A stretch of 64,000 bases of DNA from Streptomyces sp. Je 1-369. Its GTDB lineage: Bacteria > Actinomycetota > Actinomycetes > Streptomycetales > Streptomycetaceae. The translations under genes and the position numbers were made by a program. The first letter of the stretch is position 1, and the number at the start of each line of letters is the position of its first letter. The stretch is taken from NCBI RefSeq assembly GCF_026810505.1, contig NZ_CP101750.1:1393448-1457447 (forward strand), written 5' to 3'. Below the pieces are notes generated by a model that saw only the letters and a list, made by a program, of their open reading frames with translations, made no database searches and had not been told where the DNA came from. Of this stretch, positions 1 to 64,000 are shown piece after piece.

Positions 1-180
1 GCCTTCGTCACCGCGTTCCTGCACTCCCTCTTCGAGGGGCGTCCGGTGGAGGAGTGCGTGCTCGCCGGGTCCGTCTCGGGGGCCTTCGCCTGCGGCAGCG
101 CGGGCACCCACACCGAGTTCATCGACCTGCCGGGGCTGCGTGGCGCGTGTGCGCGCGCGAGCGCCGCCGCCACCGGCTGA
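1..180 (+). CDS. PfkB-family sugar kinase, C-terminal fragment
   Basis: Frame 1 is open from the window edge to a TGA at 178-180, giving the last 59 residues of a protein. It begins AFVTAFLHSLFEG, which is what normally follows the DTTGAGD signature of ribokinase/PfkB kinases, and then has the usual Ala/Gly/Ser-rich closing helix (LAGSVSGAFACGSAGTHTEF). The signature itself lies outside the window, so the family call rests on this pattern. The gene ends only 15 nt before the glycosyltransferase start and probably begins or continues the same operon. By context it may phosphorylate a sugar or cyclitol; in acarbose producers the acarbose 7-kinase AcbK is of this family. Identity of the substrate is inference. 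Confidence 0.65.
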   Translation, partial: AFVTAFLHSLFEGRPVEECVLAGSVSGAFACGSAGTHTEFIDLPGLRGACARASAAATG

Positions 181-195
181 GGGAGCTGCGCGCAC

Positions 196-3100
196 GTGCA
201 CATCATCAACTTCTCGTACGAGTGCGGCGGTTTCGACAACCGTCTGATGCGGGGCGGGCTCTCGCCGCTGGTGTGGAACCTGTCGCGGGAGTACGCCGCG
301 CGCGGCCACCGCGTCTCCGTGATCACCCCGGCCCACGGCCACCTCGACCGGCTCCGGGAGACGTTCCCGATCGAGGAGCTCGACTACCGCGCGGACCACG
401 TGGTGCCGCTCGTCCTCGACCCGGCGGTGTGGCCCGGCCACCCGGCGGAGGTGGCCGTCGAGCTGACCACGCGCGCGTACCGGCTCCGCCTGGACGGCGT
501 GGACGTCTACTTCCTGTCCAACGCCCACCTGGACCTGCTGCCCGACCGGCTCTACCCGCCGCCCGGCCTTGAGGGCCGGGACCTCGCGCACTTCAAGCCG
601 CTGGTGTTCCAGGTGGAGGGGGTGCGCTTCATCAGGTCCGGTCTGCCGCTCGGCCCCGCCCCGGGGACGTCCGGCCCCGAGCCCGCGATCGTGCACGGCT
701 TCGAGCCGTACTACCACTACCTGCTGCCGCCCGTGCTCGCCGCCGATCCGCGGTTCCGCACCGTGAGCACGGTCGCGGCCAACGCGCCCGTCGGACAGCA
801 GGTCCACCGCCCGCAGGTGGAGCGCCTCCTCGCGCTCCTCGGCGCCGGTGCGGGCATCGACCTGGACGCGCTCGACGGCCCCCCGCCACCGGAGGACTCT
901 CCGGTGGCGACCATCGCGCGGGCCCTCGCCGGCACGCGCATGCACCAGGAGCGCAGGCCCGACCACGTCGGCGTGTTCCCCCTGGTCGCCGCGCACGCGG
1001 ACCTCGTCGACTTCGTCTCACCCGGCCAGCGCGCCTACTGCAGCACCTTCGAAGGCACCCCCTTCGAAGCGCTCTTCGCCACGCTTCCGGTGGCCCGCGA
1101 ACTCCGCACCCATCCGCACAAGCTCCTCATGGGCGGCTGCGGGGTGGCCGAAAGCTGGCTCGCCCGGGACCCTGCCGGGGTGGACCGCGCCGCCGTCCTG
1201 AGCGGGCTCGGCCTCGACCCGGCGCGCCCCGTCTTCTTCCACGCGGCGCGCTACGCCGTGCACCACAAGGGCCAGCTGGAGCTGATGCGCGCGGTGGAGG
1301 AGGTCCTCGCCACCGACCCGGACATCAGCTTCGTCATCCGCTGCGCGACCGGCGGAGGCGGCGAGACCTCCCCCGCCGGGCCCGCCGCCGCGAACGCCTA
1401 CTTCCAGGGCATCGCCGACCGTTACCCGGGCCAGGTCCACCTGGACTGGCGCCTCGCCGACGAGGACACCCTCTTCGAACAGGCCGCCTGCGCCGACTTC
1501 TGCGTCAACCCCTCCAAGTACGAACTGGACGGCTTCCTCATCGCCCAGGCCGAGGCGATGGCGTGCGGGGCGGTGCCGATCGCCACGGATCAGCGGGTCA
1601 CCGGCCACTTCGGGCACGCGCGACCGCTCACGGACCCGACGGCGACGGGTTTCTCCGTACGCGGCTCGTTCCGCGACGACGACCCCGTACTCGCCCGCGA
1701 ACTGGCCGACCGAATACGTGAGGCCGCGGCGGTCTTCCGGGGCGACCCGGACACGTACGACCGCCTGTCGGCCAACGCCCGCCGCGTGGCCCGCCGGTTC
1801 ACCTGGCCCGGCAGCGCGGAACTGCGCCTCACCGCGTTCGACACGCTGCTGCGCGGCGAACGGCAGCCCTTCCCCGCCGAGGACGCCATCGCGTGGGGCT
1901 GGTTCGACGCGCTGGACGACGCGGACTTCGCACGACACGGGGAGCTGATCGCGGGGGCGGCGGCCGAAAGGGGCGACGCGGCCGCGTACGCGCGGTGCGC
2001 TCCGTTGGACGGGCTCGCGGTGGAGCGGCTCTTCGAAGCGGCTTATGCCCGCGCGGACTTCGCGCGGGGCGCGGAACTCGCGGAGACGGCGGGGCGCGAC
2101 GACTGGACGGCACGGCTGGCGGAGCGGTGCCGGGTGACGCCGAGTCCTGAGGGAGACGGTCGCGGGTGGCGGGTCGAGTACGTCCATGCCGGGGCGGAGC
2201 GCGTGGAGGTGGTGGTGGAGTCGACGGGGGTGGCGGGGCCCGGGGCGGTGGGGTCCGGGGCGTCACGGTCCGAGGCGTCACGGTCCGAGGCGGTGCGGGA
2301 GTCCGTCGCCGAAGCGGTCGCCTCGGATGAGGCCGTGCCCGTCGGGAGCGGGGTCGGGTTCGTGGCTCTGCGGGCCGCGGGCGACGGCACGTTCCACGGG
2401 GTTCTCGACCGGCTGCCCGTGGGGCGGGAGCTCGTCGTCATGGTGACTTTGCGCTCGGGGCGGGTCGCCTGGGACGCCGTCCCGTTCACTGGGGCGCCGC
2501 CGCCCTACCGGGTCGTCGCCACCGACCTCGACGGCACCCTGCTCCGCGGCGACCTGTCCGTGTCCGACCGCACCCGTCGCGCCCTCGCCCTGGCCACCGG
2601 GGCGGGCGCGCACCACCTCGTCGTCACCGGGCGGCCCGCCGCCGCCTGCCGGGAGTTCCTCACCGCGCTCGGCTACCGGGGCATCGCGGTGTGCGGGCAG
2701 GGCGCGCAGCTGTACGACGCGGGCGCGGACCGGCTCCTCGACTCCGCACGGCTCGACCTCGACCTGGCCAGGTCGGTGGTCGACCGGGTCGAGGACGCGC
2801 TCGGCACGCTGGAGCTGGGGGTCGTCACGGCGCCGCCCGAAAGCCGGTTCAAGGTGACGCCGCGCTTCGGTGAACGGGTCCGGCACGGCTGGGACGTCAC
2901 GGCCGACCGCGCACAGCTGTGGTCCGCCCCCATCGACAAGCTGGTCCTGCACCACCCGGACGTACCGGAGGACGAACTGGCGGGCGTCACCGAGAAGTTG
3001 TGCGGCGACGACGTGAGCGTCGTGCACTCCGTGAAGGGCATGGTGGAGGTGCTGCCCCTGGGAACCACCAAGGGCGCGGGGGTCGCACGGGCGGCCCGGC

Positions 3101-3399
3101 TCCTCGGCTTCACGGCCGCGGACACCATCGCGTTCGGCGACATGCCCAACGACATTCCCCTCCTCGCCTGGGCGGCCCACGGCGTGGCCGTCGCCAACGC
3201 CCATCCGGAGCTGCGCGCCATGGCCGACGAGGTCGCGCCGAGCAACGACGAGGACGGCGTCGCGGTCGTCCTGGAACGGCTCTTCACCCCGACACGGAAC
3301 CCGGCACCGGCACCAGCACCGGCACCGGCATCGGCACGGAACCCCGCACCGGCACCGACCCCGACGCCGAAGACACCGAGACCGGGGGCACCCGCATGA
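196..3399 (+). CDS. GT5-like glycosyltransferase fused to HAD (Cof-type) phosphatase
   Basis: A 1067-residue two-domain protein starting at GTG 196. Residues 1 to about 560 form a GT-B glycosyltransferase resembling the glycogen/starch synthase group: an N-terminal loop GGLSPLVWNLSREYAARGHRV near residue 20, and a C-terminal nucleotide-binding segment VNPSKYELDGFLIAQAEAM with its paired acidic residues. A linker rich in Glu, Val and Ser repeats follows. Residues from about 772 form a HAD phosphatase: nucleophile motif DLDGT at 777-781 and acidic motif GDMPND at 981-986, typical of Cof/trehalose-phosphatase-like enzymes. The last 35 residues are Pro/Ala repeats. The arrangement resembles fused sugar-phosphate synthase/phosphatases: make a phosphorylated glycoside, then dephosphorylate it. 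In acarbose synthesis AcbS is also a GT5-like (pseudo)glycosyltransferase. Substrates here are unknown. The stop overlaps the malQ start. Confidence 0.8.
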   Translation: MHIINFSYECGGFDNRLMRGGLSPLVWNLSREYAARGHRVSVITPAHGHLDRLRETFPIEELDYRADHVVPLVLDPAVWPGHPAEVAVELTTRAYRLRLDGVDVYFLSNAHLDLLPDRLYPPPGLEGRDLAHFKPLVFQVEGVRFIRSGLPLGPAPGTSGPEPAIVHGFEPYYHYLLPPVLAADPRFRTVSTVAANAPVGQQVHRPQVERLLALLGAGAGIDLDALDGPPPPEDSPVATIARALAGTRMHQERRPDHVGVFPLVAAHADLVDFVSPGQRAYCSTFEGTPFEALFATLPVARELRTHPHKLLMGGCGVAESWLARDPAGVDRAAVLSGLGLDPARPVFFHAARYAVHHKGQLELMRAVEEVLATDPDISFVIRCATGGGGETSPAGPAAANAYFQGIADRYPGQVHLDWRLADEDTLFEQAACADFCVNPSKYELDGFLIAQAEAMACGAVPIATDQRVTGHFGHARPLTDPTATGFSVRGSFRDDDPVLARELADRIREAAAVFRGDPDTYDRLSANARRVARRFTWPGSAELRLTAFDTLLRGERQPFPAEDAIAWGWFDALDDADFARHGELIAGAAAERGDAAAYARCAPLDGLAVERLFEAAYARADFARGAELAETAGRDDWTARLAERCRVTPSPEGDGRGWRVEYVHAGAERVEVVVESTGVAGPGAVGSGASRSEASRSEAVRESVAEAVASDEAVPVGSGVGFVALRAAGDGTFHGVLDRLPVGRELVVMVTLRSGRVAWDAVPFTGAPPPYRVVATDLDGTLLRGDLSVSDRTRRALALATGAGAHHLVVTGRPAAACREFLTALGYRGIAVCGQGAQLYDAGADRLLDSARLDLDLARSVVDRVEDALGTLELGVVTAPPESRFKVTPRFGERVRHGWDVTADRAQLWSAPIDKLVLHHPDVPEDELAGVTEKLCGDDVSVVHSVKGMVEVLPLGTTKGAGVARAARLLGFTAADTIAFGDMPNDIPLLAWAAHGVAVANAHPELRAMADEVAPSNDEDGVAVVLERLFTPTRNPAPAPAPAPASARNPAPAPTPTPKTPRPGAPA

Positions 3400-5522
3400 C
3401 CGACGCACTCACCGCCCTCGCCCACGCCCACGGAGTGGCCACCGCCTACACCACCGACCGCGGCCACCGCGTCGACGTCGCCCCGGACACGCTGGTCGCC
3501 GTCCTCGCGGCGTGCGGCGTGGACGCGTCGACAGAGGCGGCGGCACGCGTGGCCCTGGAGACCCACCGACGCGGGCAGGCAGAGAGACTGCTGCCCCCGT
3601 GTGTGGTGCTGCGCGTCCCCGGAGACGGCACCCCGAACAGCACCCGCCCCCTCCCCGCCCACCTCACGCAGCACACCGAAGCACACGTGCGGTTGGAGTC
3701 CGGCGGCACGAGCGGCCTCTCCCCCACCCTCCCACCCGGCCACCACATCCTCCACGTCCGAACCCCCGGCGGACAGCGGGCGCACGCACCCCTCCTTGCC
3801 GTGCCCGACCGCCTGCCCACCCCCGCGGGCCGCACCTGGGGCTTCCTGATCCAGCTCTACTCCGTCCTCTCCCACCGCTCCTGGGGCATGGGCGACCTCG
3901 GCGACCTGGCGGAGCTCGCCTCCTGGTCGGGGCGGGAGCTCGGCGCGGGGTTCGTCCAGCTCGGGCCGTTGCACGCGGTGGAGCCGGGGCCGCTGCCCGA
4001 CCCGTCCCCGTACCGGCCGAGTTCACGGCGTTTCGCCGACCCCATGCACGTACGCGTGGAGGCGGTGCCGGAGTACGCCTACCTCGACCCGGCGGCGCGC
4101 CCCGCCGTGGACGACCTCGTCGCCCGCGCGCGACGGCTGAACGTCGCCGTTCTGGACGGGAGTTCACTCATCGACCGCGAGGCCGTGCGCGAGCTCAAGC
4201 AGCGCGCGCTGCGAGCCGTGCGCGACGTACCACTGCTGCCAGGGCGGGCCGCGGCCTTCGCCGCGTTCGTCGAGCGCGAGGGGCAGGGCCTCACCGACTA
4301 CGCCACGTGGTGCGCGCTCGCCGACGTGCACGGCCGGGCGTGGCGGTCCTGGCCCGCCGAGCTGCGCGACCCCCGCTCCCCCGCCGTGGCGCGGGCCCGC
4401 AACGAGCTCTCCGCGGCCGTCGACCACCACCGGTGGCTCGCCTGGATCACCGACGAGCAGCTGGCGTCCGCACAGGCCGCGGCGGTCGGCTCGGGCATGC
4501 CGGTCGGACTCGTCCACGACCTGGCGGTCGGCGTCGCGCCGGAGGGGGCCGACGCCTGGGCCCTGCAACGCTGCCTGGCCGCGGGCATGAGCGTGGGCGC
4601 GCCGCCGGACGACTTCAACCGGCGTGGCCAGGACTGGGGCCAGCCGCCGTGGCGGCCGGACGCCCTCGCGGCGGAGGGCTACCGGCCCTTCGCCGAGCTG
4701 CTCCGCTCCGGGCTGCGGCACGCCGGGGCCCTGCGCGTGGATCACGTCATGGGGCTCTCGCGGCTGTGGTGGGTACCGGAGGGGCGGCCGCCGACGGAGG
4801 GCACATACGTCAGGTACGACCGGGACGCGATGCTCGGCGTCCTCGCCCTGGAGGCGTACCGCGCGGGCGCCGCGGTGATCGGCGAGGATCTCGGCACCGT
4901 CGAGGACGGCATGCGCGAGGAGCTCGCTGGGCGCGGCATGCTCGGCACGTCCGTGCAGCGCTTCGAGTACCTGGGCGGCTCCGCGGGCCGGCACGGTCCG
5001 CTGCCGCCCGACCAGTGGCGGGCGAACTGTCTGGCCACGCTCACGACCCACGACCTGCCGACGACGGCGGCCTGGCTCTCCGGCGAGCACGTGGACCTGC
5101 GGGCGCGGCTCGGGCTGCTGACCCGGCCGGAGGCCGAGGAGAAGGCGGCGGCAGCGGCCGAGCGCGACGGCTGGCTCGCCGAGCTGACCCGGCTGGGCCT
5201 GCTGCCCGATCCGGACGGCGAGGTCGCCGCGCTGCACCGGTTCCTGCGGCGCACTCCGGCCCGGATGCTCGGCGTCTGGCTGCCGGACGCGACGGGCGAC
5301 CGGCGACCGCAGAACCTGCCGGGCACGGCCACGGTGCACCCCAACTGGCGGCTGCCGGTGGCGGACGCACGGGGACGCCCGGTCCCGCTGGAGGAGCTTC
5401 CCGCGTCCACGCTGGTCCGGATCCTGGCGGACGTCTTCGCGCCCGGCACCGCGGACGTCCTCGCGCACGACACCACTGAGAACAACACCAAGGAGAGTCA
5501 TGGCAGGCCAGGTTCTTGCTGA
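3396..5522 (+). CDS. malQ: 4-alpha-glucanotransferase (amylomaltase)
   Basis: 708 residues from ATG 3396, which overlaps the previous stop as ATGA. GH77 family: it disproportionates maltooligosaccharides by transferring alpha-1,4-glucan segments. The N-terminal 145 residues are the small actinobacterial MalQ extension. The catalytic barrel follows from GFLIQLYSV, with the nucleophile Asp in ALRVDHVMGL, the acid/base Glu in VIGEDLGTVEDG, and the transition-state Asp in TTHDLPTTAAWL, so all three catalytic carboxylates are present. The last codons overlap the cyclase start by 23 nt, showing translational coupling. A MalQ inside a cyclitol operon recalls acbQ in acarbose clusters. It may supply or extend maltooligosaccharide acceptors, or it may simply serve glycogen metabolism. 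Confidence 0.9.
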   Translation: MTDALTALAHAHGVATAYTTDRGHRVDVAPDTLVAVLAACGVDASTEAAARVALETHRRGQAERLLPPCVVLRVPGDGTPNSTRPLPAHLTQHTEAHVRLESGGTSGLSPTLPPGHHILHVRTPGGQRAHAPLLAVPDRLPTPAGRTWGFLIQLYSVLSHRSWGMGDLGDLAELASWSGRELGAGFVQLGPLHAVEPGPLPDPSPYRPSSRRFADPMHVRVEAVPEYAYLDPAARPAVDDLVARARRLNVAVLDGSSLIDREAVRELKQRALRAVRDVPLLPGRAAAFAAFVEREGQGLTDYATWCALADVHGRAWRSWPAELRDPRSPAVARARNELSAAVDHHRWLAWITDEQLASAQAAAVGSGMPVGLVHDLAVGVAPEGADAWALQRCLAAGMSVGAPPDDFNRRGQDWGQPPWRPDALAAEGYRPFAELLRSGLRHAGALRVDHVMGLSRLWWVPEGRPPTEGTYVRYDRDAMLGVLALEAYRAGAAVIGEDLGTVEDGMREELAGRGMLGTSVQRFEYLGGSAGRHGPLPPDQWRANCLATLTTHDLPTTAAWLSGEHVDLRARLGLLTRPEAEEKAAAAAERDGWLAELTRLGLLPDPDGEVAALHRFLRRTPARMLGVWLPDATGDRRPQNLPGTATVHPNWRLPVADARGRPVPLEELPASTLVRILADVFAPGTADVLAHDTTENNTKESHGRPGSC

Positions 5523-6696
5523 GGCGGAGACCACAGGTGTCCGTGAGGACGCCGGGGGCTTCGACCTGCTCGCACCGGACGGCACCGGCTACCGCGTCGA
5601 CGTCACGGGCGGGGTCTTCCACCCGGACAACCCGCTGCTCGCGGAGTACGTGGCGGGCCGCCGCGTGGTGGCCTTCATCGGACCCACCGTGGACCGAATC
5701 TACGGCAGGCAGCTCCGCCATTACCTCACCACCCGCCTGGAGCCCGGCAGTTGGAGCGTGCACACCATCGCCACCGGCGAGCACAACAAGTCGCTGAACT
5801 CGGTGGAATCGGTCTGCGCGACCGCCAAGGCGGCGGGCCTGGACCGGCACGGGGTGATGCTCGCGGTGGGCGGCGGCATCGTCGCGGACATCGTCGGCTT
5901 CGCCGCGTCCATGTACGCACGCGGCATCCGCTACATCAAGGTCAACACCAGCCTGGTGGGGCAGGTCGACGTCGGCGTCGGCGTCAAGACCGGCGTCAAC
6001 GCCCTGCACAGCAAGAACATGTTCGGCGCCTACCACCCCGCCCACGCCTCCCTCAACGACCCGGCGCTCCTTGACACCCTGCCGGCGCGCGAGATCCGCT
6101 GCGGCCTCGCCGAGATCGTGAAGATGGCGGTGATCCTCGACGGCGACTTGTTCAGGACGCTGGAGCGGCACCCGGACGCGTTCCGCCGCGGCCCGTCCGG
6201 CGCGGCGGTCCCGGGCGACGACGTGGAGACGTACATCGTCCGCACCTCCATGCGGCTCATGATGGAGGAGCTCTGCCCGAACCTGCGCGAGCACGAGCTC
6301 GCCCGGCTCGTCGACTTCGGCCACACGTTCAGCCCGGTGATCGAGACGGCGGGCGGCCACCGGCTGGCCCACGGCGAGGCGGTCGCCGTCGACATGGCGC
6401 TGTCCGCGCACGTCGCGCGGCTGCTCGGGCTCACCGACGAGGACACGTGCGAGCGGATCGTGGCCCTGCTCGAGGGGATCGGCCTGCCCGTGTACGACCC
6501 GGCCACCTGCACGCCCGAGCTGATGACGCAGGCTCTGCGGGCGTCGTGGCAGCGCCGGGGCCGCAAGCTGCACCTGGTCGTGCCGACCGCGCTGGGCAAG
6601 GCGGCCTTCGTCGACGAGCTGGAGCACCTCCCGACGGAGACGCTGCGGGCGGCTCTGGACGCGCTGGCGGACCGGGCGGTGCGGCGCGATGGCTGA
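5500..6696 (+). CDS. Sedoheptulose 7-phosphate cyclase, 2-epi-5-epi-valiolone synthase type
   Basis: 398 residues, ATG 5500. Dehydroquinate-synthase superfamily: NAD motif AVGGGIVADIVGFAASMYARG near residue 122, then VGVGVKTGVN and the Zn ligands Glu in GLAEIVKMAV, His in DFGHTFSPVIE and His in LAHGEAVAVDM. The sequence FGHTFSP replaces the GHTFGHA of true 3-dehydroquinate synthases, a mark of the sugar-phosphate cyclases that use sedoheptulose 7-phosphate. The best fit is 2-epi-5-epi-valiolone synthase (as ValA or AcbC), which makes the C7 cyclitol core of validamycin and acarbose. 2-epi-valiolone synthase or a gadusol-type enzyme cannot be excluded by eye. Neighbouring kinases, reductase and glycosyltransferase fit a C7-cyclitol pathway. 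Overlaps malQ by 23 nt and the cupin gene by 8 nt. Confidence 0.85.
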   Translation: MAGQVLAEAETTGVREDAGGFDLLAPDGTGYRVDVTGGVFHPDNPLLAEYVAGRRVVAFIGPTVDRIYGRQLRHYLTTRLEPGSWSVHTIATGEHNKSLNSVESVCATAKAAGLDRHGVMLAVGGGIVADIVGFAASMYARGIRYIKVNTSLVGQVDVGVGVKTGVNALHSKNMFGAYHPAHASLNDPALLDTLPAREIRCGLAEIVKMAVILDGDLFRTLERHPDAFRRGPSGAAVPGDDVETYIVRTSMRLMMEELCPNLREHELARLVDFGHTFSPVIETAGGHRLAHGEAVAVDMALSAHVARLLGLTDEDTCERIVALLEGIGLPVYDPATCTPELMTQALRASWQRRGRKLHLVVPTALGKAAFVDELEHLPTETLRAALDALADRAVRRDG

Positions 6697-7108
6697 GCAC
6701 ACGCCGCCCACCACGGCGGGAACCGCGGGAGTGCAGCAACGCACGGTCAACGTAAAGGATCTGCTGACCGCCAAGGAGCACGACCACGGCGGCCTCGGCA
6801 CGATCCTCGCGCACCGCGTCTTCGCCCGCGCGGAGGGCGCAGCCGGTGCGGACTTCATCGATCTGGCGGTCCTGCCGCCCGGTACGTCCATCGGCAGGCA
6901 CCGGCACGGGGCGGACCGTGAGACGTACGTCGTGCTCGCCGGGAGCGGGCTGATGTTCCGCGACGGGGCGGAGTTCCGGGTGGGAACGGGGGACGTCGTC
7001 GTCAATCGCCCCTACGGCGAGCACGGCCTGTACAACGACTCCGAGGACGCCACGGATCTGCACCTGCTGGTCTTCGAGGAGGCAGTGCGTGACGACGAAG
7101 GAAGCTGA
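6689..7108 (+). CDS. Cupin-domain protein
   Basis: 139 residues, ATG 6689, overlapping the cyclase stop by 8 nt and the ROK kinase start by 20 nt, so certainly part of the operon. A single double-stranded beta-helix: metal motif 1 is GRHRHGADRETYVV (His, His, Glu) with the closing His in YGEHGLYN. The first 45 residues are not conserved-looking. Small cupins of this type bind a divalent metal and may act as isomerases, dioxygenases or sensors. Placement directly after the cyclase suggests action on a cyclitol intermediate (for example epimerisation or dehydration), but nothing in the sequence fixes the reaction. Confidence 0.8.
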   Translation: MAEHTPPTTAGTAGVQQRTVNVKDLLTAKEHDHGGLGTILAHRVFARAEGAAGADFIDLAVLPPGTSIGRHRHGADRETYVVLAGSGLMFRDGAEFRVGTGDVVVNRPYGEHGLYNDSEDATDLHLLVFEEAVRDDEGS

Positions 7109-8156
7109 CCGGCCGCCCGAGTCCTTCACCGTGCTCGACGTGGGCGGGACCACGCTGCGGATCGGGAGTTACGCCCCGGCCACCGGCCGCCTCTCACGGG
7201 TGCGCCGCGTCCCGGTCGAGGGCAAGGTGCTGCACCCGGACGCGTCCGTGCCGGAGCTGCAGGAGCGGGTGGTGGAGCAGATCGTGCGCGAGGTCGACCG
7301 GCACGGCGCCGGTACGGGTGGGGTGCCGCATGCGGTCGGTATCGCCTTCGCGGGGCCGGTGACGGCGGATGGCCTGGTCGTCGCGGCGCCCACAGTGTGG
7401 GGGCTGCGCGGCGCACCGCTGCCCCTCGGCGCGCTGTTGGGCGAGCGGATCGGGGTGCCGGTCGCCGTCGTCAACGATCTCACGGCGGCGGCCTGGCGGT
7501 ACGCGGCCACGGAGCCGGAGCCGTTCTGTCTGCTCACCGTCAGCTCGGGCATCGGCAACAAGGTCTTCCGCGGCGGTGATGTGCTCGTCGACCCCGCGGG
7601 GCACGGCGGCGAACTGGGTCACTGGGTCTGCGACCCCTCGCCCGACGCGCCGCTGTGCGACTGCGGCGGCCGTGGCCACCTGGGTGCCGTCGCCTCCGGG
7701 CGCGGGGTGCTCGCGGCGGCCCGGCGCGCGGCGGTGGCGGACCCGGCCGAATTCGCCGCGTCCCGTCTCGCCGCCCTCTGCGGGGGCGGTCACCCGGACG
7801 CGATCGGCAATCCGGCGTTGGCCAAGGCGATCGCGGAGGGCGACCCGTTCGCCACGGGGGTGCTCCGCGGCACGCTCGTACCGCTCGCCCAAGCCGTCTC
7901 GGCGGTCTTCACGTCGATCGGGGTGTGCCGCTTCATCCTGATGGGCGGTTTCGCTCTGGCGGTCGGGGAGCGGTACCGGGCGCTGCTGGTGGAGGAGCTG
8001 GTCCGCCAGGGCTGCTTCGGCCTCGCCGCGGACCACGTGGACGCTCTGATATCCCTCGGTGCCCCCGACGACGACCACGGCCTGCTCGGCGCGGGCCGCC
8101 TTCTGACGACCAGGACGACCAGGACGATCAGCACGGCCGGTGGGGCGACCGCGTAA
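7089..8156 (+). CDS. ROK-family sugar/cyclitol kinase
   Basis: 355 residues from GTG 7089, inside the end of the cupin gene. N-terminal ATP site TVLDVGGTTLRIG, catalytic Asp in VVNDLTAAAW, and the ROK zinc region GGELGH followed by CDCGGRGHLGAV. The usual third zinc Cys (CxCGxxGC) is His here, which could still coordinate zinc. No helix-turn-helix is present, so it is an enzyme rather than a ROK repressor. The glucokinase-like kinases AcbM and ValC that phosphorylate 2-epi-5-epi-valiolone or valienone at O-7 belong to the same broad group. A cyclitol 7-kinase role is therefore plausible, and plain glucokinase is the alternative. Followed after 37 nt by the reductase gene. Confidence 0.8.
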   Translation: MTTKEADRPPESFTVLDVGGTTLRIGSYAPATGRLSRVRRVPVEGKVLHPDASVPELQERVVEQIVREVDRHGAGTGGVPHAVGIAFAGPVTADGLVVAAPTVWGLRGAPLPLGALLGERIGVPVAVVNDLTAAAWRYAATEPEPFCLLTVSSGIGNKVFRGGDVLVDPAGHGGELGHWVCDPSPDAPLCDCGGRGHLGAVASGRGVLAAARRAAVADPAEFAASRLAALCGGGHPDAIGNPALAKAIAEGDPFATGVLRGTLVPLAQAVSAVFTSIGVCRFILMGGFALAVGERYRALLVEELVRQGCFGLAADHVDALISLGAPDDDHGLLGAGRLLTTRTTRTISTAGGATA

Positions 8157-8193
8157 CGCCGTCCCTCCCCGCCCCTCACAGACAGGCCCCCGC

Positions 8194-9144
8194 ATGACCC
8201 GCACGACCACCCCCCGCACGCTCATCGTCGGCAGCGGATTCGTCGGTACCGGTATCGCCCGGCGCCTCGCGCGTGCCGGGGACGACGTCACCCTCGTCTC
8301 GCGCGGGCGCCCGGCCACGCCACCCGAGGAATACGGCGCCCGGTGGTCCGCGCTGGACGCCACCGACGCCGAGGCCTGCACCCGGCTCCTGGCCCGGCTG
8401 CGGCCGGAGCGGATCGTCCTGGTGCACGGCCCTTCCGACGTCACCTGGTGCGAGGAACATCCGGAGGAGGCGGACGCGGCGCACGCCGCCGTCACCGCCA
8501 ACTTCGCCGCGTACGACGCCGCTTCGCGCACCGTCATGATCTCCACGGACAACGTCTTCGACGGCCACGCGTGGCACAACACGGAGCACACCCCCGTCTC
8601 CCCCGCCAACGCCTACGGCCGCGCCAAACGGCACGCCGAGCGCCGGCTCCTCGGCGGTTCCGCGCGGGCGGTCTGCCTCCGGGTCAGCCTCGTGTACGGC
8701 CATGAGCCCGCCGACGCCGGCAAGTGGCTGAATTTCTTCGCCGCGTGCGCCCACCGGCTGGCCGACGGCGCGTCCGTCGAGGCACCCGACGACCACTGGA
8801 CCACTCCCGTCCACGTGGACGACGTGGCCGCCGTCGTGGCCGCACTCCTCGCCGCCCCGGACCCTCTTCCGCCGGTCCTGCACCTGGGCGGCCCCGACCG
8901 GGTCACCCGCGCCGAATGGGCCGGGGTGATCGCCGAGGCGCTCGGCGCCCCGGCCGGTCTGGTCGTGCCGGTACCGAAGGCCCGCGGCCGCTACGCCTCG
9001 CGGCCCGAGAACGCCTGCCTCGTCTCCGAGTTGCTGACTGGGCTGCCCGCCACGCGCGCCGTCACCGTACGCGGGGTACGGGACGGGGCACGCGACCTGG
9101 CCGCCGCGTTTCCGCTACGCGCAGGAGACGTCCTCGAGCCGTAG
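8194..9144 (+). CDS. RmlD-like NAD(P)-dependent sugar reductase/epimerase (extended SDR)
   Basis: 316 residues from ATG 8194; the open frame extends upstream but ATG 8194 precedes the Rossmann strand directly. The nucleotide motif is TLIVGSGFVGTGIARRL; the substrate motif STDNVFDG and catalytic YGRAK are characteristic of the dTDP-4-dehydrorhamnose reductase branch of extended short-chain dehydrogenases. As the last gene of the operon it could reduce or epimerise a cyclitol ketone or a nucleotide sugar. Its final 30 nt overlap the end of the oppositely oriented STAS gene, which closes the operon. Confidence 0.8.
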   Translation: MTRTTTPRTLIVGSGFVGTGIARRLARAGDDVTLVSRGRPATPPEEYGARWSALDATDAEACTRLLARLRPERIVLVHGPSDVTWCEEHPEEADAAHAAVTANFAAYDAASRTVMISTDNVFDGHAWHNTEHTPVSPANAYGRAKRHAERRLLGGSARAVCLRVSLVYGHEPADAGKWLNFFAACAHRLADGASVEAPDDHWTTPVHVDDVAAVVAALLAAPDPLPPVLHLGGPDRVTRAEWAGVIAEALGAPAGLVVPVPKARGRYASRPENACLVSELLTGLPATRAVTVRGVRDGARDLAAAFPLRAGDVLEP

Positions 9145-9477
9145 CGTCTCGATCCGGTCCCAGCCGCGCGCCACGATCCGGTCGTGCAGGTTCAGGTCGG
9201 CGGTGGCGCGCACCACCAGGCACTGCGGCGGCTGCAGATGGACCGCGAAGGCGATGAGGGTCTCCAGGCCGCTGTTGGCCAGGTAGCGGACGCCGGTCAG
9301 GTCGATGAGGATCTCGTCGGCTCGCGCCCGGCCGGGGTCGCCCGCCTGGGTCTGGTCGGTCAGGGCGAGGGCCAGGGGCCCGCGATGGCTGCTCACGACC
9401 TCGCCGGACAGTCGTACGCCGGGGCTGTGGGTGGTGGGCATGATGAGCAGGAGGTCGTCCGCGAAGTAGTCGCGCAT
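9115..9477 (-). CDS. STAS-domain protein (anti-sigma factor antagonist-like)
   Basis: 120 residues starting at ATG 9477 (MRDYFADDLLLIMP). A STAS fold: an N-terminal strand, then DEILIDLTGVRYLANSGLETLIAFAVHL, where the Ser in LANSGLE sits at the position phosphorylated in SpoIIAA/RsbV antagonists. Such proteins bind anti-sigma factors or act as single-domain signalling switches. No anti-sigma kinase or sigma factor is adjacent, so the partner must be elsewhere. Its 3' end overlaps the preceding operon in antiparallel orientation by 30 nt. A longer open frame reaches upstream to 9561 but lacks a better start. Confidence 0.75.
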   Translation of the reverse strand: MRDYFADDLLLIMPTTHSPGVRLSGEVVSSHRGPLALALTDQTQAGDPGRARADEILIDLTGVRYLANSGLETLIAFAVHLQPPQCLVVRATADLNLHDRIVARGWDRIETLRLEDVSCA

Positions 9478-9745
9478 GGCAGATCCGATGCCTTGGTGCG
9501 CCGTGAAAAGGGACGGGCAGCGGTGGACGTGTACATCACATCCACCGTGGGGGTCCTTCACGCGGTGCTACGAGGCGGAAGCACTGTTCCGCTGAGAGCA
9601 GCCGCTGGCGTAAGGGCACACTCCGGGCCCGATAGGTAGCCGGAAGGTCATCGCAGCGGTAACAACAACAGACCGTGGGCTGTTACTCAGCGTACTCCCT
9701 CAACTCCGCCACCGATAGGGACCTTTCCGGGCAAGCGGCGACGAA
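9478..9745. other. Intergenic region between STAS gene and amylase terminator
   Basis: No convincing coding potential in either direction; the open frames here are short and without family resemblance. The minus strand must hold the promoter of the STAS gene. AT-richer patches (around 9590-9720) are unusual for this genome and would suit promoters, but I cannot assign hexamers with confidence. Confidence 0.4.
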
Positions 9746-9778
9746 CGCCGCCCCGCGCGGAAAGAACGCGGGGCGGCG
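9746..9778 (-). terminator. Rho-independent-like hairpin after the amylase gene
   Basis: Perfect 12-bp inverted repeat CGCCGCCCCGCG / CGCGGGGCGGCG with a 9-nt AT-containing loop, 27 nt beyond the amylase stop. Streptomyces terminators often lack the U tract, as here. Confidence 0.75.
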
Positions 9779-9805
9779 GCGCCGGAGGGAGCCGGCACCG
9801 GAGCG

Positions 9806-11236
9806 TCAGCTGCTGGCGCCCGAGCAGCTCTCCGCGCCGACGTGCACGGCGAGCGCGCTCTTCGCGGCGACGGTCGCGGCCAGTCGGCCCTCGCTGTCGA
9901 CGGTGACGGGCTTGCCGGACTGGACGTCGCAGTACTCGCCCGCGGGCAGCGACGTCTTCAGGTTCTCCTTCACCTCGCCGTCCCCCGCGTTGATGGCGAG
10001 GAACGCCTTGTCACCGCGGCCGAAGGCGATGGCGCCGCCCCCGTTGTCCCACCAGTCGGTGACCTCCGCGTCGCCCGCGGTGTTGCGGAAGGCGACCATG
10101 CTCGCGATCTGCGGCCGCGCGTGCTGGCACACCCACGCGTCGCTGGAGCAGTCCGCCTTGCCGCCTGCGGGCGGACCGTCGTCCTTGCTGGTGAAGGCGT
10201 ACCCGGAGTGGACGTCCGGCGAGCCGTACGGGAAGGCGAGGGCGAAGACGTGCGCCAGGGTGTACGGGGCGCCCTGCTTGTAGGTGAGGACGCTGCCCTG
10301 GCGCTCGGTGTCGTGGTTGGCGACGAAGACACCCGCGTTCTTCGAGGGCTGCTTGCCGTCGGCGATGTTCTTCAGCCCGGCGAGGCTGCCGCCTTCGAAG
10401 GCGCCCTTCAGGGCGTACGCGTAGTTGAACTCCTGCACGTCGCCGGTGCCGATGTACTCACCGGGCTGGACCTCCTCACCGGGCCCGGGCAGCGTCTCCT
10501 GCTTCCAGTACACGTCCGGGTCGGTGAGCTGCGACTTGATCGCCTTCAGGTCGTCCTCGGGCATGTGCTTGGCCGCGTCGATGCGGAAACCGTCGACGCC
10601 GAGTGAGAGGAGGTCGTTCATGTATCCGGCGATGGTCTTGCGGACGTGCTCCTCTCCGGTGTCCAGGTCGGCGAGGCCGCCGAGTTCGCAGTTCTGGCTC
10701 TCCTCGCGCTTGGTGTAGTCCTGGATCTCCTTCTTGCAGTTGTCCATGTCGGCGTCCCCGTAGGTGCCGGGGTAGTCGTACTTGGTGAAGCGCGTGCCGC
10801 CGGAGCCGGTGCCCTGCGCGTTGGTCATGTGGTTGATGACCGTGTCGGCGACGACCTTGACTCCCGCGTCGTGACAGGTGTCCACCATGCTCTTGAACGA
10901 CGCGCGGTCGCCGAGCCGGGAGGCGATCTTGTAGCTGACCGGCTGGTAGGCGGTCCACCACGAGGGGCCGTCCAGACGCTCCTGCGGGGGCGACGTCTGG
11001 ACGTACCCGTAACCGGCCGGGCCGAGCGTGTCCGTGCACGCCTTGGCCACGGAGTCGAAGTTCCACTCGAACATCACCGCTGTGACGTCCTTGCCGGCGT
11101 CCGCGGCGCGGCTCTTCCCGGCGGGCGCGGCCTGGCCGGGCTGCTGGGCTCCGACGGCGAGACTGCCCGCCGCTCCGGCAACCAGTGCGGCGCTCATGAC
11201 GGCGATCCTGCGGGGTTTCGATATACGTCCGTGCAT
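9806..11236 (-). CDS. Secreted alpha-amylase (GH13)
   Basis: 476 residues, ATG 11236. The N-terminus ([21 protein letters not shown]...) is a Sec signal peptide with likely cleavage after the AQQPGQA region. The (beta/alpha)8 barrel contains [11 protein letters not shown], nucleophile D220 in [12 protein letters not shown], acid/base E247 in VYWKQE and D309 in VANHDTE, as in Streptomyces amylases such as Aml. The protein ends after the all-beta domain C, so it lacks the CBM20 starch-binding domain found in roughly 560-residue homologues. It hydrolyses starch extracellularly to maltooligosaccharides. The upstream palindrome at 11331 fits maltose-responsive control. Its closeness to the pseudo-oligosaccharide-like operon recalls the acarbose-resistant amylases of acarbose clusters; resistance is not visible from sequence. 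Confidence 0.93.
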
Positions 11237-11330
11237 CGAAAGCCTCCTGTGGGGGGATGGGCGTGGGGGTGGGGTGAGGTGGCGTGAGGGGTGAGTCGCC
11301 TTTGACGGCTTCCTGAAAACTCCTGGCTCC

Positions 11331-11349
11331 TTGCAGCAACTTGTTGCAA
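11331..11349 (-). promoter_or_regulatory. MalR/Reg1-type amylase operator
   Basis: Imperfect palindrome TTGCAGCAACTTGTTGCAA (9-1-9, one mismatch) about 95 nt upstream of the amylase start. Similar TTGCAnCAA-type repeats lie in Streptomyces alpha-amylase promoters and are bound by the LacI-family maltose repressor MalR/Reg1. Assignment is by resemblance. Confidence 0.7.
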
Positions 11350-11386
11350 CGGGACCCTAAGAGCCCTCAGTTGAAGGGTCAACCCC

Positions 11387-12208
11387 TCACGCAACACACT
11401 TCCCGACCGTGACTCCGCCCCCAAGGACCGCACGCCGCGCCGCGTCGGCCAGCACCCGCCGGTCGGCGCCCCGCACAGGAGCGTGTGCGGTGACCCGTAC
11501 GCGCAGGCCGCGGGCGCCCGCCACCCTGCGCAGCGAAGAGGTGAAGTCCTCCTCGCCGAGGAAGGCGGCGGACGTGCTCGGCCCGCCGCCCTGGCGGTAC
11601 TCGACCGTCACCGGGCGGACGGGCGCGCCCGCGTCGACCGCCGCCTGGAATGACGCCCGCCGGAACCGGCCGCCCGAAGCGGAGCACCAGGTCGTCGCCT
11701 GGGGGAAGACGAGCACCGACGTGCCGCCGCGCAGCGAGTCGGCCAACTCCGTGACGAGGCCCGGGAGTCCGCGCGGACTGCCGTCCCGGTCGATGAACCG
11801 CGTGCCCGCGCGCCGGGCCAGCGCGCCGACCACCGGCCACCGTCCGACCTCGCGCTTGGCGAGGACGCTCACCGGCTCGACGGCGAGCAGGGCGACGACG
11901 TCGAGCCAGGAGATGTGGTTGGCGACGACCAGAGTGCCCACACCACCTGCCCGCACACTGAACGGCGCTCCCTCGGCACCCCCGACGCCCGCGATGCCCT
12001 CGACGCCCACCCCGAGCGCACCGAGCACCCCACGGGCCTCGGCCCGCAGGACCGAAGGTTCGGCGAGCCGGTCGCCGCGGGCCACGGCCCGGGTCAGCGC
12101 GTACGTCAACGTGGCGTACCGGCGCGCGAGTTCACCGAGCGGCACGCGTGGGTCCGGGTCGGTGGCGCAGGAGGCAGGACAGCCGGAGTCGACCGTCCAC
12201 GCGCTCAT
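11387..12208 (-). CDS. 1-acyl-glycerol-3-phosphate-type acyltransferase, OlsA-like (ornithine lipid)
   Basis: 273 residues from ATG 12208; the start overlaps the stop of the next upstream gene as ATGA, which decides it over a much longer open frame. PlsC fold: acyltransferase motif with catalytic His in VVANHISWLDVVALL (H-x4-D), GTRFIDRDGSPRG, and the phosphate-binding region VLVFPQATT. Coupled to an OlsB-like gene, it most likely adds the second acyl chain to lyso-ornithine lipid at the inner membrane face, giving a phosphorus-free membrane lipid. A general lysophosphatidate acyltransferase would be the alternative, but the pairing argues for ornithine lipid. Confidence 0.8.
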   Translation of the reverse strand: MSAWTVDSGCPASCATDPDPRVPLGELARRYATLTYALTRAVARGDRLAEPSVLRAEARGVLGALGVGVEGIAGVGGAEGAPFSVRAGGVGTLVVANHISWLDVVALLAVEPVSVLAKREVGRWPVVGALARRAGTRFIDRDGSPRGLPGLVTELADSLRGGTSVLVFPQATTWCSASGGRFRRASFQAAVDAGAPVRPVTVEYRQGGGPSTSAAFLGEEDFTSSLRRVAGARGLRVRVTAHAPVRGADRRVLADAARRAVLGGGVTVGKCVA

Positions 12209-12957
12209 CGCGTGTCCTCTCCGAGGAAGTAGCGGCGGTGGCGGGCGCTGAGCCGTTCCGTGTCGAGCAGGACGAAGAAGTCCGCGACGTCGAACTCCGG
12301 GTCGTGGGCGGGGGCTCCGCACACCCACGCGCCGAGGCGGAGGTAGCCGCGCAGCAGGGGCGGCAGGTCGGCGTAGGCCGGGCGTTCCGGCGTCGGGCCC
12401 GCGGGGGTCCACGGGCGCCGGGGGTGCACGCGCAGTTCGGGCGGCGCGGCGTGCTTGGCGGTGCCGAGCAGCCAGGCCGCGGTCGCCGCCCGCCCGCCGT
12501 CCGCGAGCGGCACGGAGGCGCAGCCCGCGAGGTACCGGTGGCCGGAGAGCAGGACGTAGCGGGCGAGTGCGGACCACATCAGGGTGATCACGGCGCCGGA
12601 GCGGTGGTCGGGGTGGACGCAGGACCGGCCGGCCTCGACGGTGGAGGGCCGCAGGGCGTTGAGTGCGACGAGCTCGAACTCGCCGTCGGAGTAGGAGTGG
12701 TCGGCCCGGCCGGGCGGGATTATTCGGTACGTGCCCACGACGTCGCCGGTCGCGGTGTCGGTGACGATCAGGTGGTCGGCGAGGTCGTCGAAGGCGTCGA
12801 TGTCGTGGCCGGGCAGGGGCGTGTCGAGGACGGCGCCGAGCTCTTCGGCGAAGACGCGGTGGCGCAGCCGCTGGGCTGCCCTGACCTGTTCGGTGGTGTC
12901 CGCGATGGAGGTGACGTACGAGCCGGTGGGTGTCGCGACGAGCGGCGTCGAGGGCAT
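12205..12957 (-). CDS. L-ornithine N(alpha)-acyltransferase, OlsB-like (GNAT fold)
   Basis: 250 residues, ATG 12957. GNAT-type N-acyltransferase of the OlsB/hemolysin group: RLRHRVFAEELGA, HDIDAFDDLADHLIV, VGTYRIIPP and VEAGRSCVHPDHRSGAVI are the recurring landmarks. It would transfer a 3-hydroxyacyl group from ACP to ornithine, the first step of ornithine-lipid synthesis. A homologous two-gene arrangement is known in Streptomyces coelicolor. The 4-nt overlap with the OlsA-like gene shows one operon. The 248 nt upstream, to 13205, hold its promoter and no gene that I can see. Confidence 0.8.
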   Translation of the reverse strand: MPSTPLVATPTGSYVTSIADTTEQVRAAQRLRHRVFAEELGAVLDTPLPGHDIDAFDDLADHLIVTDTATGDVVGTYRIIPPGRADHSYSDGEFELVALNALRPSTVEAGRSCVHPDHRSGAVITLMWSALARYVLLSGHRYLAGCASVPLADGGRAATAAWLLGTAKHAAPPELRVHPRRPWTPAGPTPERPAYADLPPLLRGYLRLGAWVCGAPAHDPEFDVADFFVLLDTERLSARHRRYFLGEDTR

Positions 12958-13205
12958 GACGGTTCCGTTTCTCGGGTCGATGGGGACGACGGAGATTTCG
13001 GTGGGGAAGGCGTCGGAGGCTTCGGTGGGGACGACGACGGGGACGGGGAGTCAGCAGTGGGGTGCCGCCGCGGCTCCGCGCCGGCACCCAAGCAGCACGG
13101 TGGCGGCGCCGCCTGAACTGCGCGCTTCAGGCGTGCGTCGGCCCGTCGTCGGGCTCGCGTCCGAATCGGACCACCCGGCCGGGGTCATGACGCAGGCTTC
13201 CGGGT

Positions 13206-14516
13206 TCAGAAGGCGGGGGCGGATCCGCCTCCGGACCCGGTCCCGCCCGCCCCCACGACCTGCGTGCTGTCCAGGCGGCGCGTGCGGTAGCTGTCCGCGT
13301 CGAGGGTGATGACCTCCGCGTGGTGGGCCAGCCGGTCCACCGTCGCGGACGCCGTCGCGCTGTCGCCGAACACCTCGTCCCAGTGGCCGAGCGGCCGGTT
13401 GCCGGTGACGATCAGCGAGCCCCGCTCGTAGCGGTGCGAGACGAGCTGGAAGAGGAGACGGGCGACGTCGGAGTCGAAGGGGACGTAGCCGACCTCGTCC
13501 ACGACGAGCACGGGGTACGCGTCCAGGCGGGTCAGTTCCTTGCGCAGCCGCCCCGCGGCCTTCGCCTCGGCGAGCCGGGTGCCCCACTCGGCGGCGGTCG
13601 CGAACAGCACCTGGTGGCCGGCCTGGCAGGCGCGTACGCCGAGGGCGACCGCCAGGTGCGTCTTGCCCGTGCCGGGCCCGCCGAGCAGGATCACGTTCGC
13701 CTTGCGGGCGACGAAGTCGACCTTGCCGATGCGGGTGATCACCTGCGGCTCGGGCGCCCGCAGATGTCCCTCGTCGAACATTTCCAGGACCTTTCTCGCG
13801 GGGAAACCGGCGGCCTCGATGCGCTCCTCGGCGCCGGTCGAGAGCTCGGCCGCCGCCCCGCCGTCACCGCCTCCCCCGTCGGCCCCGCCGTCCCGCTGCG
13901 CGGGGATGGCGACGGCCCGCCCGCTCTCCTTCACGGTCTCCTTGGGGGCGCGCGCCTTGGCTTCGTGGGCCGCCATGGGCCCGGTCATGTAGGCGAGGAT
14001 CGCCGCGGAGGCGATGAACGCCATGTGGATGACCGTCCCCCACAGCAGGTCGTGCCGGGGCGTGTGGTGCACGTCGACGAACATCTGGAGCAGGTGCACC
14101 GACGAGATGCCCACGATGGCGGTGGCCAGCTTGACCTTCAGGACGTTGGAATTGACGTGCGAGAGCCACTCGGGCTGGTCCCTGTGGCCCTGCAGTCCGA
14201 TCCGCGAGACGAACGTCTCGTACCCCCCGACGATCACCATGATCAGCAGATTGGCGATCATCACCACATCGACGAGCTTGAGGACGGCGAGCATGACGTG
14301 CGTCTCGTCCGCGTGGCCGCTGATCACGTGATGGATGAGGTGCCACAACTCGTTGAAGAACTTGAAGACGTACACGCCCTGCGCGGCCACCAGGCCGAAG
14401 TACAGGGGCGCTTGGAGCCACCGGGTCGCGAAGAGCGCACACCCCAGTGTGGTCATCTTCGGCGGGGACGAGGTGGAGCGGGACACGAGACCTCCAACGG
14501 CCGTGAGGTTGGTCAT
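13206..14516 (-). CDS. UPF0114/YqhA-type membrane protein fused to IstB-like AAA+ ATPase
   Basis: 436 residues from ATG 14516. Residues about 25-185 are a UPF0114 (TIGR00645) integral membrane domain with several hydrophobic segments: LQAPLYFGLVAAQGVYVFKF, MIANLLIMVIVGGYETF, and a third near TVIHMAFIASAAILAYM. A Gly/Asp/Ala linker follows. Residues about 225-425 are an IstB/DnaC-like ATPase: Walker A GGPGTGKTHL near residue 280, Walker B VLVVDEVGYVPF, sensor region LIVTGNRPLGHWDEVFGD and DRLAHHAEVITLDADSYR. IstB normally assists IS21 transposase, but there is no IstA or inverted repeat here, and the reading frame is continuous. The ATPase would be membrane-tethered on the cytoplasmic side. 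Function unknown. Divergent from the CoA-transferase gene by 80 nt. Confidence 0.8.
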   Translation of the reverse strand: MTNLTAVGGLVSRSTSSPPKMTTLGCALFATRWLQAPLYFGLVAAQGVYVFKFFNELWHLIHHVISGHADETHVMLAVLKLVDVVMIANLLIMVIVGGYETFVSRIGLQGHRDQPEWLSHVNSNVLKVKLATAIVGISSVHLLQMFVDVHHTPRHDLLWGTVIHMAFIASAAILAYMTGPMAAHEAKARAPKETVKESGRAVAIPAQRDGGADGGGGDGGAAAELSTGAEERIEAAGFPARKVLEMFDEGHLRAPEPQVITRIGKVDFVARKANVILLGGPGTGKTHLAVALGVRACQAGHQVLFATAAEWGTRLAEAKAAGRLRKELTRLDAYPVLVVDEVGYVPFDSDVARLLFQLVSHRYERGSLIVTGNRPLGHWDEVFGDSATASATVDRLAHHAEVITLDADSYRTRRLDSTQVVGAGGTGSGGGSAPAF

Positions 14517-14596
14517 TCTTGTGGTCCGCCGCCGACAATCTGAATTCGAGCCACCCGTTGGGATGAATAGAAATCCAGTCGGACAGGAAACCCCGC

Positions 14597-15799
14597 ATGC
14601 CACCTCCCCCTCCCCTGCCCCTCGCCGGTGTCACCGTCGTCAGCCTCGAACAGGCCGTCGCCGCACCCTTCGCCACCCGGCAGCTCGCCGATCTGGGGGC
14701 CAGGGTCATCAAGGTCGAACGGCCGGGCGGCGGTGACTTCGCCCGGCGGTACGACACGACCGTGCGGGGGCAGGCCAGCTATTTCGTCTGGCTCAACCGG
14801 TCCAAGGAGTCGATCACGCTCGACCTCAAGTCGGAGCGGGGCCTGGCGATCCTCGAAGAGCTCGTCGCGGGCGCCGACGTGTTCGTGCAGAACCTCGCCC
14901 CGGGCGCCGCCGTGCGGCTCGGGTTCGGGGCCGAGGAGCTGCGGGAGCGCCACCCGTCCCTGATCACGTGCACCGTCAGCGGCTACGGCACGGACGGGCC
15001 CTGGGCGGACCGCAAGGCGTACGACCTGCTCGTGCAGTGCCAGACCGGGCTGCTCCAGCTCACCGGCACCCCGGACGAGATGGCGCGGGCGGGGATCTCC
15101 GTCGCGGACATCGCCGGGGGGATGTACGCGTACAGCGGCATCCTGTCGGCGCTGTACACGCGGGCGACGACGGGGCGGGCCCCGGCCGTCGAGGTGTCCC
15201 TCTTCGACGCGCTCGCCGAGTGGATGGGTCAGCCCGCCTACTACACGCGGTACGGCGGCACCCAGCCGCCCCGCGTCGGCGCCCGGCACGCGACGGTCGC
15301 GCCGTACGGCCCGTTCACGGCGTCCGACGGCAAGGACGTCCTCCTGTCGGTGCAGAACGAGCGCGAATGGGTCGCTCTGTGCCGTGAGTTCATCGGCCGT
15401 CCCGAGCTGGCCGACGATCCGCGCTTCGCCACCGGGTCCGACCGGGTGGCGCACCGCGACGCGCTCGACGCGATCATCTCCGCGCGGTTCGCGGAGCTCG
15501 GCAGCGAGGCGGCCATGGAGCTCCTCGACCGTACGGGCATCGCCAACGCCGGGGTCAACTCGGTCCACGAGTTCCTGGCCCACCCGGTGCTCACCGAGCG
15601 CGGACGCTGGCGGGACATCCGCGTACCGGGCACGACCGACCCCGTACAGGCCCTGCTGCCCCCGGCCGACCTCTCCGGGGTCACCCCGCGCATGGACCCG
15701 GTGCCGGAGGCGGGCGAACACACCGCCGCGATCCTCGCCGAGCTGGGCCGCACCCCGGACGACGTCGCCCGGTTGCGTGAGGACGGGATCTGCCGCTGA
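14597..15799 (+). CDS. CaiB/BaiF-family (class III) CoA-transferase
   Basis: 400 residues, ATG 14597. Class III CoA-transferase: N-terminal Rossmann half with VVSLEQAVAAPFATRQLADLGARVIKVERPGGGDFARRYD, catalytic Asp 143 in RKAYDLLVQ, the conserved AGGMYAYSGILSALYTR, and the C-terminal small domain ending in the LRxxGI pattern. It moves CoA between carboxylic acids, usually in catabolism of an organic acid. The convergent neighbour is an XRE-cupin regulator, a common partner for small-molecule catabolic genes. Substrate cannot be told from sequence. Confidence 0.9.
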   Translation: MPPPPPLPLAGVTVVSLEQAVAAPFATRQLADLGARVIKVERPGGGDFARRYDTTVRGQASYFVWLNRSKESITLDLKSERGLAILEELVAGADVFVQNLAPGAAVRLGFGAEELRERHPSLITCTVSGYGTDGPWADRKAYDLLVQCQTGLLQLTGTPDEMARAGISVADIAGGMYAYSGILSALYTRATTGRAPAVEVSLFDALAEWMGQPAYYTRYGGTQPPRVGARHATVAPYGPFTASDGKDVLLSVQNEREWVALCREFIGRPELADDPRFATGSDRVAHRDALDAIISARFAELGSEAAMELLDRTGIANAGVNSVHEFLAHPVLTERGRWRDIRVPGTTDPVQALLPPADLSGVTPRMDPVPEAGEHTAAILAELGRTPDDVARLREDGICR

Positions 15800-15815
15800 G
15801 CTCTCCGTCGCCCCG

Positions 15816-16433
15816 TCAGTAGGAACCCGCGTGCGCGGGTGGCACCGAGACCGACATGGTCATCTCGACGGGCTCGGCGCCCTTGTTGTGGTAGCCGTGC
15901 GCGACGTTGGCCTCGAAGGTGGCGCCCGTTCCGGCGGCGACGGCGTGCTCGGTGCCGTCCACGACGAGGGTCAGCTCGCCGCGCGTGACGTGCAGCAGCT
16001 CGATGGTGCCCGGCGGATGCGCGTCGGAGTCGCTGCCCTCGCCCGGCATCAGGCGCCAGGACCACAGCTCGAACGGCCCGCGTGCCTCGGCCCCCACGAC
16101 GAGCGTGGTGCTGCTGCCTGCCTCCGTGGACCACATGCGGACCGCCTGCTCCGGCGGCACCAGCCGCACGTGCGAGCCCTGTTCGTAGTCGAGGAGGGTG
16201 GTGATGCTGACGCCCAGCGCGTCCGCGAGCTTCACGGTGATGCCGACGCTGGGGTTGGTCCTGGCCTGCTCGATCTGGATGATCATGCCGCGACTCACGC
16301 CCGCGCGGGCGGCGAGTGCGTCGAGCGTGAAGCCCCGCTCGTTGCGCCAGCGCTTGAGGTTGCGGGCGAGCGACTGGGTCAGCTGGTCGAGGTCCGACAC
16401 ATTCCGTCCAATATTCTGGATGACAGGGTTCAC
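15816..16433 (-). CDS. XRE-family transcriptional regulator with C-terminal cupin
   Basis: 205 residues, ATG 16433. An HTH_3 domain at about residues 22-80 (RWRNERGFTLDALAARAGVSRGMIIQIEQARTNPSVGIT split over two helices) and a ligand-binding cupin at 110-200 (GTIELLHVTRGELTLVVDG, NVAHGYHN). This architecture (as in SutR and PuuR) senses a small molecule and represses a nearby operon. It converges on the CoA-transferase gene with 16 nt between the stops. The 98 nt upstream to 16531 hold its promoter. Confidence 0.88.
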   Translation of the reverse strand: MNPVIQNIGRNVSDLDQLTQSLARNLKRWRNERGFTLDALAARAGVSRGMIIQIEQARTNPSVGITVKLADALGVSITTLLDYEQGSHVRLVPPEQAVRMWSTEAGSSTTLVVGAEARGPFELWSWRLMPGEGSDSDAHPPGTIELLHVTRGELTLVVDGTEHAVAAGTGATFEANVAHGYHNKGAEPVEMTMSVSVPPAHAGSY

Positions 16434-16531
16434 GATACTGAACTACGGCGTGGTGCATCCGATGACCCCGGATGGTTCAACACACTGTACTGCGAGTACC
16501 GCGAGGCCTCTGCCGACCGTTACGCCCCGTC

Positions 16532-17269
16532 TCAGGTCTCACCCAACTCGCCCAGGGCGATGAGCTGTTCCGGTGTGACCCCGTCAGGGATCGGCACCGG
16601 CGCGGGTGTCCGCAGCGGCGGCTGCCACCCCTGCTCCGCGTCCCACGTCCGGACGACCCTCGCGGGCGCCCCGGCCACCACGGCGTGGTCGGGCACCTCC
16701 CCCCGGACCACCGCCCCGGCGGCGACCACCACGTTCCGGCCGATCCGCGCCCCCGGCAGGATCACCGCCCCGGTACCCACCCAGCACCCGGGCCCGATCT
16801 CCACCGGGTCCATCCGCGGCCACTGCTTGCCGATGGGCGTGTGCGGGTCGTCGTAGGAGTGGTTGGTGGAGGTGACGTACGCGTAGGGGCCGAAGTAGCA
16901 GTCGTCGCCGATGGAGACCGTCGTGTCCGCGATGACGTGGCTGCCCCGGCCGAGCACGACGCCGTTGCCGATGCGCAGGATCGGGTCGGGTCCGAGGTCG
17001 AGGTCGGGCATCATGCCCGCGGTGAGCGTGACGTGCTGGCCCACGATGCAGTGGTCGCCGATCCTGATCCACGGCTCCCCGAAGACCGTGCCCTGCGGGA
17101 ACGCGAGCTTCGTGCCCTCGCCGAGCGCCCCGAACCGCAGCCGCCCCGGGTGCGCGGCGGTCACCGCGCCCGTGCGCTGCACCCAGTCCCAGCCCGCGTG
17201 GACGGCGCGCTGCGCGATCCTGCGGGGCGCGGCGGCAAGGGATGAGAACGTGTTCCTGTTCTTCGGCAC
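16532..17269 (-). CDS. Hexapeptide-repeat acyltransferase (LbH/CapG-like)
   Basis: 245 residues, ATG 17269. Left-handed beta-helix built from [LIV]-G-x4 hexapeptides: WIRIGDHCIVGQHVTL, ILRIGNGVVLGRGSHV, VSIGDDCYFGPYAYV, then the catalytic-type loop TSTNHSYDD and VEIGPGCWVGTGAVILPGARIG. His in TSTNHSYDD is the usual general base of O-acetyltransferases such as galactoside or maltose acetyltransferase. The acceptor is unknown. Divergent from the next hexapeptide gene, 154 nt away. Confidence 0.82.
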   Translation of the reverse strand: MPKNRNTFSSLAAAPRRIAQRAVHAGWDWVQRTGAVTAAHPGRLRFGALGEGTKLAFPQGTVFGEPWIRIGDHCIVGQHVTLTAGMMPDLDLGPDPILRIGNGVVLGRGSHVIADTTVSIGDDCYFGPYAYVTSTNHSYDDPHTPIGKQWPRMDPVEIGPGCWVGTGAVILPGARIGRNVVVAAGAVVRGEVPDHAVVAGAPARVVRTWDAEQGWQPPLRTPAPVPIPDGVTPEQLIALGELGET

Positions 17270-17423
17270 GGGCTCACGTTACTCAGTGCCTCCACCCCTC
17301 GCAGGCCCCCGGCCTGTGATCTTCACCCCACACGGCGGCGCCCGCTCCCCCGTCCCGTACCGTGCCGTCAGGCGCGACGCGACACAGACGTCCACACGGA
17401 CGTACGGACAAGGGAGCGGACCG

Positions 17424-17957
17424 ATGGGCCACGAGGCACTCATCACCGGCATCGGCGGCAAGGACCCGAAGATCGACCAGGACGCGTTCACCGCGCCGAC
17501 GTCCGTCGTGATCGGCGAGGTGACCCTCCAGGCCGGGGCGAGCACCTGGTACGGCGCGGTCCTCCGCGCCGACTGCGGGCCCATCGTCGTGGGCGCCGAC
17601 AGCAACATCCAGGACAACTGCAGCCTGCACGTCGACCCGGGCTTCCCCATCAGCATCGGGGAGCGCGTCTCGGTCGGCCACAACGCCGTCCTGCACGGCT
17701 GCACCGTCGAGGACGACGCGCTGATCGGCATGGGCGCCACCGTCCTGAACGGCGCGGTGATCGGCGCCGGTTCGCTGGTGGCCGCCCAGGCGCTGGTGCC
17801 CCAGGGCATGCAGGTGCCCCCGGGCTCACTCGTCGCGGGCGTGCCCGCCAAGGTGCGCAGGCCGCTCACCGACGAGGAGCGCGAGGGCATCTCGCTCAAC
17901 GGAACGTTGTACGTGGAGCTGGCCAAGGCCCACCGCGACACGCACGCGGCGGGCTGA
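17424..17957 (+). CDS. Gamma-carbonic anhydrase-like protein
   Basis: 177 residues from ATG 17424. Left-handed beta-helix of the gamma-carbonic-anhydrase/PaaY/CaiE type: TWYGAVLRADCGPIVVG, NIQDNCSLHVD with its zinc His, then the paired His of RVSVGHNAVLHGCTVEDDALIGMGA, and VPPGSLVAGVPAKVRR. All three candidate metal ligands are present, so it may hydrate CO2 or act as a metal-binding thioesterase-like partner. It stands alone, converging with the DedA gene 16 nt away. Confidence 0.88.
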   Translation: MGHEALITGIGGKDPKIDQDAFTAPTSVVIGEVTLQAGASTWYGAVLRADCGPIVVGADSNIQDNCSLHVDPGFPISIGERVSVGHNAVLHGCTVEDDALIGMGATVLNGAVIGAGSLVAAQALVPQGMQVPPGSLVAGVPAKVRRPLTDEEREGISLNGTLYVELAKAHRDTHAAG

Positions 17958-17973
17958 CCGGGGAGGGAGAGGG

Positions 17974-18669
17974 TCAGTCGGCGGGGACGGGCTGCGGCTC
18001 GGCCGCCGAGGCCTGTGCCACCGGGGTACCGGCCGCCGCCGCTGCCGCCTCGGCCTCCGCCTCCGCCGCCACCTTCTTCGCCCGGCGCTTGACGAACAGC
18101 ATCGAGCCGACGCCGATGAGCACGGCGATGCCGAGTCCCACGTACGAGAACCGCTTCAGCCAGTCCTCGGCGACCACGCCGATGTAGTAGATGACGGCGG
18201 TGGTGCCGCCCGCCCAGACGATGCCGCCGAGGACGTTGGCGATCAGGAACTTCCAGTACGGCATGCGCAGAACACCCGCGAGCGGGCCCGCGAAGATGCG
18301 CAGGAGGGCGATGAAGCGGCCGAAGAAGACCGCCCACATGCCCCACTTCTGGAAGGACAGCTCGGCGGTCGCCACGTTCGCGGCGCCGAAGTGCTTGGGG
18401 AACTTCCGTTCCAGCCAGGCGAGGAGCGGCCTGCCGCCCTTGCGCCCGATGGCGTACCCGATGGAGTCGCCGATGATGGCGCCCGCGGTGGCGCACGCCC
18501 CGAGGATCACCGGGTTGATGTCACCGTGCTGGGAGGAGAGGAGCGCCGCCGAGACGAGGACGATCTCGCCGGGCAGCGGGATGCCCAGACTTTCGAGGCC
18601 GATGACGAGCCCCACCAGCGCGTAGATGCTGACGGCTGGTACCTGCTCCAGCCACTCCTGGACGTGCAA
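17974..18669 (-). CDS. DedA-family membrane protein
   Basis: 231 residues using TTG 18669, which has a GGAGGAACC ribosome site 8-12 nt before it; the open frame extends further but without a good start. DedA/SNARE-associated fold: GLVIGLESLGIPLPGEIVLVSAALL, the GDSIGYAIGR motif with its Asp, FFGRFIALLRIFAGPLAGVLRMPYWKF (the conserved R and G positions), and four to five membrane spans. Homologues recycle lipid carriers or translocate phospholipids across the membrane and affect envelope stability. The tail is Ala/Glu-rich and cytoplasmic. Confidence 0.88.
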   Translation of the reverse strand: MHVQEWLEQVPAVSIYALVGLVIGLESLGIPLPGEIVLVSAALLSSQHGDINPVILGACATAGAIIGDSIGYAIGRKGGRPLLAWLERKFPKHFGAANVATAELSFQKWGMWAVFFGRFIALLRIFAGPLAGVLRMPYWKFLIANVLGGIVWAGGTTAVIYYIGVVAEDWLKRFSYVGLGIAVLIGVGSMLFVKRRAKKVAAEAEAEAAAAAAGTPVAQASAAEPQPVPAD

Positions 18670-18757
18670 CGCCGGTTCCTCCCGTGTCGAGTGTGTGTGC
18701 CCGGCGTGCGCGCCTGCTCGGCCGCGCACGCACGCCGGGCAGCCTACCCGGACGGGA

Positions 18758-20362
18758 TCATCCGGCCGGTACGGCGTCCCAGAGGTCGCACCGGTGTGCG
18801 GCGTGCACCGTGGTGCTGATGCCGGTGCCGCCCTCGGAGGCGGTGCGCAGGGAGAGCAGCTGCCCGGGGCGTGTGCGCTGGTCGGGGGCGGCGGGCCCGC
18901 CGTCGGCGCGCGGCACGCCGGTGCGGATGAACGAACCCCAGTACTGGACCATCTGCCGGGCGAGCGCCCGCTGTTCCTTGTCGAGCGGCGAGGCGAGACC
19001 GAAGTGTTTGAAGAGGTACTGGACTTCGTTGACGTGGGTCGCGCCGAAGTCGAAGTCGGTGTCCAGCTCGCGCAGCGACGCGAAGGGCGGTGAGGTGCGG
19101 TCGGCGAACTCGTAGGCGTAGACGGGTCCGCGGTGTGCCAGGGCCGTGTTCATGCGCAGGGCCGTGCAGGCGAACATCCGGTCCCCGGTCGCCGCGCCGA
19201 ACGCGTGCGTGGGCGAGGCGTGCTCCGTGAGCGGGTACGCCTTCAGGACGCGCCTGCCCAGGTCGGGGCCGTACGCGTCGGTGACCGCGCCGGGGTACTG
19301 CTCGGCGGTGAGCGGGGCGCCCGCGCCGTCGAAGCGGGCGAAGGCGAAGAGGTTGCCTTCGTCGCTGTTGGCGCCGTTGAGCACGGGCACGCGGGCGGCG
19401 CCCCCGTTCTCGTACGCCTCGGCGGGCTGCGAGGGCAGGAAGGCGCCGCCGGTGACCGGGCCCCAGTCGAAGCCGGCCTGCGCGGCGAGGATGTCCTTAG
19501 CGGGCTTCCTCCGCAGACAGGCGAGGGCGGTGGCCGGTTCCGGGCAGCCCGCCTTTTTCGCGAAGGCCGCGCCGTCGCGGGCTGCCGGTTCGCGCTCGCG
19601 GGCCGCGCAGTCGCCGTACGCCCCGCTCTCCACGATGCCCGCGCGGTAGAGGCCGCGGGCGGTGGGCGCGGCGAGCAGGGTGCAGACGGATCGGCCGCCC
19701 GCGGACTCGCCCGCGATGGTGACGCGGTCCGCGTCGCCGCCGAACCGGCCGATGTTGGCGCGCACCCAGCGCAGTGCGGCCTGCTGGTCGAGCAGTCCGT
19801 AGTTGCCGGACACGCCGTCGGACGCTTCGTCGTCGAGACCCGCGGCGGCGAGGAACCCCATGGCTCCGAGGCGGTAGTTGACGGTGACGACGACGGTGCC
19901 GGTGGTGCGGGCGAAGGTATCGGGCACGATGTCCTCGCCCGCACCCGCGGTGAGTCCGCCGCCGTGCAGCCACACCATCACGGGGAGCTGCCGCTCGGCC
20001 TGCCCCCTGGGCGTATGGACGTTGAGGTCGAGGCAGTCCTCGGTGTGACTGGGGTTCTCGTACCCGGGGTCCCAACTCGCGTTCTGCACGCACCGGTTGC
20101 CGAAGGAGGTCGCTCGGCGCACCCCTTCCCAGGGCTTGGCGGGCCGGGGCTCCTTCCAGCGCAGGCTGCCGACGGGCTGCCGGGCATAGGGGATGCCGAG
20201 GAACTGCCGCCCTTCGTCGGTGGTTTCGCCCCGCACCCACCCGGCGTCGGTGCGCACCAACGCGCCGTCCGCGGCTCGCGCGGGGAGCGGGGCGAGGGAG
20301 GCCGCGGCGGCGGCCGCCAGGACGGCGACGACGGAGGCGGCGCGACGTATCCGGCTTCTCAT
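18758..20362 (-). CDS. Secreted type B carboxylesterase
   Basis: 534 residues from ATG 20362, overlapping the GH3 stop as ATGA. Sec signal peptide MRSRIRRAASVVAVLAAAAAASLAPLPARA with cleavage at the ARA site. Alpha/beta-hydrolase with GIPYARQP, EDCLDLNV, oxyanion WLHGGG, nucleophile S220 in IAGESAGG, Glu in GANSDEGNLF, and His in NEVQYLFKHFG region. It hydrolyses carboxylic esters outside the cell. Coupling to an exported GH3 glycosidase suggests joint deacylation and deglycosylation of a plant-type acylated glycoside; that is inference. Confidence 0.92.
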   Translation of the reverse strand: MRSRIRRAASVVAVLAAAAAASLAPLPARAADGALVRTDAGWVRGETTDEGRQFLGIPYARQPVGSLRWKEPRPAKPWEGVRRATSFGNRCVQNASWDPGYENPSHTEDCLDLNVHTPRGQAERQLPVMVWLHGGGLTAGAGEDIVPDTFARTTGTVVVTVNYRLGAMGFLAAAGLDDEASDGVSGNYGLLDQQAALRWVRANIGRFGGDADRVTIAGESAGGRSVCTLLAAPTARGLYRAGIVESGAYGDCAAREREPAARDGAAFAKKAGCPEPATALACLRRKPAKDILAAQAGFDWGPVTGGAFLPSQPAEAYENGGAARVPVLNGANSDEGNLFAFARFDGAGAPLTAEQYPGAVTDAYGPDLGRRVLKAYPLTEHASPTHAFGAATGDRMFACTALRMNTALAHRGPVYAYEFADRTSPPFASLRELDTDFDFGATHVNEVQYLFKHFGLASPLDKEQRALARQMVQYWGSFIRTGVPRADGGPAAPDQRTRPGQLLSLRTASEGGTGISTTVHAAHRCDLWDAVPAG

Positions 20363-22845
20363 GATCCGGCTCCCTTGATGACGGTGTCCGCGGAGAGCAT
20401 CAACTTCGATGCCGACGTGCCCACTTGAACAGCCCGCCGACCGGTTCCGAGGACCCAGTCGTGGCGTTCGGCGTCCCACGCCGACAGGGTCCTGCGGTCG
20501 ACGTGGACGGTCACGCGCCGCCGCTGCCCGGCGCGCAGCGCGACCCGTTCGTAGCCGCCGAGCACGCGCGCGGCCTGGTCCATCGCGAGGTCGGGCGAAG
20601 GACCGACGTACACCTGGGCGACGGTGATGCCGTCCCGCTTCCCGGTGTTGCGCACGGTGAAGGTCACGTCCAGGCCCCGGCCCACCGTGCGTACGGCCAG
20701 ATCCTGGTAGTCGAAGGTGGTGTACGAGAGTCCGTGCCCGAAGGGGAAGAGCGGCCGCACCCCTTCGGCGTCGTACCAGCGGTGGCCGACGAGGATGCCC
20801 TCCGAGTACTCCTCGACGCCGCCCACCCCCGGGTAACGGAGCGGGTTGCCCGCCATCGGGTGGTGGTCGTCGTCCACCGGGAAGGACTGGGTGAGCCGCC
20901 CGCCGGGGTCGCAGTCGCCGAACAGGACGGCGGCGGTGGCGGCCGCGCCCTCCTGGCCGGGGTAGTACATCTGCAGCACGGCGGCGGTCCGCTCCAGCCA
21001 CGGCATGGAGGTGGCCGACGACGTGTTGAGGACGACGGTGGTACGGGGGTTGGCTGCGGTCACCGCCCTGATCAGGTCCTCCTGATGGCCGGGGAGGGCG
21101 ATGGTCGTGCGGTCCTGGCCCTCGGTCGCGTCCTCGTACGCGAAGAGGACGACGCTGTGCGCGCCGCGCGCCGCCCGCGCCGCCGCGCCGACGTCCGCTC
21201 CGCGGGTGGCGCCGGTGACCCGGCGCAGCCGGAACGTCTGGCCCCGGTCGCCGCCCTTGGCCCTGATCCGCAGCCGGTGCCCGGCGCGGGTGAGGGGCAG
21301 CGTCGCCCGCCGCACGTTCAGCCCGTCGGGTGCGGTGGAGACGAGCCCGCCGGAGAAGAACTCGCCGACGCCCGGCTGCTTCGGGTAGAGCTCGACGCCG
21401 TCCAGCTCCACCTTGGGCCGCTCTCCCGAGTAGTGGATGACGAGCGTCCACTCGTCCGACTCGGCCGGGGTCAGTGTCCCGGCGTACGTCCACTCCTCGC
21501 CCGCGGCGACCCGCTGGCCCTCGGCGTCGAGGCCGGGGCTGAGCTCGCGCCGCGGAATCGCCTTGCCGTAGAGGTCCTCGCCCAGCGCGTACGTGACGTC
21601 GGCGTCGCGTCCGGCCCGTGCCCTGATGGCGTGGAGGGGGCTGTCCGCCCGGTCGGGGATGACATGGGCGCTGCCGCCGCCGCTGACGAAGGGGTAGCGG
21701 CCGGTGGGCCCGATGACGGCGATGTCGCGGGCGGCGCGCCCTCTCAGCGGCAGAGCGCCGTGGGCATTACGGAGCAGGGTGGCGCCCGCCTTGGCGACGT
21801 CGAGGGCGACCGCCGCCCCGGCCTTCGGATCACGCGACGGGCGGGGCGGCGCACTCCCGCCCAGCAGACCGAACCGTTCCATGACGCCGAGGACGCGGCG
21901 GACGGAGCGGTCGACGTGCGGCTCGGGAACGGTGCCGTTCCTGACGGCCTTCTTCAGGGCGGCGCCGAAATAGACGCCCTCGGGCATCTCCATGTCGAGC
22001 CCCGCGGCGAGGGCGGCGGCGGTGCTGTGCTGGGCGGACCAGTCGGTCATCACCCACCCCTCGAAGCCCCAGCGCTCCCGCAGGATGTCGCTGAGCAGCG
22101 TCCTGTTCTCGCAGGCGAAGGTGCCGTTGACCTTGTTGTACGCGCCCATGACGGCGCCGGTGCCCGCGGCGACGGCCGCCTCGAACCCGCGCAGCTCCGT
22201 CTCGTGCATGGTCCGCTCGTCGGCCCGCACGTCGACGGACATGCGGTCCTTCTCCTGGTTGTTCAGGGCGAAGTGCTTGACGGTGGCGATGAGCCCTTCG
22301 CCCTGGATGCCCTTGATCTCCGCGGACACCATGTCGGCGGCGAGCAGCGGGTCCTCGCCGAAGGTCTCGAAGTTGCGCCCCGCGTACGGGGTGCGGATCA
22401 GGTTGACCATCGGGGACAGCAGGACGTCCTGCTTCAGGGCGCGTCCTTCGCGGCCGATGACCTGGCCGTAGCGCCGGGCGAGTGCCGGGTCGAAGGCGGC
22501 GGCGAGCATGACGGGGGCGGGCAGGGCGGTGGCGCGGGCCGCGACGCGGACGCCCGCGGGCCCGTCGGCGAGCCGCAGCGGCGGGATGCCGAGCCGCGGC
22601 ACGCCGGGAACGTAACCCGCCTGGCCGAGGGCCTTGGGGTCGGTGGCGCCGTGCAGCAGGGAGATCTTCTCGTCGAGGGTGAGCCTGCCGACGAGGGACT
22701 CGACGCTGGGGCCCACGCCGGGGCCCTGTCTTTTCCGGGCGGCCGCGTGCGAGGGCACCGCCACTCCGGCGGTGGCCGCGGCGGCCACGGTGATCGCACC
22801 GCCGGCCAGCTTGAGAGCCGACCGCCGGGACACGGAACGGGACAT
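20359..22845 (-). CDS. Exported GH3 beta-glycosidase with PA14 insert
   Basis: 828 residues, ATG 22845. Twin-arginine signal SRRSALKLAGG followed by a hydrophobic stretch to SHA. GH3 barrel: LADGPAGVRV, GRNFETFGEDPLLAADM, KHFALNNQE, and nucleophile D268 in GWVMTDWSAQHS. The second alpha/beta domain is interrupted by a PA14-like beta-sandwich (EWTYAGTLTPAESDEWTLVIHYSG...), which in related beta-glucosidases shapes the +1 sugar site. A fibronectin III-like domain closes the protein (LDVTFTVRNTGKRDG). It removes terminal beta-linked sugars from oligosaccharides or glycosides. Tat export implies folding before secretion. Operon with the esterase; promoter at 22999-23027. Confidence 0.92.
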   Translation of the reverse strand: MSRSVSRRSALKLAGGAITVAAAATAGVAVPSHAAARKRQGPGVGPSVESLVGRLTLDEKISLLHGATDPKALGQAGYVPGVPRLGIPPLRLADGPAGVRVAARATALPAPVMLAAAFDPALARRYGQVIGREGRALKQDVLLSPMVNLIRTPYAGRNFETFGEDPLLAADMVSAEIKGIQGEGLIATVKHFALNNQEKDRMSVDVRADERTMHETELRGFEAAVAAGTGAVMGAYNKVNGTFACENRTLLSDILRERWGFEGWVMTDWSAQHSTAAALAAGLDMEMPEGVYFGAALKKAVRNGTVPEPHVDRSVRRVLGVMERFGLLGGSAPPRPSRDPKAGAAVALDVAKAGATLLRNAHGALPLRGRAARDIAVIGPTGRYPFVSGGGSAHVIPDRADSPLHAIRARAGRDADVTYALGEDLYGKAIPRRELSPGLDAEGQRVAAGEEWTYAGTLTPAESDEWTLVIHYSGERPKVELDGVELYPKQPGVGEFFSGGLVSTAPDGLNVRRATLPLTRAGHRLRIRAKGGDRGQTFRLRRVTGATRGADVGAAARAARGAHSVVLFAYEDATEGQDRTTIALPGHQEDLIRAVTAANPRTTVVLNTSSATSMPWLERTAAVLQMYYPGQEGAAATAAVLFGDCDPGGRLTQSFPVDDDHHPMAGNPLRYPGVGGVEEYSEGILVGHRWYDAEGVRPLFPFGHGLSYTTFDYQDLAVRTVGRGLDVTFTVRNTGKRDGITVAQVYVGPSPDLAMDQAARVLGGYERVALRAGQRRRVTVHVDRRTLSAWDAERHDWVLGTGRRAVQVGTSASKLMLSADTVIKGAGS

Positions 22846-22998
22846 GAGCCGTCACTTCCTTCTGTGTCTGGTGCGCGAACACGACTGTTCGAAACGAAGC
22901 GTGTACACGTGCCAATGGCGGGTCGTCGTTCGCCCTTTGAACGCACTATGCGACAGAAGGACTTGACGCGCCGTTAGACACCACGAGGGGCGGCGGGA

Positions 22999-23027
22999 AA
23001 ACTATGTCCGGGGATGACTCGTGTCAA
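22999..23027 (-). promoter_or_regulatory. Promoter of GH3-esterase operon
   Basis: On the minus strand TTGACA (23027-23022), a 17-nt spacer and TAGTTT (23004-22999) form a near-consensus vegetative promoter, leaving a leader of roughly 145 nt before the GH3 start. A 10-bp palindrome CGTGTACACG at 22900-22909 in that leader could be a repressor site. Confidence 0.65.
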
Positions 23028-23038
23028 TGAGTTGAACA

Positions 23039-23077
23039 AGGCCCGTGGTTGCGTCCTGGGGACACAACCACGGGCCT
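23039..23077 (-). terminator. Long hairpin terminator
   Basis: Perfect 13-bp inverted repeat AGGCCCGTGGTTG / CAACCACGGGCCT with a 13-nt loop, 145 nt beyond the thioesterase stop and just upstream of the GH3 promoter. It insulates the two minus-strand units. Confidence 0.75.
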
Positions 23078-23141
23078 GTGCGCATCCGTTCGAGTGAGCA
23101 GGGGTGCTCGGGCGGGGCTGGGTAGCGCGGCTGAGACTGGG

Positions 23142-23234
23142 TGGCCCGGCTGGGGCCGGGTGGCTCAGCTGGGGCCGGGTGGCTCAGCTGGGGCCGGGTG
23201 GCTCAGCTGGGGCCGGGTGGCTCAGCTGGGGTTG
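23142..23234. repeat. Tandem 19-bp repeat
   Basis: Unit TGGCTCAGCTGGGGCCGGG starts at 23142 (variant), 23161, 23180, 23199 and 23218 (partial). The last copy covers the stop codon of the thioesterase gene; because 19 is not a multiple of 3 the copies read in different frames. Confidence 0.9.
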
Positions 23235-23680
23235 TTGGGGCGCAGCGTCCACACCACCGTCATCTCGCCGGTGACGGCGCCGTCCTCGCGGCGGATCTCG
23301 ATCGCGACCGGGAACTCGGGGCGCTCGCCCGCGTCGAGTTCGGCGATCACGTCGGCGGCCGGGCGGCCGAGCGTGGCCGTCGCCGTCACGGGGCCCATGG
23401 CCAGCTTCTTGTACGCGATCTCGGCGCTGACGGCGAGCGGGACCGCCCGCGAGAGCTCCGCGCCGAACGCGGCGAGGACGATCGCCCCGCTCGCGGACTC
23501 GCCCAGCGTGAACATGGCGCCGGCGTGCGGTCCGCCGACGTGGTTGTGGTAGTCGCTCTGGTCGGGCAGGGCCACCACGGCCCTGCCCGGCGAGGTCTCC
23601 CGGAATTCGAGGTTCAGGGTCCGGGCCATCGGAACCGTGGCGGCGAGCATCTCGCCGATCGACATCTGGTCTGCGCTCAT
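23222..23680 (-). CDS. Hot-dog fold protein, DUF4442/PaaI-like thioesterase
   Basis: 152 residues from ATG 23680. Hot-dog fold: the central helix region HNHVGGPHAGAMFTLGESASGAIVLAAFG and the strand VSAEIAYKKLAMGPVTATATL match the DUF4442/acyl-CoA thioesterase group. Such proteins cleave acyl-CoA or acyl-carrier thioesters; the substrate is not evident. The gene ends inside a 19-bp tandem repeat. Monocistronic by spacing. Confidence 0.82.
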   Translation of the reverse strand: MSADQMSIGEMLAATVPMARTLNLEFRETSPGRAVVALPDQSDYHNHVGGPHAGAMFTLGESASGAIVLAAFGAELSRAVPLAVSAEIAYKKLAMGPVTATATLGRPAADVIAELDAGERPEFPVAIEIRREDGAVTGEMTVVWTLRPNNPS

Positions 23681-23761
23681 GGCCGCGATGTTACCCACGG
23701 GTAGCGTTCCTTGACCAGGACCTGTCCGCACGCAGATCACCGTCACCTATGGTTGACGCCC

Positions 23762-24811
23762 ATGTGGCATGGAGAGCAGTCACCCGGGGGCGGGCAGAAC
23801 CAGCAGGGTCAGAACCAGCCGGGCCAGAACCCGCAAGGTCAGAACCAGCCGGGCCAGACCCCGCAGGGGCAGAACCCGTACCAGCAGCCGGGCTACCAGC
23901 AGCCCAACCCCTACGGGCAGCAAGCCACGTGGAACGCCCCGACGATGCCCGGTGGCCCGCAGGGGCCGGCGCCCGAGCCCCCGCAAGGCGACAAGGGCAG
24001 CGGCGGCCGCACCAAGCTGATCGCCATGGTCGCCGCGGGCGCCGTCGTCGTCGCCGCGGGCGTCACCGGCGCCCTGCTGCTCGGCGGCGACAAGGACGAC
24101 TCCGCGAAGCCGGGCCCGGCGAAGTCCAGCGCCTCGCCGGACGCCACCGCTTCCGCTTCCGCCTCCGCCTCCGCCAACCCGCGCACCGGAGACGGCATGC
24201 CCGAGCCGACCGTTCCCGGCTGGAAGGTCGTCGTCAACCCCAAGCTCGGCATCGCGTTCGACGTGCCGCCCGAGTGGTCCCTCGAATCACGGGACTGGGC
24301 CGGCGGAGTCGTGGAGGACAAGGACGCCGAGGACGACACGGCACCGTTCCTCGCCGCCTACGCCGCCCCCGCCTACTTCAAGGAGAAGTGGTGCGTGAGC
24401 GACGACGACAAGGACGGCATCAAGGACGACACGGCCGTGGCGGCCGCGGGCACGCGCGGCGGGCGCGGCGTGAAGAGCACCGAGGGGGCCGCGCGGCACG
24501 ACGCGGTCAACTGGGTCTACGGCGTCTACACGCAGCCGGACCGGAAGAAGGTCACGATGGGGCCGACCGAGGTGTACACCACCGGGTCCGGCCTCAAGGG
24601 GACCCTGGTGACCGCGAGTTCAGCCGGTGCCGAGAAGCGGGGCAAGTGCGGCTCGGACGGCAAGGCCGCGGTGTTCGCCTTCAAGACGCCCGAGGGAGGG
24701 TTCGCCTCCTGGTCCTTCCACGGGGCGAAGGGCGTCAAGGACGAACTGCCGGACGAAACGGTTCGGGAGATCGTCGCGACGGTGCGTCTGTACGAGCCCG
24801 TCCAGGACTGA
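23762..24811 (+). CDS. Membrane-anchored Pro/Gln-rich protein, paralogue 1 of 3
   Basis: 349 residues from ATG 23762. Residues 1-75 are a cytoplasmic tail of GQNQPGQ/GYQQPNPY repeats. One membrane span (LIAMVAAGAVVVAAGVTGALLLGG) near residues 82-105 and an Ala/Ser linker follow. From about residue 150 comes a folded outer domain opening GWKVVVNPKLGIAFDVPPEW and carrying two conserved Cys (EKWC and RGKC), probably a disulfide. It closes with the pattern F-x-GAKGVKDELPDETV. No known family comes to mind; function unknown. TATGGT at 23748-23753 lies exactly 8 nt before the ATG and there is no ribosome-binding site, so the mRNA is probably leaderless. Confidence 0.85.
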   Translation: MWHGEQSPGGGQNQQGQNQPGQNPQGQNQPGQTPQGQNPYQQPGYQQPNPYGQQATWNAPTMPGGPQGPAPEPPQGDKGSGGRTKLIAMVAAGAVVVAAGVTGALLLGGDKDDSAKPGPAKSSASPDATASASASASANPRTGDGMPEPTVPGWKVVVNPKLGIAFDVPPEWSLESRDWAGGVVEDKDAEDDTAPFLAAYAAPAYFKEKWCVSDDDKDGIKDDTAVAAAGTRGGRGVKSTEGAARHDAVNWVYGVYTQPDRKKVTMGPTEVYTTGSGLKGTLVTASSAGAEKRGKCGSDGKAAVFAFKTPEGGFASWSFHGAKGVKDELPDETVREIVATVRLYEPVQD

Positions 24812-24884
24812 CCTCCGACGCGTCCCGGCCCGGACTCGGGGCCGTTGTGATCTTCCAGGACCGGTCCCCGTATCGTGTCCGGCC

Positions 24885-25931
24885 ATGTGGTCAGGACAGC
24901 AGCCGCCCGGGGGCGAGCAGAACCCGCAGGACCGGAGTCAGAACCCGTACCAGCAGCCGGGGTACCAGCAGCCGAACCCCTATCAGCAGCCGGGATACCA
25001 GGCACCGAACCCCTATCAGCAGGGGCAGCAGCCCACCGCGGGGCAGCAGGGGCATTGGAGCGCTCCGACCGCGCCCGCCGGGGTGCCGCAGGCGACCGGC
25101 AGCGGCAGTGGCGGAGGCGGCGGTGACCGCGGCGGACGCAACAAGGTCAAGATCATCTCGATCGTGACGGCGGCCGCCGTCGTCGTGGCCGCGGGCGTCA
25201 CCGGGTACCTGGTGCTGGGCGGCGGGGACGGCAAGGACACCAAGGCCGACTCCCCCGCGCCGCCCTCCCGGCAGCCGAGCCCCACGACGGGCGACGGCTC
25301 CGACAGCGGGCGCGGCAAGGACGACGGTCCGAAGCCGACCATCAAGGGCTGGCACGTCGTGGTGAACCCGAAGTGGGGCACCGCCTTCGACGTGCCGCCG
25401 GAGTGGGAGGTGCAGAACCCCGGCTCAGCCATCGCCTTCGAGGACAACAAGACCGGCAAGCCGCTGATGACCATGTCGGCGCCCGCGTACCTCAAGTCCA
25501 AGTGGTGCGTCACCGACGACAACAAGGACGGCAGGACCGAGGACCACGAGCTCGCCGCCGTGGGCACGAAGGGCGCGAACGGCGCGAAGAACACCGACGA
25601 GGTCGCGGTCAACCAGGTCGGCTGGTGGATCTACGCCGGGTACACCCAGCCGGACAAGAAGAGCTTCACGTCCGACGAGAAGGCGGAACCGTACACCACC
25701 AAGTCCGGCATCAAGGGCAGCATCGCCCGCGCCCGGTCGACGGACACGCCGCAGAAGGGCAAGTGCGCGTCGGACGGCAAGGCGATCACCTTCGGCTTCA
25801 AGAACGCGGCCGGTGAGTACGTGGCCTGGAGCCTCTACGGCGCCAAGGGCGTGAAGGACGAGATCCCGGAGGAGACGGTGATGAAGATCCTGAGTACGGT
25901 GCGCACGCACGGGGACCCGACGGAATCCTGA
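24885..25931 (+). CDS. Membrane-anchored Pro/Gln-rich protein, paralogue 2 of 3
   Basis: 348 residues from ATG 24885, 73 nt after paralogue 1. Same plan: tail with NPYQQPGYQ repeats, a Gly-rich bridge, one span (IISIVTAAAVVVAAGVTGYLVLGG), a Pro/Ser/Asp linker, then the outer domain GWHVVVNPKWGTAFDVPPEW with Cys in KSKWC and KGKC. Ends GAKGVKDEIPEETV. TATCGT at 24871-24876 sits 8 nt before the ATG, the same spacing as in the other two copies. Tandem duplication is evident; the outer domains have diverged more than the linking motifs. Function unknown; a cell-surface sensor or binding protein is possible. Confidence 0.85.
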   Translation: MWSGQQPPGGEQNPQDRSQNPYQQPGYQQPNPYQQPGYQAPNPYQQGQQPTAGQQGHWSAPTAPAGVPQATGSGSGGGGGDRGGRNKVKIISIVTAAAVVVAAGVTGYLVLGGGDGKDTKADSPAPPSRQPSPTTGDGSDSGRGKDDGPKPTIKGWHVVVNPKWGTAFDVPPEWEVQNPGSAIAFEDNKTGKPLMTMSAPAYLKSKWCVTDDNKDGRTEDHELAAVGTKGANGAKNTDEVAVNQVGWWIYAGYTQPDKKSFTSDEKAEPYTTKSGIKGSIARARSTDTPQKGKCASDGKAITFGFKNAAGEYVAWSLYGAKGVKDEIPEETVMKILSTVRTHGDPTES

Positions 25932-26059
25932 CGCATTCTCCCCTTGCGCTCCGGTTCCTCCACGTTCTCCACGGGTTCTCCCCGTGTGGCACGGTCGGTG
26001 CCCGTCCCCCTGGGGCCGCGCATGGCACCAGGTCCCCCGCACCTCTATGGTTACTCGCC

Positions 26060-27133
26060 ATGTGGCCAGAAAATCAGCCGCCCGGGGGCGAGCAGAACCC
26101 GCAGGACCAGAGTCCGAACCCGTACCAGCAGCCGGGGTACCAGCAGCCGAACCCGTATCAGCAGCCGGGATACCAGCAGTCCACGGGTGGCTACCAGCAG
26201 CCGCACTCGGGTGCGTACTCGCAGCCCGAGCAGTCGCAATGGGCGGCCCCGACGCCGCCGCCGATGCCGCAGCAGCAGACCGGCGGCGGGCCGGGCGGTG
26301 GCGGGCAGGGCGGCGGAAACAAGACGAAGGTCACCGCCATCGTGGCGGCGCTCGCCGTGGTGGTCGCGGCGGGCGTCACCGGTTTCCTGGTCTTCGGCGG
26401 CGATGACGACAAGAACAACGAGGCGGGCCCCGCGAAGCCCGCGAAGTCCGCGAAGAACGACGCGAGCCCGTCGCCGAGCGACGACGGGAACGCGCGCGAC
26501 GCCGACGACGAGAAGCCCATGATCGACGGCTGGCAGGTCGTCGTGAACCCCAAGTGGGGCACCGCGTTCGACGTCCCGCCGGACTGGAAGGTCCAGACGC
26601 CGGACACCTTCATCGCTTTCGACGACCGCAAGGAGGAGGGCGCGAAGACCATCATCGGCATGTCCGCCCCCGCGATCCTCAAGGACAAGTGGTGCACGTC
26701 CGACGAGGACAAGGACGGCGAGCCCAACGACACGTCGCTCGCCGCGGTCGGCACGAAGGGCCAGAACGGCGCCAAGAACACCAAGGAAGTCGCGCGCAAC
26801 GACTCGGCGTGGTGGGTCTACGGCGGCTACACCGAGCAGACCAAGGCCGACAAGAAGAAGATCAAGATCGGCGAGATCAAGGACTTCACCACCAAGGCCG
26901 GCATCAAGGGCAGCGTCGCCACGTCGACGACGACCGGTGCCGCCACGTCGGCCAAGTGCGACTCCGAGGGCAAGGCGACCACGTTCGCCTTCAAGAACGG
27001 CGCGGGTGAATTCGTCGCCTGGACCCTCTACGGCGCGAAGGGCGTCAAGGAGGAGGTCTCCGACGACCTCGTGCAGCAGATCCTCGGCACGGTGCGGCTG
27101 AGCGAGGAGACGCCCGAGGAGTCCGGCCGCTGA
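26060..27133 (+). CDS. Membrane-anchored Pro/Gln-rich protein, paralogue 3 of 3
   Basis: 357 residues from ATG 26060. Tail NPYQQPGYQQ repeats, span VTAIVAALAVVVAAGVTGFLVFGG, charged linker, outer domain GWQVVVNPKWGTAFDVPPDW with Cys in KDKWC and SAKC, ending GAKGVKEEVSDDLV. N-terminal 40 residues are nearly identical to paralogue 2, indicating a recent duplication or gene conversion. TATGGT at 26046-26051 is again 8 nt from the ATG. Each copy seems to have its own promoter, so the three may be expressed under different conditions. Confidence 0.85.
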   Translation: MWPENQPPGGEQNPQDQSPNPYQQPGYQQPNPYQQPGYQQSTGGYQQPHSGAYSQPEQSQWAAPTPPPMPQQQTGGGPGGGGQGGGNKTKVTAIVAALAVVVAAGVTGFLVFGGDDDKNNEAGPAKPAKSAKNDASPSPSDDGNARDADDEKPMIDGWQVVVNPKWGTAFDVPPDWKVQTPDTFIAFDDRKEEGAKTIIGMSAPAILKDKWCTSDEDKDGEPNDTSLAAVGTKGQNGAKNTKEVARNDSAWWVYGGYTEQTKADKKKIKIGEIKDFTTKAGIKGSVATSTTTGAATSAKCDSEGKATTFAFKNGAGEFVAWTLYGAKGVKEEVSDDLVQQILGTVRLSEETPEESGR

Positions 27134-27204
27134 GGACGCTGCCGTGGTTCCTGACGCTGCTGACGCTCTGAGCGCAGCCGCGGGCGGAGTGCTCAAGAAA
27201 CGGT

Positions 27205-27234
27205 TTGGCAAGTCGCCCTTGCGCCGGGGATAGT
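27205..27234 (+). promoter_or_regulatory. Promoter for MFS gene, leaderless
   Basis: TTGGCA (27205-27210), 18-nt spacer, GATAGT (27229-27234). Transcription would start at or next to the GTG at 27241, giving a leaderless message. Confidence 0.55.
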
Positions 27235-27240
27235 CCCGGG

Positions 27241-28581
27241 GTGAAGAATCCCGCCCCCGCGCCGCGCCACAAGCCCTCCTGGGCCGGCCGCAACTACACA
27301 CTGCTGACCGCCGCCGCGATCGTGACGAACCTCGGAAGCCACGGGGCGTTGATCGCGGCGGCGTTCGCGGTTCTCGACGCGGGCGGCGACGGCGGGGACG
27401 TCGGCCTCGTCGCCGCCGCGCGGACGCTGCCCCTCGTGCTGTTCCTGCTCATCGGCGGGGCGCTCGCCGACCGGCTGCCGCGCCACCACGTGATGGTCGC
27501 CGCCAACGCCCTCAACTGCGTGTCTCAGGCCGCCTTCGCCGTGCTCGTCCTCGCGGGCGAGCCCCAGCTGTGGCAGATGATGCTGCTCGGCGGGCTCGGC
27601 GGCGTCGGCCAGGCCTTCTTCGGCCCTGCCGCCGAGGGCATGCTGATGTCGTCGGTCAGCGGCGAGCAGGTGGGCCGCGCGTTCGCGATGTACCGCATGG
27701 CGATGCAGGGGGCCGGGCTCGGCGGCGCCGCGCTCGGCGGCCTGATGGTCGCGGCGATCGGTCCTGGCTGGGTGCTCGCGGTGGACGCCGTGGCGTTCGC
27801 GGTCGCGGGGGCGATGCGGTCCTTCCTCGACGTGAGTCACATCCCGGAGCGTGCACCCGGCGAGGGACTCATCGCCGACCTGCGGGACGGCTGGCGCGAG
27901 TTCACCGGGCGGCCCTGGCTGTGGTCGATCGTGGCGCAGTTCTCGGTGGTGGTGGCGGTGGTCGGCGCCGCCGAGTCGGTGTTCGGGCCGCTGGTGGCGC
28001 GGGACGATCTCGGGGGTGCCGGGCCGTGGGGTCTGGCGCTCGGCGCGTTCGGGGCGGGCACGGTGTGCGGGGCGTTCCTGATGATGCGGTGGAAGCCGCG
28101 GCGCCTGCTGTTCGCGGGCACGCTCTGCGTCTTCCCGCTGGCCGCTCCCTCGGCGGCGCTCGCCGTGCCGCTGCCGGTCGCGGGTCTCGCGACGGTGATG
28201 TTCGTCAGCGGCGTCGCGATCGAGGTGTTCGGTGTCTCGTGGATGACCGCGATGCACCAGGAGATCCCGGAGGAGAAGCTGTCGCGCGTCGCCGCCTACG
28301 ACTGGTTCGGTTCGATCGCGATGGTCCCGCTGGCCACGGCGCTCGCGGGCCCCGCGGAGTCCGCGTTCGGCCGGACTCCGTCACTCTGGGGCTGTGCGGC
28401 GCTGGTGGTCCTGGTGACGGCGGCCGTCCTCTTCGTACCTGACGTACGGAACCTGACGCGGCGCACGACGCACGTGGCGTCGGCCGGGACATTGACGGAC
28501 CCGAAGCCGAAGCAGGACCCGGTCGCTGCCGCGGCCGATGCGTCACCCGATGGAGAAGGCGCCGTCGGGCGGCTCGGGTGA
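27241..28581 (+). CDS. MFS transporter (enterobactin exporter EntS-like)
   Basis: 446 residues from GTG 27241, chosen because a promoter ends 7 nt before it. Twelve predicted spans in the MFS_3 style: LLTAAAIVTNLGSHGALIAAAFAVL, conserved loop GGALADRLPRHHVMVAAN between spans 2 and 3, and a second-half repeat from PWLWSIVAQFSVVVAVVGAAESVFGPLVARD. This subgroup exports siderophores, macrolides and other small molecules by proton antiport. Its last 39 nt overlap the spermidine-synthase-like gene in antiparallel orientation. Confidence 0.87.
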   Translation: MKNPAPAPRHKPSWAGRNYTLLTAAAIVTNLGSHGALIAAAFAVLDAGGDGGDVGLVAAARTLPLVLFLLIGGALADRLPRHHVMVAANALNCVSQAAFAVLVLAGEPQLWQMMLLGGLGGVGQAFFGPAAEGMLMSSVSGEQVGRAFAMYRMAMQGAGLGGAALGGLMVAAIGPGWVLAVDAVAFAVAGAMRSFLDVSHIPERAPGEGLIADLRDGWREFTGRPWLWSIVAQFSVVVAVVGAAESVFGPLVARDDLGGAGPWGLALGAFGAGTVCGAFLMMRWKPRRLLFAGTLCVFPLAAPSAALAVPLPVAGLATVMFVSGVAIEVFGVSWMTAMHQEIPEEKLSRVAAYDWFGSIAMVPLATALAGPAESAFGRTPSLWGCAALVVLVTAAVLFVPDVRNLTRRTTHVASAGTLTDPKPKQDPVAAAADASPDGEGAVGRLG

Positions 28582-29469
28582 GGGGACCGCTTCCCCGTCC
28601 CGCACCGGCCGCGCGTCCCCGATGAAGCGGCGCAGCGCGTCACCGTGCTCGACACGCGCGGGGAAGACGTCGGAGGCCGTGCGGCGGGCCAGTGTCCCGA
28701 CGTCGATGGGGTGGTGCGCGGCGATCAGCACGGCGTTCCCGAAGCGGCGGCCGCGCAGCACCGACGGCTCGGCGATCAGCGCGAGCTCCTCGAAGACCTC
28801 GGCGAACGTGGCGAGTTGGGAGCGGAGGAAGGCGAACGGGGCGCCGTCGGCGAGGTTCGCGGTGTAGTGCCCGCCCGGGCGCAGCACTCGGTCGGCGGTG
28901 CGCGCGTACGTCACCGTGGTGAGGTGCGCGGGGACGCGTGAGCCGCCGAAGACGTCGGCGACGACGACGTCGGCGCTGTCGTCCGGCGCGGCGTCGAGCC
29001 ACTCCCTGGCGTCGGCGCCGTGCACGGCGACCCCGCTCGCCCCGGCCAACGGCAGCCGCTCGGCGACCAGCCGGAGCAGCCCGTGGTCGGCCTCGATCAC
29101 CTGCTGCCGGGAGCCCGGGCGGGTGGCGGCGAGGTAGCGGGGCAGGGTGAGGGCGCCGCCGCCGAGATGGGTGACGTCGAGCGGGGCACCCGGCTCGGCC
29201 GCGGTGTCCAGGACGTGGGCGAGGCGGCGCGCGTACTCGAACTCGAGGTGGGTGGGTTCGTCCAGGTCCACGTACGACTGGGGGGCGCCGTCGACCGTGA
29301 GCAGCCAGGCGTGCGCCCTGTCGATGTCGGGCATGAGCTTGGCCGTGCCGTGGTCGACCTCCCGGATGACCGGAACGGCCTCGTCCGCCTCTGCCTCCGC
29401 GCCCACACCTGCGCTCAGGGCGTCCGCCCCGGCCCCGCCCTCGAACTCATGCTCGTCCACGCCGTCCAT
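28543..29469 (-). CDS. Spermidine synthase-like methyltransferase-fold protein
   Basis: 308 residues, ATG 29469. After an acidic N-terminal 30 residues comes a class I Rossmann fold like spermidine synthase: LDVTHLGGGALTLPRYLAATRPGSRQQVIEAD (glycine loop and acidic ligand residue), VHGADAREWLDAAPDDSADVVVADVFGG, and LRPGGHYTANLADG. Actinobacterial proteins of this group are often annotated as fused-free spermidine synthases but lack clear aminopropyl-acceptor residues, so a role as S-adenosylmethionine-dependent enzyme is the safer reading. Converges on the MFS gene. Confidence 0.8.
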   Translation of the reverse strand: MDGVDEHEFEGGAGADALSAGVGAEAEADEAVPVIREVDHGTAKLMPDIDRAHAWLLTVDGAPQSYVDLDEPTHLEFEYARRLAHVLDTAAEPGAPLDVTHLGGGALTLPRYLAATRPGSRQQVIEADHGLLRLVAERLPLAGASGVAVHGADAREWLDAAPDDSADVVVADVFGGSRVPAHLTTVTYARTADRVLRPGGHYTANLADGAPFAFLRSQLATFAEVFEELALIAEPSVLRGRRFGNAVLIAAHHPIDVGTLARRTASDVFPARVEHGDALRRFIGDARPVRDGEAVPSPEPPDGAFSIG

Positions 29470-29529
29470 TGTGCCCGCCCGCCCCGGGGGGCCGATCCCC
29501 CCGGGGCGGGTGTGACGAACCGCGACTCG

Positions 29530-30708
29530 TCAGGCGACGCCGGTCACGGTACCCGCGCCGACGGTGCGGCCGCCCTCGCGGATCGCGAAGCCGAGGCCGG
29601 TCTCCAGCGGTACGTCACGGCCCAGCTCGACCGTCATCGTGACGGTGTCGCCGGGACGGGCCACGGCGGCCTCGCCGAGGTCGACGTCGCCGACGACGTC
29701 CGCGGTCCTGATGTAGAACTGCGGCCGGTATCCGGTGGCGATCGGCGTCGTACGGCCGCCCTCGCGGGACGACAGGACGTACACCTGCGCGGTGAAGCGC
29801 CGCCGTGGGGTGACGCTGCCCGGCGCCGCGACGACATGGCCGCGTCGTACGGCGTCGCGTGGCAGACCGCGCAGCAGCAGCGCCACGTTGTCGCCCGCCT
29901 GCGCCTCCTCCATCGGTTTGCCGAAGGTCTCCAGGCCGGTGACCACCGTCTCCGTGTCGGCGCCGAGGACCTCCACGCGGTCCCCGAGCCGGACGGTGCC
30001 GCGCTCCACGGCGCCGGTGACGACGGTGCCGCGCCCGGTGATGGTGAGCACGTTCTCGACGGGCAGCAGGAACGGCGCGTCGAGATAGCGCTCGGGCATC
30101 GGCACGTAGGTGTCCACCGCGTCGAGGAGGGCCTCGATCGCGGACGTCCACCGCGGGTCGCCCTCCAGGGCCTTCAGCCCCGAGACCCGTACGACGGGGA
30201 CGGAGTCGCCTCCGTACCCGTGCGCGGAGAGCAGGTCGCGGACCTCCAGCTCGACGAGGTCGGTGAGCTCCTCGTCACCCGCGTCGGCCTTGTTGAGGGC
30301 CACGACGATGTGGTCGACGCCGACCTGCCGGGCGAGCAGCACGTGCTCGGCGGTCTGCGGCATGATCCCGTCCAGCGCCGATACGACGAGGATCGCCCCG
30401 TCGAGCTGGGCGGCGCCGGTGACCATGTTCTTCACGTAGTCCGCGTGGCCGGGCATGTCCACGTGCGCGTAGTGGCGGGTGTCCGTCTCGTACTCGACGT
30501 GCGCGATGTTGATGGTGATGCCGCGCTGCGCCTCCTCGGGGGCGCGGTCGATGCGGTCGAAGGACACGTACTGGGTGCTGCCGCCGGTGCCGCGCTCGCT
30601 GAGGACCTTGGTGATGGCGGCGGTCAGGGTGGTCTTGCCGTGGTCGACGTGGCCCATGGTGCCGATGTTCAGGTGCGGCTTCGTACGGACGTAGGCGGTC
30701 TTGGACAT
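29530..30708 (-). CDS. tuf3: Divergent elongation factor Tu (tuf3 type)
   Basis: 392 residues, ATG 30708 with AGAAGGA 6-12 nt upstream. Complete EF-Tu: G1 GHVDHGKTT (19-27), effector [12 protein letters not shown]3 DMPGHADY, G4 NKAD, then domains 2 and 3. It departs strongly from housekeeping EF-Tu and stands alone rather than after rpsG/fusA, like the tuf3 genes of Streptomyces coelicolor and S. ramocissimus, whose expression is tied to stress rather than growth. Position 85 is Met where EF-Tu has Cys (VDCPGHADY). Position 276 is Ala where E. coli has Gly275, a site at which Gly-to-Ala is known to give resistance to GE2270A. It may be a drug- or stress-tolerant spare factor. Confidence 0.92.
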
Positions 30709-30791
30709 GCTGGTTCCTTCTCCGGAACTCGAAGCTGTTGTCCCGGACCGGCGGATGCGCGCGGTCGGGACGGGGACCCCGGGGCCGGACC

Positions 30792-30834
30792 GACCCTCCC
30801 CCTCGGGGGTCCGCCGGGATGTCCGGGGAGGGTC
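30792..30834 (-). terminator. Hairpin after small VPTPT ORF
   Basis: Perfect 10-bp inverted repeat GACCCTCCCC / GGGGAGGGTC with a 23-nt GC-rich loop, beginning at the stop codon of the small minus-strand ORF and 84 nt before tuf3. It could end that transcript or fold in the tuf3 leader. Confidence 0.5.
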
Positions 30835-31006
30835 AGCTTCGGGTGCCGCCGAAGGCGTCGGGTGCGAGGACGGCCGACGTGGAGACGGTCGGTGTGGGGA
30901 CGGCCGGTGTGGGGACGGTCGGCGTGGGGACGGTCGGCGTGGGGACGGCAGCCTTCGCAGCGCCCGCGACTGCGGGCGTGGCTGCGAGGAAGGCGTACCG
31001 GAACAT
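30833..31006 (-). CDS. Small protein with VPTPT repeats upstream of tuf3
   Basis: 57 residues from ATG 31006, with a GAGGA ribosome site 8 nt upstream. An apolar start [19 protein letters not shown] could be a short signal or membrane segment; it is followed by VPTPT repeated about five times, encoded by a 15-bp tandem repeat at 30870-30944, and a short polar tail. Third codon positions are almost all G or C, which supports translation. No family recognised. It lies 125 nt before tuf3 on the same strand but a hairpin separates them. May be a real small secreted protein or a chance frame. Confidence 0.5.
30870..30944. repeat. 15-bp tandem repeat encoding VPTPT
   Basis: Five units of the form ACGGTCGGYGTGGGG (first unit ACGGCCGACGTGGAG), in phase with the small minus-strand ORF so that each unit adds one pentapeptide. 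Confidence 0.85.
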
Positions 31007-31093
31007 GGGTCCGATCCTCACCGAAGAAAACGCCCACGTCGAATGATTTATGCGCGAACGGCACGCCCTGGGAGACGAGTTGCCGCCGGGACG

Positions 31094-32554
31094 TCAGCGG
31101 GTCCGAGAGCTGCCCGCCCACACGGCAGGCGTACGACCGGACCACGGGCTCGCCTGTTCGAGCTGCCCGGCGAGCCGGAAGAGCAGCCCCTCTCCCCCGT
31201 ACCCTGCGGCGAACTGCATGCCGACCGGCAGCCCCGTCTCCGGGTCGGACACCACCGGCACGGACATGGCGGGCGTGCCCGCGACGTTGCACGCCATGGT
31301 GAACGGCGAGCGGTCGTTGAGGCGCTCGATCCAGCCGAACCCGTCCAGCGCGTCCGCGCCCTGCCCGTACTCGCCGAGCAGCATGGGCAGTTCCGGCAGG
31401 GTCGGGGTGAGCAGCAGGTCGTACGTGTCGAAGTACCGCGCCAGACTGCGGGCGACCCGGTTGCGGACCGCGAGGGCGGCGACGAACTGCGGGCCGCTGA
31501 CCCGCTGCCCGTACCGGTGTCCGGCGAGGGTCACCGGTTCGAGGGTGGAGTCGTCGACGGGTCGTCCGGACGCGGCGGCCAGCGCGTCGACGGACGCGGC
31601 GAGGTTCGCCGTCATGAGACGAGCGTTGGCCAGCACGAACTCGTCCCAGCCGACGCCGAGGCCGACCCGCGCCTCGCCCACCCGGTGGCCGAGGGATTCG
31701 AGCAGCCGCACGGTCCGGGAGATCGCGTCGGCCACGGGCGCGGTGGTCCGGCGCCCGCCCCACGCCTGGGTGAGGACGCCGATGCGCAGCGGCCGACTCA
31801 GGGGCCGGGTGACTTCCTCGGCATAGGGCCTGGGTGGCTGGGGCGCGGAGTAGGGGTCGCCCGACTCCGGGCCGCTGATTCGGTCGAGCAGGACCGCGCT
31901 GTCGCGCACGGTGCGGCTGACGCTGCCTTGCACGCCCAGACCGTTGAAGATCTCGTCGAAGTCGGGGCCCACGGAGACGCGGCCCCGGGTGGGCTTCAGC
32001 CCGAAGAGGCCGTTGTATGCGGCGGGTATACGGAGCGACCCCGCGGCGTCCGTGGCGTGCGCGACGGGGACGATCCCGGCGGCGACGGCCGCACCGGCGC
32101 CCCCACTGGACCCACCGGCACTCCGCGCCGGGTCCCACGGATTACGGGTCGGCCCGTGGAACGCCGACTCCGTGGTGATGCTGTACGCCATCTCCGGCGT
32201 CGTGGTACGCCCGAACGTCACCAGGCCCGCCCGCCGCAGCCGCACCATCAGCGAGGAGTCGGCGCCCGCGACATGACCGGCCGCGAGCCGGCTGCCCAAC
32301 TCCGTCCGGCGTCCGACCATGGCGACGCCGAGGTCCTTGATCAGGAACGGGACGCCCGCCAGCGGCGCACTGCCGGGGGCGGGGGCAGGCTCGTCGTCGG
32401 TGGCCCACGTCTCGACGACGGCATTGATCTCCGGGTCGACCACCCGCACCGCCTCGCGTGCGGCCGCGGCCACTTCGGCGGGCGTCACCTCGCCCGCGGC
32501 CACCAGCTCCGCGAGCCCGACCGCGTCGTGTTCCACGTACTCGGAAACTTTCAC
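31094..32554 (-). CDS. Amidase (amidase signature family)
   Basis: 486 residues from GTG 32554, which has a perfect AGGAGG box 6 nt upstream; this start is preferred over a longer frame through the operator. Ser-cisSer-Lys hydrolase: K73 in PFLIKDLG, the Gly/Ser signature RSAGGSSGGAGAAVAAG around 145-160 with the cis-Ser, and nucleophile S173 in DAAGSLRIPAAYNG. It hydrolyses a C-N amide bond (amide, acyl-amino acid or nylon-oligomer-like substrates). Divergent from a TetR regulator across a perfect palindrome, so its expression is very likely under that repressor. Confidence 0.9.
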   Translation of the reverse strand: MKVSEYVEHDAVGLAELVAAGEVTPAEVAAAAREAVRVVDPEINAVVETWATDDEPAPAPGSAPLAGVPFLIKDLGVAMVGRRTELGSRLAAGHVAGADSSLMVRLRRAGLVTFGRTTTPEMAYSITTESAFHGPTRNPWDPARSAGGSSGGAGAAVAAGIVPVAHATDAAGSLRIPAAYNGLFGLKPTRGRVSVGPDFDEIFNGLGVQGSVSRTVRDSAVLLDRISGPESGDPYSAPQPPRPYAEEVTRPLSRPLRIGVLTQAWGGRRTTAPVADAISRTVRLLESLGHRVGEARVGLGVGWDEFVLANARLMTANLAASVDALAAASGRPVDDSTLEPVTLAGHRYGQRVSGPQFVAALAVRNRVARSLARYFDTYDLLLTPTLPELPMLLGEYGQGADALDGFGWIERLNDRSPFTMACNVAGTPAMSVPVVSDPETGLPVGMQFAAGYGGEGLLFRLAGQLEQASPWSGRTPAVWAGSSRTR

Positions 32555-32597
32555 TGCTTCCTCCTGTGCGCCGTATCCGGTACCGCTAGGTCCTATC

Positions 32598-32615
32598 CGA
32601 TACCGATCGGTATCG
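32598..32615. promoter_or_regulatory. TetR operator between amidase and tetR genes
   Basis: Perfect 18-bp palindrome CGATACCGATCGGTATCG midway between the divergent starts. GGTACCG half-site-like copies flank it near 32578 and 32630. Confidence 0.8.
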
Positions 32616-32642
32616 AATGGGACGGGCTGGTACCGTAACACC

Positions 32643-33263
32643 ATGACAGCGACCACCCCGACCCCTGCGGCACCTGCGACCCCCAGCAGGCCGAGCAGGG
32701 TGGCCAAACTCCCGCCTCGCGAGCGCATCCTCGACGCGGCGGAAGAGCTCTTCCAGAGCGAGGGCATCCGGCGGGTGGGCGTCCAGGCGATCGCCGACCG
32801 GGCCGAGACGACGAAGGCGGCGATCTACCGGCACTTCGAGATGAAGGACGCGCTGGTCGCGGAGTGGCTGCGAATCGTCGCCGCCGACTACCAGGCCGCC
32901 TTCGACCGGGTCGAGGCCGCACACCCCGATGACCCCAGGGAGCAGATCCTGGGCCTGACCCGCTTCATCGCCGAGGGCCTGCCCGCGCTCTCGTACCGGG
33001 GCTGCCCGTTCATCAACTCACTCGCCGAACTCCCCGACCGCTCGCATCCCGCGCGGCAGGTCATCGAGGAACACAAGGCACGCCAGGCCCGGCGGCTGGC
33101 CGCCATGTGCGAGCGGGCAGGACTGCCCGACCCGGCACGGACCACGGCCGAGATCACGTTCCTGCTCGAAGGGGCGCAGGTCAGCACGCAGAACGGCAGC
33201 ATCGACCAGGTCGGGGACCGTTTGATGAGCATCGTGGAGGCGCTGCTCGACCGGTGTGGGTAG
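32643..33263 (+). CDS. TetR-family repressor of the amidase divergon
   Basis: 206 residues, ATG 32643. N-terminal HTH at about residues 28-70 (ERILDAAEELFQSEGIRRVGVQAIADRAETTKAAIYRHF) and an all-helical ligand domain with YRGCPFINSLAELPD, the TetR_C_33-like pattern. Only 88 nt separate it from the amidase start, with the palindrome between, so it probably represses both genes and responds to an amide-type ligand. Confidence 0.9.
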   Translation: MTATTPTPAAPATPSRPSRVAKLPPRERILDAAEELFQSEGIRRVGVQAIADRAETTKAAIYRHFEMKDALVAEWLRIVAADYQAAFDRVEAAHPDDPREQILGLTRFIAEGLPALSYRGCPFINSLAELPDRSHPARQVIEEHKARQARRLAAMCERAGLPDPARTTAEITFLLEGAQVSTQNGSIDQVGDRLMSIVEALLDRCG

Positions 33264-33411
33264 TCGAGGATCAGCCGCCTCCGAACGGGTCACAACGCAC
33301 CGTTCGAGCACCGTGTCGACAAGGGCACTTCTCGCCACGGATATAGGGACTGTGACGCCGATGAGACGCACCATACGGCGATCAGTCACATGAGCCGGTT
33401 ACTCTTCCCGA

Positions 33412-34116
33412 ATGTTCGAGACCGCAACCGTCCGCCCGCAGGGCCTCGCCGTGCGCTGCGCCAGGGCTCTGCTCTCGCCGTGGTCGCGGCTGTCGTTGCT
33501 CGTGGTGCTGTTGGCCGCGGCGGCGACGTGCGTCCTGCTCTTCGAGCCGCAGCGCGTCCTCTCCGACGGATGGTTCGCGCAGTTGGGCGGCGCCACGGCG
33601 GTGGCCTTGTTCGCGGTGGCGTACGGGGTGTGCACCGCCGCGTTCGTGCCGCGGCCGCTGCTCAATCTGGCGGCTGGCGCGCTCTTCGGCTCACAGGCGG
33701 GCCTCGTCGCGGCGATCGCAGGCACGGTGTTCGGTGCCGGGATCGCCTTCGGTCTCGGCCGGATGCTGGGCCAGGACGCGCTGCGGCCACTGCTGCGGGG
33801 GCGCTGGCTCAAGGCCGCGGACGGCCAGCTCAGCCGGCACGGATTCCGCTCGATGCTGGCGGTGCGGCTGTTCCCCGGCGTGCCGTTCGCCGCGGCCAAC
33901 TACTGCGCGGCGGTGTCCCGCATGGGCTGGCTGCCGTTCCTGCTCGCGACGGGCCTCGGCTCGATCCCGAACACGGCGGCGTACGTGATCGCGGGCGCCC
34001 GCGCGTCGACGCCGACGTCACCCGTCTTCCTGATCGCGATGGGGTTCATCGCGGTGACGGGTCTGGGCGGGGCGACGGTGGCGTGGTTCAAGCGCCACCA
34101 CTTCCGCGACCGCTGA
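33412..34116 (+). CDS. TVP38/TMEM64-family membrane protein
   Basis: 234 residues, ATG 33412. SNARE-associated/VTT domain: RPLLNLAAGALFGSQAGLVAAIAGTVFGAGIAFGLGRMLG, then RHGFRSMLAVRLFPGVPFAAANYCAAVSRMGWLPFLLATGLGSIPNT with the conserved RLxPxxPF and GxxP residues. Five or so spans. Relatives of DedA, thought to move lipids between leaflets. No ribosome site is visible and an AT-rich TTACTC lies 7 nt before the ATG, so the message may be leaderless. Confidence 0.85.
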   Translation: MFETATVRPQGLAVRCARALLSPWSRLSLLVVLLAAAATCVLLFEPQRVLSDGWFAQLGGATAVALFAVAYGVCTAAFVPRPLLNLAAGALFGSQAGLVAAIAGTVFGAGIAFGLGRMLGQDALRPLLRGRWLKAADGQLSRHGFRSMLAVRLFPGVPFAAANYCAAVSRMGWLPFLLATGLGSIPNTAAYVIAGARASTPTSPVFLIAMGFIAVTGLGGATVAWFKRHHFRDR

Positions 34117-34355
34117 GCAATTCGCCTCTCGTGCGGTCGGGCCCGACGCCACAGCCACCGGTCGGCCCTGCCACCGTCCCGTAACCCTGGCCCGCTACGC
34201 TGCCCCCACGACGGGGGACGTGATCGCCCCGCGCTCCGACGTCCCGCGACCTCTCCCACCGACTTTCCGGCCCGCCCTGCCCCAGCCACGCCCCTATATG
34301 ACCGCTACGACCGCATTCGCGGCCTGATGATCAGTACTTGGACGGCGCAGTTTTC

Positions 34356-35228
34356 ATGTCTTGGTTTGAATCCTTCATCCTCGGGCTCGTCCAGGGGCTG
34401 ACCGAGTTCCTCCCGATCTCCTCCAGCGCGCATCTGCGCCTGACCGCGGCGTTCGCGGGCTGGCACGATCCCGGGGCCGCGTTCACCGCGATCACCCAGA
34501 TCGGCACGGAGGCCGCGGTGCTGATCTACTTCCGCAAGGACATCGCACGCATCCTGTCGGCATGGTTCGGCTCACTCTTCGGGAAGGTGCCGCGCTCGGA
34601 CCACGACGCGCAGATGGGCTGGCTGGTCATCGTCGGCTCGATCCCGATCGGCGTCCTCGGTGTGACGTTCAAGGACCAGATCGAGGGCCCCTTCCGCGAT
34701 CTGCGCCTGATCGCCACGACGCTGATCGTGATGGGCATCGTCCTCGGCATCGCCGACCGCCTGGCGGCCCGCGACGAGACGGGCGGCAAGCACCGGGCGG
34801 TGCGGGAGCGCAAGGGCCTGAAGGAACTCGGTGTCAGGGACGGCCTGATCTACGGCCTCTGCCAGGCGATGGCCCTGATCCCCGGCGTCTCACGCTCGGG
34901 CGCGACGATCAGCGGCGGCCTCCTCATGGGCTACACCCGCGAGGCCGCGGCCCGCTACTCCTTCCTCCTCGCCATCCCCGCGGTCCTCGCGTCCGGCGTC
35001 TTCGAACTGAAGGACGCGAGCGAGGGCCACGTCTCCTGGGGCCCGACGATCTTCGCCACGATCATCGCGTTCGTGGTCGGCTACGCGGTGATCGCCTGGT
35101 TCATGAAGTTCATCACCACGAAGAGCTTCATGCCGTTCGTCTACTACCGGGTCCTGCTGGGCATCGTGCTGTTCGTCCTGGTGGGCATGGGAGAACTCAG
35201 CCCGCACGCGGGCGAGTCGGCGGGCTAG
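34356..35228 (+). CDS. uppP: Undecaprenyl-diphosphatase
   Basis: 290 residues from ATG 34356 (a TTG 18 nt earlier is possible). BacA/UppP: the substrate motif GLVQGLTEFLPISSSAHLRL and the second motif LIPGVSRSGATISGGLLMGYTREAAARYSFLLAIP, with eight membrane helices. It removes phosphate from undecaprenyl diphosphate so that the lipid carrier can re-enter peptidoglycan and wall-polymer synthesis, and excess gives bacitracin tolerance. The 239-nt gap upstream contains its promoter and no gene. Confidence 0.95.
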   Translation: MSWFESFILGLVQGLTEFLPISSSAHLRLTAAFAGWHDPGAAFTAITQIGTEAAVLIYFRKDIARILSAWFGSLFGKVPRSDHDAQMGWLVIVGSIPIGVLGVTFKDQIEGPFRDLRLIATTLIVMGIVLGIADRLAARDETGGKHRAVRERKGLKELGVRDGLIYGLCQAMALIPGVSRSGATISGGLLMGYTREAAARYSFLLAIPAVLASGVFELKDASEGHVSWGPTIFATIIAFVVGYAVIAWFMKFITTKSFMPFVYYRVLLGIVLFVLVGMGELSPHAGESAG

Positions 35229-35524
35229 GCCGCGGGGTACCCGCCCGGCTCATCAGTCCCTGAGTTGCGAGAGCCATGACCGCAGCGGATGCTCCCGCGC
35301 GGCATGACGCCGCACATCCCGGCCAGCGCCCCCACCCGTCGCCATCCAGGCCGCACTGGCCAGCAAATAGCCGACCACAGCCTTGGAGATGTACTACCTG
35401 TCGTGGGGCGTCACCTGCAACCCCGGTGTACGTCTCTATCCACACTTGCTCGGCCCTCAACACCCCAGCCATACAGAGGCCCCCGCGTCGGGGTTCGCGC
35501 GGGGGCGTGGGGGCGTGCTCGGGG
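35229..35524. other. Intergenic region between uppP and a secreted-protein gene
   Basis: Convergent interval of about 300 nt. It holds the hairpin at 35479-35506 and no open frame with protein-like codon use. Confidence 0.5.
35479..35506 (-). terminator. Terminator hairpin of the small secreted-protein gene
   Basis: GCCCCCGCG / CGCGGGGGC, 9 bp perfect with a 10-nt loop, 19 nt beyond the stop at 35525. Confidence 0.7.
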
Positions 35525-35950
35525 TCAGCCGGATCGGGTCCAGTTGTGCCACTTGCCGCTGTAGAAGCAGTTCTGCCAGTAGTGGAAGCCGCGGTTGACG
35601 TAGACGATGACGCAGCGGCGTGACGGGTTGCCGGTCTCGCTGGCGCCCATCATATTGTCGGCCCGCCCGTTTCCCGGCATTTCCTTCCAACCCCCTGCCC
35701 GAGCCCACGTGTGGTAGATCTTCCGGTTCGGCCCGATCACGAAGACCTCGTCAGTCTTCCGGTCCCTGTTCCAATCCACGTACCCAGCCTTCAGGTCTGT
35801 GCCGCACATGTAGCGGCCGGCATGGCCCCAGGCGGTGACCGAACAGCCTGCTGCGGCAGTCGAACCGGCGCTCGCTGTGGGTGTGAGCGCGCCCGCGAGT
35901 GCGGCCAGCGCGGCGGCTGTCCCGAGCGCGGCCCTTTGGATGTTTCGCAC
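35525..35950 (-). CDS. Small secreted protein, four cysteines
   Basis: 141 residues from GTG 35950, which follows a GGGGGAA ribosome site. Sec signal RNIQRAALGTAAALAALAGALTPTASA, then a mature domain of about 110 residues rich in Trp, Tyr and Gly with Cys in AAGCSV, YMCGTD, RRCVIV and NCFYS, probably two disulfides. The segments VDWNRDRKTDEVFVIG and IYHTWARAGGWKEM resemble repeats of FG-GAP or tectonin-like propeller blades, so it may be a single surface-binding module. Function unknown. Confidence 0.72.
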   Translation of the reverse strand: MRNIQRAALGTAAALAALAGALTPTASAGSTAAAGCSVTAWGHAGRYMCGTDLKAGYVDWNRDRKTDEVFVIGPNRKIYHTWARAGGWKEMPGNGRADNMMGASETGNPSRRCVIVYVNRGFHYWQNCFYSGKWHNWTRSG

Positions 35951-36226
35951 GGTGTTCCCCCTGTGGTCCCTGATCGTGCGGTCGACTGAGACGCTAGGGG
36001 CAGAACGGCGCTGTGGGCATCCCGCAACGGGTTGACCTGGCCACGCACCCACTGCGGTAGCCGGGTAAACCACGGCGGTACATGCGCATGCTGTCGGCCA
36101 ACACCACGAGGTCGCCGGTCCCCGAATTTCTTCGCGCCTCTCCGGATGTCGAGAACGCGGCGTCGGCTCCGTCCTGGGTGTATCAGTGGCCACAAGCAGG
36201 CCACACGCCCCAAAAGGAGTACCGCC

Positions 36227-36667
36227 ATGACGCTTCAGCGGATGGACAACGTCGCCATCGTCGTCGAGGACCTGGACGCAGCCGTCGCCTTCTTCACCGA
36301 GATCGGCTTGGAACTGGAGGGCAAGGCGCAGATCGAGGGCCTGTACGCGGACCGCATCGTCGGACTCGACGGCGTACGCACCGACATCGCGATGATGCGC
36401 GTCCCCGACGGCCACGGCAGGCTGGAGCTGACGAAGTACCACGCCCCCGCGGCGCTCGCGGCCGCATCGCCCCACGTGTCCCCCAACACGCTGGGCCTGC
36501 ACCGTGTCATGTTCGCCGTCGACGACATCGACGACACCGTCGCCCGCCTGCGCCCTTACGGCGCCGAACTCCTCGGCGAGGTGGTCCAGTTCGAGAACAG
36601 CTACCGCCTCTGCTACCTCCGCGGCCCCGTAGGCATCATCGTCGCCCTCGCCGAACAGATCGGCTAG
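36227..36667 (+). CDS. VOC-family (glyoxalase-fold) protein
   Basis: 146 residues, ATG 36227 with AAGGAG 9 nt upstream. Paired beta-alpha-beta-beta-beta modules: VAIVVEDLDAAVAFFTEIGLELEG, then LHRVMFAVDDIDDTVARLRPYGAELLGEVVQFENSYRLCYLRGPVGIIVALAEQ, ending in the metal Glu typical of the fold. Family members include glyoxalase I, dioxygenases and bleomycin/fosfomycin resistance proteins; nothing specifies which. Stands alone. Confidence 0.85.
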   Translation: MTLQRMDNVAIVVEDLDAAVAFFTEIGLELEGKAQIEGLYADRIVGLDGVRTDIAMMRVPDGHGRLELTKYHAPAALAAASPHVSPNTLGLHRVMFAVDDIDDTVARLRPYGAELLGEVVQFENSYRLCYLRGPVGIIVALAEQIG

Positions 36668-36696
36668 CGCCGCATCGCTCTCCACGCGCTACCGTC

Positions 36697-36921
36697 ATGG
36701 CTGTGACGCACGCGCAGGTGTTGGAGAAAGCCATCCGCTCGCTGGGCGGAACGTGGGACACCGCACGCGCCGCCCAGACGCTGCGGGACGCCGGCCGTGG
36801 CGATGGCGACCGGCGCCAGCAGGAGAAACGGGCTCGCCAAGCCCTCCGGGACTCAGCCCGTTCGGGACTCATCGAGAAGACCCACCCCAGCCGTGCGATC
36901 TACCGCGCCCACGAGCGGTAG
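36697..36921 (+). CDS. Small basic hypothetical protein
   Basis: 74 residues from ATG 36697 (MAVTHAQVLEKAIRSLGGTWDTARAAQTLRDAG... in two helices), rich in Arg and Ala, ending THPSRAIYRAHER. The helix-turn-helix-like spacing and positive charge suggest nucleic-acid binding but no family is recognised. A TACCGT element 4 nt before the ATG may be part of a leaderless promoter. Codon use is typical of the genome. Confidence 0.55.
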   Translation: MAVTHAQVLEKAIRSLGGTWDTARAAQTLRDAGRGDGDRRQQEKRARQALRDSARSGLIEKTHPSRAIYRAHER

Positions 36922-37096
36922 CCATGTCCGGTCCGAACGGCTGCTAGAGCGGTCGACAACCGGGCAGGGCCGCACGGCGGCGAGCACCTATTCCCGCACG
37001 TCGACGGCCGTCCCACGGTGTCCGTTCGGTCACGTGGCGCAGGTGTGCGGTAGCTGACAGTTCCGAATGTCGTACCCATCGCCTAGGCTTGGCGCC

Positions 37097-37276
37097 ATGC
37101 CCTTAACCCCACCACCCCATGGTTCCGTGCGCTCGTCCGCCGAGCTGAACGAGCGGATCCGCGGCCTGTGGCTGCGCACAGGCGGCCGGCTCTCCGCCGA
37201 ACAGCGCAGAGAGTACGAGCAATTGGTGACGGAGTGGGCCGCCGCTGTCCGTAAGGAGATGGTGAAGGCCGCATAG
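37097..37276 (+). CDS. Small helical hypothetical protein
   Basis: 59 residues from ATG 37097. One helical hairpin (SSAELNERIRGLWLRTGGRLSAEQRREYEQLVTEWAAAV split by GG) with a Lys-rich end. Promoter TTCCGA, 17-nt spacer, TAGGCT ends 7 nt before the ATG, so again leaderless. No known family; small conserved Streptomyces proteins of this kind are common. Confidence 0.6.
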   Translation: MPLTPPPHGSVRSSAELNERIRGLWLRTGGRLSAEQRREYEQLVTEWAAAVRKEMVKAA

Positions 37277-37325
37277 CCGGTTCTTCCCCGCACATCCCTG
37301 CACGCCCCTTGGCTCACCACCTCAC

Positions 37326-37868
37326 GTGCCCAACACTGAGCCGATGACGCAGCGCGTGGAACTCGCCGCCGTGATCGACCGGTTGGCCGTCGATGCCCTC
37401 ATCACCGAGTACGCGGTCGCCGTCGACGACGGCGACTGGACCGCCTACCGACAGCTCTTCGCCCCGGACGGGCGTGCCGACTACCGCTCCGCGGGCGGCA
37501 TCGAGGGAGGAGCCGACGCGATCACCGCGTGGCTGTCCGAGACCATGCGGATGTTCCCCATGCGCCAGCACCTGATCACCAACCGAAGGCTGGAGTTCGG
37601 AACGCTGGACCAGGACATCGACGACGTCGCCCGCGTCCAGGCCGACTACGTGAACCCGATGCGGTTCGCGCAGCCCGCCGACGCGGCACCGGGTTCGGCA
37701 CCGGCCGCCGAGCCCGCGCCAGCGACCGCGCCGGACTTCATCTGCGGCGGGCGCTACGCCTTCACCCTCGTCCGTACGCCCAGTGGCTGGCGGCTGCGCC
37801 AAGTGGTCGTCACGGAGAAATGGCGCCAGACGGCCGCCCGGCGTCGGGAGGCCACCTCCGAGGCCTGA
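37326..37868 (+). CDS. NTF2-like (SnoaL-type) protein
   Basis: 180 residues from GTG 37326 (ATG 37344 is an alternative). SnoaL_4 fold: VIDRLAVDALITEYAVAVDDGDWTAYRQLFAPDGRADYRSAG, GADAITAWLSETM, TNRRLEF and a final amphipathic strand GWRLRQVVVTEKW. An Ala/Pro-rich insert at about 118-135 interrupts the sheet. Such domains serve as hydroxylation, dehydration or aldol cyclase enzymes or as small-molecule binders. Confidence 0.8.
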   Translation: MPNTEPMTQRVELAAVIDRLAVDALITEYAVAVDDGDWTAYRQLFAPDGRADYRSAGGIEGGADAITAWLSETMRMFPMRQHLITNRRLEFGTLDQDIDDVARVQADYVNPMRFAQPADAAPGSAPAAEPAPATAPDFICGGRYAFTLVRTPSGWRLRQVVVTEKWRQTAARRREATSEA

Positions 37869-37968
37869 GGCGCGTCACCTGCCCTTCCCGCTCGACCCAC
37901 TGTCCTAGATCGTCTACGTCGCGCACACTGGTCATACGATCGGGCGTCGGGGACCGAGGGAGGCGTGC

Positions 37969-39969
37969 ATGGAGCTGTACGGCGACGACCGGCGGGAGCG
38001 ATACCGGCAGCGAGCCGGGCAGCTGCTCGCGTCCCGTTGGTGGCGCGCCGCCATCGCCGTCACCGCGGGCGCGTTGCCCGCTCTCGCGTTCCCCGCCCCG
38101 TCGCTGTGGTGGTTCGCGTACGTCGCTCTCGTGCCGTGGATGCTCCTGGCGAGGTCGGCCCCGACCGCCCGGCGTGCCGCGCTCGACGGCTGGCTGGGCG
38201 GCCTCGGCTTCATGGTGGCCGTGCACCACTGGCTACTGCCGAGCCTGCACGTGTTCACCGTGGTCATCGCCGCGCTGCTCGGTCTGCTGTGGGCGCCCTG
38301 GGGCTGGCTGGTGCGGCGAGTACTCGGCGGTGTGCCGGGGCCGGGACGGGCCGCCGCCGCGCTCGTCGTGCTGCCCTCGGGGTGGCTGATGGTCGAACTG
38401 GTCAGGTCGTGGGAGGGGCTCGGCGGGCCGTGGGGTCTGCTCGGCTCCAGCCAGTGGCAGGTGCCGCCCGCGCTGCGACTCGCCTCGGTGGGTGGAGTGT
38501 GGCTGGTCAGCGCGTTCGTCGTGGTCGTGAACACGGGGGTCGCGCTGCTCGCCGTAGCGGGGAAGGCGGGGGCGCGGTCCTCGACCCGGCGTACGGCCGC
38601 TCCGGGTACGGACACGCCGCGTACGGTCGCTCCGGACACGGAAACGCCGGGCACGGACACCCCGCATACGGGCACTCCAGGCACGGACACGCCGACCACG
38701 CACACGTCGGGCACGGGCTCGCCGCGTACGGTCGCTCCGGACACGGACACGGACACGCCGACCACGCACACCCCGCATACGGGCACTCCAGCCACCCCAC
38801 CTACAGACGCTCCGCCCACCAGTCCGCGTAGACCCACCACCCTCCCCGCCCTCCCCGCCCTCGTCGGCATCCTCACCGTGGCCACCGCCACGGCGGCCGC
38901 CTGGGTGTGGGCTCCCCGGCCCGAACCCGCCGGGCACACCCGCGTCGCCGTCGTCCAGCCCGGCATCGTCGCGGACGGCATCGCGAGCGCCGACGAGCGT
39001 CTTGCCCGCGAGGAGGCGCTGACCCGCACCCTCGCGGGCCGGAACCCGGACCTCGTCGTCTGGGGCGAGAGCAGCGTCGGGTTCGATCTGGCCGACCGGC
39101 CGGACATCGCCCGCCGAATAGCCGCGCTCTCCCGCGAGGTGGGCGCGGACATCCTGGTGAACGTCGACGCGCGCCGCTCCGACCGGCCCGGGATATTCAA
39201 GAGCTCCGTCCTGGTGGGTCCGGACGGGCCGACCGGCGACCGCTACGACAAGATGCGGCTCGTGCCCTTCGGCGAGTACATTCCGGCGCGCTCCCTGCTC
39301 GGCTGGGCGACATCCGTCGGCAAGGCGGCGGGCGAGGACCGCAGGCGCGGCGACCACCAAGTGGTGATGCACACCGGCCGCGACGCCCGACACGACCAGG
39401 ACCAGGGCCAGGGCCAACGTCAGGACTACGACCACGGCCTCCGCATCGGGCCCCTCGTCTGCTTCGAGTCCGCCTTCCCCGACATGAGCCGACGGCTCAC
39501 CCAGGACGGCGCCCAGCTGCTGCTCGCCCAGTCCGCCACGTCGTCGTTCCAGAACAGCTGGGCGCCCCGGCAGCACGCGTCGCTCGCGGCGGTACGGGCC
39601 GCGGAGACGGGCCGCCCCATGGTGCACGCCACGCTCACCGGCGTCTCCGCGGTGTACGGCCCGGAGGGGTCGCGCGTCGGCAGCACCATCGGCACCTCCG
39701 CGAGCACCGCGGCCCTGTACGACGTACCGCTGGCCACCGGCGAGACGGCGTACGTCAAGTGGGGCGACTGGCCCGTGCACGCCGCACTGCTCGTGCTCCT
39801 CGCGCTGGGCCTGACCGAAGGACTGCGATACCTGCGATCCATCAGGCGGACCGCAGCCAAGACCGACCCTGGGGCCGCCCCCGGAACCACTACCCCCGAG
39901 CCTGCTCCTGAGCCTCACGAACCACACGCTCACACAGCTCATGGGTCGCCAGCGCGTCCCGGGCGCTGA
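37969..39969 (+). CDS. lnt: Apolipoprotein N-acyltransferase with Thr/Pro-rich insert
   Basis: 666 residues, ATG 37969 with GAGGGAGG 6 nt upstream. Eight-span Lnt: N-terminal membrane bundle (WWFAYVALVPWMLLAR), then a nitrilase domain with the triad E367 (VVWGESSVGF), K428 (YDKMRLVPFGEY) and C498 (LVCFESAFPD), and a last span. It N-acylates the diacylglyceryl-Cys of lipoproteins. Unusually, residues about 204-291, between two spans, are a DTPGTDTP-type Thr/Pro/Asp repeat not needed by the family, and the protein is about 130 residues longer than typical. The end overlaps the convergent oxidoreductase gene by 80 nt. Confidence 0.92.
   Translation: MELYGDDRRERYRQRAGQLLASRWWRAAIAVTAGALPALAFPAPSLWWFAYVALVPWMLLARSAPTARRAALDGWLGGLGFMVAVHHWLLPSLHVFTVVIAALLGLLWAPWGWLVRRVLGGVPGPGRAAAALVVLPSGWLMVELVRSWEGLGGPWGLLGSSQWQVPPALRLASVGGVWLVSAFVVVVNTGVALLAVAGKAGARSSTRRTAAPGTDTPRTVAPDTETPGTDTPHTGTPGTDTPTTHTSGTGSPRTVAPDTDTDTPTTHTPHTGTPATPPTDAPPTSPRRPTTLPALPALVGILTVATATAAAWVWAPRPEPAGHTRVAVVQPGIVADGIASADERLAREEALTRTLAGRNPDLVVWGESSVGFDLADRPDIARRIAALSREVGADILVNVDARRSDRPGIFKSSVLVGPDGPTGDRYDKMRLVPFGEYIPARSLLGWATSVGKAAGEDRRRGDHQVVMHTGRDARHDQDQGQGQRQDYDHGLRIGPLVCFESAFPDMSRRLTQDGAQLLLAQSATSSFQNSWAPRQHASLAAVRAAETGRPMVHATLTGVSAVYGPEGSRVGSTIGTSASTAALYDVPLATGETAYVKWGDWPVHAALLVLLALGLTEGLRYLRSIRRTAAKTDPGAAPGTTTPEPAPEPHEPHAHTAHGSPARPGR
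38600..38800. repeat. Degenerate repeat tract inside lnt
   Basis: The DNA for the Thr/Pro insert contains two imperfect copies, about 100 bp apart, of the blocks GCGTACGGTCGCTCCGGACA (38621 and 38722), CCGACCACGCACAC (near 38694 and 38758) and CCCGCATACGGGCACTCCA (near 38662 and 38770). The insert grew by in-frame duplication. Confidence 0.75.
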
Positions 39970-40798
39970 GGACCTTCCCCGCGCGTACGGCGTCCAGGAA
40001 GGACAGCACGACCTGCTCGATGCCGCGCTGACGAGCCACCGGCACCCAGTCGCCGCGCCGCCGCACACTGGGCTGGCCCTTGTGGTCGACGATCTCGGCG
40101 AGATTGACCACCTGCCGCTTGGTGTCCTGGCCGGAGACCTCGAGGATCTCCTCGGCGGAGCCGCTCAGCCGGTTCATCATGCCGATCGCGACGAACCCGT
40201 CACCGGCGAGCTGCACGACCACGTGGTGCATGAGTCCGTCCTCGACGCGGGAACGCACCGTGACGTCGTCGATCGGGCCCGGCGCGAGGAACCGCAGCGT
40301 GTCCAGGACGTGGATGAAGTCGTCGAGCACGAGCGTGCGCGGGTCCTCCGGCAGCCCCACGCGGTTCTTCTGCATGAGGATCATCTCGCGGGGGTGCTCG
40401 ACGCACTGCGCGTAGCCGGGCGCGAAGCGGCGGTTGAAGCCGACGGCGAGGCTGACGCCGCGCTCCTCCGCGAGGCGCACGAGACGCTCGGAGTCGGCGA
40501 GTTCGTACGCGATGGGCTTGTCGACGTAGGTCGGCACGCCCGCCTCGACGAGCCGGGTGACGATCTCCGGGTGCACGGCCGTCGGCGCGTGCACGAACGC
40601 GGCGTCGAGGTTTTGGGCGAGCAGGGCTTCCAGGTCGGTGTGACAGCGGGAGTCCGGAATGTGGTGGACCCCGGCGACCCGGGCGAGGGTGGCGGGCGTA
40701 CGCGTCTGCAGGTGCAGTTCGACCCCGGGCAGGGTGGTGAGGACGGGCAGGTACGCCTTCCGCGCGATGTCACCGAGTCCGATGCAGCCGATCTTCAC
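39890..40798 (-). CDS. Gfo/Idh/MocA-family oxidoreductase
   Basis: 302 residues from GTG 40798 (the second of two adjacent GTGs; AGGAG lies 7 nt before it). Rossmann motif VKIGCIGLGDIARKAYLPVL, then the family signature VPTYVDKPIAYELADSERLVRLAEE with catalytic Lys of DKP, and GFNRRFAPGY. NAD(P)-dependent oxidation or reduction of a sugar, inositol or related polyol. Its start lies inside the end of the FAD monooxygenase gene (29-nt overlap), so the two are one operon; its end lies 80 nt inside lnt on the other strand. Confidence 0.87.
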   Translation of the reverse strand: MKIGCIGLGDIARKAYLPVLTTLPGVELHLQTRTPATLARVAGVHHIPDSRCHTDLEALLAQNLDAAFVHAPTAVHPEIVTRLVEAGVPTYVDKPIAYELADSERLVRLAEERGVSLAVGFNRRFAPGYAQCVEHPREMILMQKNRVGLPEDPRTLVLDDFIHVLDTLRFLAPGPIDDVTVRSRVEDGLMHHVVVQLAGDGFVAIGMMNRLSGSAEEILEVSGQDTKRQVVNLAEIVDHKGQPSVRRRGDWVPVARQRGIEQVVLSFLDAVRAGKVLSARDALATHELCERVVREAQEQARG

Positions 40799-42080
40799 CA
40801 CTGTTCTCCTGTCTGCTGTCTGTCTGCCGACGACTGTCTCCGGCCTGTTGCCGCTCGGCGTCTCCGGTCGTCGTTCCCGCAGCATACGGGGGTTGCGGGG
40901 GACGCCAGTCGGCGATGGAGGAGAAGCTGCGCATGATGAAGTCGGGGCCGAGGCGCGTCGCCGTCGAGATGAGGGTGTTGCGTACGCCGATGAGCGGGCC
41001 GCTGGTGAGGTGCGTGAGGCGGGCGGCCCGCGCGGCACGCCGGACGATCTCCGTGGTGCGGGGGACGCGGGCCGCGCTGTACGCCGCGAGGCCCGCGGCG
41101 AGGTCGGCGCCGGGCGTCACGTGGTGAGCGAGGACCACGGCGTCCTCGATGGCCTGGTTGCCGCCCTGGCCGAGGCTCGGCGCCATGGCGTGCGCGGCGT
41201 CACCGAGGAGGGCGACGCGACCGCGGTGGTACGCGGGAAGCGGCGTCGTCAGGTGACGGACGTCGTTGCGCAGGATGTCCTCGTCCCTGACGGCGGCGAT
41301 CAGACCGGGGATCGGGTCGTGCCAGTCGGCGAAGCGTCGCTGCAGCTCCGTCTTCTCGCCATCGGGCGCCCTGCCTCCCGCGGGCAGTCGGGCGGTGGCG
41401 TACGCGTACACCCTGCCGTCCTTGAGCGGATGCGTGCCCCAGACGCCGCCGCGGCCCCAGGTCTCGTGCGGCGTGAACGGCTGGTCGGGGGCCGGGATGA
41501 CGAAGCGCCAGGCGGTGAACCCCGCGTACACGGGGCCGGGGTGGGCCGGGAAGAGTGCCGCGCGCACGGCGGAGTTGATGCCGTCGGCGCCGACGACGAG
41601 GTCCGCCTCGATGTCGCCGTCGTCCGTGCTGACGATGGCGGGGCGGTCCGCGGTGCCGGAGTCCGTGAGGCGGGCCCGCGTCCCCGTGCGCAGCGAATTC
41701 TCGGGCAGCGCGGAGACGAGCAGGTCCACGAGGGTCGCGCGGTGCAGCATGACGAGCGATCCGCCGTACGCCCCCTCGGCCGCGGCGGCACTCGTACGCA
41801 CCAGCCACCGCCCGTTCTGCGCGCGCATCCCGCCGTCGCCCTCCCAGGCGGCGAGCGCACGGACCCGGCCGCCGAGGCCGAGGACGTCCAGGGCGCGCTG
41901 GGAGTTGGGGGCGAGGCCGATGCCCGAACCGACCGGCTCCAGGGAGGCCGCACGCTCCAGGACGGTCACCCGCCAGCCGGACGCGTGCAGCCCGATGGCC
42001 GCGGTGAGCCCGCCGATGCCGCCGCCGATGACGACGGCGTGGGGCTGCTGGTTCCGGATCTGGATCTGGATCTCGTCCAT
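40770..42080 (-). CDS. FAD-dependent aromatic-type monooxygenase
   Basis: 436 residues, ATG 42080. Group A flavoprotein hydroxylase: dinucleotide motif AVVIGGGIGGLTAAIGLHASGWRVTVLER, the DG motif in EADLVVGADGINSAVR, and GRVALLGDAAHAMAPSLGQGGNQAIEDAVVLA, the third FAD motif. It uses NAD(P)H and O2 to hydroxylate a ring, as in salicylate or kynurenine hydroxylases. The C-terminal 45 residues are a polar Gln/Arg/Asp tail. Divergent from a TetR gene with two operators between. Substrate unknown. Confidence 0.9.
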   Translation of the reverse strand: MDEIQIQIRNQQPHAVVIGGGIGGLTAAIGLHASGWRVTVLERAASLEPVGSGIGLAPNSQRALDVLGLGGRVRALAAWEGDGGMRAQNGRWLVRTSAAAAEGAYGGSLVMLHRATLVDLLVSALPENSLRTGTRARLTDSGTADRPAIVSTDDGDIEADLVVGADGINSAVRAALFPAHPGPVYAGFTAWRFVIPAPDQPFTPHETWGRGGVWGTHPLKDGRVYAYATARLPAGGRAPDGEKTELQRRFADWHDPIPGLIAAVRDEDILRNDVRHLTTPLPAYHRGRVALLGDAAHAMAPSLGQGGNQAIEDAVVLAHHVTPGADLAAGLAAYSAARVPRTTEIVRRAARAARLTHLTSGPLIGVRNTLISTATRLGPDFIMRSFSSIADWRPPQPPYAAGTTTGDAERQQAGDSRRQTDSRQENSGEDRLHRTR

Positions 42081-42094
42081 GGCTCCTCCTGGTA

Positions 42095-42141
42095 ACTACA
42101 GGTGTAGTGAGCGACCGGTACGACCGTACTACACCTGTAGT
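42095..42141. promoter_or_regulatory. Twin TetR operators between monooxygenase and tetR
   Basis: ACTACAGGTGTAGT at 42095-42108 and its exact reverse complement ACTACACCTGTAGT at 42128-42141; each half is ACTACA/TGTAGT. Centre-to-centre spacing is 33 bp, about three helical turns, so two dimers would bind the same face of the DNA. They cover the monooxygenase start region and the tetR promoter. Confidence 0.85.
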
Positions 42142-42162
42142 GCGCTGGGTAAGGTTTCCGTC

Positions 42163-42756
42163 ATGCCCGTACGCAGCGCGGGAGCTCCCCGCACCGAACT
42201 CATCGCCGACGCCGCCCTCGCCCTCCTGGCGGAACGCGGCATGCGCGGCCTCACCCACCGCGCCGTCGACGAGGTGGCGGGCCTCCCCCAGGGGTCCACG
42301 TCCAACTACGCGCGGACCCGGCTCGCCCTCCTGGAGGCGGCGGTACGACGGCAGGCCGAACGCGAGGCGCAGGTACTGAACCCCGCCGGGATGCCACACC
42401 CGGCAGCGGGGCGCGAGCAGCTGGCCACCGGCCTCGCCCTGGCCCTGCACCAGTACCTGACCGGAGACCATCGTCAACTCCTCGTATCCCGCTACGAGTT
42501 GGCCATGGAAGCGACCCGCAGGCCGGAACTGCGCGCCTTCTACGACGCGGCCGGCGCCCAGTTCAGGGAGCCCCTGGAGTCCCTGCTCCGAGCCGCGGGC
42601 TCCGCCGCACCGGAACGCCACACGCTGTCCCTGGTGGCCTGGTGCGACGGGCTGATGTTCTCGTGCGTGGCGGGCTCGTACCACGCCGCGGCGCCAACGG
42701 AAGAGGAGCTGCGGAGCAGCGTGGGGGAACTGCTGCGGGGGATGCTGGACGGGTGA
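42163..42756 (+). CDS. TetR-family regulator
   Basis: 197 residues, ATG 42163. HTH at about 10-52 (RTELIADAALALLAERGMRGLTHRAVDEVAGLPQGSTSNYARTR), close to the group with the PQGSTSNYF recognition helix, and a C-terminal TetR_C_31-like domain. It should bind the twin palindromes and repress itself and the monooxygenase-oxidoreductase operon. Confidence 0.9.
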   Translation: MPVRSAGAPRTELIADAALALLAERGMRGLTHRAVDEVAGLPQGSTSNYARTRLALLEAAVRRQAEREAQVLNPAGMPHPAAGREQLATGLALALHQYLTGDHRQLLVSRYELAMEATRRPELRAFYDAAGAQFREPLESLLRAAGSAAPERHTLSLVAWCDGLMFSCVAGSYHAAAPTEEELRSSVGELLRGMLDG

Positions 42757-42839
42757 GACACATCAGGTCCGTCACCCGTGCGGGGCAACCTCACCAGGTT
42801 CGTGCGCCAACTGCGCCCCGACCCACCAAAGTTGCGCAG

Positions 42840-43352
42840 ATGCATCGACCGACGACCACCGCCGCCGCGCTCCTCGTCACCGTGGCCGTCTCGGCAGCCG
42901 CCTCGGCCGCCCTCACCGGCTGCACGAGCGTCGAGCGGCCCTCGGGCCCCGGCCCGGCCGCGGCCACCGCACCGCGGCCCGCGCCGCGCACCGACGGAGA
43001 TCAGCGGCCGAAGATCGTGCAGGCCCCGGCCCGGGAAGCGCTGCAGCGCATGGACCCGTCCCGCGGCCCGGCCCCCCGGAAAGCGGACGGAAGCCCGTCA
43101 AGCACCGGAGCCGAACCCTCCGCCCCGCCACCGCCCCGAACGCACCGCCAAGCACCGCCCCCCGCCCCTGCCCCCGCCGCCCCCGCACGCGGCCCCGCCG
43201 CCACACGTCCCGACGCGGGAGCCACCCGGCCCGCGCCCGCCGGGGTCCCCGCCGCCCCGGTCACGGACGTCTGCGCCCTCGGCGAGGCCTACGGCAAGTG
43301 GCGGCCGAACAGCCCCGAAGCGGTCATCTGCCGCGACACGTACGGCCGCTGA
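42840..43352 (+). CDS. Putative lipoprotein, Pro/Ala-rich
   Basis: 170 residues from ATG 42840. Lipoprotein signal: MHRPTTTAAALLVTVAVSAAASAALTGC with lipobox LTGC (Cys about residue 28). A 100-residue Pro/Ala/Arg-rich stalk leads to a short C-terminal module VCALGEAYGKWRPNSPEAVICRDTYGR with two Cys, a cap that I recall from other Streptomyces lipoproteins. Likely anchored outside the membrane. Function unknown. Its stop is 18 nt from the convergent gene's stop. Confidence 0.75.
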   Translation: MHRPTTTAAALLVTVAVSAAASAALTGCTSVERPSGPGPAAATAPRPAPRTDGDQRPKIVQAPAREALQRMDPSRGPAPRKADGSPSSTGAEPSAPPPPRTHRQAPPPAPAPAAPARGPAATRPDAGATRPAPAGVPAAPVTDVCALGEAYGKWRPNSPEAVICRDTYGR

Positions 43353-43370
43353 CCCCGCGACGGAGTGCGC

Positions 43371-43919
<549 letters not shown>

Positions 43920-44123
43920 CGGGTCCTCCGTGGTCGTACGGCCGTCGCCCCCATCCCTCACGACGCTAGCCGCCACCACTGACAATCACGGTCAGGCACG
44001 ATCGCGGGCGGGGCGCTCACCCGTACCACTGGGCCAGCCCGGTGACGCTCCTCGCCACCTCGGCGCGGAGCCCACCCCGTACTCCCTCGCCCACGCCCAC
44101 GACCGCGCCCACGGAGGCTGACG

Positions 44124-44807
44124 TCAGCCGATGTCCGGGATGCGCCAGTCGATCGGCTCGTGTCCCTGCGCCGCGACCGCTTCGTTGATCTGCGTGAACG
44201 GCTGCGAGCCGAAGAACTTCTTCGCGGACAGCGGCGAGGGATGGGCGCCCTGCACGACGATGTGCCGCTCCTCGTCGATGAGCGGGAGCTTCTTCTTCGC
44301 GTAGTTCCCCCACAGGACGAAGACGGCGGGGTCGGGGCGGTCGGCCACCGCCCGGATCACCGCGTCCGTGAACTTCTCCCAGCCCTTGCCCTTGTGGGAG
44401 TTGGCCTCGCCGGAGCGGACGGTGAGGACCGCGTTGAGCAGGAGGACGCCCTGCTGGGCCCACGGCATCAGATAGCCGTTGTCGGGCACGGGGTGGCCGA
44501 GCTCCTCCTTCATCTCCTTGTAGATGTTCCGCAGGGAGGGCGGCGTCTTCACGCCGGGCCGCACGGAGAAGCAGAGGCCGTGCCCCTGGCCCTCGCCGTG
44601 GTAGGGATCCTGACCGAGGACCAGGACCTTCACCTGGTCGTACGGCGTCGCGTCGAGGGCGGCGAAGACCTCCTCGCGCGGAGGATAGACGGGACCCTTC
44701 GCCCGCTCCTCCTCGACGAACTCGGTGAGCTCCTTGAAGTAGGGCTTCTGGAGCTCCTCGCCGAGGACTCCGCGCCAGGACGCGGGCAGCATGGCGATGT
44801 CGGTCAC
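44124..44807 (-). CDS. ung: Uracil-DNA glycosylase, family 1
   Basis: 227 residues from GTG 44807, GGAGG 8 nt upstream. Family 1 UDG with all motifs: VLVLGQDPYHGEGQGHGLCFSV (catalytic Asp in GQDPYHG near residue 66), LLLNAVLTVR, VLWGNYAKKK and the minor-groove loop GAHPSPLSAKKFFGSQPF with catalytic His. It removes uracil arising from cytosine deamination, important in a GC-rich genome. Full length for the family. Confidence 0.96.
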   Translation of the reverse strand: MTDIAMLPASWRGVLGEELQKPYFKELTEFVEEERAKGPVYPPREEVFAALDATPYDQVKVLVLGQDPYHGEGQGHGLCFSVRPGVKTPPSLRNIYKEMKEELGHPVPDNGYLMPWAQQGVLLLNAVLTVRSGEANSHKGKGWEKFTDAVIRAVADRPDPAVFVLWGNYAKKKLPLIDEERHIVVQGAHPSPLSAKKFFGSQPFTQINEAVAAQGHEPIDWRIPDIG

Positions 44808-44910
44808 GTCAACAACCTCCGGTGTGCGGTCACTTCTCACCACAGAACCTACCGGCGCCCACTGACAACCGGCCCGCCGCCCACCGACAACCGACGCACC
44901 GCCTCGTCGC

Positions 44911-46512
44911 TCACCAGCTGGTCTTGCGCTGAAGCTCCCACATCATCATGATCGCCGACGGGTCGAGGGCCCGCTCACCGCCCGCGATCTCCTCGCTGGA
45001 CATGATGTACTGCTTGCCCTGCCACAGCGGCAGCAGCCTGACGTCGTCGACGAGGATCTCCTGGGCCCGCTCGAACTCGTCGATCACGGCACCCCGGTCG
45101 GTCTCCCTGCGCTCGCGCGGCAGCACCTCGTCCGTGATCTCCTTGGACGGGTAGGGCGTGTTGAGCACGTTCTCCGGGCCGACGAACGGCGCGATGAAGT
45201 TGTCCGCGTCCGGGAAGTCGGGGAACCATCCTCGGCCGAAGACGGGGTACTCACCGTTGCTGTACCCCTCCTGGAACTCGGTCCAGGGGCGGCTCTTGAG
45301 GGTGATCTTGAAGAGTCCCGAGCCCTCCAGCTGGCGCTTGAGCTCGGCGAACTCGGGCTCGGTCGCCGAGCCGTAGCGATCGGTGGTGTACCAGAGGGTG
45401 AGCGGCACCGGCTGGTGGATGCCGGCGTCGGTGAGGATCTTCCTGGCCTTGGCGGCGCTGGGGTTTCCGTAGTCGTCGAAGAACCCGGTGGCGTGGCCGG
45501 TGAGGCCCCTGGGGACCATGGAGTACAGCGGCTCGACGGTGTCCTTGTAGATCTTGTGGGCGATGGCGCCGCGGTCGACGATCTGCGCGACGGCCCGCCT
45601 GACCGGCAGTTTCCGCGCCCAGGGGTCCTTGGTGTTGAACACCAGGTAGCGGATTTCGGTGCCCGAGCCCTCGACGAGCTCGATGTCCTGCTCGCGCCTG
45701 CCGCGCCCCTGCATGGCGACGATGTCCTCGGAGGCGAGGCCTCGGAAGGTCACGTCGATCTGCTTGTTCTTGAGGGCGCCGACCATGGCCGACGACTTCT
45801 TGAAGTAGCGGATGGTCACGGCGTCGTTCTTGACGTCGGCCGCGCCTTCGTAATGATCGTTCTTGACCAGTTCGGCCTTGTCGTTCGGCGTGTACGCGTC
45901 CAGGGTGTACGGGCCCGAGCCGGTCAGCTCGTCGCCTTCGCGGAGCTTGTCCGCCGGGTACTCCTTGGGGTCGACGATCGACATGGCGGGGGTCGCGAGG
46001 ACGAAGGGGAAGGTCGCGTCGGCCTTCTTGAGGTGGAAGGCGACCGTCAGGTCCCCCTCCGTCTCGACCTTGTCGAGCGAGCCGAGCAGGCCGGTGGGGC
46101 CGCCCTTGGCGTTGATGGTCCGTATGCGGTCGAAGGAGTACTTCACGGCGGCCGCGTCCAGTTCGTCGCCGTCGGAGAACTTCAGGCCCTCGCGCAGCTC
46201 GCAGGTGTAGACCGTGCTGGAGGCGTCGCTGAACTTGCAGGACTCGGCGGCGTCCGGCTCCGGCTCGGTGGCCCCCGAGGGGAAGCTGAGGAGCGTCTGG
46301 AAAACGTTTCTGTAGAGCTCCCAGGAGCTGTCCCAGGCCTTCGCCGGGTCCAGGGTGCTCGGCGCGCTCATCGTGCCGACGGTGATCTGCTCCTCGTCGT
46401 CCGACCCTTCGGACGACAGCATCCCGCAGCCGGCGAGCAGCGACATGGACGCGATCGCCGCCACCGGACGCAGACCCCTGATCCGCTTAGCAGGGGGAAC
46501 TTCACTGAACAC
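44911..46512 (-). CDS. Peptide/nickel-type ABC transporter substrate-binding lipoprotein (SBP_bac_5)
   Basis: 533 residues from GTG 46512, GAGGAG 7 nt upstream. Lipoprotein signal ending LLAGC. Family 5 solute-binding protein: ITVGTMSAPSTLDPAKAWDSSWELYRNVFQTLLSF, LREGLKFSDGDELDAAAVKYSFDRI, FHLKKADATFPFVLATPAMSIVDP, and RRAVAQIVDRGAIAHKIYKDTVEPLYSMVP are the usual landmarks of OppA/DppA proteins. No permease or ATPase gene is adjacent, so it must serve a transporter encoded elsewhere or act in signalling. Confidence 0.9.
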   Translation of the reverse strand: MFSEVPPAKRIRGLRPVAAIASMSLLAGCGMLSSEGSDDEEQITVGTMSAPSTLDPAKAWDSSWELYRNVFQTLLSFPSGATEPEPDAAESCKFSDASSTVYTCELREGLKFSDGDELDAAAVKYSFDRIRTINAKGGPTGLLGSLDKVETEGDLTVAFHLKKADATFPFVLATPAMSIVDPKEYPADKLREGDELTGSGPYTLDAYTPNDKAELVKNDHYEGAADVKNDAVTIRYFKKSSAMVGALKNKQIDVTFRGLASEDIVAMQGRGRREQDIELVEGSGTEIRYLVFNTKDPWARKLPVRRAVAQIVDRGAIAHKIYKDTVEPLYSMVPRGLTGHATGFFDDYGNPSAAKARKILTDAGIHQPVPLTLWYTTDRYGSATEPEFAELKRQLEGSGLFKITLKSRPWTEFQEGYSNGEYPVFGRGWFPDFPDADNFIAPFVGPENVLNTPYPSKEITDEVLPRERRETDRGAVIDEFERAQEILVDDVRLLPLWQGKQYIMSSEEIAGGERALDPSAIMMMWELQRKTSW

Positions 46513-46654
46513 GCGCACGCTCCTCGATCGGCCATGCCATGGGGTCGGGAGACAATATCGCAGTGCCCTGTCGGGCCAAGTCCTGGCGCCGACAGGGCAC
46601 TTGATGCGGGGGAACGTCACCGAAAGGGCGTCTCCGCCGGGTGTGCGGCCTTCG

Positions 46655-47410
46655 TCAGCCGACGCCCGCATTGAGGAAGATGCCGCCATCGACCACGAGT
46701 GTCTGGCCCGTGACCCAGTCGGACTGGCCGGACGTGAGGAACGCGGCCGCGCCCCCGATGTCCTCCGGCACTCCGAGCCGGCCGAGCGGGTAGGAGGCCG
46801 CCGCCTCCGCCTCGCGGCCCTCGTACAGCGCCTGGGCGAACTTGGTCTTGACGACGGCGGGCGCGATCGAGTTCACCCGCACCTTCGGGGCGAACTCGTG
46901 GGCGAGCTGCAGGGTGAGGTTGACCATGGCGGCCTTGCTCATCCCGTACGCGCCGATGAACGGCGACGCGGAGACTCCGGCGACGGAGGCGATGTTCACG
47001 ATCGCGCCGCCGTTCTCGCTCTGCCAGGCCCGCCAGGTCTGCTGGGCGAAGCCGAGCGCCGAGATGACGTTGGTCTCGAACACCTTGCGGGCCACGTTGA
47101 GGTCCATCTCGGCCATCGGGCCGAAGACCGGGTTCGTACCGGCGTTGTTGATCAGGAAGTCGACACGTCCGAAGGCCTCCATGGCGCGCTCGACGGCGAC
47201 CGCCTGGTGGGCCTCGTCGTGCGCCTTGCCCGCCACCCCGATGACGCGGTCGGCGCCGAGCTTCTCGACGGCCTCCTTGAGGGCGTCCTCGTTGCGTCCC
47301 GTGATGCAGACCCGGTCGCCGCGCGCCACCAGCGCCTCGGCGATGCCGTATCCGATGCCGCGGCTCGCTCCGGTGACGAGCGCGGCCTTTCCGCTGTCCT
47401 GCACAGCCAT
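46655..47410 (-). CDS. Short-chain dehydrogenase/reductase (FabG-like)
   Basis: 251 residues, ATG 47410. Classical SDR: cofactor motif LVTGASRGIGYGIAEAL, LINNAGTN, catalytic Ser in VNIASVAGVS and YGMSK, closing QTLVVDGG. The N-terminal Arg in TGRN implies NADPH. It starts 24 nt after the stop of the next SDR gene, so they form an operon, perhaps for 3-hydroxyacyl or alcohol/ketone conversion. Substrate not determinable. Confidence 0.9.
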   Translation of the reverse strand: MAVQDSGKAALVTGASRGIGYGIAEALVARGDRVCITGRNEDALKEAVEKLGADRVIGVAGKAHDEAHQAVAVERAMEAFGRVDFLINNAGTNPVFGPMAEMDLNVARKVFETNVISALGFAQQTWRAWQSENGGAIVNIASVAGVSASPFIGAYGMSKAAMVNLTLQLAHEFAPKVRVNSIAPAVVKTKFAQALYEGREAEAAASYPLGRLGVPEDIGGAAAFLTSGQSDWVTGQTLVVDGGIFLNAGVG

Positions 47411-47433
47411 GATCTCTGCCTCCGCCTTTCAGG

Positions 47434-48195
47434 TCAGTTGAGCGGGCCGCCGGCCACGTACATGACCTGCCCCGACACAAACCCGGCCGCGTCGCCCGTG
47501 AAGAAGGCGATGGCGTTGGCGATGTCCTCGGGGCGGCCGACGCGCTGCACCGGGATCTGGGTGGCGGCCGCGGCCTGGAAGTCCTCGAAGCCCATGCCGA
47601 CGCGGTCGGCGGTGGCCTTGGTCATCTCGGTGACGATGAAGCCCGGGGCGACGGAGTTGGCGGTGACGCCGAACTTGCCGAGCTCCTTGGCGAGGGTCTT
47701 GGTGAAGCCCTGGAGGCCGGCCTTGGCGGCGGCGTAGTTGACCTGGCCGCGGTTGCCGAGCGCGGAGGACGAGGAGAGGTTGACGATACGGCCGAAGTTG
47801 GCGTCCACCATGTGCTTCTGGCAGGCCTTCGACATCAGGAAGGCGCCGCGCAGGTGCACGTTCATGACCGTGTCCCAGTCGGTCGCGCTCATCTTGAAGA
47901 GGAGGTTGTCGCGGAGCACACCGGCGTTGTTGACGAGGATCGTCGGCGCGCCGAGCTCCTCGGCGATACGGGCGACGGCGGCCTCGACCTGGGCCTCGTC
48001 GGACACGTCGCAGCCGACCGCGATCGCCTTGCCACCGGCCGCGGTGATCTGCGCGACGGTGTCCTTGCAGGCGGCCTCGTCGAGGTCGATGACGGCCACG
48101 GCGCGGCCCTCGGCGGCGAGCCGTACTGCGGTCGCCGCGCCGATGCCTCGCGCTGCGCCGGTCACGACCGCGACGCGCTGCTCTGTGGTGGACAT
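47434..48195 (-). CDS. fabG: 3-oxoacyl-ACP reductase FabG-like SDR
   Basis: 253 residues, ATG 48195. Classical SDR: VVTGAARGIGAATAVRLA, Asp after the second strand (VIDLDE), ILVNNAGVLRDNLLFKM, catalytic SSSSALGNRGQVNYAAAKAG, and the closing QVMYVAGGP. The NAGVLRDNLLFKM and NYAAAKAG segments are typical of FabG and mycobacterial FabG4-type reductases. First gene of a two-SDR operon. With a second SDR but no acyl carrier gene nearby, a degradative or storage-lipid role is as likely as fatty-acid synthesis. Confidence 0.88.
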   Translation of the reverse strand: MSTTEQRVAVVTGAARGIGAATAVRLAAEGRAVAVIDLDEAACKDTVAQITAAGGKAIAVGCDVSDEAQVEAAVARIAEELGAPTILVNNAGVLRDNLLFKMSATDWDTVMNVHLRGAFLMSKACQKHMVDANFGRIVNLSSSSALGNRGQVNYAAAKAGLQGFTKTLAKELGKFGVTANSVAPGFIVTEMTKATADRVGMGFEDFQAAAATQIPVQRVGRPEDIANAIAFFTGDAAGFVSGQVMYVAGGPLN

Positions 48196-48212
48196 GCTGG
48201 TTCTCCTCGCCC

Positions 48213-48272
48213 TTGGGATGCGGCTCTACGGGATGGAGCTTTACGGAGTGGGGCTCCACGGAGTGGGGCTCC
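48213..48272. repeat. 15-bp tandem repeat upstream of fabG
   Basis: Four units, the last two identical (ACGGAGTGGGGCTCC at 48243 and 48258), lying in the fabG leader. Not in a supported gene. May space promoter elements. Confidence 0.7.
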
Positions 48273-48398
48273 AACGGTACGCCCCGATGGTGAGCGACCG
48301 CTTAGTACCTTCAGCTGGACGAGACGCTAGAAGGCCTGGCACCGGGTGTCAACGGCCCACAGGAGAGGTGTGACTCTTTATGTCACCCCTGTGCCTCT

Positions 48399-48797
48399 TC
48401 ACTTCACCAACAGCTCGACGAGCCGGTTCACCTCGGCCTCGGGATCCGCCGTGAGACCGGTGTGTACGGGGCCGGGCTGGAGCACCGTGGAGCGCGGCGC
48501 GATCAGCCAGCGGAAGCGCCGCCCCGCGTCGTCCCGCTCGGCCTGACCCGCGGCCTCGCCGCCCTCGCAGATCCGCTCGACGGCACCCAGCGCGGCCCGG
48601 ATGCCGTCCGCGTCGGCCGCCGGGTCCAGGGCGAGGAGCTTGGCCTCGTCGAGGTGCGTGCGGGCGGCGACGTACGACTTGGCGCGGCAGTAGAGCACGA
48701 CGCCCGCGTTGAACTGCTCACCGCGCTCCACGCGCGGCACGACGCGCACCAGCGCGTACTCGAAGACGTCCCGTACGGGCGCGGTCTGCTCGGTCAC
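48399..48797 (-). CDS. DUF3037 protein, partner of HipA-like kinase
   Basis: 132 residues from GTG 48797, overlapping the upstream stop as GTGA. DUF3037: FEYALVRVVPRVERGEQFNAGVVLYCRAKSYVAARTHLDEAKLLAL and RRFRWLIAPRSTVLQPGPVHTGLTADPEAEVNRLVELLV. Translationally coupled to a HipA-like kinase gene in many actinobacteria, it is probably that kinase's partner or target, but its role has not been shown to my knowledge. Confidence 0.88.
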   Translation of the reverse strand: MTEQTAPVRDVFEYALVRVVPRVERGEQFNAGVVLYCRAKSYVAARTHLDEAKLLALDPAADADGIRAALGAVERICEGGEAAGQAERDDAGRRFRWLIAPRSTVLQPGPVHTGLTADPEAEVNRLVELLVK

Positions 48798-49582
48798 TGG
48801 GTGGCGCCCTTCGGTCCGGCACCCGGCAGGGTGATCCGCTCGTGGATGGTCTTGGCGCGCGGCAGGAGGGCCGCTACGTAGGCGCGGCGCACGTCGTCCG
48901 GGCCGTCGAAGCCCGGCTCGTCCGCCAGCCACTCCTCGGGCACCTCGGCGGCGACCTCGGCGAGCAGTTCCTCGGTGACGAGCGGGGCGAGCTCGGCGGT
49001 GGCCGCCGCGATGTCGGGGCCGTAGGGGGCGAGAACGTGGTCCGACGCGTCGTACGGCTTGGCGGCCGCGGTCTCCGCGGTGCGCCAGTTGTGGTGCCAG
49101 ATCATGCTCGCCCCGTGGTCGATCAGCCACAGGTCGCCGTGCCACATGAGCAGGTTCGGATTGCGCCAGGAGCGGTCCACGTTGTTGATCAGCGCGTCGA
49201 ACCAGATGACGCGGCCCGCCTCGGCCGGGTCCACCACGTGGGCGAGCGGGTCGAAGCCGAGGGCGCCTGACAGGAACTCCATGCCGAGGTTGAGTCCGCC
49301 GCTCGCCTTCAGCAGCGCCTGCACCCGTTCGTCGGGCTCGCCGAGGCCGAGGACCGGGTCGAGCTGGATCCCCGTGAGCCGAGGCATCCGCAGGCCGAGC
49401 CTGCGGGCCAGCTCGCCGCAGATCACCTCGGCGACGAGTGTCTTGCGGCCCTGTCCCGCGCCGGTGAACTTGAGGACGTACGTTCCGTACGTTCCGTGGT
49501 CGTCGGTCTCGACGAGCCCGGGCAGTGATCCGCCTTCCCGCAGGGGTGTGACGTAACGGACCGCGGTGACGTGGCTGAGCAT
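48794..49582 (-). CDS. HipA-like kinase domain protein
   Basis: 262 residues, ATG 49582. A compact relative of HipA/PI3-4-kinase folds: [30 protein letters not shown] carries the Lys and Glu of the ATP site, [18 protein letters not shown] the catalytic loop (D...N in HRD-like form), and [13 protein letters not shown] the metal-binding DHG. It lacks HipA's N-terminal subdomain, and no HipB-like antitoxin is present. It may phosphorylate a protein or small molecule; the coupled DUF3037 protein is the obvious candidate partner. Confidence 0.85.
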
Positions 49583-49635
49583 TGGCCCAGATTACAGAGT
49601 TGAACGCGGTGGCCCGCGGCCCCGTACCACTGGAC

Positions 49636-50070
49636 ATGACGACTTACGAAGAGACGCTCTCCGAGCCCAGCCGCCGCACGGTCGTGGCCACGATCGGCGC
49701 CGCGGGCCTGGCCGCCGCCCTGACCGCCTGCGGGGGCGGCGAGAGCTCCGCCGAGGACGGCGGCGACGGTGACGGTGACGCGGGCGGTGTCCTCGCCAGG
49801 ACGTCCGACATCCCCGTGGGCGGCGGCAAGATCTTCAAGGACGCGGAGGTGGTGGTCACCCAGCCCACGAAGGGCGAGTTCAAGGCGTTCTCCAGCCTCT
49901 GCACCCACAAGGGGTGCCCGGTGACGACCGTCGAGGGCGGCACCGTCAACTGTCCGTGCCATGGCAGCAAGTTCGACATCGCCGACGGCAGCGTGCGGGG
50001 CGGGCCCGCGCCGAAGCCGCTGCCGGCCGCCGCGATCACCGTGACGGGCGGCTCGATCAAGCGGGCCTGA
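49636..50070 (+). CDS. Rieske [2Fe-2S] Tat lipoprotein
   Basis: 144 residues from ATG 49636. Twin-arginine signal [21 protein letters not shown] ending in a lipobox-like LTAC, so a Tat-exported lipoprotein. Acidic Gly/Asp linker, then the Rieske domain with [10 protein letters not shown] and [25 protein letters not shown]: both Cys-His pairs and the Gly-Pro-Ala closing loop are present. An outer-face electron carrier; no oxygenase or bc-complex gene is adjacent. Its final 14 nt overlap the convergent gene. Confidence 0.92.
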
Positions 50071-50710
50071 CCGGCCGTCCCGGCAGTTTCCACGCGGCCA
50101 GCACGTCCTGCGTGGCCGTGATGGTGGCGACGAGCGCGAGGGTGTTGCGGACCATGGCCGGCGTGTAGTCGGCGGGGACGCCCGCGATGGCGTCGGCGGG
50201 TACGACGGCGGTGTAACCGAGGTTCACCGCGTCGAACACGGCGTTCGGGATCGCGACGTTGGCCGAGACCCCGGTGACCAGCAGGGTGCGGCAGCCGAGA
50301 TTGCGCAGGAGCGGGTCCACGTCGGTGCCCGCGACGGGTGACAGGCCGTGCAGGCGGCGTACGACGAAGTCCTCGTCGGCCACCTCGATCGGCGGGGCGA
50401 TCCGCACGGCCGCGGTGCCCGAGAGCTGCTGCACGGGCAGTCGCTCGGCGGCCCGGAAGAGCCGGGCGTTGTGGCTGGCCCCGCGCCCGTCGGGCCGCCG
50501 CTCGGCCACCGCGTGCAGCACCTGGACGCCGCACTGGTGTGCCGCGGCCACCAGCCGGGCGACGTTGGCGAGGGCCCCCGAGGACCGTGCCGCCGCGGCG
50601 AGTTCGGGCAGGGCGCTCTCGGTGCCGACGACGCCCTGCTGGCACTCGACGGTCAGCAGGGCGGTGGTGGCGGGGTCGAGGATCTCCCTGAGCTTTTCGT
50701 ACGACGGCAT
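50057..50710 (-). CDS. Isochorismatase-fold protein with altered catalytic residues
   Basis: 217 residues, ATG 50710. Cysteine-hydrolase/isochorismatase fold: [52 protein letters not shown] and [36 protein letters not shown]. The usual Asp of VIDMQ is Glu (VECQQG), and the nucleophilic Cys of the GVxxNxC motif is Ala (GVSANVAI). The Cys is also missing in true isochorismatases such as EntB, but the Asp is not. Either an unusual hydrolase or a binding protein without activity. Confidence 0.82.
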
Positions 50711-50870
50711 GGCTTCCCCTTGTCGCGGACGTCCCGGACACCGGCCGAGACACCGGCCGAGACACCGGCCGGCGAGAGGCTAACGGCCATTGCGCCACTA
50801 AGGAAGAGCGTCCATGCTTTCCCGACAGCCTTCCTGACACTCAGTCAGGCGGCTCCGAACAGGAGGGCAC

Positions 50871-51347
50871 ATGGCCGTCACGCAGCGCCGGGGTCGCCGG
50901 ATCATGATGACGCCGGAGGAGCTCGACGCGTTCCTCACCGAGGAGCGCACCTGCCGGGTGGCGACCGTGTCGCCGGACGGTGCGCCGCACGTCAGCACGC
51001 TCTGGTTCGCCTGGGACGGCACGTCCCTGTGGCTGTACTCGATCACCCGCAGCAAGCGCTGGGCCGACCTGCGCAAGGACCCGCGGATCGCCGTAGTGGT
51101 CGACACCGGCGAGGAGTACGGCGAGCTGCGCGGGGTGGAGCTGTCCGGCACGGTGGATTTCGTGGGCGAGATCCCGCGCACGGGCGGCCCCTGTCCAGAA
51201 CTCGACGTCCCGGAGCGCCTGTTCGCGCGCAAGGTCTTCGGCCTCGACGAGATGCCGCACGACGGGCGTCACGGATGGCTGCGGCTGACCCCGGACGCCG
51301 TCGCGTCCTGGGACTTCCGGAAGCTGACCGACCTCGGCCGGCCGTAG
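50871..51347 (+). CDS. PPOX-class flavin/F420-binding oxidoreductase
   Basis: 158 residues, ATG 50871 (ATG 50904 is an alternative). Split beta-barrel of the pyridoxamine-oxidase/FDOR group: EERTCRVATVSPDGAPHVSTLWFAWDGTSLWLYSITRSKRWADLRKDPRIAVVVDTGEEYGELRGVELSGTVDF read in segments matches F420-dependent (FDOR-B) proteins of actinobacteria. Likely reduces a small organic substrate using F420 or FMN. Confidence 0.85.
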   Translation: MAVTQRRGRRIMMTPEELDAFLTEERTCRVATVSPDGAPHVSTLWFAWDGTSLWLYSITRSKRWADLRKDPRIAVVVDTGEEYGELRGVELSGTVDFVGEIPRTGGPCPELDVPERLFARKVFGLDEMPHDGRHGWLRLTPDAVASWDFRKLTDLGRP

Positions 51348-51583
51348 CGCCCGGCGACCGGGGCCCGCGGCTGCGGCCCGCGGCCCGCAGCAGGGATCCG
51401 TAGTGCTGCCGGGCTCGATCACCGACAGAAGAAACCAAAGGGGCTTACCGGCCCAACGAAGACCCCCCGTTCGAAGGTGAAGAGACGTTTCTGCCGGTAA
51501 GGGGCGTCTGCTGGCTGGGAGGACAAGACCTCGGTGCCCCGACCCCCGGGGCGCGACCGACCCCCACCCGGAGGTGGCCGTCC

Positions 51584-52384
51584 GTGGTCTTGATCATCGT
51601 CGTCGCCGTCCTGGCCCTGCTCGCGGGCCTGGCCGCCAACCGCTTCCTGCGGCCCCGCCTCATGAGCGAGGACGACGACGCCGGCATGGCCGTCAAGGAT
51701 CTGGTCGGCCCGCTGCTGACCTTGACCGTGCTGCTGCTCGCCTTCGTCCTCGTCACCGCCAACGGCTCCTACGGCAAGGCCGAGGTCGCCTCACGCGGCG
51801 AGGCACGGGCCGTCGACCAACTCGTGGAGTCCGCCGAGTACGCACCCGCCGAACAGCGCGCCAAGGTTCAGGCGGACGCCGTCTGCTACGCCCGCGCCGT
51901 ACGCGAGCGGGAGTGGCCCGCCATGGCCGACGGGAAGGGGTCGACGGCCCCCAGCGTGTGGTCGACCGATCTGCGCCGCGTCTTTCGCGAAGTCGAGGGC
52001 AAGCCGGTCTTCGGCATGCTGGCCTCCGCCGACCACAAGCGCTCCGACGAGCGCGAGGAACGCCTGACCCAGGCCACCGCGAGCATCCCCGGCGTCATCC
52101 TGTGGTTCCTGCTCGCCACCCTGGTCATCACCGTGGCGGCCCTGGGGATCTGTCTGCCCCGCCGCAACAATCGCGGGCAGATCATCACCCTGACCGTCAT
52201 CACCGCCCTCCTGACCTCCACCTTGTGCATCATCCGAGACGTCGACCGCCCCTTCGGCGGCATCATCGACATCAAGCCCACCGCCATCACCGAAGTGCAG
52301 CGCCAGGCCACCCGCGACTTCCTCACTCACCACACCGCCGCCGAACTGCCCTGCGACGACCAGGGCAGGCGCCACACCACCTGA
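51584..52384 (+). CDS. DUF4239 membrane protein
   Basis: 266 residues from GTG 51584. Two N-terminal spans (VLIIVVAVLALLAGLAANRFL and LVGPLLTLTVLLLAFVLVTA), a cytoplasmic or outer helical segment of about 100 residues, then two more spans (GVILWFLLATLVITVAALGICL and IITLTVITALLTSTLCII) followed by RPFGGIIDIKPTAI. This is the DUF4239 pattern. Function unknown. Preceded by 236 nt in which I see no gene. Confidence 0.8.
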   Translation: MVLIIVVAVLALLAGLAANRFLRPRLMSEDDDAGMAVKDLVGPLLTLTVLLLAFVLVTANGSYGKAEVASRGEARAVDQLVESAEYAPAEQRAKVQADAVCYARAVREREWPAMADGKGSTAPSVWSTDLRRVFREVEGKPVFGMLASADHKRSDEREERLTQATASIPGVILWFLLATLVITVAALGICLPRRNNRGQIITLTVITALLTSTLCIIRDVDRPFGGIIDIKPTAITEVQRQATRDFLTHHTAAELPCDDQGRRHTT

Positions 52385-52430
52385 ACCCGCAGACGAGGCC
52401 AACAGCCTCGCGCGCCCCACCGGCCGGGTG

Positions 52431-53333
52431 CTATCTCAGCCCGGCCCCCGCCCCCCGCAACGCCTCCGCCGCCGCCCTGATCGACGGGCGGCGGTCCGCG
52501 TCCGACCGCCACACCACGTACACGTGCCGCCGCACCCGGTGCCGCACCGGGACGGTCCGCACACCCATCGGCATCGGATCGCGGCCCAGCCGCGGGGCCA
52601 CGCACACGCCGAGGCCGGCGGCGACCAGGGCGAGCTGGGTGTGATGCTCCTCCGCGCGGTGCGCGATGCGCGGCTCGATGCCCTTGCCGCGCAGGGTGAA
52701 CATGAGCCACTCCTGGCAGAACTCACCCTCCGCCCAGGCGATCCACTCGTCGTCGGCGAACTCCTCCAGGTCGACTTCGGCGCGGTCGGCGAGTGGGTGG
52801 GCGGCGGGCATCGCCACATCGGCGGGGTCGTCGAGAAGGGGGGCCTTGACCAGGCCTTCCGGTATCGGCAGGGGTTTGTTGTACCAGTCCAGGACGACCG
52901 CCATGTCGAGGTCGCCGCGCACCACGGCCGCGACGGCCGGTGTCGGTTCCCTCTCCTGGCAGCGCACCCGCAGCCCGGGGTGGTCGACGCGGAGCGCGGA
53001 CAGCGTGGCGGGCATCAGGCCGCGCATGGCGGTGGGGAACGCGGCGATCCGCAGTTCACCCACCGCCTTGCCGCGCTGCTCCTCCAGGTCCGCCTGGGCG
53101 AGCTCGACCTGCGAGAGGATCCGCGCCGCGTGCTGGGCGAGCAGCCGTCCCGCGTCGGTCAGGCGCACGCCTCTGCCGTTCTTGGCGAGCAGTTGCTGGC
53201 CGACCTCGCGCTCCAGCTTCGTCATCTGCTGCGAGACGGCCGAGGTCGTCACGTGCAGACCGGCGGCCGCACCGCTGACGGATCCGTGCCGGGCGAGGGC
53301 GTCGAGCGTACGCAGGCGCTCCAGGTTCAACAT
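52431..53333 (-). CDS. LysR-family regulator, divergent from EamA transporter
   Basis: 300 residues, ATG 53333. wHTH at 1-60 (MLNLERLRTLDALARHGSVSGAAAGLHVTTSAVSQQMTKLE) and a PBP2 co-inducer domain (LRIAAFPTAMRGLMPATLSAL...). The start is 75 nt from the ATG of the transporter gene on the other strand, the classic arrangement in which the regulator controls the neighbour. Confidence 0.9.
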   Translation of the reverse strand: MLNLERLRTLDALARHGSVSGAAAGLHVTTSAVSQQMTKLEREVGQQLLAKNGRGVRLTDAGRLLAQHAARILSQVELAQADLEEQRGKAVGELRIAAFPTAMRGLMPATLSALRVDHPGLRVRCQEREPTPAVAAVVRGDLDMAVVLDWYNKPLPIPEGLVKAPLLDDPADVAMPAAHPLADRAEVDLEEFADDEWIAWAEGEFCQEWLMFTLRGKGIEPRIAHRAEEHHTQLALVAAGLGVCVAPRLGRDPMPMGVRTVPVRHRVRRHVYVVWRSDADRRPSIRAAAEALRGAGAGLR

Positions 53334-53408
53334 GTAAGCGATGCTACGCGGTACCGCGCACAAAATCTCGCTTGTGCTACGAGATCGTTCGGGCTCATCG
53401 TGAGACGC

Positions 53409-54414
53409 ATGACCACCGCCCCCGCAGTCGCGAACAGCAGCATCACCACCAACGCCTGCTCCGTCGCCGCCGACCACGTCAGCATCCGTCCTCGACTGGC
53501 GTATCCGTTTCGGCGTCCTGTCGCTGATCTGGGGCTTCAGCTTCCTGCTGATCAAGGTGGGCACGGAGGGGTACGCGCCGTTCCAGGTCACCCTGGGGCG
53601 GCTGGCGTTCGGGACCGTCGTCGTCGCAGCCGTGCTCGCGGTGAAGCGTGAGCGGCTGCCGCGCTCCCCGCGGATCTGGCTGCACCTGACGGTGTCGGCG
53701 CTGCTGCTCAACGCCCTGCCGTTCTCGCTCTTCGCGTACGCGGAACTGACGATCCCCTCGACGCTCGCCGGGATCTGCAACGCGACGTCGCCCCTGTGGG
53801 GCATGGCCCTGTCGCTCGTCGCGCTCTCCGAGGACCGTCCTTCGCGGCGCCGCGTCGCGGGTCTGGGCCTCGGCTTCCTCGGCGTGCTCACCGTGCTCGG
53901 CGCCTGGCAGGGCTTCAGCGGTCTCGACCTCGGCGGTACGGCGATGGCGCTGCTCGCCTCGCTCAGCTACCCGATCGGCTGGATCTACGTACGTCGCACA
54001 CTGGCCGGTTCCGGGCACTCCAATCTGTCGTTGTCGGGCGCCCAGTTGCTGGTCGCGACCGCCGAACTGGCCGTGGTGACGCCCTTGTTCACCACGTTCC
54101 CCTCGCACTTCCCCGTGGTGCCGCTGCTGGCGATCGTGGCGCTCGGCGCCCTCGGCACCGGGCTCGCCTTCCTGTTGCAGTACGCGCTGGTCGCCGAGGT
54201 GGGCCCGACCACCGCCCAGATGGTCACGTACTTCATTCCGGTCATCGCGACCGGCGCGGGCGTAGCGGTGCTCGGCGAGTCCCTGAGCTGGTCGACGCCG
54301 GTCGGCGCGGTGATCGTCCTGGCGGGCGCGGCGCTCACGCAGTCCAGGCCGCGTGCGGCGGCGCCCCGGGAAGCAGCGCCGGTGACGGCCGAGCCTCCGC
54401 CCCGTCAGTCGTAG
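53409..54414 (+). pseudogene. EamA/DMT-family exporter with apparent 5' frameshift
   Basis: An ATG at 53409 opens a frame reading MTTAPAVANSSITTN...DHVSIR. At about 53487-53491 (CGTCCTCGAC) the frame must shift by one for translation to continue as LDWRIRFGVLSLIWGFSFLLIKVGTEGYAP, the first membrane span of an EamA transporter. From there the frame is open to 54414 with about ten spans and the two EamA repeats. The shifted frame has no start codon upstream, only TGA at 53410; the first one is GTG 53557, which would remove the first span. One extra C explains everything: a real frameshift mutation or a sequencing error. Intact, it would export a small metabolite under LysR control. Confidence 0.75.
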
Positions 54415-55736
54415 CGCCGCGCCGGAGCGGGCCCGGTCGCGGAGGCGACGGCGTCCGCCACCGCCGCGATCTCCTCGTCCTCCAGCGCCGCCACGGTGAT
54501 CCGCACCGCGGGCGGCGTGTTCAGCCGGAACCTCGCCCCCGGCGCCACCGCCCACCCCGCGTGCAGCAGCCGCGCGACCGCCCCCGTCTCGTCCGGGACC
54601 GGCACCCACGCGTTCATGCCACTGCGTCCGTACGCGGTGACGCCCCGCTCGGCGAGCGCCGCGATCAGTGCCTCGCGCCGCCGCCCGTAGGACGCCGACA
54701 CCACGCGGGGGTCGACGGCGCCCTCGGTCCAGAGCCGCGCGACGGCGCGTTGCAGCAGCCGGCTCACCCAGCCGGGCCCGAGCCGCTGCCGCCCGCGCAG
54801 CCGGTCGACGGTGACGGGGTCACCGGTCAGCACGGCGAGTCGCAGGTCAGGGCCGTACGCCTTGGCGGTCGAGCGGGTGAGGGCCCAGTTCCGGGTCGAT
54901 CCCGCCAATGGGTGCAGCGGCAGGTCGACGATGCCGTGGCCGTGGTCGTCCTCGATGAGCAGCACGTCCTCGTGCGAGGCGAACACCTGCCGCAGGGCAC
55001 GCGCGCGTGGAGCGGTGACGGCGGCACCCGTGGGGTTCTGTGCGCGGTCCGTGACGACGGCCGCGCGTGCTCCGGAGGCCAGTGCCCGCTCCATGTCGGC
55101 GGGCAGCGGGCCCTCGTCGTCCACGCCCACCGGGATCGCACGCAGCCCGAGTGCGGAGACGAGGTCGAGCAGGCTTCCCCAGCCGGGGTCCTCCAGGGCG
55201 ACCCCGTCGCCGGGCTTGAGGTGGACGGCAAGGACCCGTTCGATGGCGTCGAGCGATCCGGAGGTGACGGCGAGCGGGCCGTGCGGGACACCGTCGGCCG
55301 TGAACGCCGCGCGTGCGCACCGTTCGAGCTCCGGGTCCACCGCGCTCTCTCCGTAGAGGACGGGTTGTGCGTCGCTATGCGCGGCGGCCGCCATGAAGGC
55401 TCCGGAGAGGGCTGGCAGCAGCTTCGGGTCCGGATTGCCCATGGAGACGTCGCGCACGCCGGGCGGTGCGTCCACCCGGATGAGTTCACGCGTCGTGGTG
55501 GCGGGCTTGGGGCGCACACGGCTGCCGCGACGTCCCGCCGTCTCGATGACGCCTCGTTCGCGCAGCGTGCGGTAGGCGGCCGCCACGGTATTGGGATTCA
55601 CCCCGAGGCGTGTCGCCAACTCGCGCATGGGGGGCAGCAGTTGCCCCGGTTCGAGGTCGCCGTCGCCGACGGACCGCTCCACGCTGGCCGCAATCTCGGC
55701 TGCGCGCCGCCCACTGATCGGATACTCTCCTAGCAC
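54405..55736 (-). CDS. MocR-type GntR/aminotransferase regulator
   Basis: 443 residues from GTG 55736. GntR wHTH at 1-75 (LPPMRELATRLGVNPNTVAAAYRTLRERGVIETAGRRGSRV) fused to a fold-type I aminotransferase domain with NPDPKLLPAL, DRAQNPTGAAVTAPRARALRQ, the EDDHGHGI Asp and the PLP Lys in RSTAKAYGPDLRLAV. MocR proteins use PLP to sense amino compounds or vitamin B6. Divergent from a pyridoxamine-oxidase-fold gene across a TGCACTAGTGCA palindrome, suggesting B6-linked control of that gene. Overlaps the EamA end by 10 nt. Confidence 0.92.
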   Translation of the reverse strand: MLGEYPISGRRAAEIAASVERSVGDGDLEPGQLLPPMRELATRLGVNPNTVAAAYRTLRERGVIETAGRRGSRVRPKPATTTRELIRVDAPPGVRDVSMGNPDPKLLPALSGAFMAAAAHSDAQPVLYGESAVDPELERCARAAFTADGVPHGPLAVTSGSLDAIERVLAVHLKPGDGVALEDPGWGSLLDLVSALGLRAIPVGVDDEGPLPADMERALASGARAAVVTDRAQNPTGAAVTAPRARALRQVFASHEDVLLIEDDHGHGIVDLPLHPLAGSTRNWALTRSTAKAYGPDLRLAVLTGDPVTVDRLRGRQRLGPGWVSRLLQRAVARLWTEGAVDPRVVSASYGRRREALIAALAERGVTAYGRSGMNAWVPVPDETGAVARLLHAGWAVAPGARFRLNTPPAVRITVAALEDEEIAAVADAVASATGPAPARRYD

Positions 55737-55747
55737 AAAGCAAAGTA

Positions 55748-55759
55748 TGCACTAGTGCA
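55748..55759. promoter_or_regulatory. MocR operator
   Basis: Palindrome TGCACTAGTGCA between the MocR start and the PPOX gene; a related GTGCTAG half lies over the MocR start codon itself, consistent with autoregulation. Confidence 0.55.
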
Positions 55760-55848
55760 ATAGCGCTCGCAAGTCGATGAGCCGGGCAGCGCCGCCCGGA
55801 ACGCATCACCTGCGGGCAGATCAGTACAGGTTCAGCACAGGGAGAGTC

Positions 55849-56556
55849 ATGCAGACGACGCCGGGCACCACCGACACCACTCCGCCGGACAGCGCCGCCT
55901 ACGCACCGACGGACCGCACGATCCCCACGCGCTCCGCGGATCGCGCCGCGTACGACCGGGAGACGGTGCACGCGATACTCGACGAGGCCTACGTCTGCCA
56001 TCTCGGGTTCGTGCGCGACGGCGCCCCCGTCGTGCTCCCGACGCTCTACGGACGGGTGGGCGAGCGCCTGTACGTGCACGGTTCGACCGGTTCCCGGCCG
56101 CTGCGCATGGCGCGTGCCACGTCCGAGGAGCGGGACCCGGGTCTGGCGGTGTGCCTGACCGTGACGCACGTCGACGGCCTGGTCCTGGCCCGGTCGGCCT
56201 TCCACCACTCCCTCAACTACCGCTCCGTGGTGATCCACGGCACCGCCCACCAGGTCACGGACCCCGAGGAGAAGCGGCTCGCGCTGGACGCGCTGGTCGA
56301 CCACGTGGTGCCGGGCCGCTCGGCCGACTCCCGCCCCGCCAACACCAAGGAGCTCGCGGCGACCGCCGTGCTCAGCCTCGACCTGAACGAAGTATCGGCT
56401 AAGGCACGCACCGGCGGCCCGAACGACGACCCGGAGGACCTGCGACTCCCCCACTGGGCAGGCGTCGTCCCGCTCCGCAAGGGCCACGGCGCCCTCATCC
56501 CGTCGGATGACCTGGCACCCGACATCAAGGTGCCGGACTACTTGGTCGAACTGTGA
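55849..56556 (+). CDS. Pyridoxamine 5'-phosphate oxidase-family protein
   Basis: 235 residues, ATG 55849 with GGGAGAG 3 nt upstream. Split-barrel flavoprotein of the PPOX_2/nitroimidazole-resistance type: [77 protein letters not shown], and [12 protein letters not shown] binding is expected at HGSTGSR and the HxSxNYRS loop. Probably regulated by the divergent MocR protein. Ends 19 nt inside the convergent EamA gene. Confidence 0.88.
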
Positions 56557-57641
56557 CGCCGCTCCACCCTTGAGCCGCGGCCGGGCGAGGACCTCCGCTC
56601 TTCCGCCGCACTCCGCCGCTGCGCCACCGCGCCCCGCGTCTCCGCGACCGCGAGGCCCGTGACCGCCACCAGCATCAGGGCCGTACCCGCCACGGTCGCC
56701 GCCGTCAGGTCCTCACCGAGCAGCCCGACGGCGATGACCGCGGCGCCCACCGGCTCCAGGAGCATGATCACGGAAACGGTGGCGGACCGTACGACGGCGG
56801 CCCCGGCAAAGTACAGGGCGTACGCGACCGCCGTCGGCACGGCGGCGATGTACAGCACATACGCCGCCACGCGCGCGGCGTCGGCGGTGTGCGGGACGAG
56901 GCCCTCGGCCGCGGCGAGCGGCAGCAGGCAGAGCGAGACGACGGCGAACGCCCAGACGGTGGTGTCGGACGAGTCCACCGTGCCGCCCCTCCCCCACCAG
57001 CGCGTGATCAGCGTCATGGTGGCGTACGCGGCCGCCGAGACGAGTCCCCAGACCACACCGGCCGGCCGCACGGTCGCGCCCCCGCCGCCGTCATCCCCGA
57101 GGACGAGAACGACGAGGCCCGTAAGGGCGCCCAACACGGCGATCACGCCGCCGCGCCGGAGCCGCTCCCCCAGGGCGAGCCGTGCGCCGAGTGCGATGAG
57201 GACGGGGCCCGAGCCCATGGTGACGACGGTGCCGACCGCGAGGCCGGTCGCCTCGACCGAGGCGAAGTAGGCGGTCTGGAAGACGGCGAGGGCCACGCCG
57301 GTCGCGAGGATCCGGCGCACCCTGCGGCGTACCGGTTCGGCGGCCGCGACACGCGCCGTCGAGGTGCGCGCGATCGCAGCGCGCGGCCGCATCAGGCGCG
57401 CGGCGAGCAGCAGCACGAATCCGCCCGCGCACCGCCAGAAGGAGAGGCTGACGGGCCCCATGTCGCTTTCCCGGAAGACCAGCGCGGCGGCGGCGCCCGC
57501 AGTCCCCCAGGCGATTCCGGCGACGATCAGACAGCAGAGTCCGCGCCCGACGCCGAGGCCGGCGGCACGCGGTCCGGCGTCACCGGATGCGACGGGGTTC
57601 GGAAGAATGGGCACGTCGGACGTGCGCAAGAAGTTCGACAC
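56538..57641 (-). CDS. EamA/DMT-family transporter
   Basis: 367 residues from GTG 57641, with GGAGA upstream. Ten-span DMT exporter with two EamA repeats: [50 protein letters not shown], then [40 protein letters not shown], and [37 protein letters not shown]. Exports a small metabolite or amino acid derivative. The Arg-rich tail is cytoplasmic. Confidence 0.88.
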
Positions 57642-57792
57642 GTGTTTTCTCCGCAGCAGAGAGGGATGACTGGCTCCGTCTGCGGGCAGCACCGTTGCGC
57701 CCGGCCACCGGCTCGGGCGTGATCCGTGAGCGTCCCGCGTCTAAGCGGCGGGAGGCGGAAGTACGAGTGCGCGTGCGTGCATGACCGGCACC

Positions 57793-58794
57793 CTAGGACC
57801 GGCTTCCGCTGCGCGACAACTCCGTTTCGGGTGCTGGGACGGCGCCCTGCACGACGGGCTCGGTCGGCGCCGAAGACTGGGCGATGAACGCGCCCACCAG
57901 CACGACCGCGCCCCCGACGACCTGCGGCGCCGAGAGGTGCTCGCCCAGGACGACCCAGGCCAGCGCCGTCGCGATGACGGCTTCGAGGCAGGCCACGACA
58001 CCGGCCACCTGGGGCGACAGCCTGCGCACGGACAGCACCCCGGTGACGTAGGCGACGACCGTCGCGATGAGGACGATCCAGGTGAGGAGGGCCCAGGCAG
58101 GCATCGCGGCGCCGTCGAGGTCCGCGTCACCGGCGAGCACCGACCAGTCCATGCCCCAGGGCCGTGCGACGGCGGTGAGTACGACGGTGCCGACGAGCAG
58201 TCCGTACGCGATGACGCCGAGCGGGTCCGGGGCGTCGTCGCCCGCGTCGCTGCCCTGGTCGGACAGGACGAAGTAGCCGACCTGGCAGCAGGCGGCGCCG
58301 AGCGCGAGCAGGAGTCCGACGGCGTCGAAGCTCAGCCCCGCCCACACCTCGACGACGCAGGCGAGGCCGCCGACGGCGAGGATCACGCCGAGTGCGGCCG
58401 CCCGCGTCACCGGCCGCCGCTGCACGAAGCGGACCCAGCCGAGGACGAGCGCGGGCGCGAGGTACTCGATCAGCAGGGCGACGCCGACGGGGATACGGGA
58501 GAGCGCCGCGAAGTAGCAGGCCTGGACGCCCGCGACGGCGAGGAGGCCGAAGCCGGCGAGCAGCGCGGGCCTGCTCCGCAACAGTCCGCGGTGGCGCCAC
58601 GCGACGGGCAGCATCACCAGGGCGGCGCCCGCCACCCGCAGCCACACCACGTGCAGGGGGTCCAGACCCGCCTCGATCAGCGGTTTCGCCGCGACACCTG
58701 AGCCGCCGAAGGCGACCGCCGAGAGTAGGGCGAGCCCCAGACCGACGCCCCTGCCGGGCTTCACCTGTATCCCCTCAGACGCTTGCACCGGCAC
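57793..58794 (-). CDS. EamA/DMT-family transporter
   Basis: 333 residues from GTG 58794. Two EamA repeats: GLALLSAVAFGGSGVAAKPLIEAGLDPLHVVWLRVAGAALVML, ALSRIPVGVALLIEYLAPALVLGWVRFVQRRPVTRAAALGV, and ATVVAYVTGVLSVRRLSPQVAGVVACLEAVIATALAWVVLGEHLSAPQVVGGAVVL. It follows the previous EamA gene on the same strand, 151 nt upstream of it. Sequence is not close to that neighbour, so this is not a simple tandem duplication. Confidence 0.88.
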   Translation of the reverse strand: MPVQASEGIQVKPGRGVGLGLALLSAVAFGGSGVAAKPLIEAGLDPLHVVWLRVAGAALVMLPVAWRHRGLLRSRPALLAGFGLLAVAGVQACYFAALSRIPVGVALLIEYLAPALVLGWVRFVQRRPVTRAAALGVILAVGGLACVVEVWAGLSFDAVGLLLALGAACCQVGYFVLSDQGSDAGDDAPDPLGVIAYGLLVGTVVLTAVARPWGMDWSVLAGDADLDGAAMPAWALLTWIVLIATVVAYVTGVLSVRRLSPQVAGVVACLEAVIATALAWVVLGEHLSAPQVVGGAVVLVGAFIAQSSAPTEPVVQGAVPAPETELSRSGSRS

Positions 58795-58876
58795 ATCATG
58801 GCAGGTGACGTCATGAGCGTCACGCCGCTAGACCCCTGTCTCAATCGGCGGACACCACGGTGCGCCCCGCCCTGTG

Positions 58877-59485
58877 CTACCCCTGACCTCCGGCGAACCC
58901 GTGGCCGTGACCGCCCTCGGCGGCGTACTGCCTGCACCCCGCCTCTATGCGGGACAGCAGCACCGGAACGTCCACGCGCGCTCGCGCGAGGACCTCGACC
59001 GCCCGGCACTCCGGGTCGGTGACGAGCCCGGCGAGCAGGTCCATGCCGAGGGCACGCGGTTCGCCGCGCCGTTCGGCGCGTTCCAGGGCCACGTCCATCG
59101 CGGTGGTGGCGGACGGGGACCATCCGGTCTCCCGTACGGGCGTCACGACCGGGACGGCACCGGAGTCCTCGACGGTGCCCTGCCACTGGAGGCCGTAGCC
59201 GATGCTGCGCTGCACGAGATAGCCGAGGACCCGTACGGCCTGGGCACCGCTTTCGAAGACGGCGCGCACCTCGGGGTCGGTCTCCAGGAGGGAGTGCAGC
59301 AGATGTGCGGTGTCGATCTGCCGGTCGCCGTCACGGAGGGCGCGTCGACGCGCCCCGGACACCACTGACGCCAGCTCCGCGGTGAGTCCGGAGTCGGGTT
59401 CTTCTCGGGTCGGGCCGGGCTCGGCGCCCGACGGGGTACGGCTATGCACATCTCCCACCACATCAACCCCCAGGGGCATATGCAT
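58877..59485 (-). CDS. Clp amino-terminal domain protein
   Basis: 202 residues, ATG 59485. Two Clp-N repeats: ELASVVSGARRRALRDGDRQIDTAHLLHSLLETDPEVRAVFES and ALERAERRGEPRALGMDLLAGLVTDPECRAVEVLARARVDVPVLLSRIEAG. There is no AAA+ domain, so it is a stand-alone adaptor-like module of the kind common in Streptomyces, which may bind peptides or compete with ClpC. The 200 nt upstream to 59686 hold no convincing gene. Confidence 0.82.
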   Translation of the reverse strand: MHMPLGVDVVGDVHSRTPSGAEPGPTREEPDSGLTAELASVVSGARRRALRDGDRQIDTAHLLHSLLETDPEVRAVFESGAQAVRVLGYLVQRSIGYGLQWQGTVEDSGAVPVVTPVRETGWSPSATTAMDVALERAERRGEPRALGMDLLAGLVTDPECRAVEVLARARVDVPVLLSRIEAGCRQYAAEGGHGHGFAGGQG

Positions 59486-59686
59486 CGGCGGCGGGAAGCA
59501 TCTTCACGTCCGACACAGGGTGGGCAAGCGGGCGTTGGTTGTCCTCCTTACGGATGAGATCCAACGATCCGCGCGGACGCTCGCGCGCCGCCTTGCCCAC
59601 CACCCCGTGCGCGCCGGGCGCCCGCATCCGGCGCGCAACCATCACACCGGCCCGCTCGTCCCACAAGCATGGAGAGCAGGTGCTGG

Positions 59687-59857
59687 ATGGTCGCCCTGCC
59701 TGCGGTCGACGGCAGGCAGTACTTCTACCGGGTGTACGCACCCGACGACGCGCTGCCCGCCGACCTCTTCTGGGACGCCTGGCACTGCCACGACGAGAGC
59801 CCGCTCCCGAGGGCGTCGGACCTGTTCGACGCGGCGGTCATACGGCGGGTCGGCTAG
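59687..59857 (+). CDS. Small conserved-looking hypothetical protein
   Basis: 56 residues from ATG 59687 (ATG 59669 in frame is an alternative). Sequence with a folded look: MVALPAVDGRQYFYRVY, DLFWDAWHCHDES, LFDAAVIRRVG. Aromatic-rich and acidic, with genome-typical codon use. No family known to me. Isolated, convergent with the methyltransferase gene. Confidence 0.6.
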   Translation: MVALPAVDGRQYFYRVYAPDDALPADLFWDAWHCHDESPLPRASDLFDAAVIRRVG

Positions 59858-59905
59858 GGCCTGTGGCGAAAGTCCCGCCTGCCCCGCGACGCCCGGCACG
59901 CGCCG

Positions 59906-60724
59906 TCAGTCCCGGAACCCGCCCGCTCCGCGCCCCGGCCACGTCCCGATGACCACCGTCGCGTACCTCTCCTCGTCGCTCACCACCCGCGCCGCCAGAC
60001 CGGCCCGTTCGACGGCGTCGACCGCCGCGGACACCTGCCCCTCGCTCGTCTCGAAGAGGAGGTGACCGCCGGGCGCCAGCCACGCGGGCGCCCCCTTGGT
60101 CACCCGGCGCAGCACGTCGAGTCCGTCCGCGCCGCCGTCGAGCGCCACGCGCGCCTCGTGGACGCGGGCCTCGGCGGGCAGCAGACCCACCTCTCCGGAG
60201 GGGACGTACGGGACGTTCGCAAGGAGGATGTCGACGCGCCCCCGGAGAGCGTCGGGCAGCGGGTCGTAGAGGTCTCCTTCGTAGACCTCGCCTCCGGCCT
60301 CGACGACGTTGCGGCGGGCGCAGCGGACCGCCGCGGGGTCGATGTCGGCCGCGTACAACTCGACTTGTTCGAGGCCCGCGGCGAGCGCGGCCCCGAGGGC
60401 CCCCGATCCGCAGCACAGGTCGACGACGACGGCCGCGCGTCCGGCGAGTTCGGCGGCCAGGCCGACGAGGAACTCGGTGCGGCGGCGCGGTACGAACACC
60501 CTTGGGTCCACGGCTATCCGCAGCCCTCGGAACTCCGCCCATCCCAGGACGTGTTCGAGCGGCAGGCCGGCCGCGCGGCGCTCGACCATGGCGGCCACTT
60601 CGGAGGGGGTGTGCGCGGTGGAGAGGATCAACTCCGCCTCGTCCTCGGCGAAGACACAGCCGGCGGCACGCAGCGTGCTGATGACGGAGGAACGATGTGA
60701 CGTGGAGAAAGTCGAGACCGACAT
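59906..60724 (-). CDS. Putative protein N5-glutamine methyltransferase (PrmC/HemK-like)
   Basis: 272 residues, ATG 60724. N-terminal helical bundle (LRAAGCVFAEDEAELILSTA), GLPLEHVLGWAEFRGLRIAVDPRVFVPRRRTEFLV as in PrmC, then the SAM site VVVDLCCGSGALGAALAAG and the catalytic-loop motif LANVPYVPSGEVGLLP. PrmC has NPPY; the NVPY/NAPY form marks the actinobacterial group whose target protein is unknown. Probably methylates a glutamine amide of a protein other than the release factors. Confidence 0.87.
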   Translation of the reverse strand: MSVSTFSTSHRSSVISTLRAAGCVFAEDEAELILSTAHTPSEVAAMVERRAAGLPLEHVLGWAEFRGLRIAVDPRVFVPRRRTEFLVGLAAELAGRAAVVVDLCCGSGALGAALAAGLEQVELYAADIDPAAVRCARRNVVEAGGEVYEGDLYDPLPDALRGRVDILLANVPYVPSGEVGLLPAEARVHEARVALDGGADGLDVLRRVTKGAPAWLAPGGHLLFETSEGQVSAAVDAVERAGLAARVVSDEERYATVVIGTWPGRGAGGFRD

Positions 60725-61053
60725 GTGAGGAATACCTTTCGGGAACCTGATGGGGCTCCCTCGGGTCACCTGCGCCGGTACGCCGGGTGAACTACGCGGT
60801 CGCGAGAGGGGAGCACCCGACCTGCTACTGCGGTAATGGGTCTCACCTCCAAAGCGCGCCGCCTGTGTCCGTCACAGGGCAGAGGGAACAGTACCTCACC
60901 CCTGACCGGGCAGAACATACGAGGCCACGCCCCCGGTTCCACCGCTCACCAAACCTGACGGTTCATCAGTATTGAATGTTCGGGGGCCTGCGGCTACGTT
61001 CCGCGACACCGTAGCTGCGGCCGTCGCAGCGCCCGACGGGAAGGGGTGGCCGC
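60725..61053. other. Intergenic region between divergent methyltransferase and SRPBCC genes
   Basis: 329 nt. A small hairpin CCTGTG/CACAGG at 60862-60878 and a GC-poor patch at 60890-60985 that probably carries promoters for one or both genes. A 62-codon open frame at 60787 has no protein-like pattern. I do not recognise a riboswitch class. Confidence 0.4.
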
Positions 61054-61482
61054 ATGGCCGAAGTCAGCGCGGAGGCAAGGATCGAGGCGCCCGCCGAGAA
61101 GATCTGGGACCGGCTCACCGACTTCTCCTCCTACGGCGAGTGGAACTCCACGCACACGAGCTTCCCCCAGGGCGGGCCCACGACGCTGGAAGTGGGCGGC
61201 ACCTTCGTGGAGAACATGAAGCTGATGGGCTTCCCCGCCGAGGTCAACTGGACCATCGGCGAACTGGAGACCGCCCGCACCCTCGCCATCGCGGGCAAGG
61301 GCCCCATGGGCGTCAACGTCGGTACCCGCTACTCCCTCTCACCCGAGGGGACGGCGACGGTGGTCCGCATCGAAGGCGAGTTCACGGGGGCCGCGGTCTC
61401 CCTGATGGCGGGCAAGCTGCGGGACTCGGCGACGGCCGCGCTCAACGAATCGCTGCGCAAACTGGACGGCTTGGTGACCTGA
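61054..61482 (+). CDS. SRPBCC-family protein (polyketide cyclase/CoxG-like)
   Basis: 142 residues, ATG 61054. START/Bet v1-like fold: ARIEAPAEKIWDRLTDFSSYGEWNSTHTSFPQGGP, VGGTFVENMKLMGFPAEVNWTIGELETARTLAI, and the closing helix GKLRDSATAALNESLRKLDGLV. The hydrophobic cavity binds a lipid or aromatic ligand. Role unknown. Followed by a (GACC)n run at about 61486-61505 and a bidirectional hairpin. Confidence 0.87.
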   Translation: MAEVSAEARIEAPAEKIWDRLTDFSSYGEWNSTHTSFPQGGPTTLEVGGTFVENMKLMGFPAEVNWTIGELETARTLAIAGKGPMGVNVGTRYSLSPEGTATVVRIEGEFTGAAVSLMAGKLRDSATAALNESLRKLDGLVT

Positions 61483-61571
61483 CCCGACCGACCGACCGAC
61501 CGACCGCCTGCCCGACCGACCTCCCGCCCGCCACGGGCCCAGCACCCCGGACACATCAGAGCACACCAAAA

Positions 61572-61602
61572 AGGCGCCCCACACGATGCGTGCGGGGCGC
61601 CT
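61572..61602. terminator. Bidirectional terminator
   Basis: AGGCGCCCCACAC / GTGCGGGGCGCCT (one mismatch) with a 5-nt loop, preceded by five A and thus ending in U for the minus-strand transcript. Lies between the convergent SRPBCC and PadR genes. Confidence 0.85.
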
Positions 61603-61635
61603 CATCTGCGGTGCGGGCCATCGGCCCCGACCACC

Positions 61636-62301
61636 TCAGTCCTCATCGGCGAGGATCAGGTACATCTTCTTGCGGGCGTCGTTGATGACCGTCAGCGCCT
61701 TCTCGCGCTGCTCCTTGGTACCGGTCTTCCAGACCTGGCCGAACGCCTCCATCAGACCGAAGCCGGCCTGCCGGATCTCGTTCAGCGTGTCCCAGTCGAC
61801 CCCGCGGCCCGCCTCTTCCCACGGCGCTTCGGGGCCCTCCTCGGCCGCCTCGCGCCCGGCACCGGTGAGCGAGAAGAGCTTCTTGCCGCCTTCGCTGGCG
61901 CTGCTGATCAGACCCTCGTCCTCCAGCAACTGGAGGGTCGGGTAGACCGAACCGGGGCTGGGCTTCCACGCCCCGCCGCTGCGCTCGGCGATCTCCTGGA
62001 TCATTTCGTAGCCGTGCATGGGCCGGTCCTTCAGCAGGGCCAGGATCGACGCGCGTACGTCGCCCCGCCGCGCCCTGCCGCGCGGACCGCCACCGCGTCC
62101 GCCCCGGCCGCCCCAGGGACCACCGGGCCCGCCGAAGCCGGGCCCGAACGGACCGAACGCGCCGCGCCGCCCGTCGAAGTCACCGAATCCGCCGAAGCCA
62201 CCGAAGCCTCCGCGGCCGAATCCCTCACGGCCCTCGGGGCCGCCGCGGCGGCCGTGTCCGTGGCCGCGACCGTGCTCGTGTTCAGAACCATGGGTACGCA
62301 T
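61636..62301 (-). CDS. PadR-family regulator with Gly/His-rich N-terminal extension
   Basis: 221 residues from ATG 62301, AGGAG 8 nt upstream. Residues 1-80 are an unstructured His/Gly/Phe/Arg tail (HGRGHGHGRRGG, FGGFGGFGDFDG, GGRGGRGGG). The PadR wHTH follows: VRASILALLKDRPMHGYEMIQEIAERSGGAWKPSPGSVYPTLQLLEDEGLI, then a C-terminal dimerisation helix. Such tails occur in some actinobacterial PadR proteins; the His-rich part could bind metal. Probably autoregulated from sites at 62335-62370. Confidence 0.88.
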   Translation of the reverse strand: MRTHGSEHEHGRGHGHGRRGGPEGREGFGRGGFGGFGGFGDFDGRRGAFGPFGPGFGGPGGPWGGRGGRGGGPRGRARRGDVRASILALLKDRPMHGYEMIQEIAERSGGAWKPSPGSVYPTLQLLEDEGLISSASEGGKKLFSLTGAGREAAEEGPEAPWEEAGRGVDWDTLNEIRQAGFGLMEAFGQVWKTGTKEQREKALTVINDARKKMYLILADED

Positions 62302-62334
62302 GGTGATCACTCCTGTCGTCGATTGTTCGTATCA

Positions 62335-62370
62335 GTCGCGAATCTGTCGCGATGCCTCAACGATATATCG
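62335..62370. promoter_or_regulatory. Probable PadR operator region
   Basis: Direct repeat GTCGCGA at 62335-62341 and 62346-62352, 11 bp apart (one helical turn), and the palindrome CGATATATCG at 62361-62370, all 34-70 nt upstream of the padR start. The AT-rich palindrome is the kind of site PadR proteins bind. Confidence 0.5.
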
Positions 62371-62452
62371 GAACAGTTCGGCTGGCAAGCCTCACCGACT
62401 GAGCCGACCGAGCCGCCTGAGTCACCGCCGACCTGCGTGACCTGTCGGGCGT

Positions 62453-63394
62453 TCAGGACGTAGACGTACGGAAGATCTGGCGCACCGCCCCCCGCAGCCA
62501 CTGATGCGCGCCGTCCGCCGCGTGGCGGGGGTGCCAGGCCATGCCGATCGTCAGGGGCGGCAGGGGCAGTGGGATGTCGAGCACGTGGAGCCCCAGGACG
62601 GACGCGGGTGCGGTGACCGGTGACGGGGTCTCACCGTCGGGCACCGCGGGAATCAGACAGACCACGTCGCTGGCGGCCGCGAGGGTCAACGCGGCCAAGT
62701 GGCTGGGCAGGACCGCGCTCACGCGTCGCTGCAGGCCGTGTTCGGCCAGGGCGGCGTCCAGCGGGCCCGAGAAGCGGCCGCGGCGGCTGACCACCACGTG
62801 TTCGGCGGCGGCGAGCCGGGCCGGGGTCAGCGGTTTGCGGGTCAGGGGGTGGTCGGGGCGGACGGCCGCCGCCATCCGCAGGGTCACCAGTTCCTCGACC
62901 TGCGTCTCGGGGTCGACGTGGTCGATGGAGCCGATCTCCAGGTCGATCCGGCCGTCACGGAGCGCCGGGCCCGCCTCCAGCTCCTCGGCCCGCATCCGCA
63001 GGGAGACCCCCGGCGCCTCCTGACGGGCCAGCCGCAACAGGGCGGGCGCCAGCGCCGCGCCGATCAGGTCGGCGCCCTGGACGGTGAACGTGCTGCTGAG
63101 AGTGGCCGGGTCGACGGGCGTCTCGGGCGTGAGCAGCGCCGTGATGCGGCGCACCACCCCGGCGGCCTCCTCTCGCAGCGCCAGCGCGCGGGGAGTGGGG
63201 ACCATCACTTGTCCCGCGCGGACCAGGAGCGGATCTCGGAGGATCCGCCGGAGGCGGCCGAGCGTACGGCTCATGGCGGCCGGCGACGTATGCATCCGGG
63301 CGGCGGCCTTCGTGACGCTCTCCTCCGCGAGAAGGGCGTCGAGCGCGATGGCGAGATTGGCGTCGAGAACCGGATCTGTGCTCTTGACCTGCAT
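62453..63394 (-). CDS. LysR-family regulator
   Basis: 313 residues, ATG 63394. wHTH at about 10-70 (LAIALDALLAEESVTKAAARMHTSPAAMSRTLGRLRRILRDPLLVRAG), the NodD/SyrM-like subgroup with PTPRALAL, and a PBP2 effector domain (STFTVQGADLIGAALAPALL...). Divergent from an NmrA-like gene 105 nt away, with two palindromes in the gap, so it most likely controls that gene. Confidence 0.9.
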   Translation of the reverse strand: MQVKSTDPVLDANLAIALDALLAEESVTKAAARMHTSPAAMSRTLGRLRRILRDPLLVRAGQVMVPTPRALALREEAAGVVRRITALLTPETPVDPATLSSTFTVQGADLIGAALAPALLRLARQEAPGVSLRMRAEELEAGPALRDGRIDLEIGSIDHVDPETQVEELVTLRMAAAVRPDHPLTRKPLTPARLAAAEHVVVSRRGRFSGPLDAALAEHGLQRRVSAVLPSHLAALTLAAASDVVCLIPAVPDGETPSPVTAPASVLGLHVLDIPLPLPPLTIGMAWHPRHAADGAHQWLRGAVRQIFRTSTS

Positions 63395-63407
63395 AATTCC
63401 ACTCCTG

Positions 63408-63444
63408 GCAATGATTGCGTGCCGAAGTGCCCATTGTGGCAATG
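63408..63444. promoter_or_regulatory. LysR operator candidates
   Basis: GCAATGATTGC (63408-63418) and CATTGTGGCAATG (63432-63444), both with the half-site CAAT/ATTG, in the divergent intergenic region. Spacing of about two helical turns suits a LysR tetramer. Confidence 0.6.
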
Positions 63445-63499
63445 CCTGGCGCGTTCGCAAGATGGTGCTGTCCGAACAGGCACCGACCAGGAAGCCCAC

Positions 63500-64000
63500 A
63501 TGATCGTCATCACCGCACCCACCGGGAACATAGGCAGCCACCTGCTCACCCGGCTTCTCGACTCCGATCCGGCCCCGGAAGACCTCCGCGTGGTCGTGCG
63601 CGACCCGGCACGGCTCCCCGACGTCGTACGCGAACGCGTCGAGGTGGTCACCGGCTCGCACGGCGACCCCGAGACCGTCGACCGCGCCTTCGCGGGCGCG
63701 GACGCCGTCTTCTGGCTCGTCCCGCCGGACTCCTCCCTCACCCCGGAGGCGGCCTACAGCGGTTTCACCCGTCCCGCCGCGAAGGCACTGACCAGGCACG
63801 GCGTCGGTCACGTCGTCGGCGTCTCCGCGCTGGGCCGCGGCACCCCGGCCGCCGGCCGCGCCGGACTCGTGACCGCCTCCCTGGCCATGGACGACCTCAT
63901 CGCCTCCTCCGGCGTGGCCTACCGGGCCCTCGCCAACCCGTCGTTCTTCGAGAACCTCCTGGAGGAGGCCGACTCGATCCGGGAGAACGGCGTCTTCGTC
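63500..64000 (+). CDS. NmrA-like NAD(P)-binding protein, 3' end outside window
   Basis: Starts at ATG 63500 and is open to the window edge (167 codons seen). Atypical SDR of the NmrA/TMR group: MIVITAPTGNIGSHLLTRLL (GxxGxxG with Asn-Ile), VVVRDPARLPDVVRERVEVVTGSHGD, AGADAVFWLVPP, and HVVGVSALGRGTPAAGRAGLV. Typical length is about 280 residues, so some 110 are missing. These proteins act as NADPH-dependent quinone/ketone reductases or redox sensors. Probably controlled by the divergent LysR regulator. Confidence 0.85.
   Translation, partial: MIVITAPTGNIGSHLLTRLLDSDPAPEDLRVVVRDPARLPDVVRERVEVVTGSHGDPETVDRAFAGADAVFWLVPPDSSLTPEAAYSGFTRPAAKALTRHGVGHVVGVSALGRGTPAAGRAGLVTASLAMDDLIASSGVAYRALANPSFFENLLEEADSIRENGVFV

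What the first reader, a model, noticed from the sequence alone, without database searches (positions are those of the whole stretch)
1..9144. Candidate C7-cyclitol / pseudo-oligosaccharide operon
Seven coupled genes encode PfkB kinase, glycosyltransferase-HAD, MalQ, an EEVS-type sedoheptulose 7-phosphate cyclase, cupin, ROK kinase and RmlD-like reductase. Seen: cyclase motif FGHTFSP, complete Zn ligands, start-stop overlaps throughout. Known: acarbose clusters combine AcbC (cyclase), AcbM (ROK-like 7-kinase), AcbK (PfkB-type kinase), AcbQ (MalQ) and AcbS (GT5-like). Inference: this operon makes a phosphorylated cyclitol joined to glucose or maltooligosaccharide. No aminotransferase or dTDP-sugar gene is present here, so the product may be a nitrogen-free O-linked cyclitol glycoside unlike acarbose or validamycin.
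Basis: partly seen in the sequence, partly recalled or inferred. Interest (0 to 1): 0.75.

Follow-up and report, generated by a model that had tools for sequence, protein, structure and literature searches.

The report
Acarbose-type amylase-inhibitor gene cluster
These genes are the right-hand half of a known kind of Streptomyces gene cluster that makes acarbose-like sugar mimics, which block starch-digesting enzymes; the nitrogen genes that seemed to be missing lie just outside the window.

Summary
The operon is real: pfkB end, glycosyltransferase-HAD fusion, malQ, sedoheptulose-phosphate-type cyclase, cupin, ROK kinase and RmlD-like gene, on one strand and closely packed. Its interpretation is half right. 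The window edge cuts the cluster. Upstream in the same genome lie a second glycosyltransferase, a GlgC-like nucleotidyltransferase, an AcbU-like kinase, an ABC exporter, a class-III aminotransferase, RmlA, RmlB and a close relative of GacH, the acarbose-binding protein. Gene order B-A-V-W-X-Y-U-S-R-K-I-Q-C-J-M-O equals the published acarviostatin (sct) cluster of S. coelicoflavus. In an S. coelicoflavus genome the nine genes S to O allow exactly the printed Sct protein lengths (9 of 9) and are 63-80% identical to ours. The cupin is 78% identical to S. glaucescens GacJ. The cyclase separates from dehydroquinate synthases. The product is therefore most likely a nitrogen-containing acarviosyl pseudo-oligosaccharide (acarbose/acarviostatin/trestatin class), not a nitrogen-free glycoside: a new member of a known kind. 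Still open, and already noted in print for sct, is how cupin J and RmlD-like O stand in for AcbO, AcbL and AcbN on the way to valienol 7-phosphate.

The parts
1..180 (+). K: end of pfkB-family kinase gene (AcbK/SctK-like); whole gene runs from -746
   Evidence: PfkB PF00294 E 3.9e-26 for the whole protein
196..3399 (+). I: glycosyltransferase fused to a HAD phosphatase domain (SctI-like, 1067 aa); HAD part about 2515-3273
   Evidence: motifs DLDGTL and GDMPND; SctI counterpart in L027
3396..5522 (+). Q: GH77 4-alpha-glucanotransferase (AcbQ/SctQ-like)
   Evidence: PF02446 E 4e-106
5500..6696 (+). C: sedoheptulose-7-phosphate-cyclase-type enzyme (AcbC/SctC-like)
6689..7108 (+). J: one-domain metal-type cupin (GacJ/SctJ-like)
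   Evidence: PF07883; 78% identical to S. glaucescens 'GacJ protein'; H71, H73, E78, H112 invariant in 43 sequences; model pLDDT 91.9
7089..8156 (+). M: ROK-family kinase (SctM-like cyclitol 7-kinase)
   Evidence: PF00480 E 3.9e-22; L027 counterpart
8194..9144 (+). O: RmlD-like short-chain dehydrogenase (SctO-like); other possible start GTG 8140
   Evidence: PF04321 E 2.1e-33; L027 counterpart; model pLDDT 94.3
9806..11236 (-). secreted-type alpha-amylase flanking the cluster
   Evidence: PF00128 and PF02806

Best explanation
Bases 1-9144 are the K(end)-I-Q-C-J-M-O part of an acarbose/acarviostatin-type (gac/sct) cluster whose other half lies upstream of base 1. Proposed working, by analogy with enzymes shown in Actinoplanes: C cyclises sedoheptulose 7-phosphate to 2-epi-5-epi-valiolone. 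M (7-kinase), J (cupin) and O (RmlD-like) turn it into valienol 7-phosphate. U phosphorylates C1, the HAD domain of I removes the 7-phosphate, and R makes GDP-valienol. In parallel A, B and V make dTDP-4-amino-4,6-dideoxyglucose, which the GT domain of I joins to maltose. S makes the C-N bond to valienol, giving an acarviosyl pseudo-oligosaccharide. W-X-Y export it, Q and the amylases modify it, H-F-G import it and K rephosphorylates it. Shown here: gene content, order, homology and open frames. Inferred: each enzymatic step and the product class. Whether the product is acarbose, acarviostatins or trestatins is not decided.
For: Upstream aminotransferase, RmlA, RmlB, ABC exporter, kinase, second GT, GlgC-like gene. 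Importer binding protein matches GacH at 632 bits, next entry 316. Gene order equals the sct table of PMC8234114 (passages), and all 15 gac core letters of PMC13240717 have a counterpart here (for the list). In L027 (S. coelicoflavus) one start option of each of nine genes gives the printed Sct length, 9 of 9, at 63-80% identity to ours. Cupin 78% identical to GacJ. Cyclase: 238 bits to 4p53, 173 to 5tpr, 172 or less to dehydroquinate synthases; DHQS rows split off at 100/99 in the tree. Amylases on both flanks, as reported for such clusters.
Against: No enzyme activity or metabolite was seen. J and O have no counterpart in the proven Actinoplanes route. No named Acb, Gac or tre sequences except GacJ and GacH were at hand, so S and I are assigned by order, size and the L027 comparison, not by a tree with AcbS and AcbI. 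The cluster could be silent.
Confidence: 0.93

Rival explanations
1. One reading: the operon makes a nitrogen-free O-linked cyclitol glycoside, without aminotransferase.
For: No such gene inside bases 1-9144. PMC9200736 mentions some pseudo-oligosaccharide clusters that lack an aminotransferase gene.
Against: Aminotransferase, RmlA and RmlB are in the same cluster upstream; the aminotransferase is in 32 of 33 searched genomes with a related locus. AcbS in vitro needed the amino group (PMC9200736).
Confidence: 0.02
2. Same cluster class, but specifically a trestatin maker (terminal trehalose) rather than acarbose or acarviostatins.
For: Trestatin clusters belong to the same class (PMC12498427 and PMC13240717 passages).
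Against: Nothing specific for or against: no tre sequence was at hand, and the closest fully matched order is sct.
Confidence: 0.2
3. J and O are not the valienol 7-phosphate enzymes; the VOC protein, SDR and zinc-type dehydrogenase beside the genome's second cyclase (about 5.09 Mb) supply the missing steps in trans.
For: That locus exists with those families. ValD, a VOC protein, is a cyclitol epimerase (reference title only), and AcbL was assayed with Zn and NADPH (passages).
Against: J directly follows C in 39 of 39 loci. J and O share 37 contig lengths over 10 kb. O is found in 8 of 8 genomes of the re-ordered type, 5 of the 8 matches with one TGA inside the matched stretch. I did not look for the second locus in those genomes.
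Confidence: 0.07

Closest known systems
sct cluster (acarviostatins), Streptomyces coelicoflavus ZG0656
   Same: Gene order B to O; GT-HAD fusion I; J and O in place of AcbO/L/N; GFH importer, regulators and amylases on the flank (table in PMC8234114)
   Different: Another strain; proteins S to O 63-80% identical to those of S. coelicoflavus NBRC 15399. I saw no counterpart of T or Scim but did not search for them. ZG0656 sequence itself not compared.
gac cluster (acarbose), Streptomyces glaucescens GLA.O
   Same: Same core gene letters (PMC13240717); J 78% identical to GacJ; binding protein close to GacH
   Different: Gene order of gac was not seen by me; only J and H compared by sequence
acb cluster (acarbose), Actinoplanes sp. 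SE50/110
   Same: Counterparts of A B V W X Y U S R K I Q C M through the sct table
   Different: acb uses AcbO, AcbL and AcbN and a separate phosphatase AcbJ; here J and O, and a HAD domain fused to I
tre clusters (trestatins), S. dimorphogenes and S. ansochromogenes
   Same: Same product family and cluster class (passages)
   Different: Terminal alpha,alpha-1,1 linkage in the product; sequences not compared
ValA (4p53), validamycin cyclase
   Same: Nearest solved structure of the cyclase by sequence, 238 bits; the PDB name is 'Cyclase', ValA is recalled
   Different: Separate branch from the sct/gac-type cyclases

Membership tests
gac/sct-type acarbose-acarviostatin cluster | Core set A V W X Y U S R K I Q C J M O (list from PMC13240717) | tested here: met
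   15 of 15 have a counterpart by family and place
gac/sct-type acarbose-acarviostatin cluster | Gene order and protein sizes of the sct table | tested here: met
   Order B to O equal; nine genes in L027 allow the printed lengths, 9 of 9
gac/sct-type acarbose-acarviostatin cluster | Sequence relation to named gac proteins | tested here: met
   GacJ 78% over 84% of the query; GacH 632 bits; other Gac proteins not compared
gac/sct-type acarbose-acarviostatin cluster | Makes an acarviosyl compound | not testable with these tools
   Needs culture and LC-MS
Sedoheptulose 7-phosphate cyclase (EEVS type) | Groups apart from dehydroquinate synthases and with the known C7 cyclase | tested here: met
   Apart from four DHQS rows at 100/99; 4p53 and 5tpr on the same side; its own group of 36 at 85/98; long branches flagged
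Sedoheptulose 7-phosphate cyclase (EEVS type) | Uses sedoheptulose 7-phosphate and gives 2-epi-5-epi-valiolone | not testable with these tools
   Needs purified enzyme
acb-type route to valienol 7-phosphate | AcbO, AcbL and AcbN homologues in the cluster | not tested
   No Acb sequences at hand; PMC8234114 states that sct lacks them
tre (trestatin) cluster | Sequence relation to tre genes or trehalose-ended product | not tested
   No tre sequence at hand
Metal cupin (J) | HxH...E...H metal ligands and one-domain beta-barrel | tested here: met
   Four residues invariant in 43 sequences; model and fold matches

The most novel reading that the evidence does not exclude
Streptomyces acarviosyl clusters make valienol 7-phosphate with a recruited RmlC/RmlD-like pair. 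The metal cupin J would bind the C1 ketone of the (2-epi-)5-epi-valiolone intermediate and enolise it both ways: towards C2 (2-epimerisation) and towards C6 (loss of the C5 hydroxyl, giving valienone), so that one small enzyme does the work of both AcbO and AcbL. O would then reduce the C1 ketone in place of AcbN. This differs from the printed sct proposal (J epimerase, O dehydratase), which names no enzyme for the C1 reduction in the passages I saw. The HAD domain fused to I would replace AcbJ.
Probability: 0.3. Interest if true: 0.45.

Novelty: new member of a known kind. Interest (0 to 1): 0.22.

Why it matters
It turns an apparently new nitrogen-free glycoside operon into an ordinary acarbose-type cluster. 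The useful remainder is a testable gap: the proven Actinoplanes route uses three enzymes (AcbO, AcbL, AcbN) between the phosphorylated cyclitol and valienol 7-phosphate, while this Streptomyces type offers two unrelated proteins (cupin J, RmlD-like O). Settling it would complete the second natural route to a clinically used inhibitor class and could give a compact enzyme set for engineering.

Tried and rejected
Nitrogen-free product: rejected after reading upstream. Cyclase as dehydroquinate synthase: rejected; the genome has a separate AroB-like gene beside a chorismate-synthase-like gene (L007; names by eye) that falls with the DHQS rows. GT-HAD as AcbS: set aside for I by size and place.

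Sampling: 394 class-level genomes searched with the S protein gave only the own genome at E 1e-60, so no Actinoplanes-type reference came from it. In the genus, 14 of 246 searched genomes (own included) match at 1e-100; for three of these 14 the only match is 44-46% identical and may not be S.

Literature: no held paper has both 'epi-valiolone' and 'cupin'. A search on gac gene names gave one unrelated paper. A search on GacJ/SctJ/SctO/gac cluster/sct-cluster gave 184 papers, 15 listed, of which PMC8234114 alone concerns this topic by its title. Guo 2012, Rockser and Wehmeier 2009 and Tanoeyadi 2023 were not seen and are known only through citing papers. PMC9200736: parts 1-4 of 8 read. PMC13240717: passages and first part of Results. 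PMC12498427, PMC7081202, PMC3364876 and PMC8234114: passages.

Structure searches: J resembles many small cupins, among them Mn cupins, a DMSP lyase, phosphomannose isomerases, KdgF and BacB; O resembles MAT2B, RmlD and NDP-sugar epimerases and dehydratases. Neither picks out a reaction.

Full report
What was checked. The window is G000:C1:1393448-1457447, + strand, of an 8.82-Mb single-contig genome. Overlaps are 4-23 bp for I/Q, Q/C, C/J and J/M; K-I (15 bp) and M-O (37 bp from the ATG) are gaps.

What lies upstream. I fetched 1373501-1393447 and 1355001-1374500. In window coordinates, on the + strand: class-III aminotransferase (-9462 to -8158), ABC ATPase (from -8161), two ABC-2 permeases (from -7142 and -6321), an APH-type kinase (from -5512; weak Pfam match, 25 bits), a second GT5/GT4-like glycosyltransferase (-3968 to -1872), a GlgC-like nucleotidyltransferase (-1939 to -743; its start is uncertain, it overlaps S by 68 bp) and the PfkB kinase (-746 to 180). 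Further up: RmlA-like (-10778 to -9711) and RmlB-like (-11779 to -10775) on the - strand, a LacI regulator on the + strand (from -12834), and on the - strand a solute-binding protein (-14477 to -13206) and two importer permeases. Beyond these lie a GH13 gene of the alpha-glucosidase kind, a second LacI (by eye), an alpha-amylase and a pullulanase-type protein. The binding protein matches the PDB entries named 'Acarbose/maltose binding protein GacH' at 632 bits; the next entry has 316.

Spread. A scan of genome contigs with the cyclase gave 39 loci, 38 titled Streptomyces and one Kitasatospora. In 39 of 39 the cupin directly follows the cyclase; in 31 malQ directly precedes it; 8 have another order, in which C-J is followed by the aminotransferase (7 whole, in L046 a partial match only). 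Three of the 39 (L009-L011) are copies in one assembly. The aminotransferase is found at E 1e-120 or better in 32 of 33 genomes searched; the exception is the genome of L046. O is found in 8 of 8 genomes of the re-ordered type; in 5 of the 8 the matched stretch holds one TGA, which I did not look into. Among contigs over 10 kb in the listed relatives of J (81 lengths) and O (101 lengths, list cut at 120 of 270 proteins), 37 lengths are shared, Allostreptomyces and Nocardiopsis rows among them; a shared length is only a proxy for the same contig. In the genus, 14 of 246 searched genomes, own included, have a match to S at 1e-100, three of them only at 44-46% identity.

The cyclase. Against solved structures it scores 238 bits to 4p53, 173 to 5tpr and 172 or less to dehydroquinate synthases (that 4p53 is ValA and 5tpr a desmethyl-4-deoxygadusol synthase is recalled, the PDB names are 'Cyclase' and '3-dehydroquinate synthase'). 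In a tree of 44 rows four dehydroquinate synthases (three solved, one from this genome) split from the rest at 100/99; 4p53, 5tpr and two second cyclases form one group (99/97) and 36 sct/gac-type cyclases another (85/98). Long branches are flagged, so finer placement is unsure.

Mechanism. From PMC9200736 (parts 1-4 of 8) the Actinoplanes steps are: AcbU makes valienol 1,7-diphosphate, AcbJ removes the 7-phosphate, AcbR makes GDP-valienol, AcbI joins 4-amino-4,6-dideoxyglucose to maltose, AcbS makes the C-N bond. From PMC7081202 (passages): AcbO epimerises, AcbL dehydrates, AcbN reduces. Mapping these onto this cluster is inference through the sct table. Among the cluster genes that I annotated the only phosphatase-type domain is the Cof-type HAD part of I (DLDGTL and GDMPND motifs), so I give it the 7-phosphatase step. 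PMC8234114 says that sct lacks AcbO, AcbL and AcbN and proposes J as epimerase and O as dehydratase. By general chemistry both 2-epimerisation and loss of the C5 hydroxyl start with enolisation of the C1 ketone, so a metal cupin could do both and leave the ketone reduction to the RmlD-like O: this is my bolder reading. Four metal-type residues of J (H71, H73, E78, H112) are invariant in 43 sequences. Its model (pLDDT 91.9) is a one-domain cupin; matches include a predicted oxalate decarboxylase, Mn cupins, a DMSP lyase, phosphomannose isomerases and BacB. O (pLDDT 94.3) matches MAT2B, RmlD and NDP-sugar epimerases and dehydratases. Shared folds do not show function, and these results do not tell my reading from the printed one.

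Verdict. Observation confirmed with small corrections; interpretation partly supported; the product class is known; the novelty is that of a new member. The open point is the J/O replacement, already pointed out in print for sct without proof.

Noticed in passing
L006:1877-8667 (G000:C1 about 5.088-5.095 Mb), - strand: A second cyclase of the EEVS side of the tree (with 4p53; VDYGHTFSP) sits with a two-domain VOC protein, an SDR, a zinc-type dehydrogenase, a double cupin and a KAS III-like gene: a separate, unrelated-looking C7-cyclitol locus with no aminotransferase or glycosyltransferase seen in the genes called in the 17 kb fetched.
   Followed up: partly
window 9806-11236 (-) and L049:17733-19169 (-): The genome's two close alpha-amylase paralogues (66% identical; other matches in the genome are weak) flank the cluster. 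Before the NHD motif they read VFVANHD and VFVTNHD; PMC13240717 reports a D-to-T change in amylases of such clusters and links it to inhibitor resistance (that D is the usual residue at just this place is recalled).
   Followed up: partly
window 9115-9561 (-): A small ORF that converges on and overlaps the end of O; no Pfam match, looks like a STAS/anti-sigma-factor-antagonist protein by eye.
   Followed up: no
L046 (Streptomyces cupreus PSKA01): Odd locus: cyclase and cupin, only a partial aminotransferase match, no E 1e-120 aminotransferase in the genome, and a second cyclase of the other branch about 6 kb away; possibly a decayed or different cluster.
   Followed up: no
L009, L010, L011 (Streptomyces alfalfae XY25): The same stretch with identical match coordinates on three contigs of one assembly, probably assembly redundancy.
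   Followed up: no
G429: A genome whose two S/I-type glycosyltransferase matches lie on different contigs, the weaker one in a 712-aa open frame, too short for a fused HAD part; perhaps an unfused variant.
   Followed up: no
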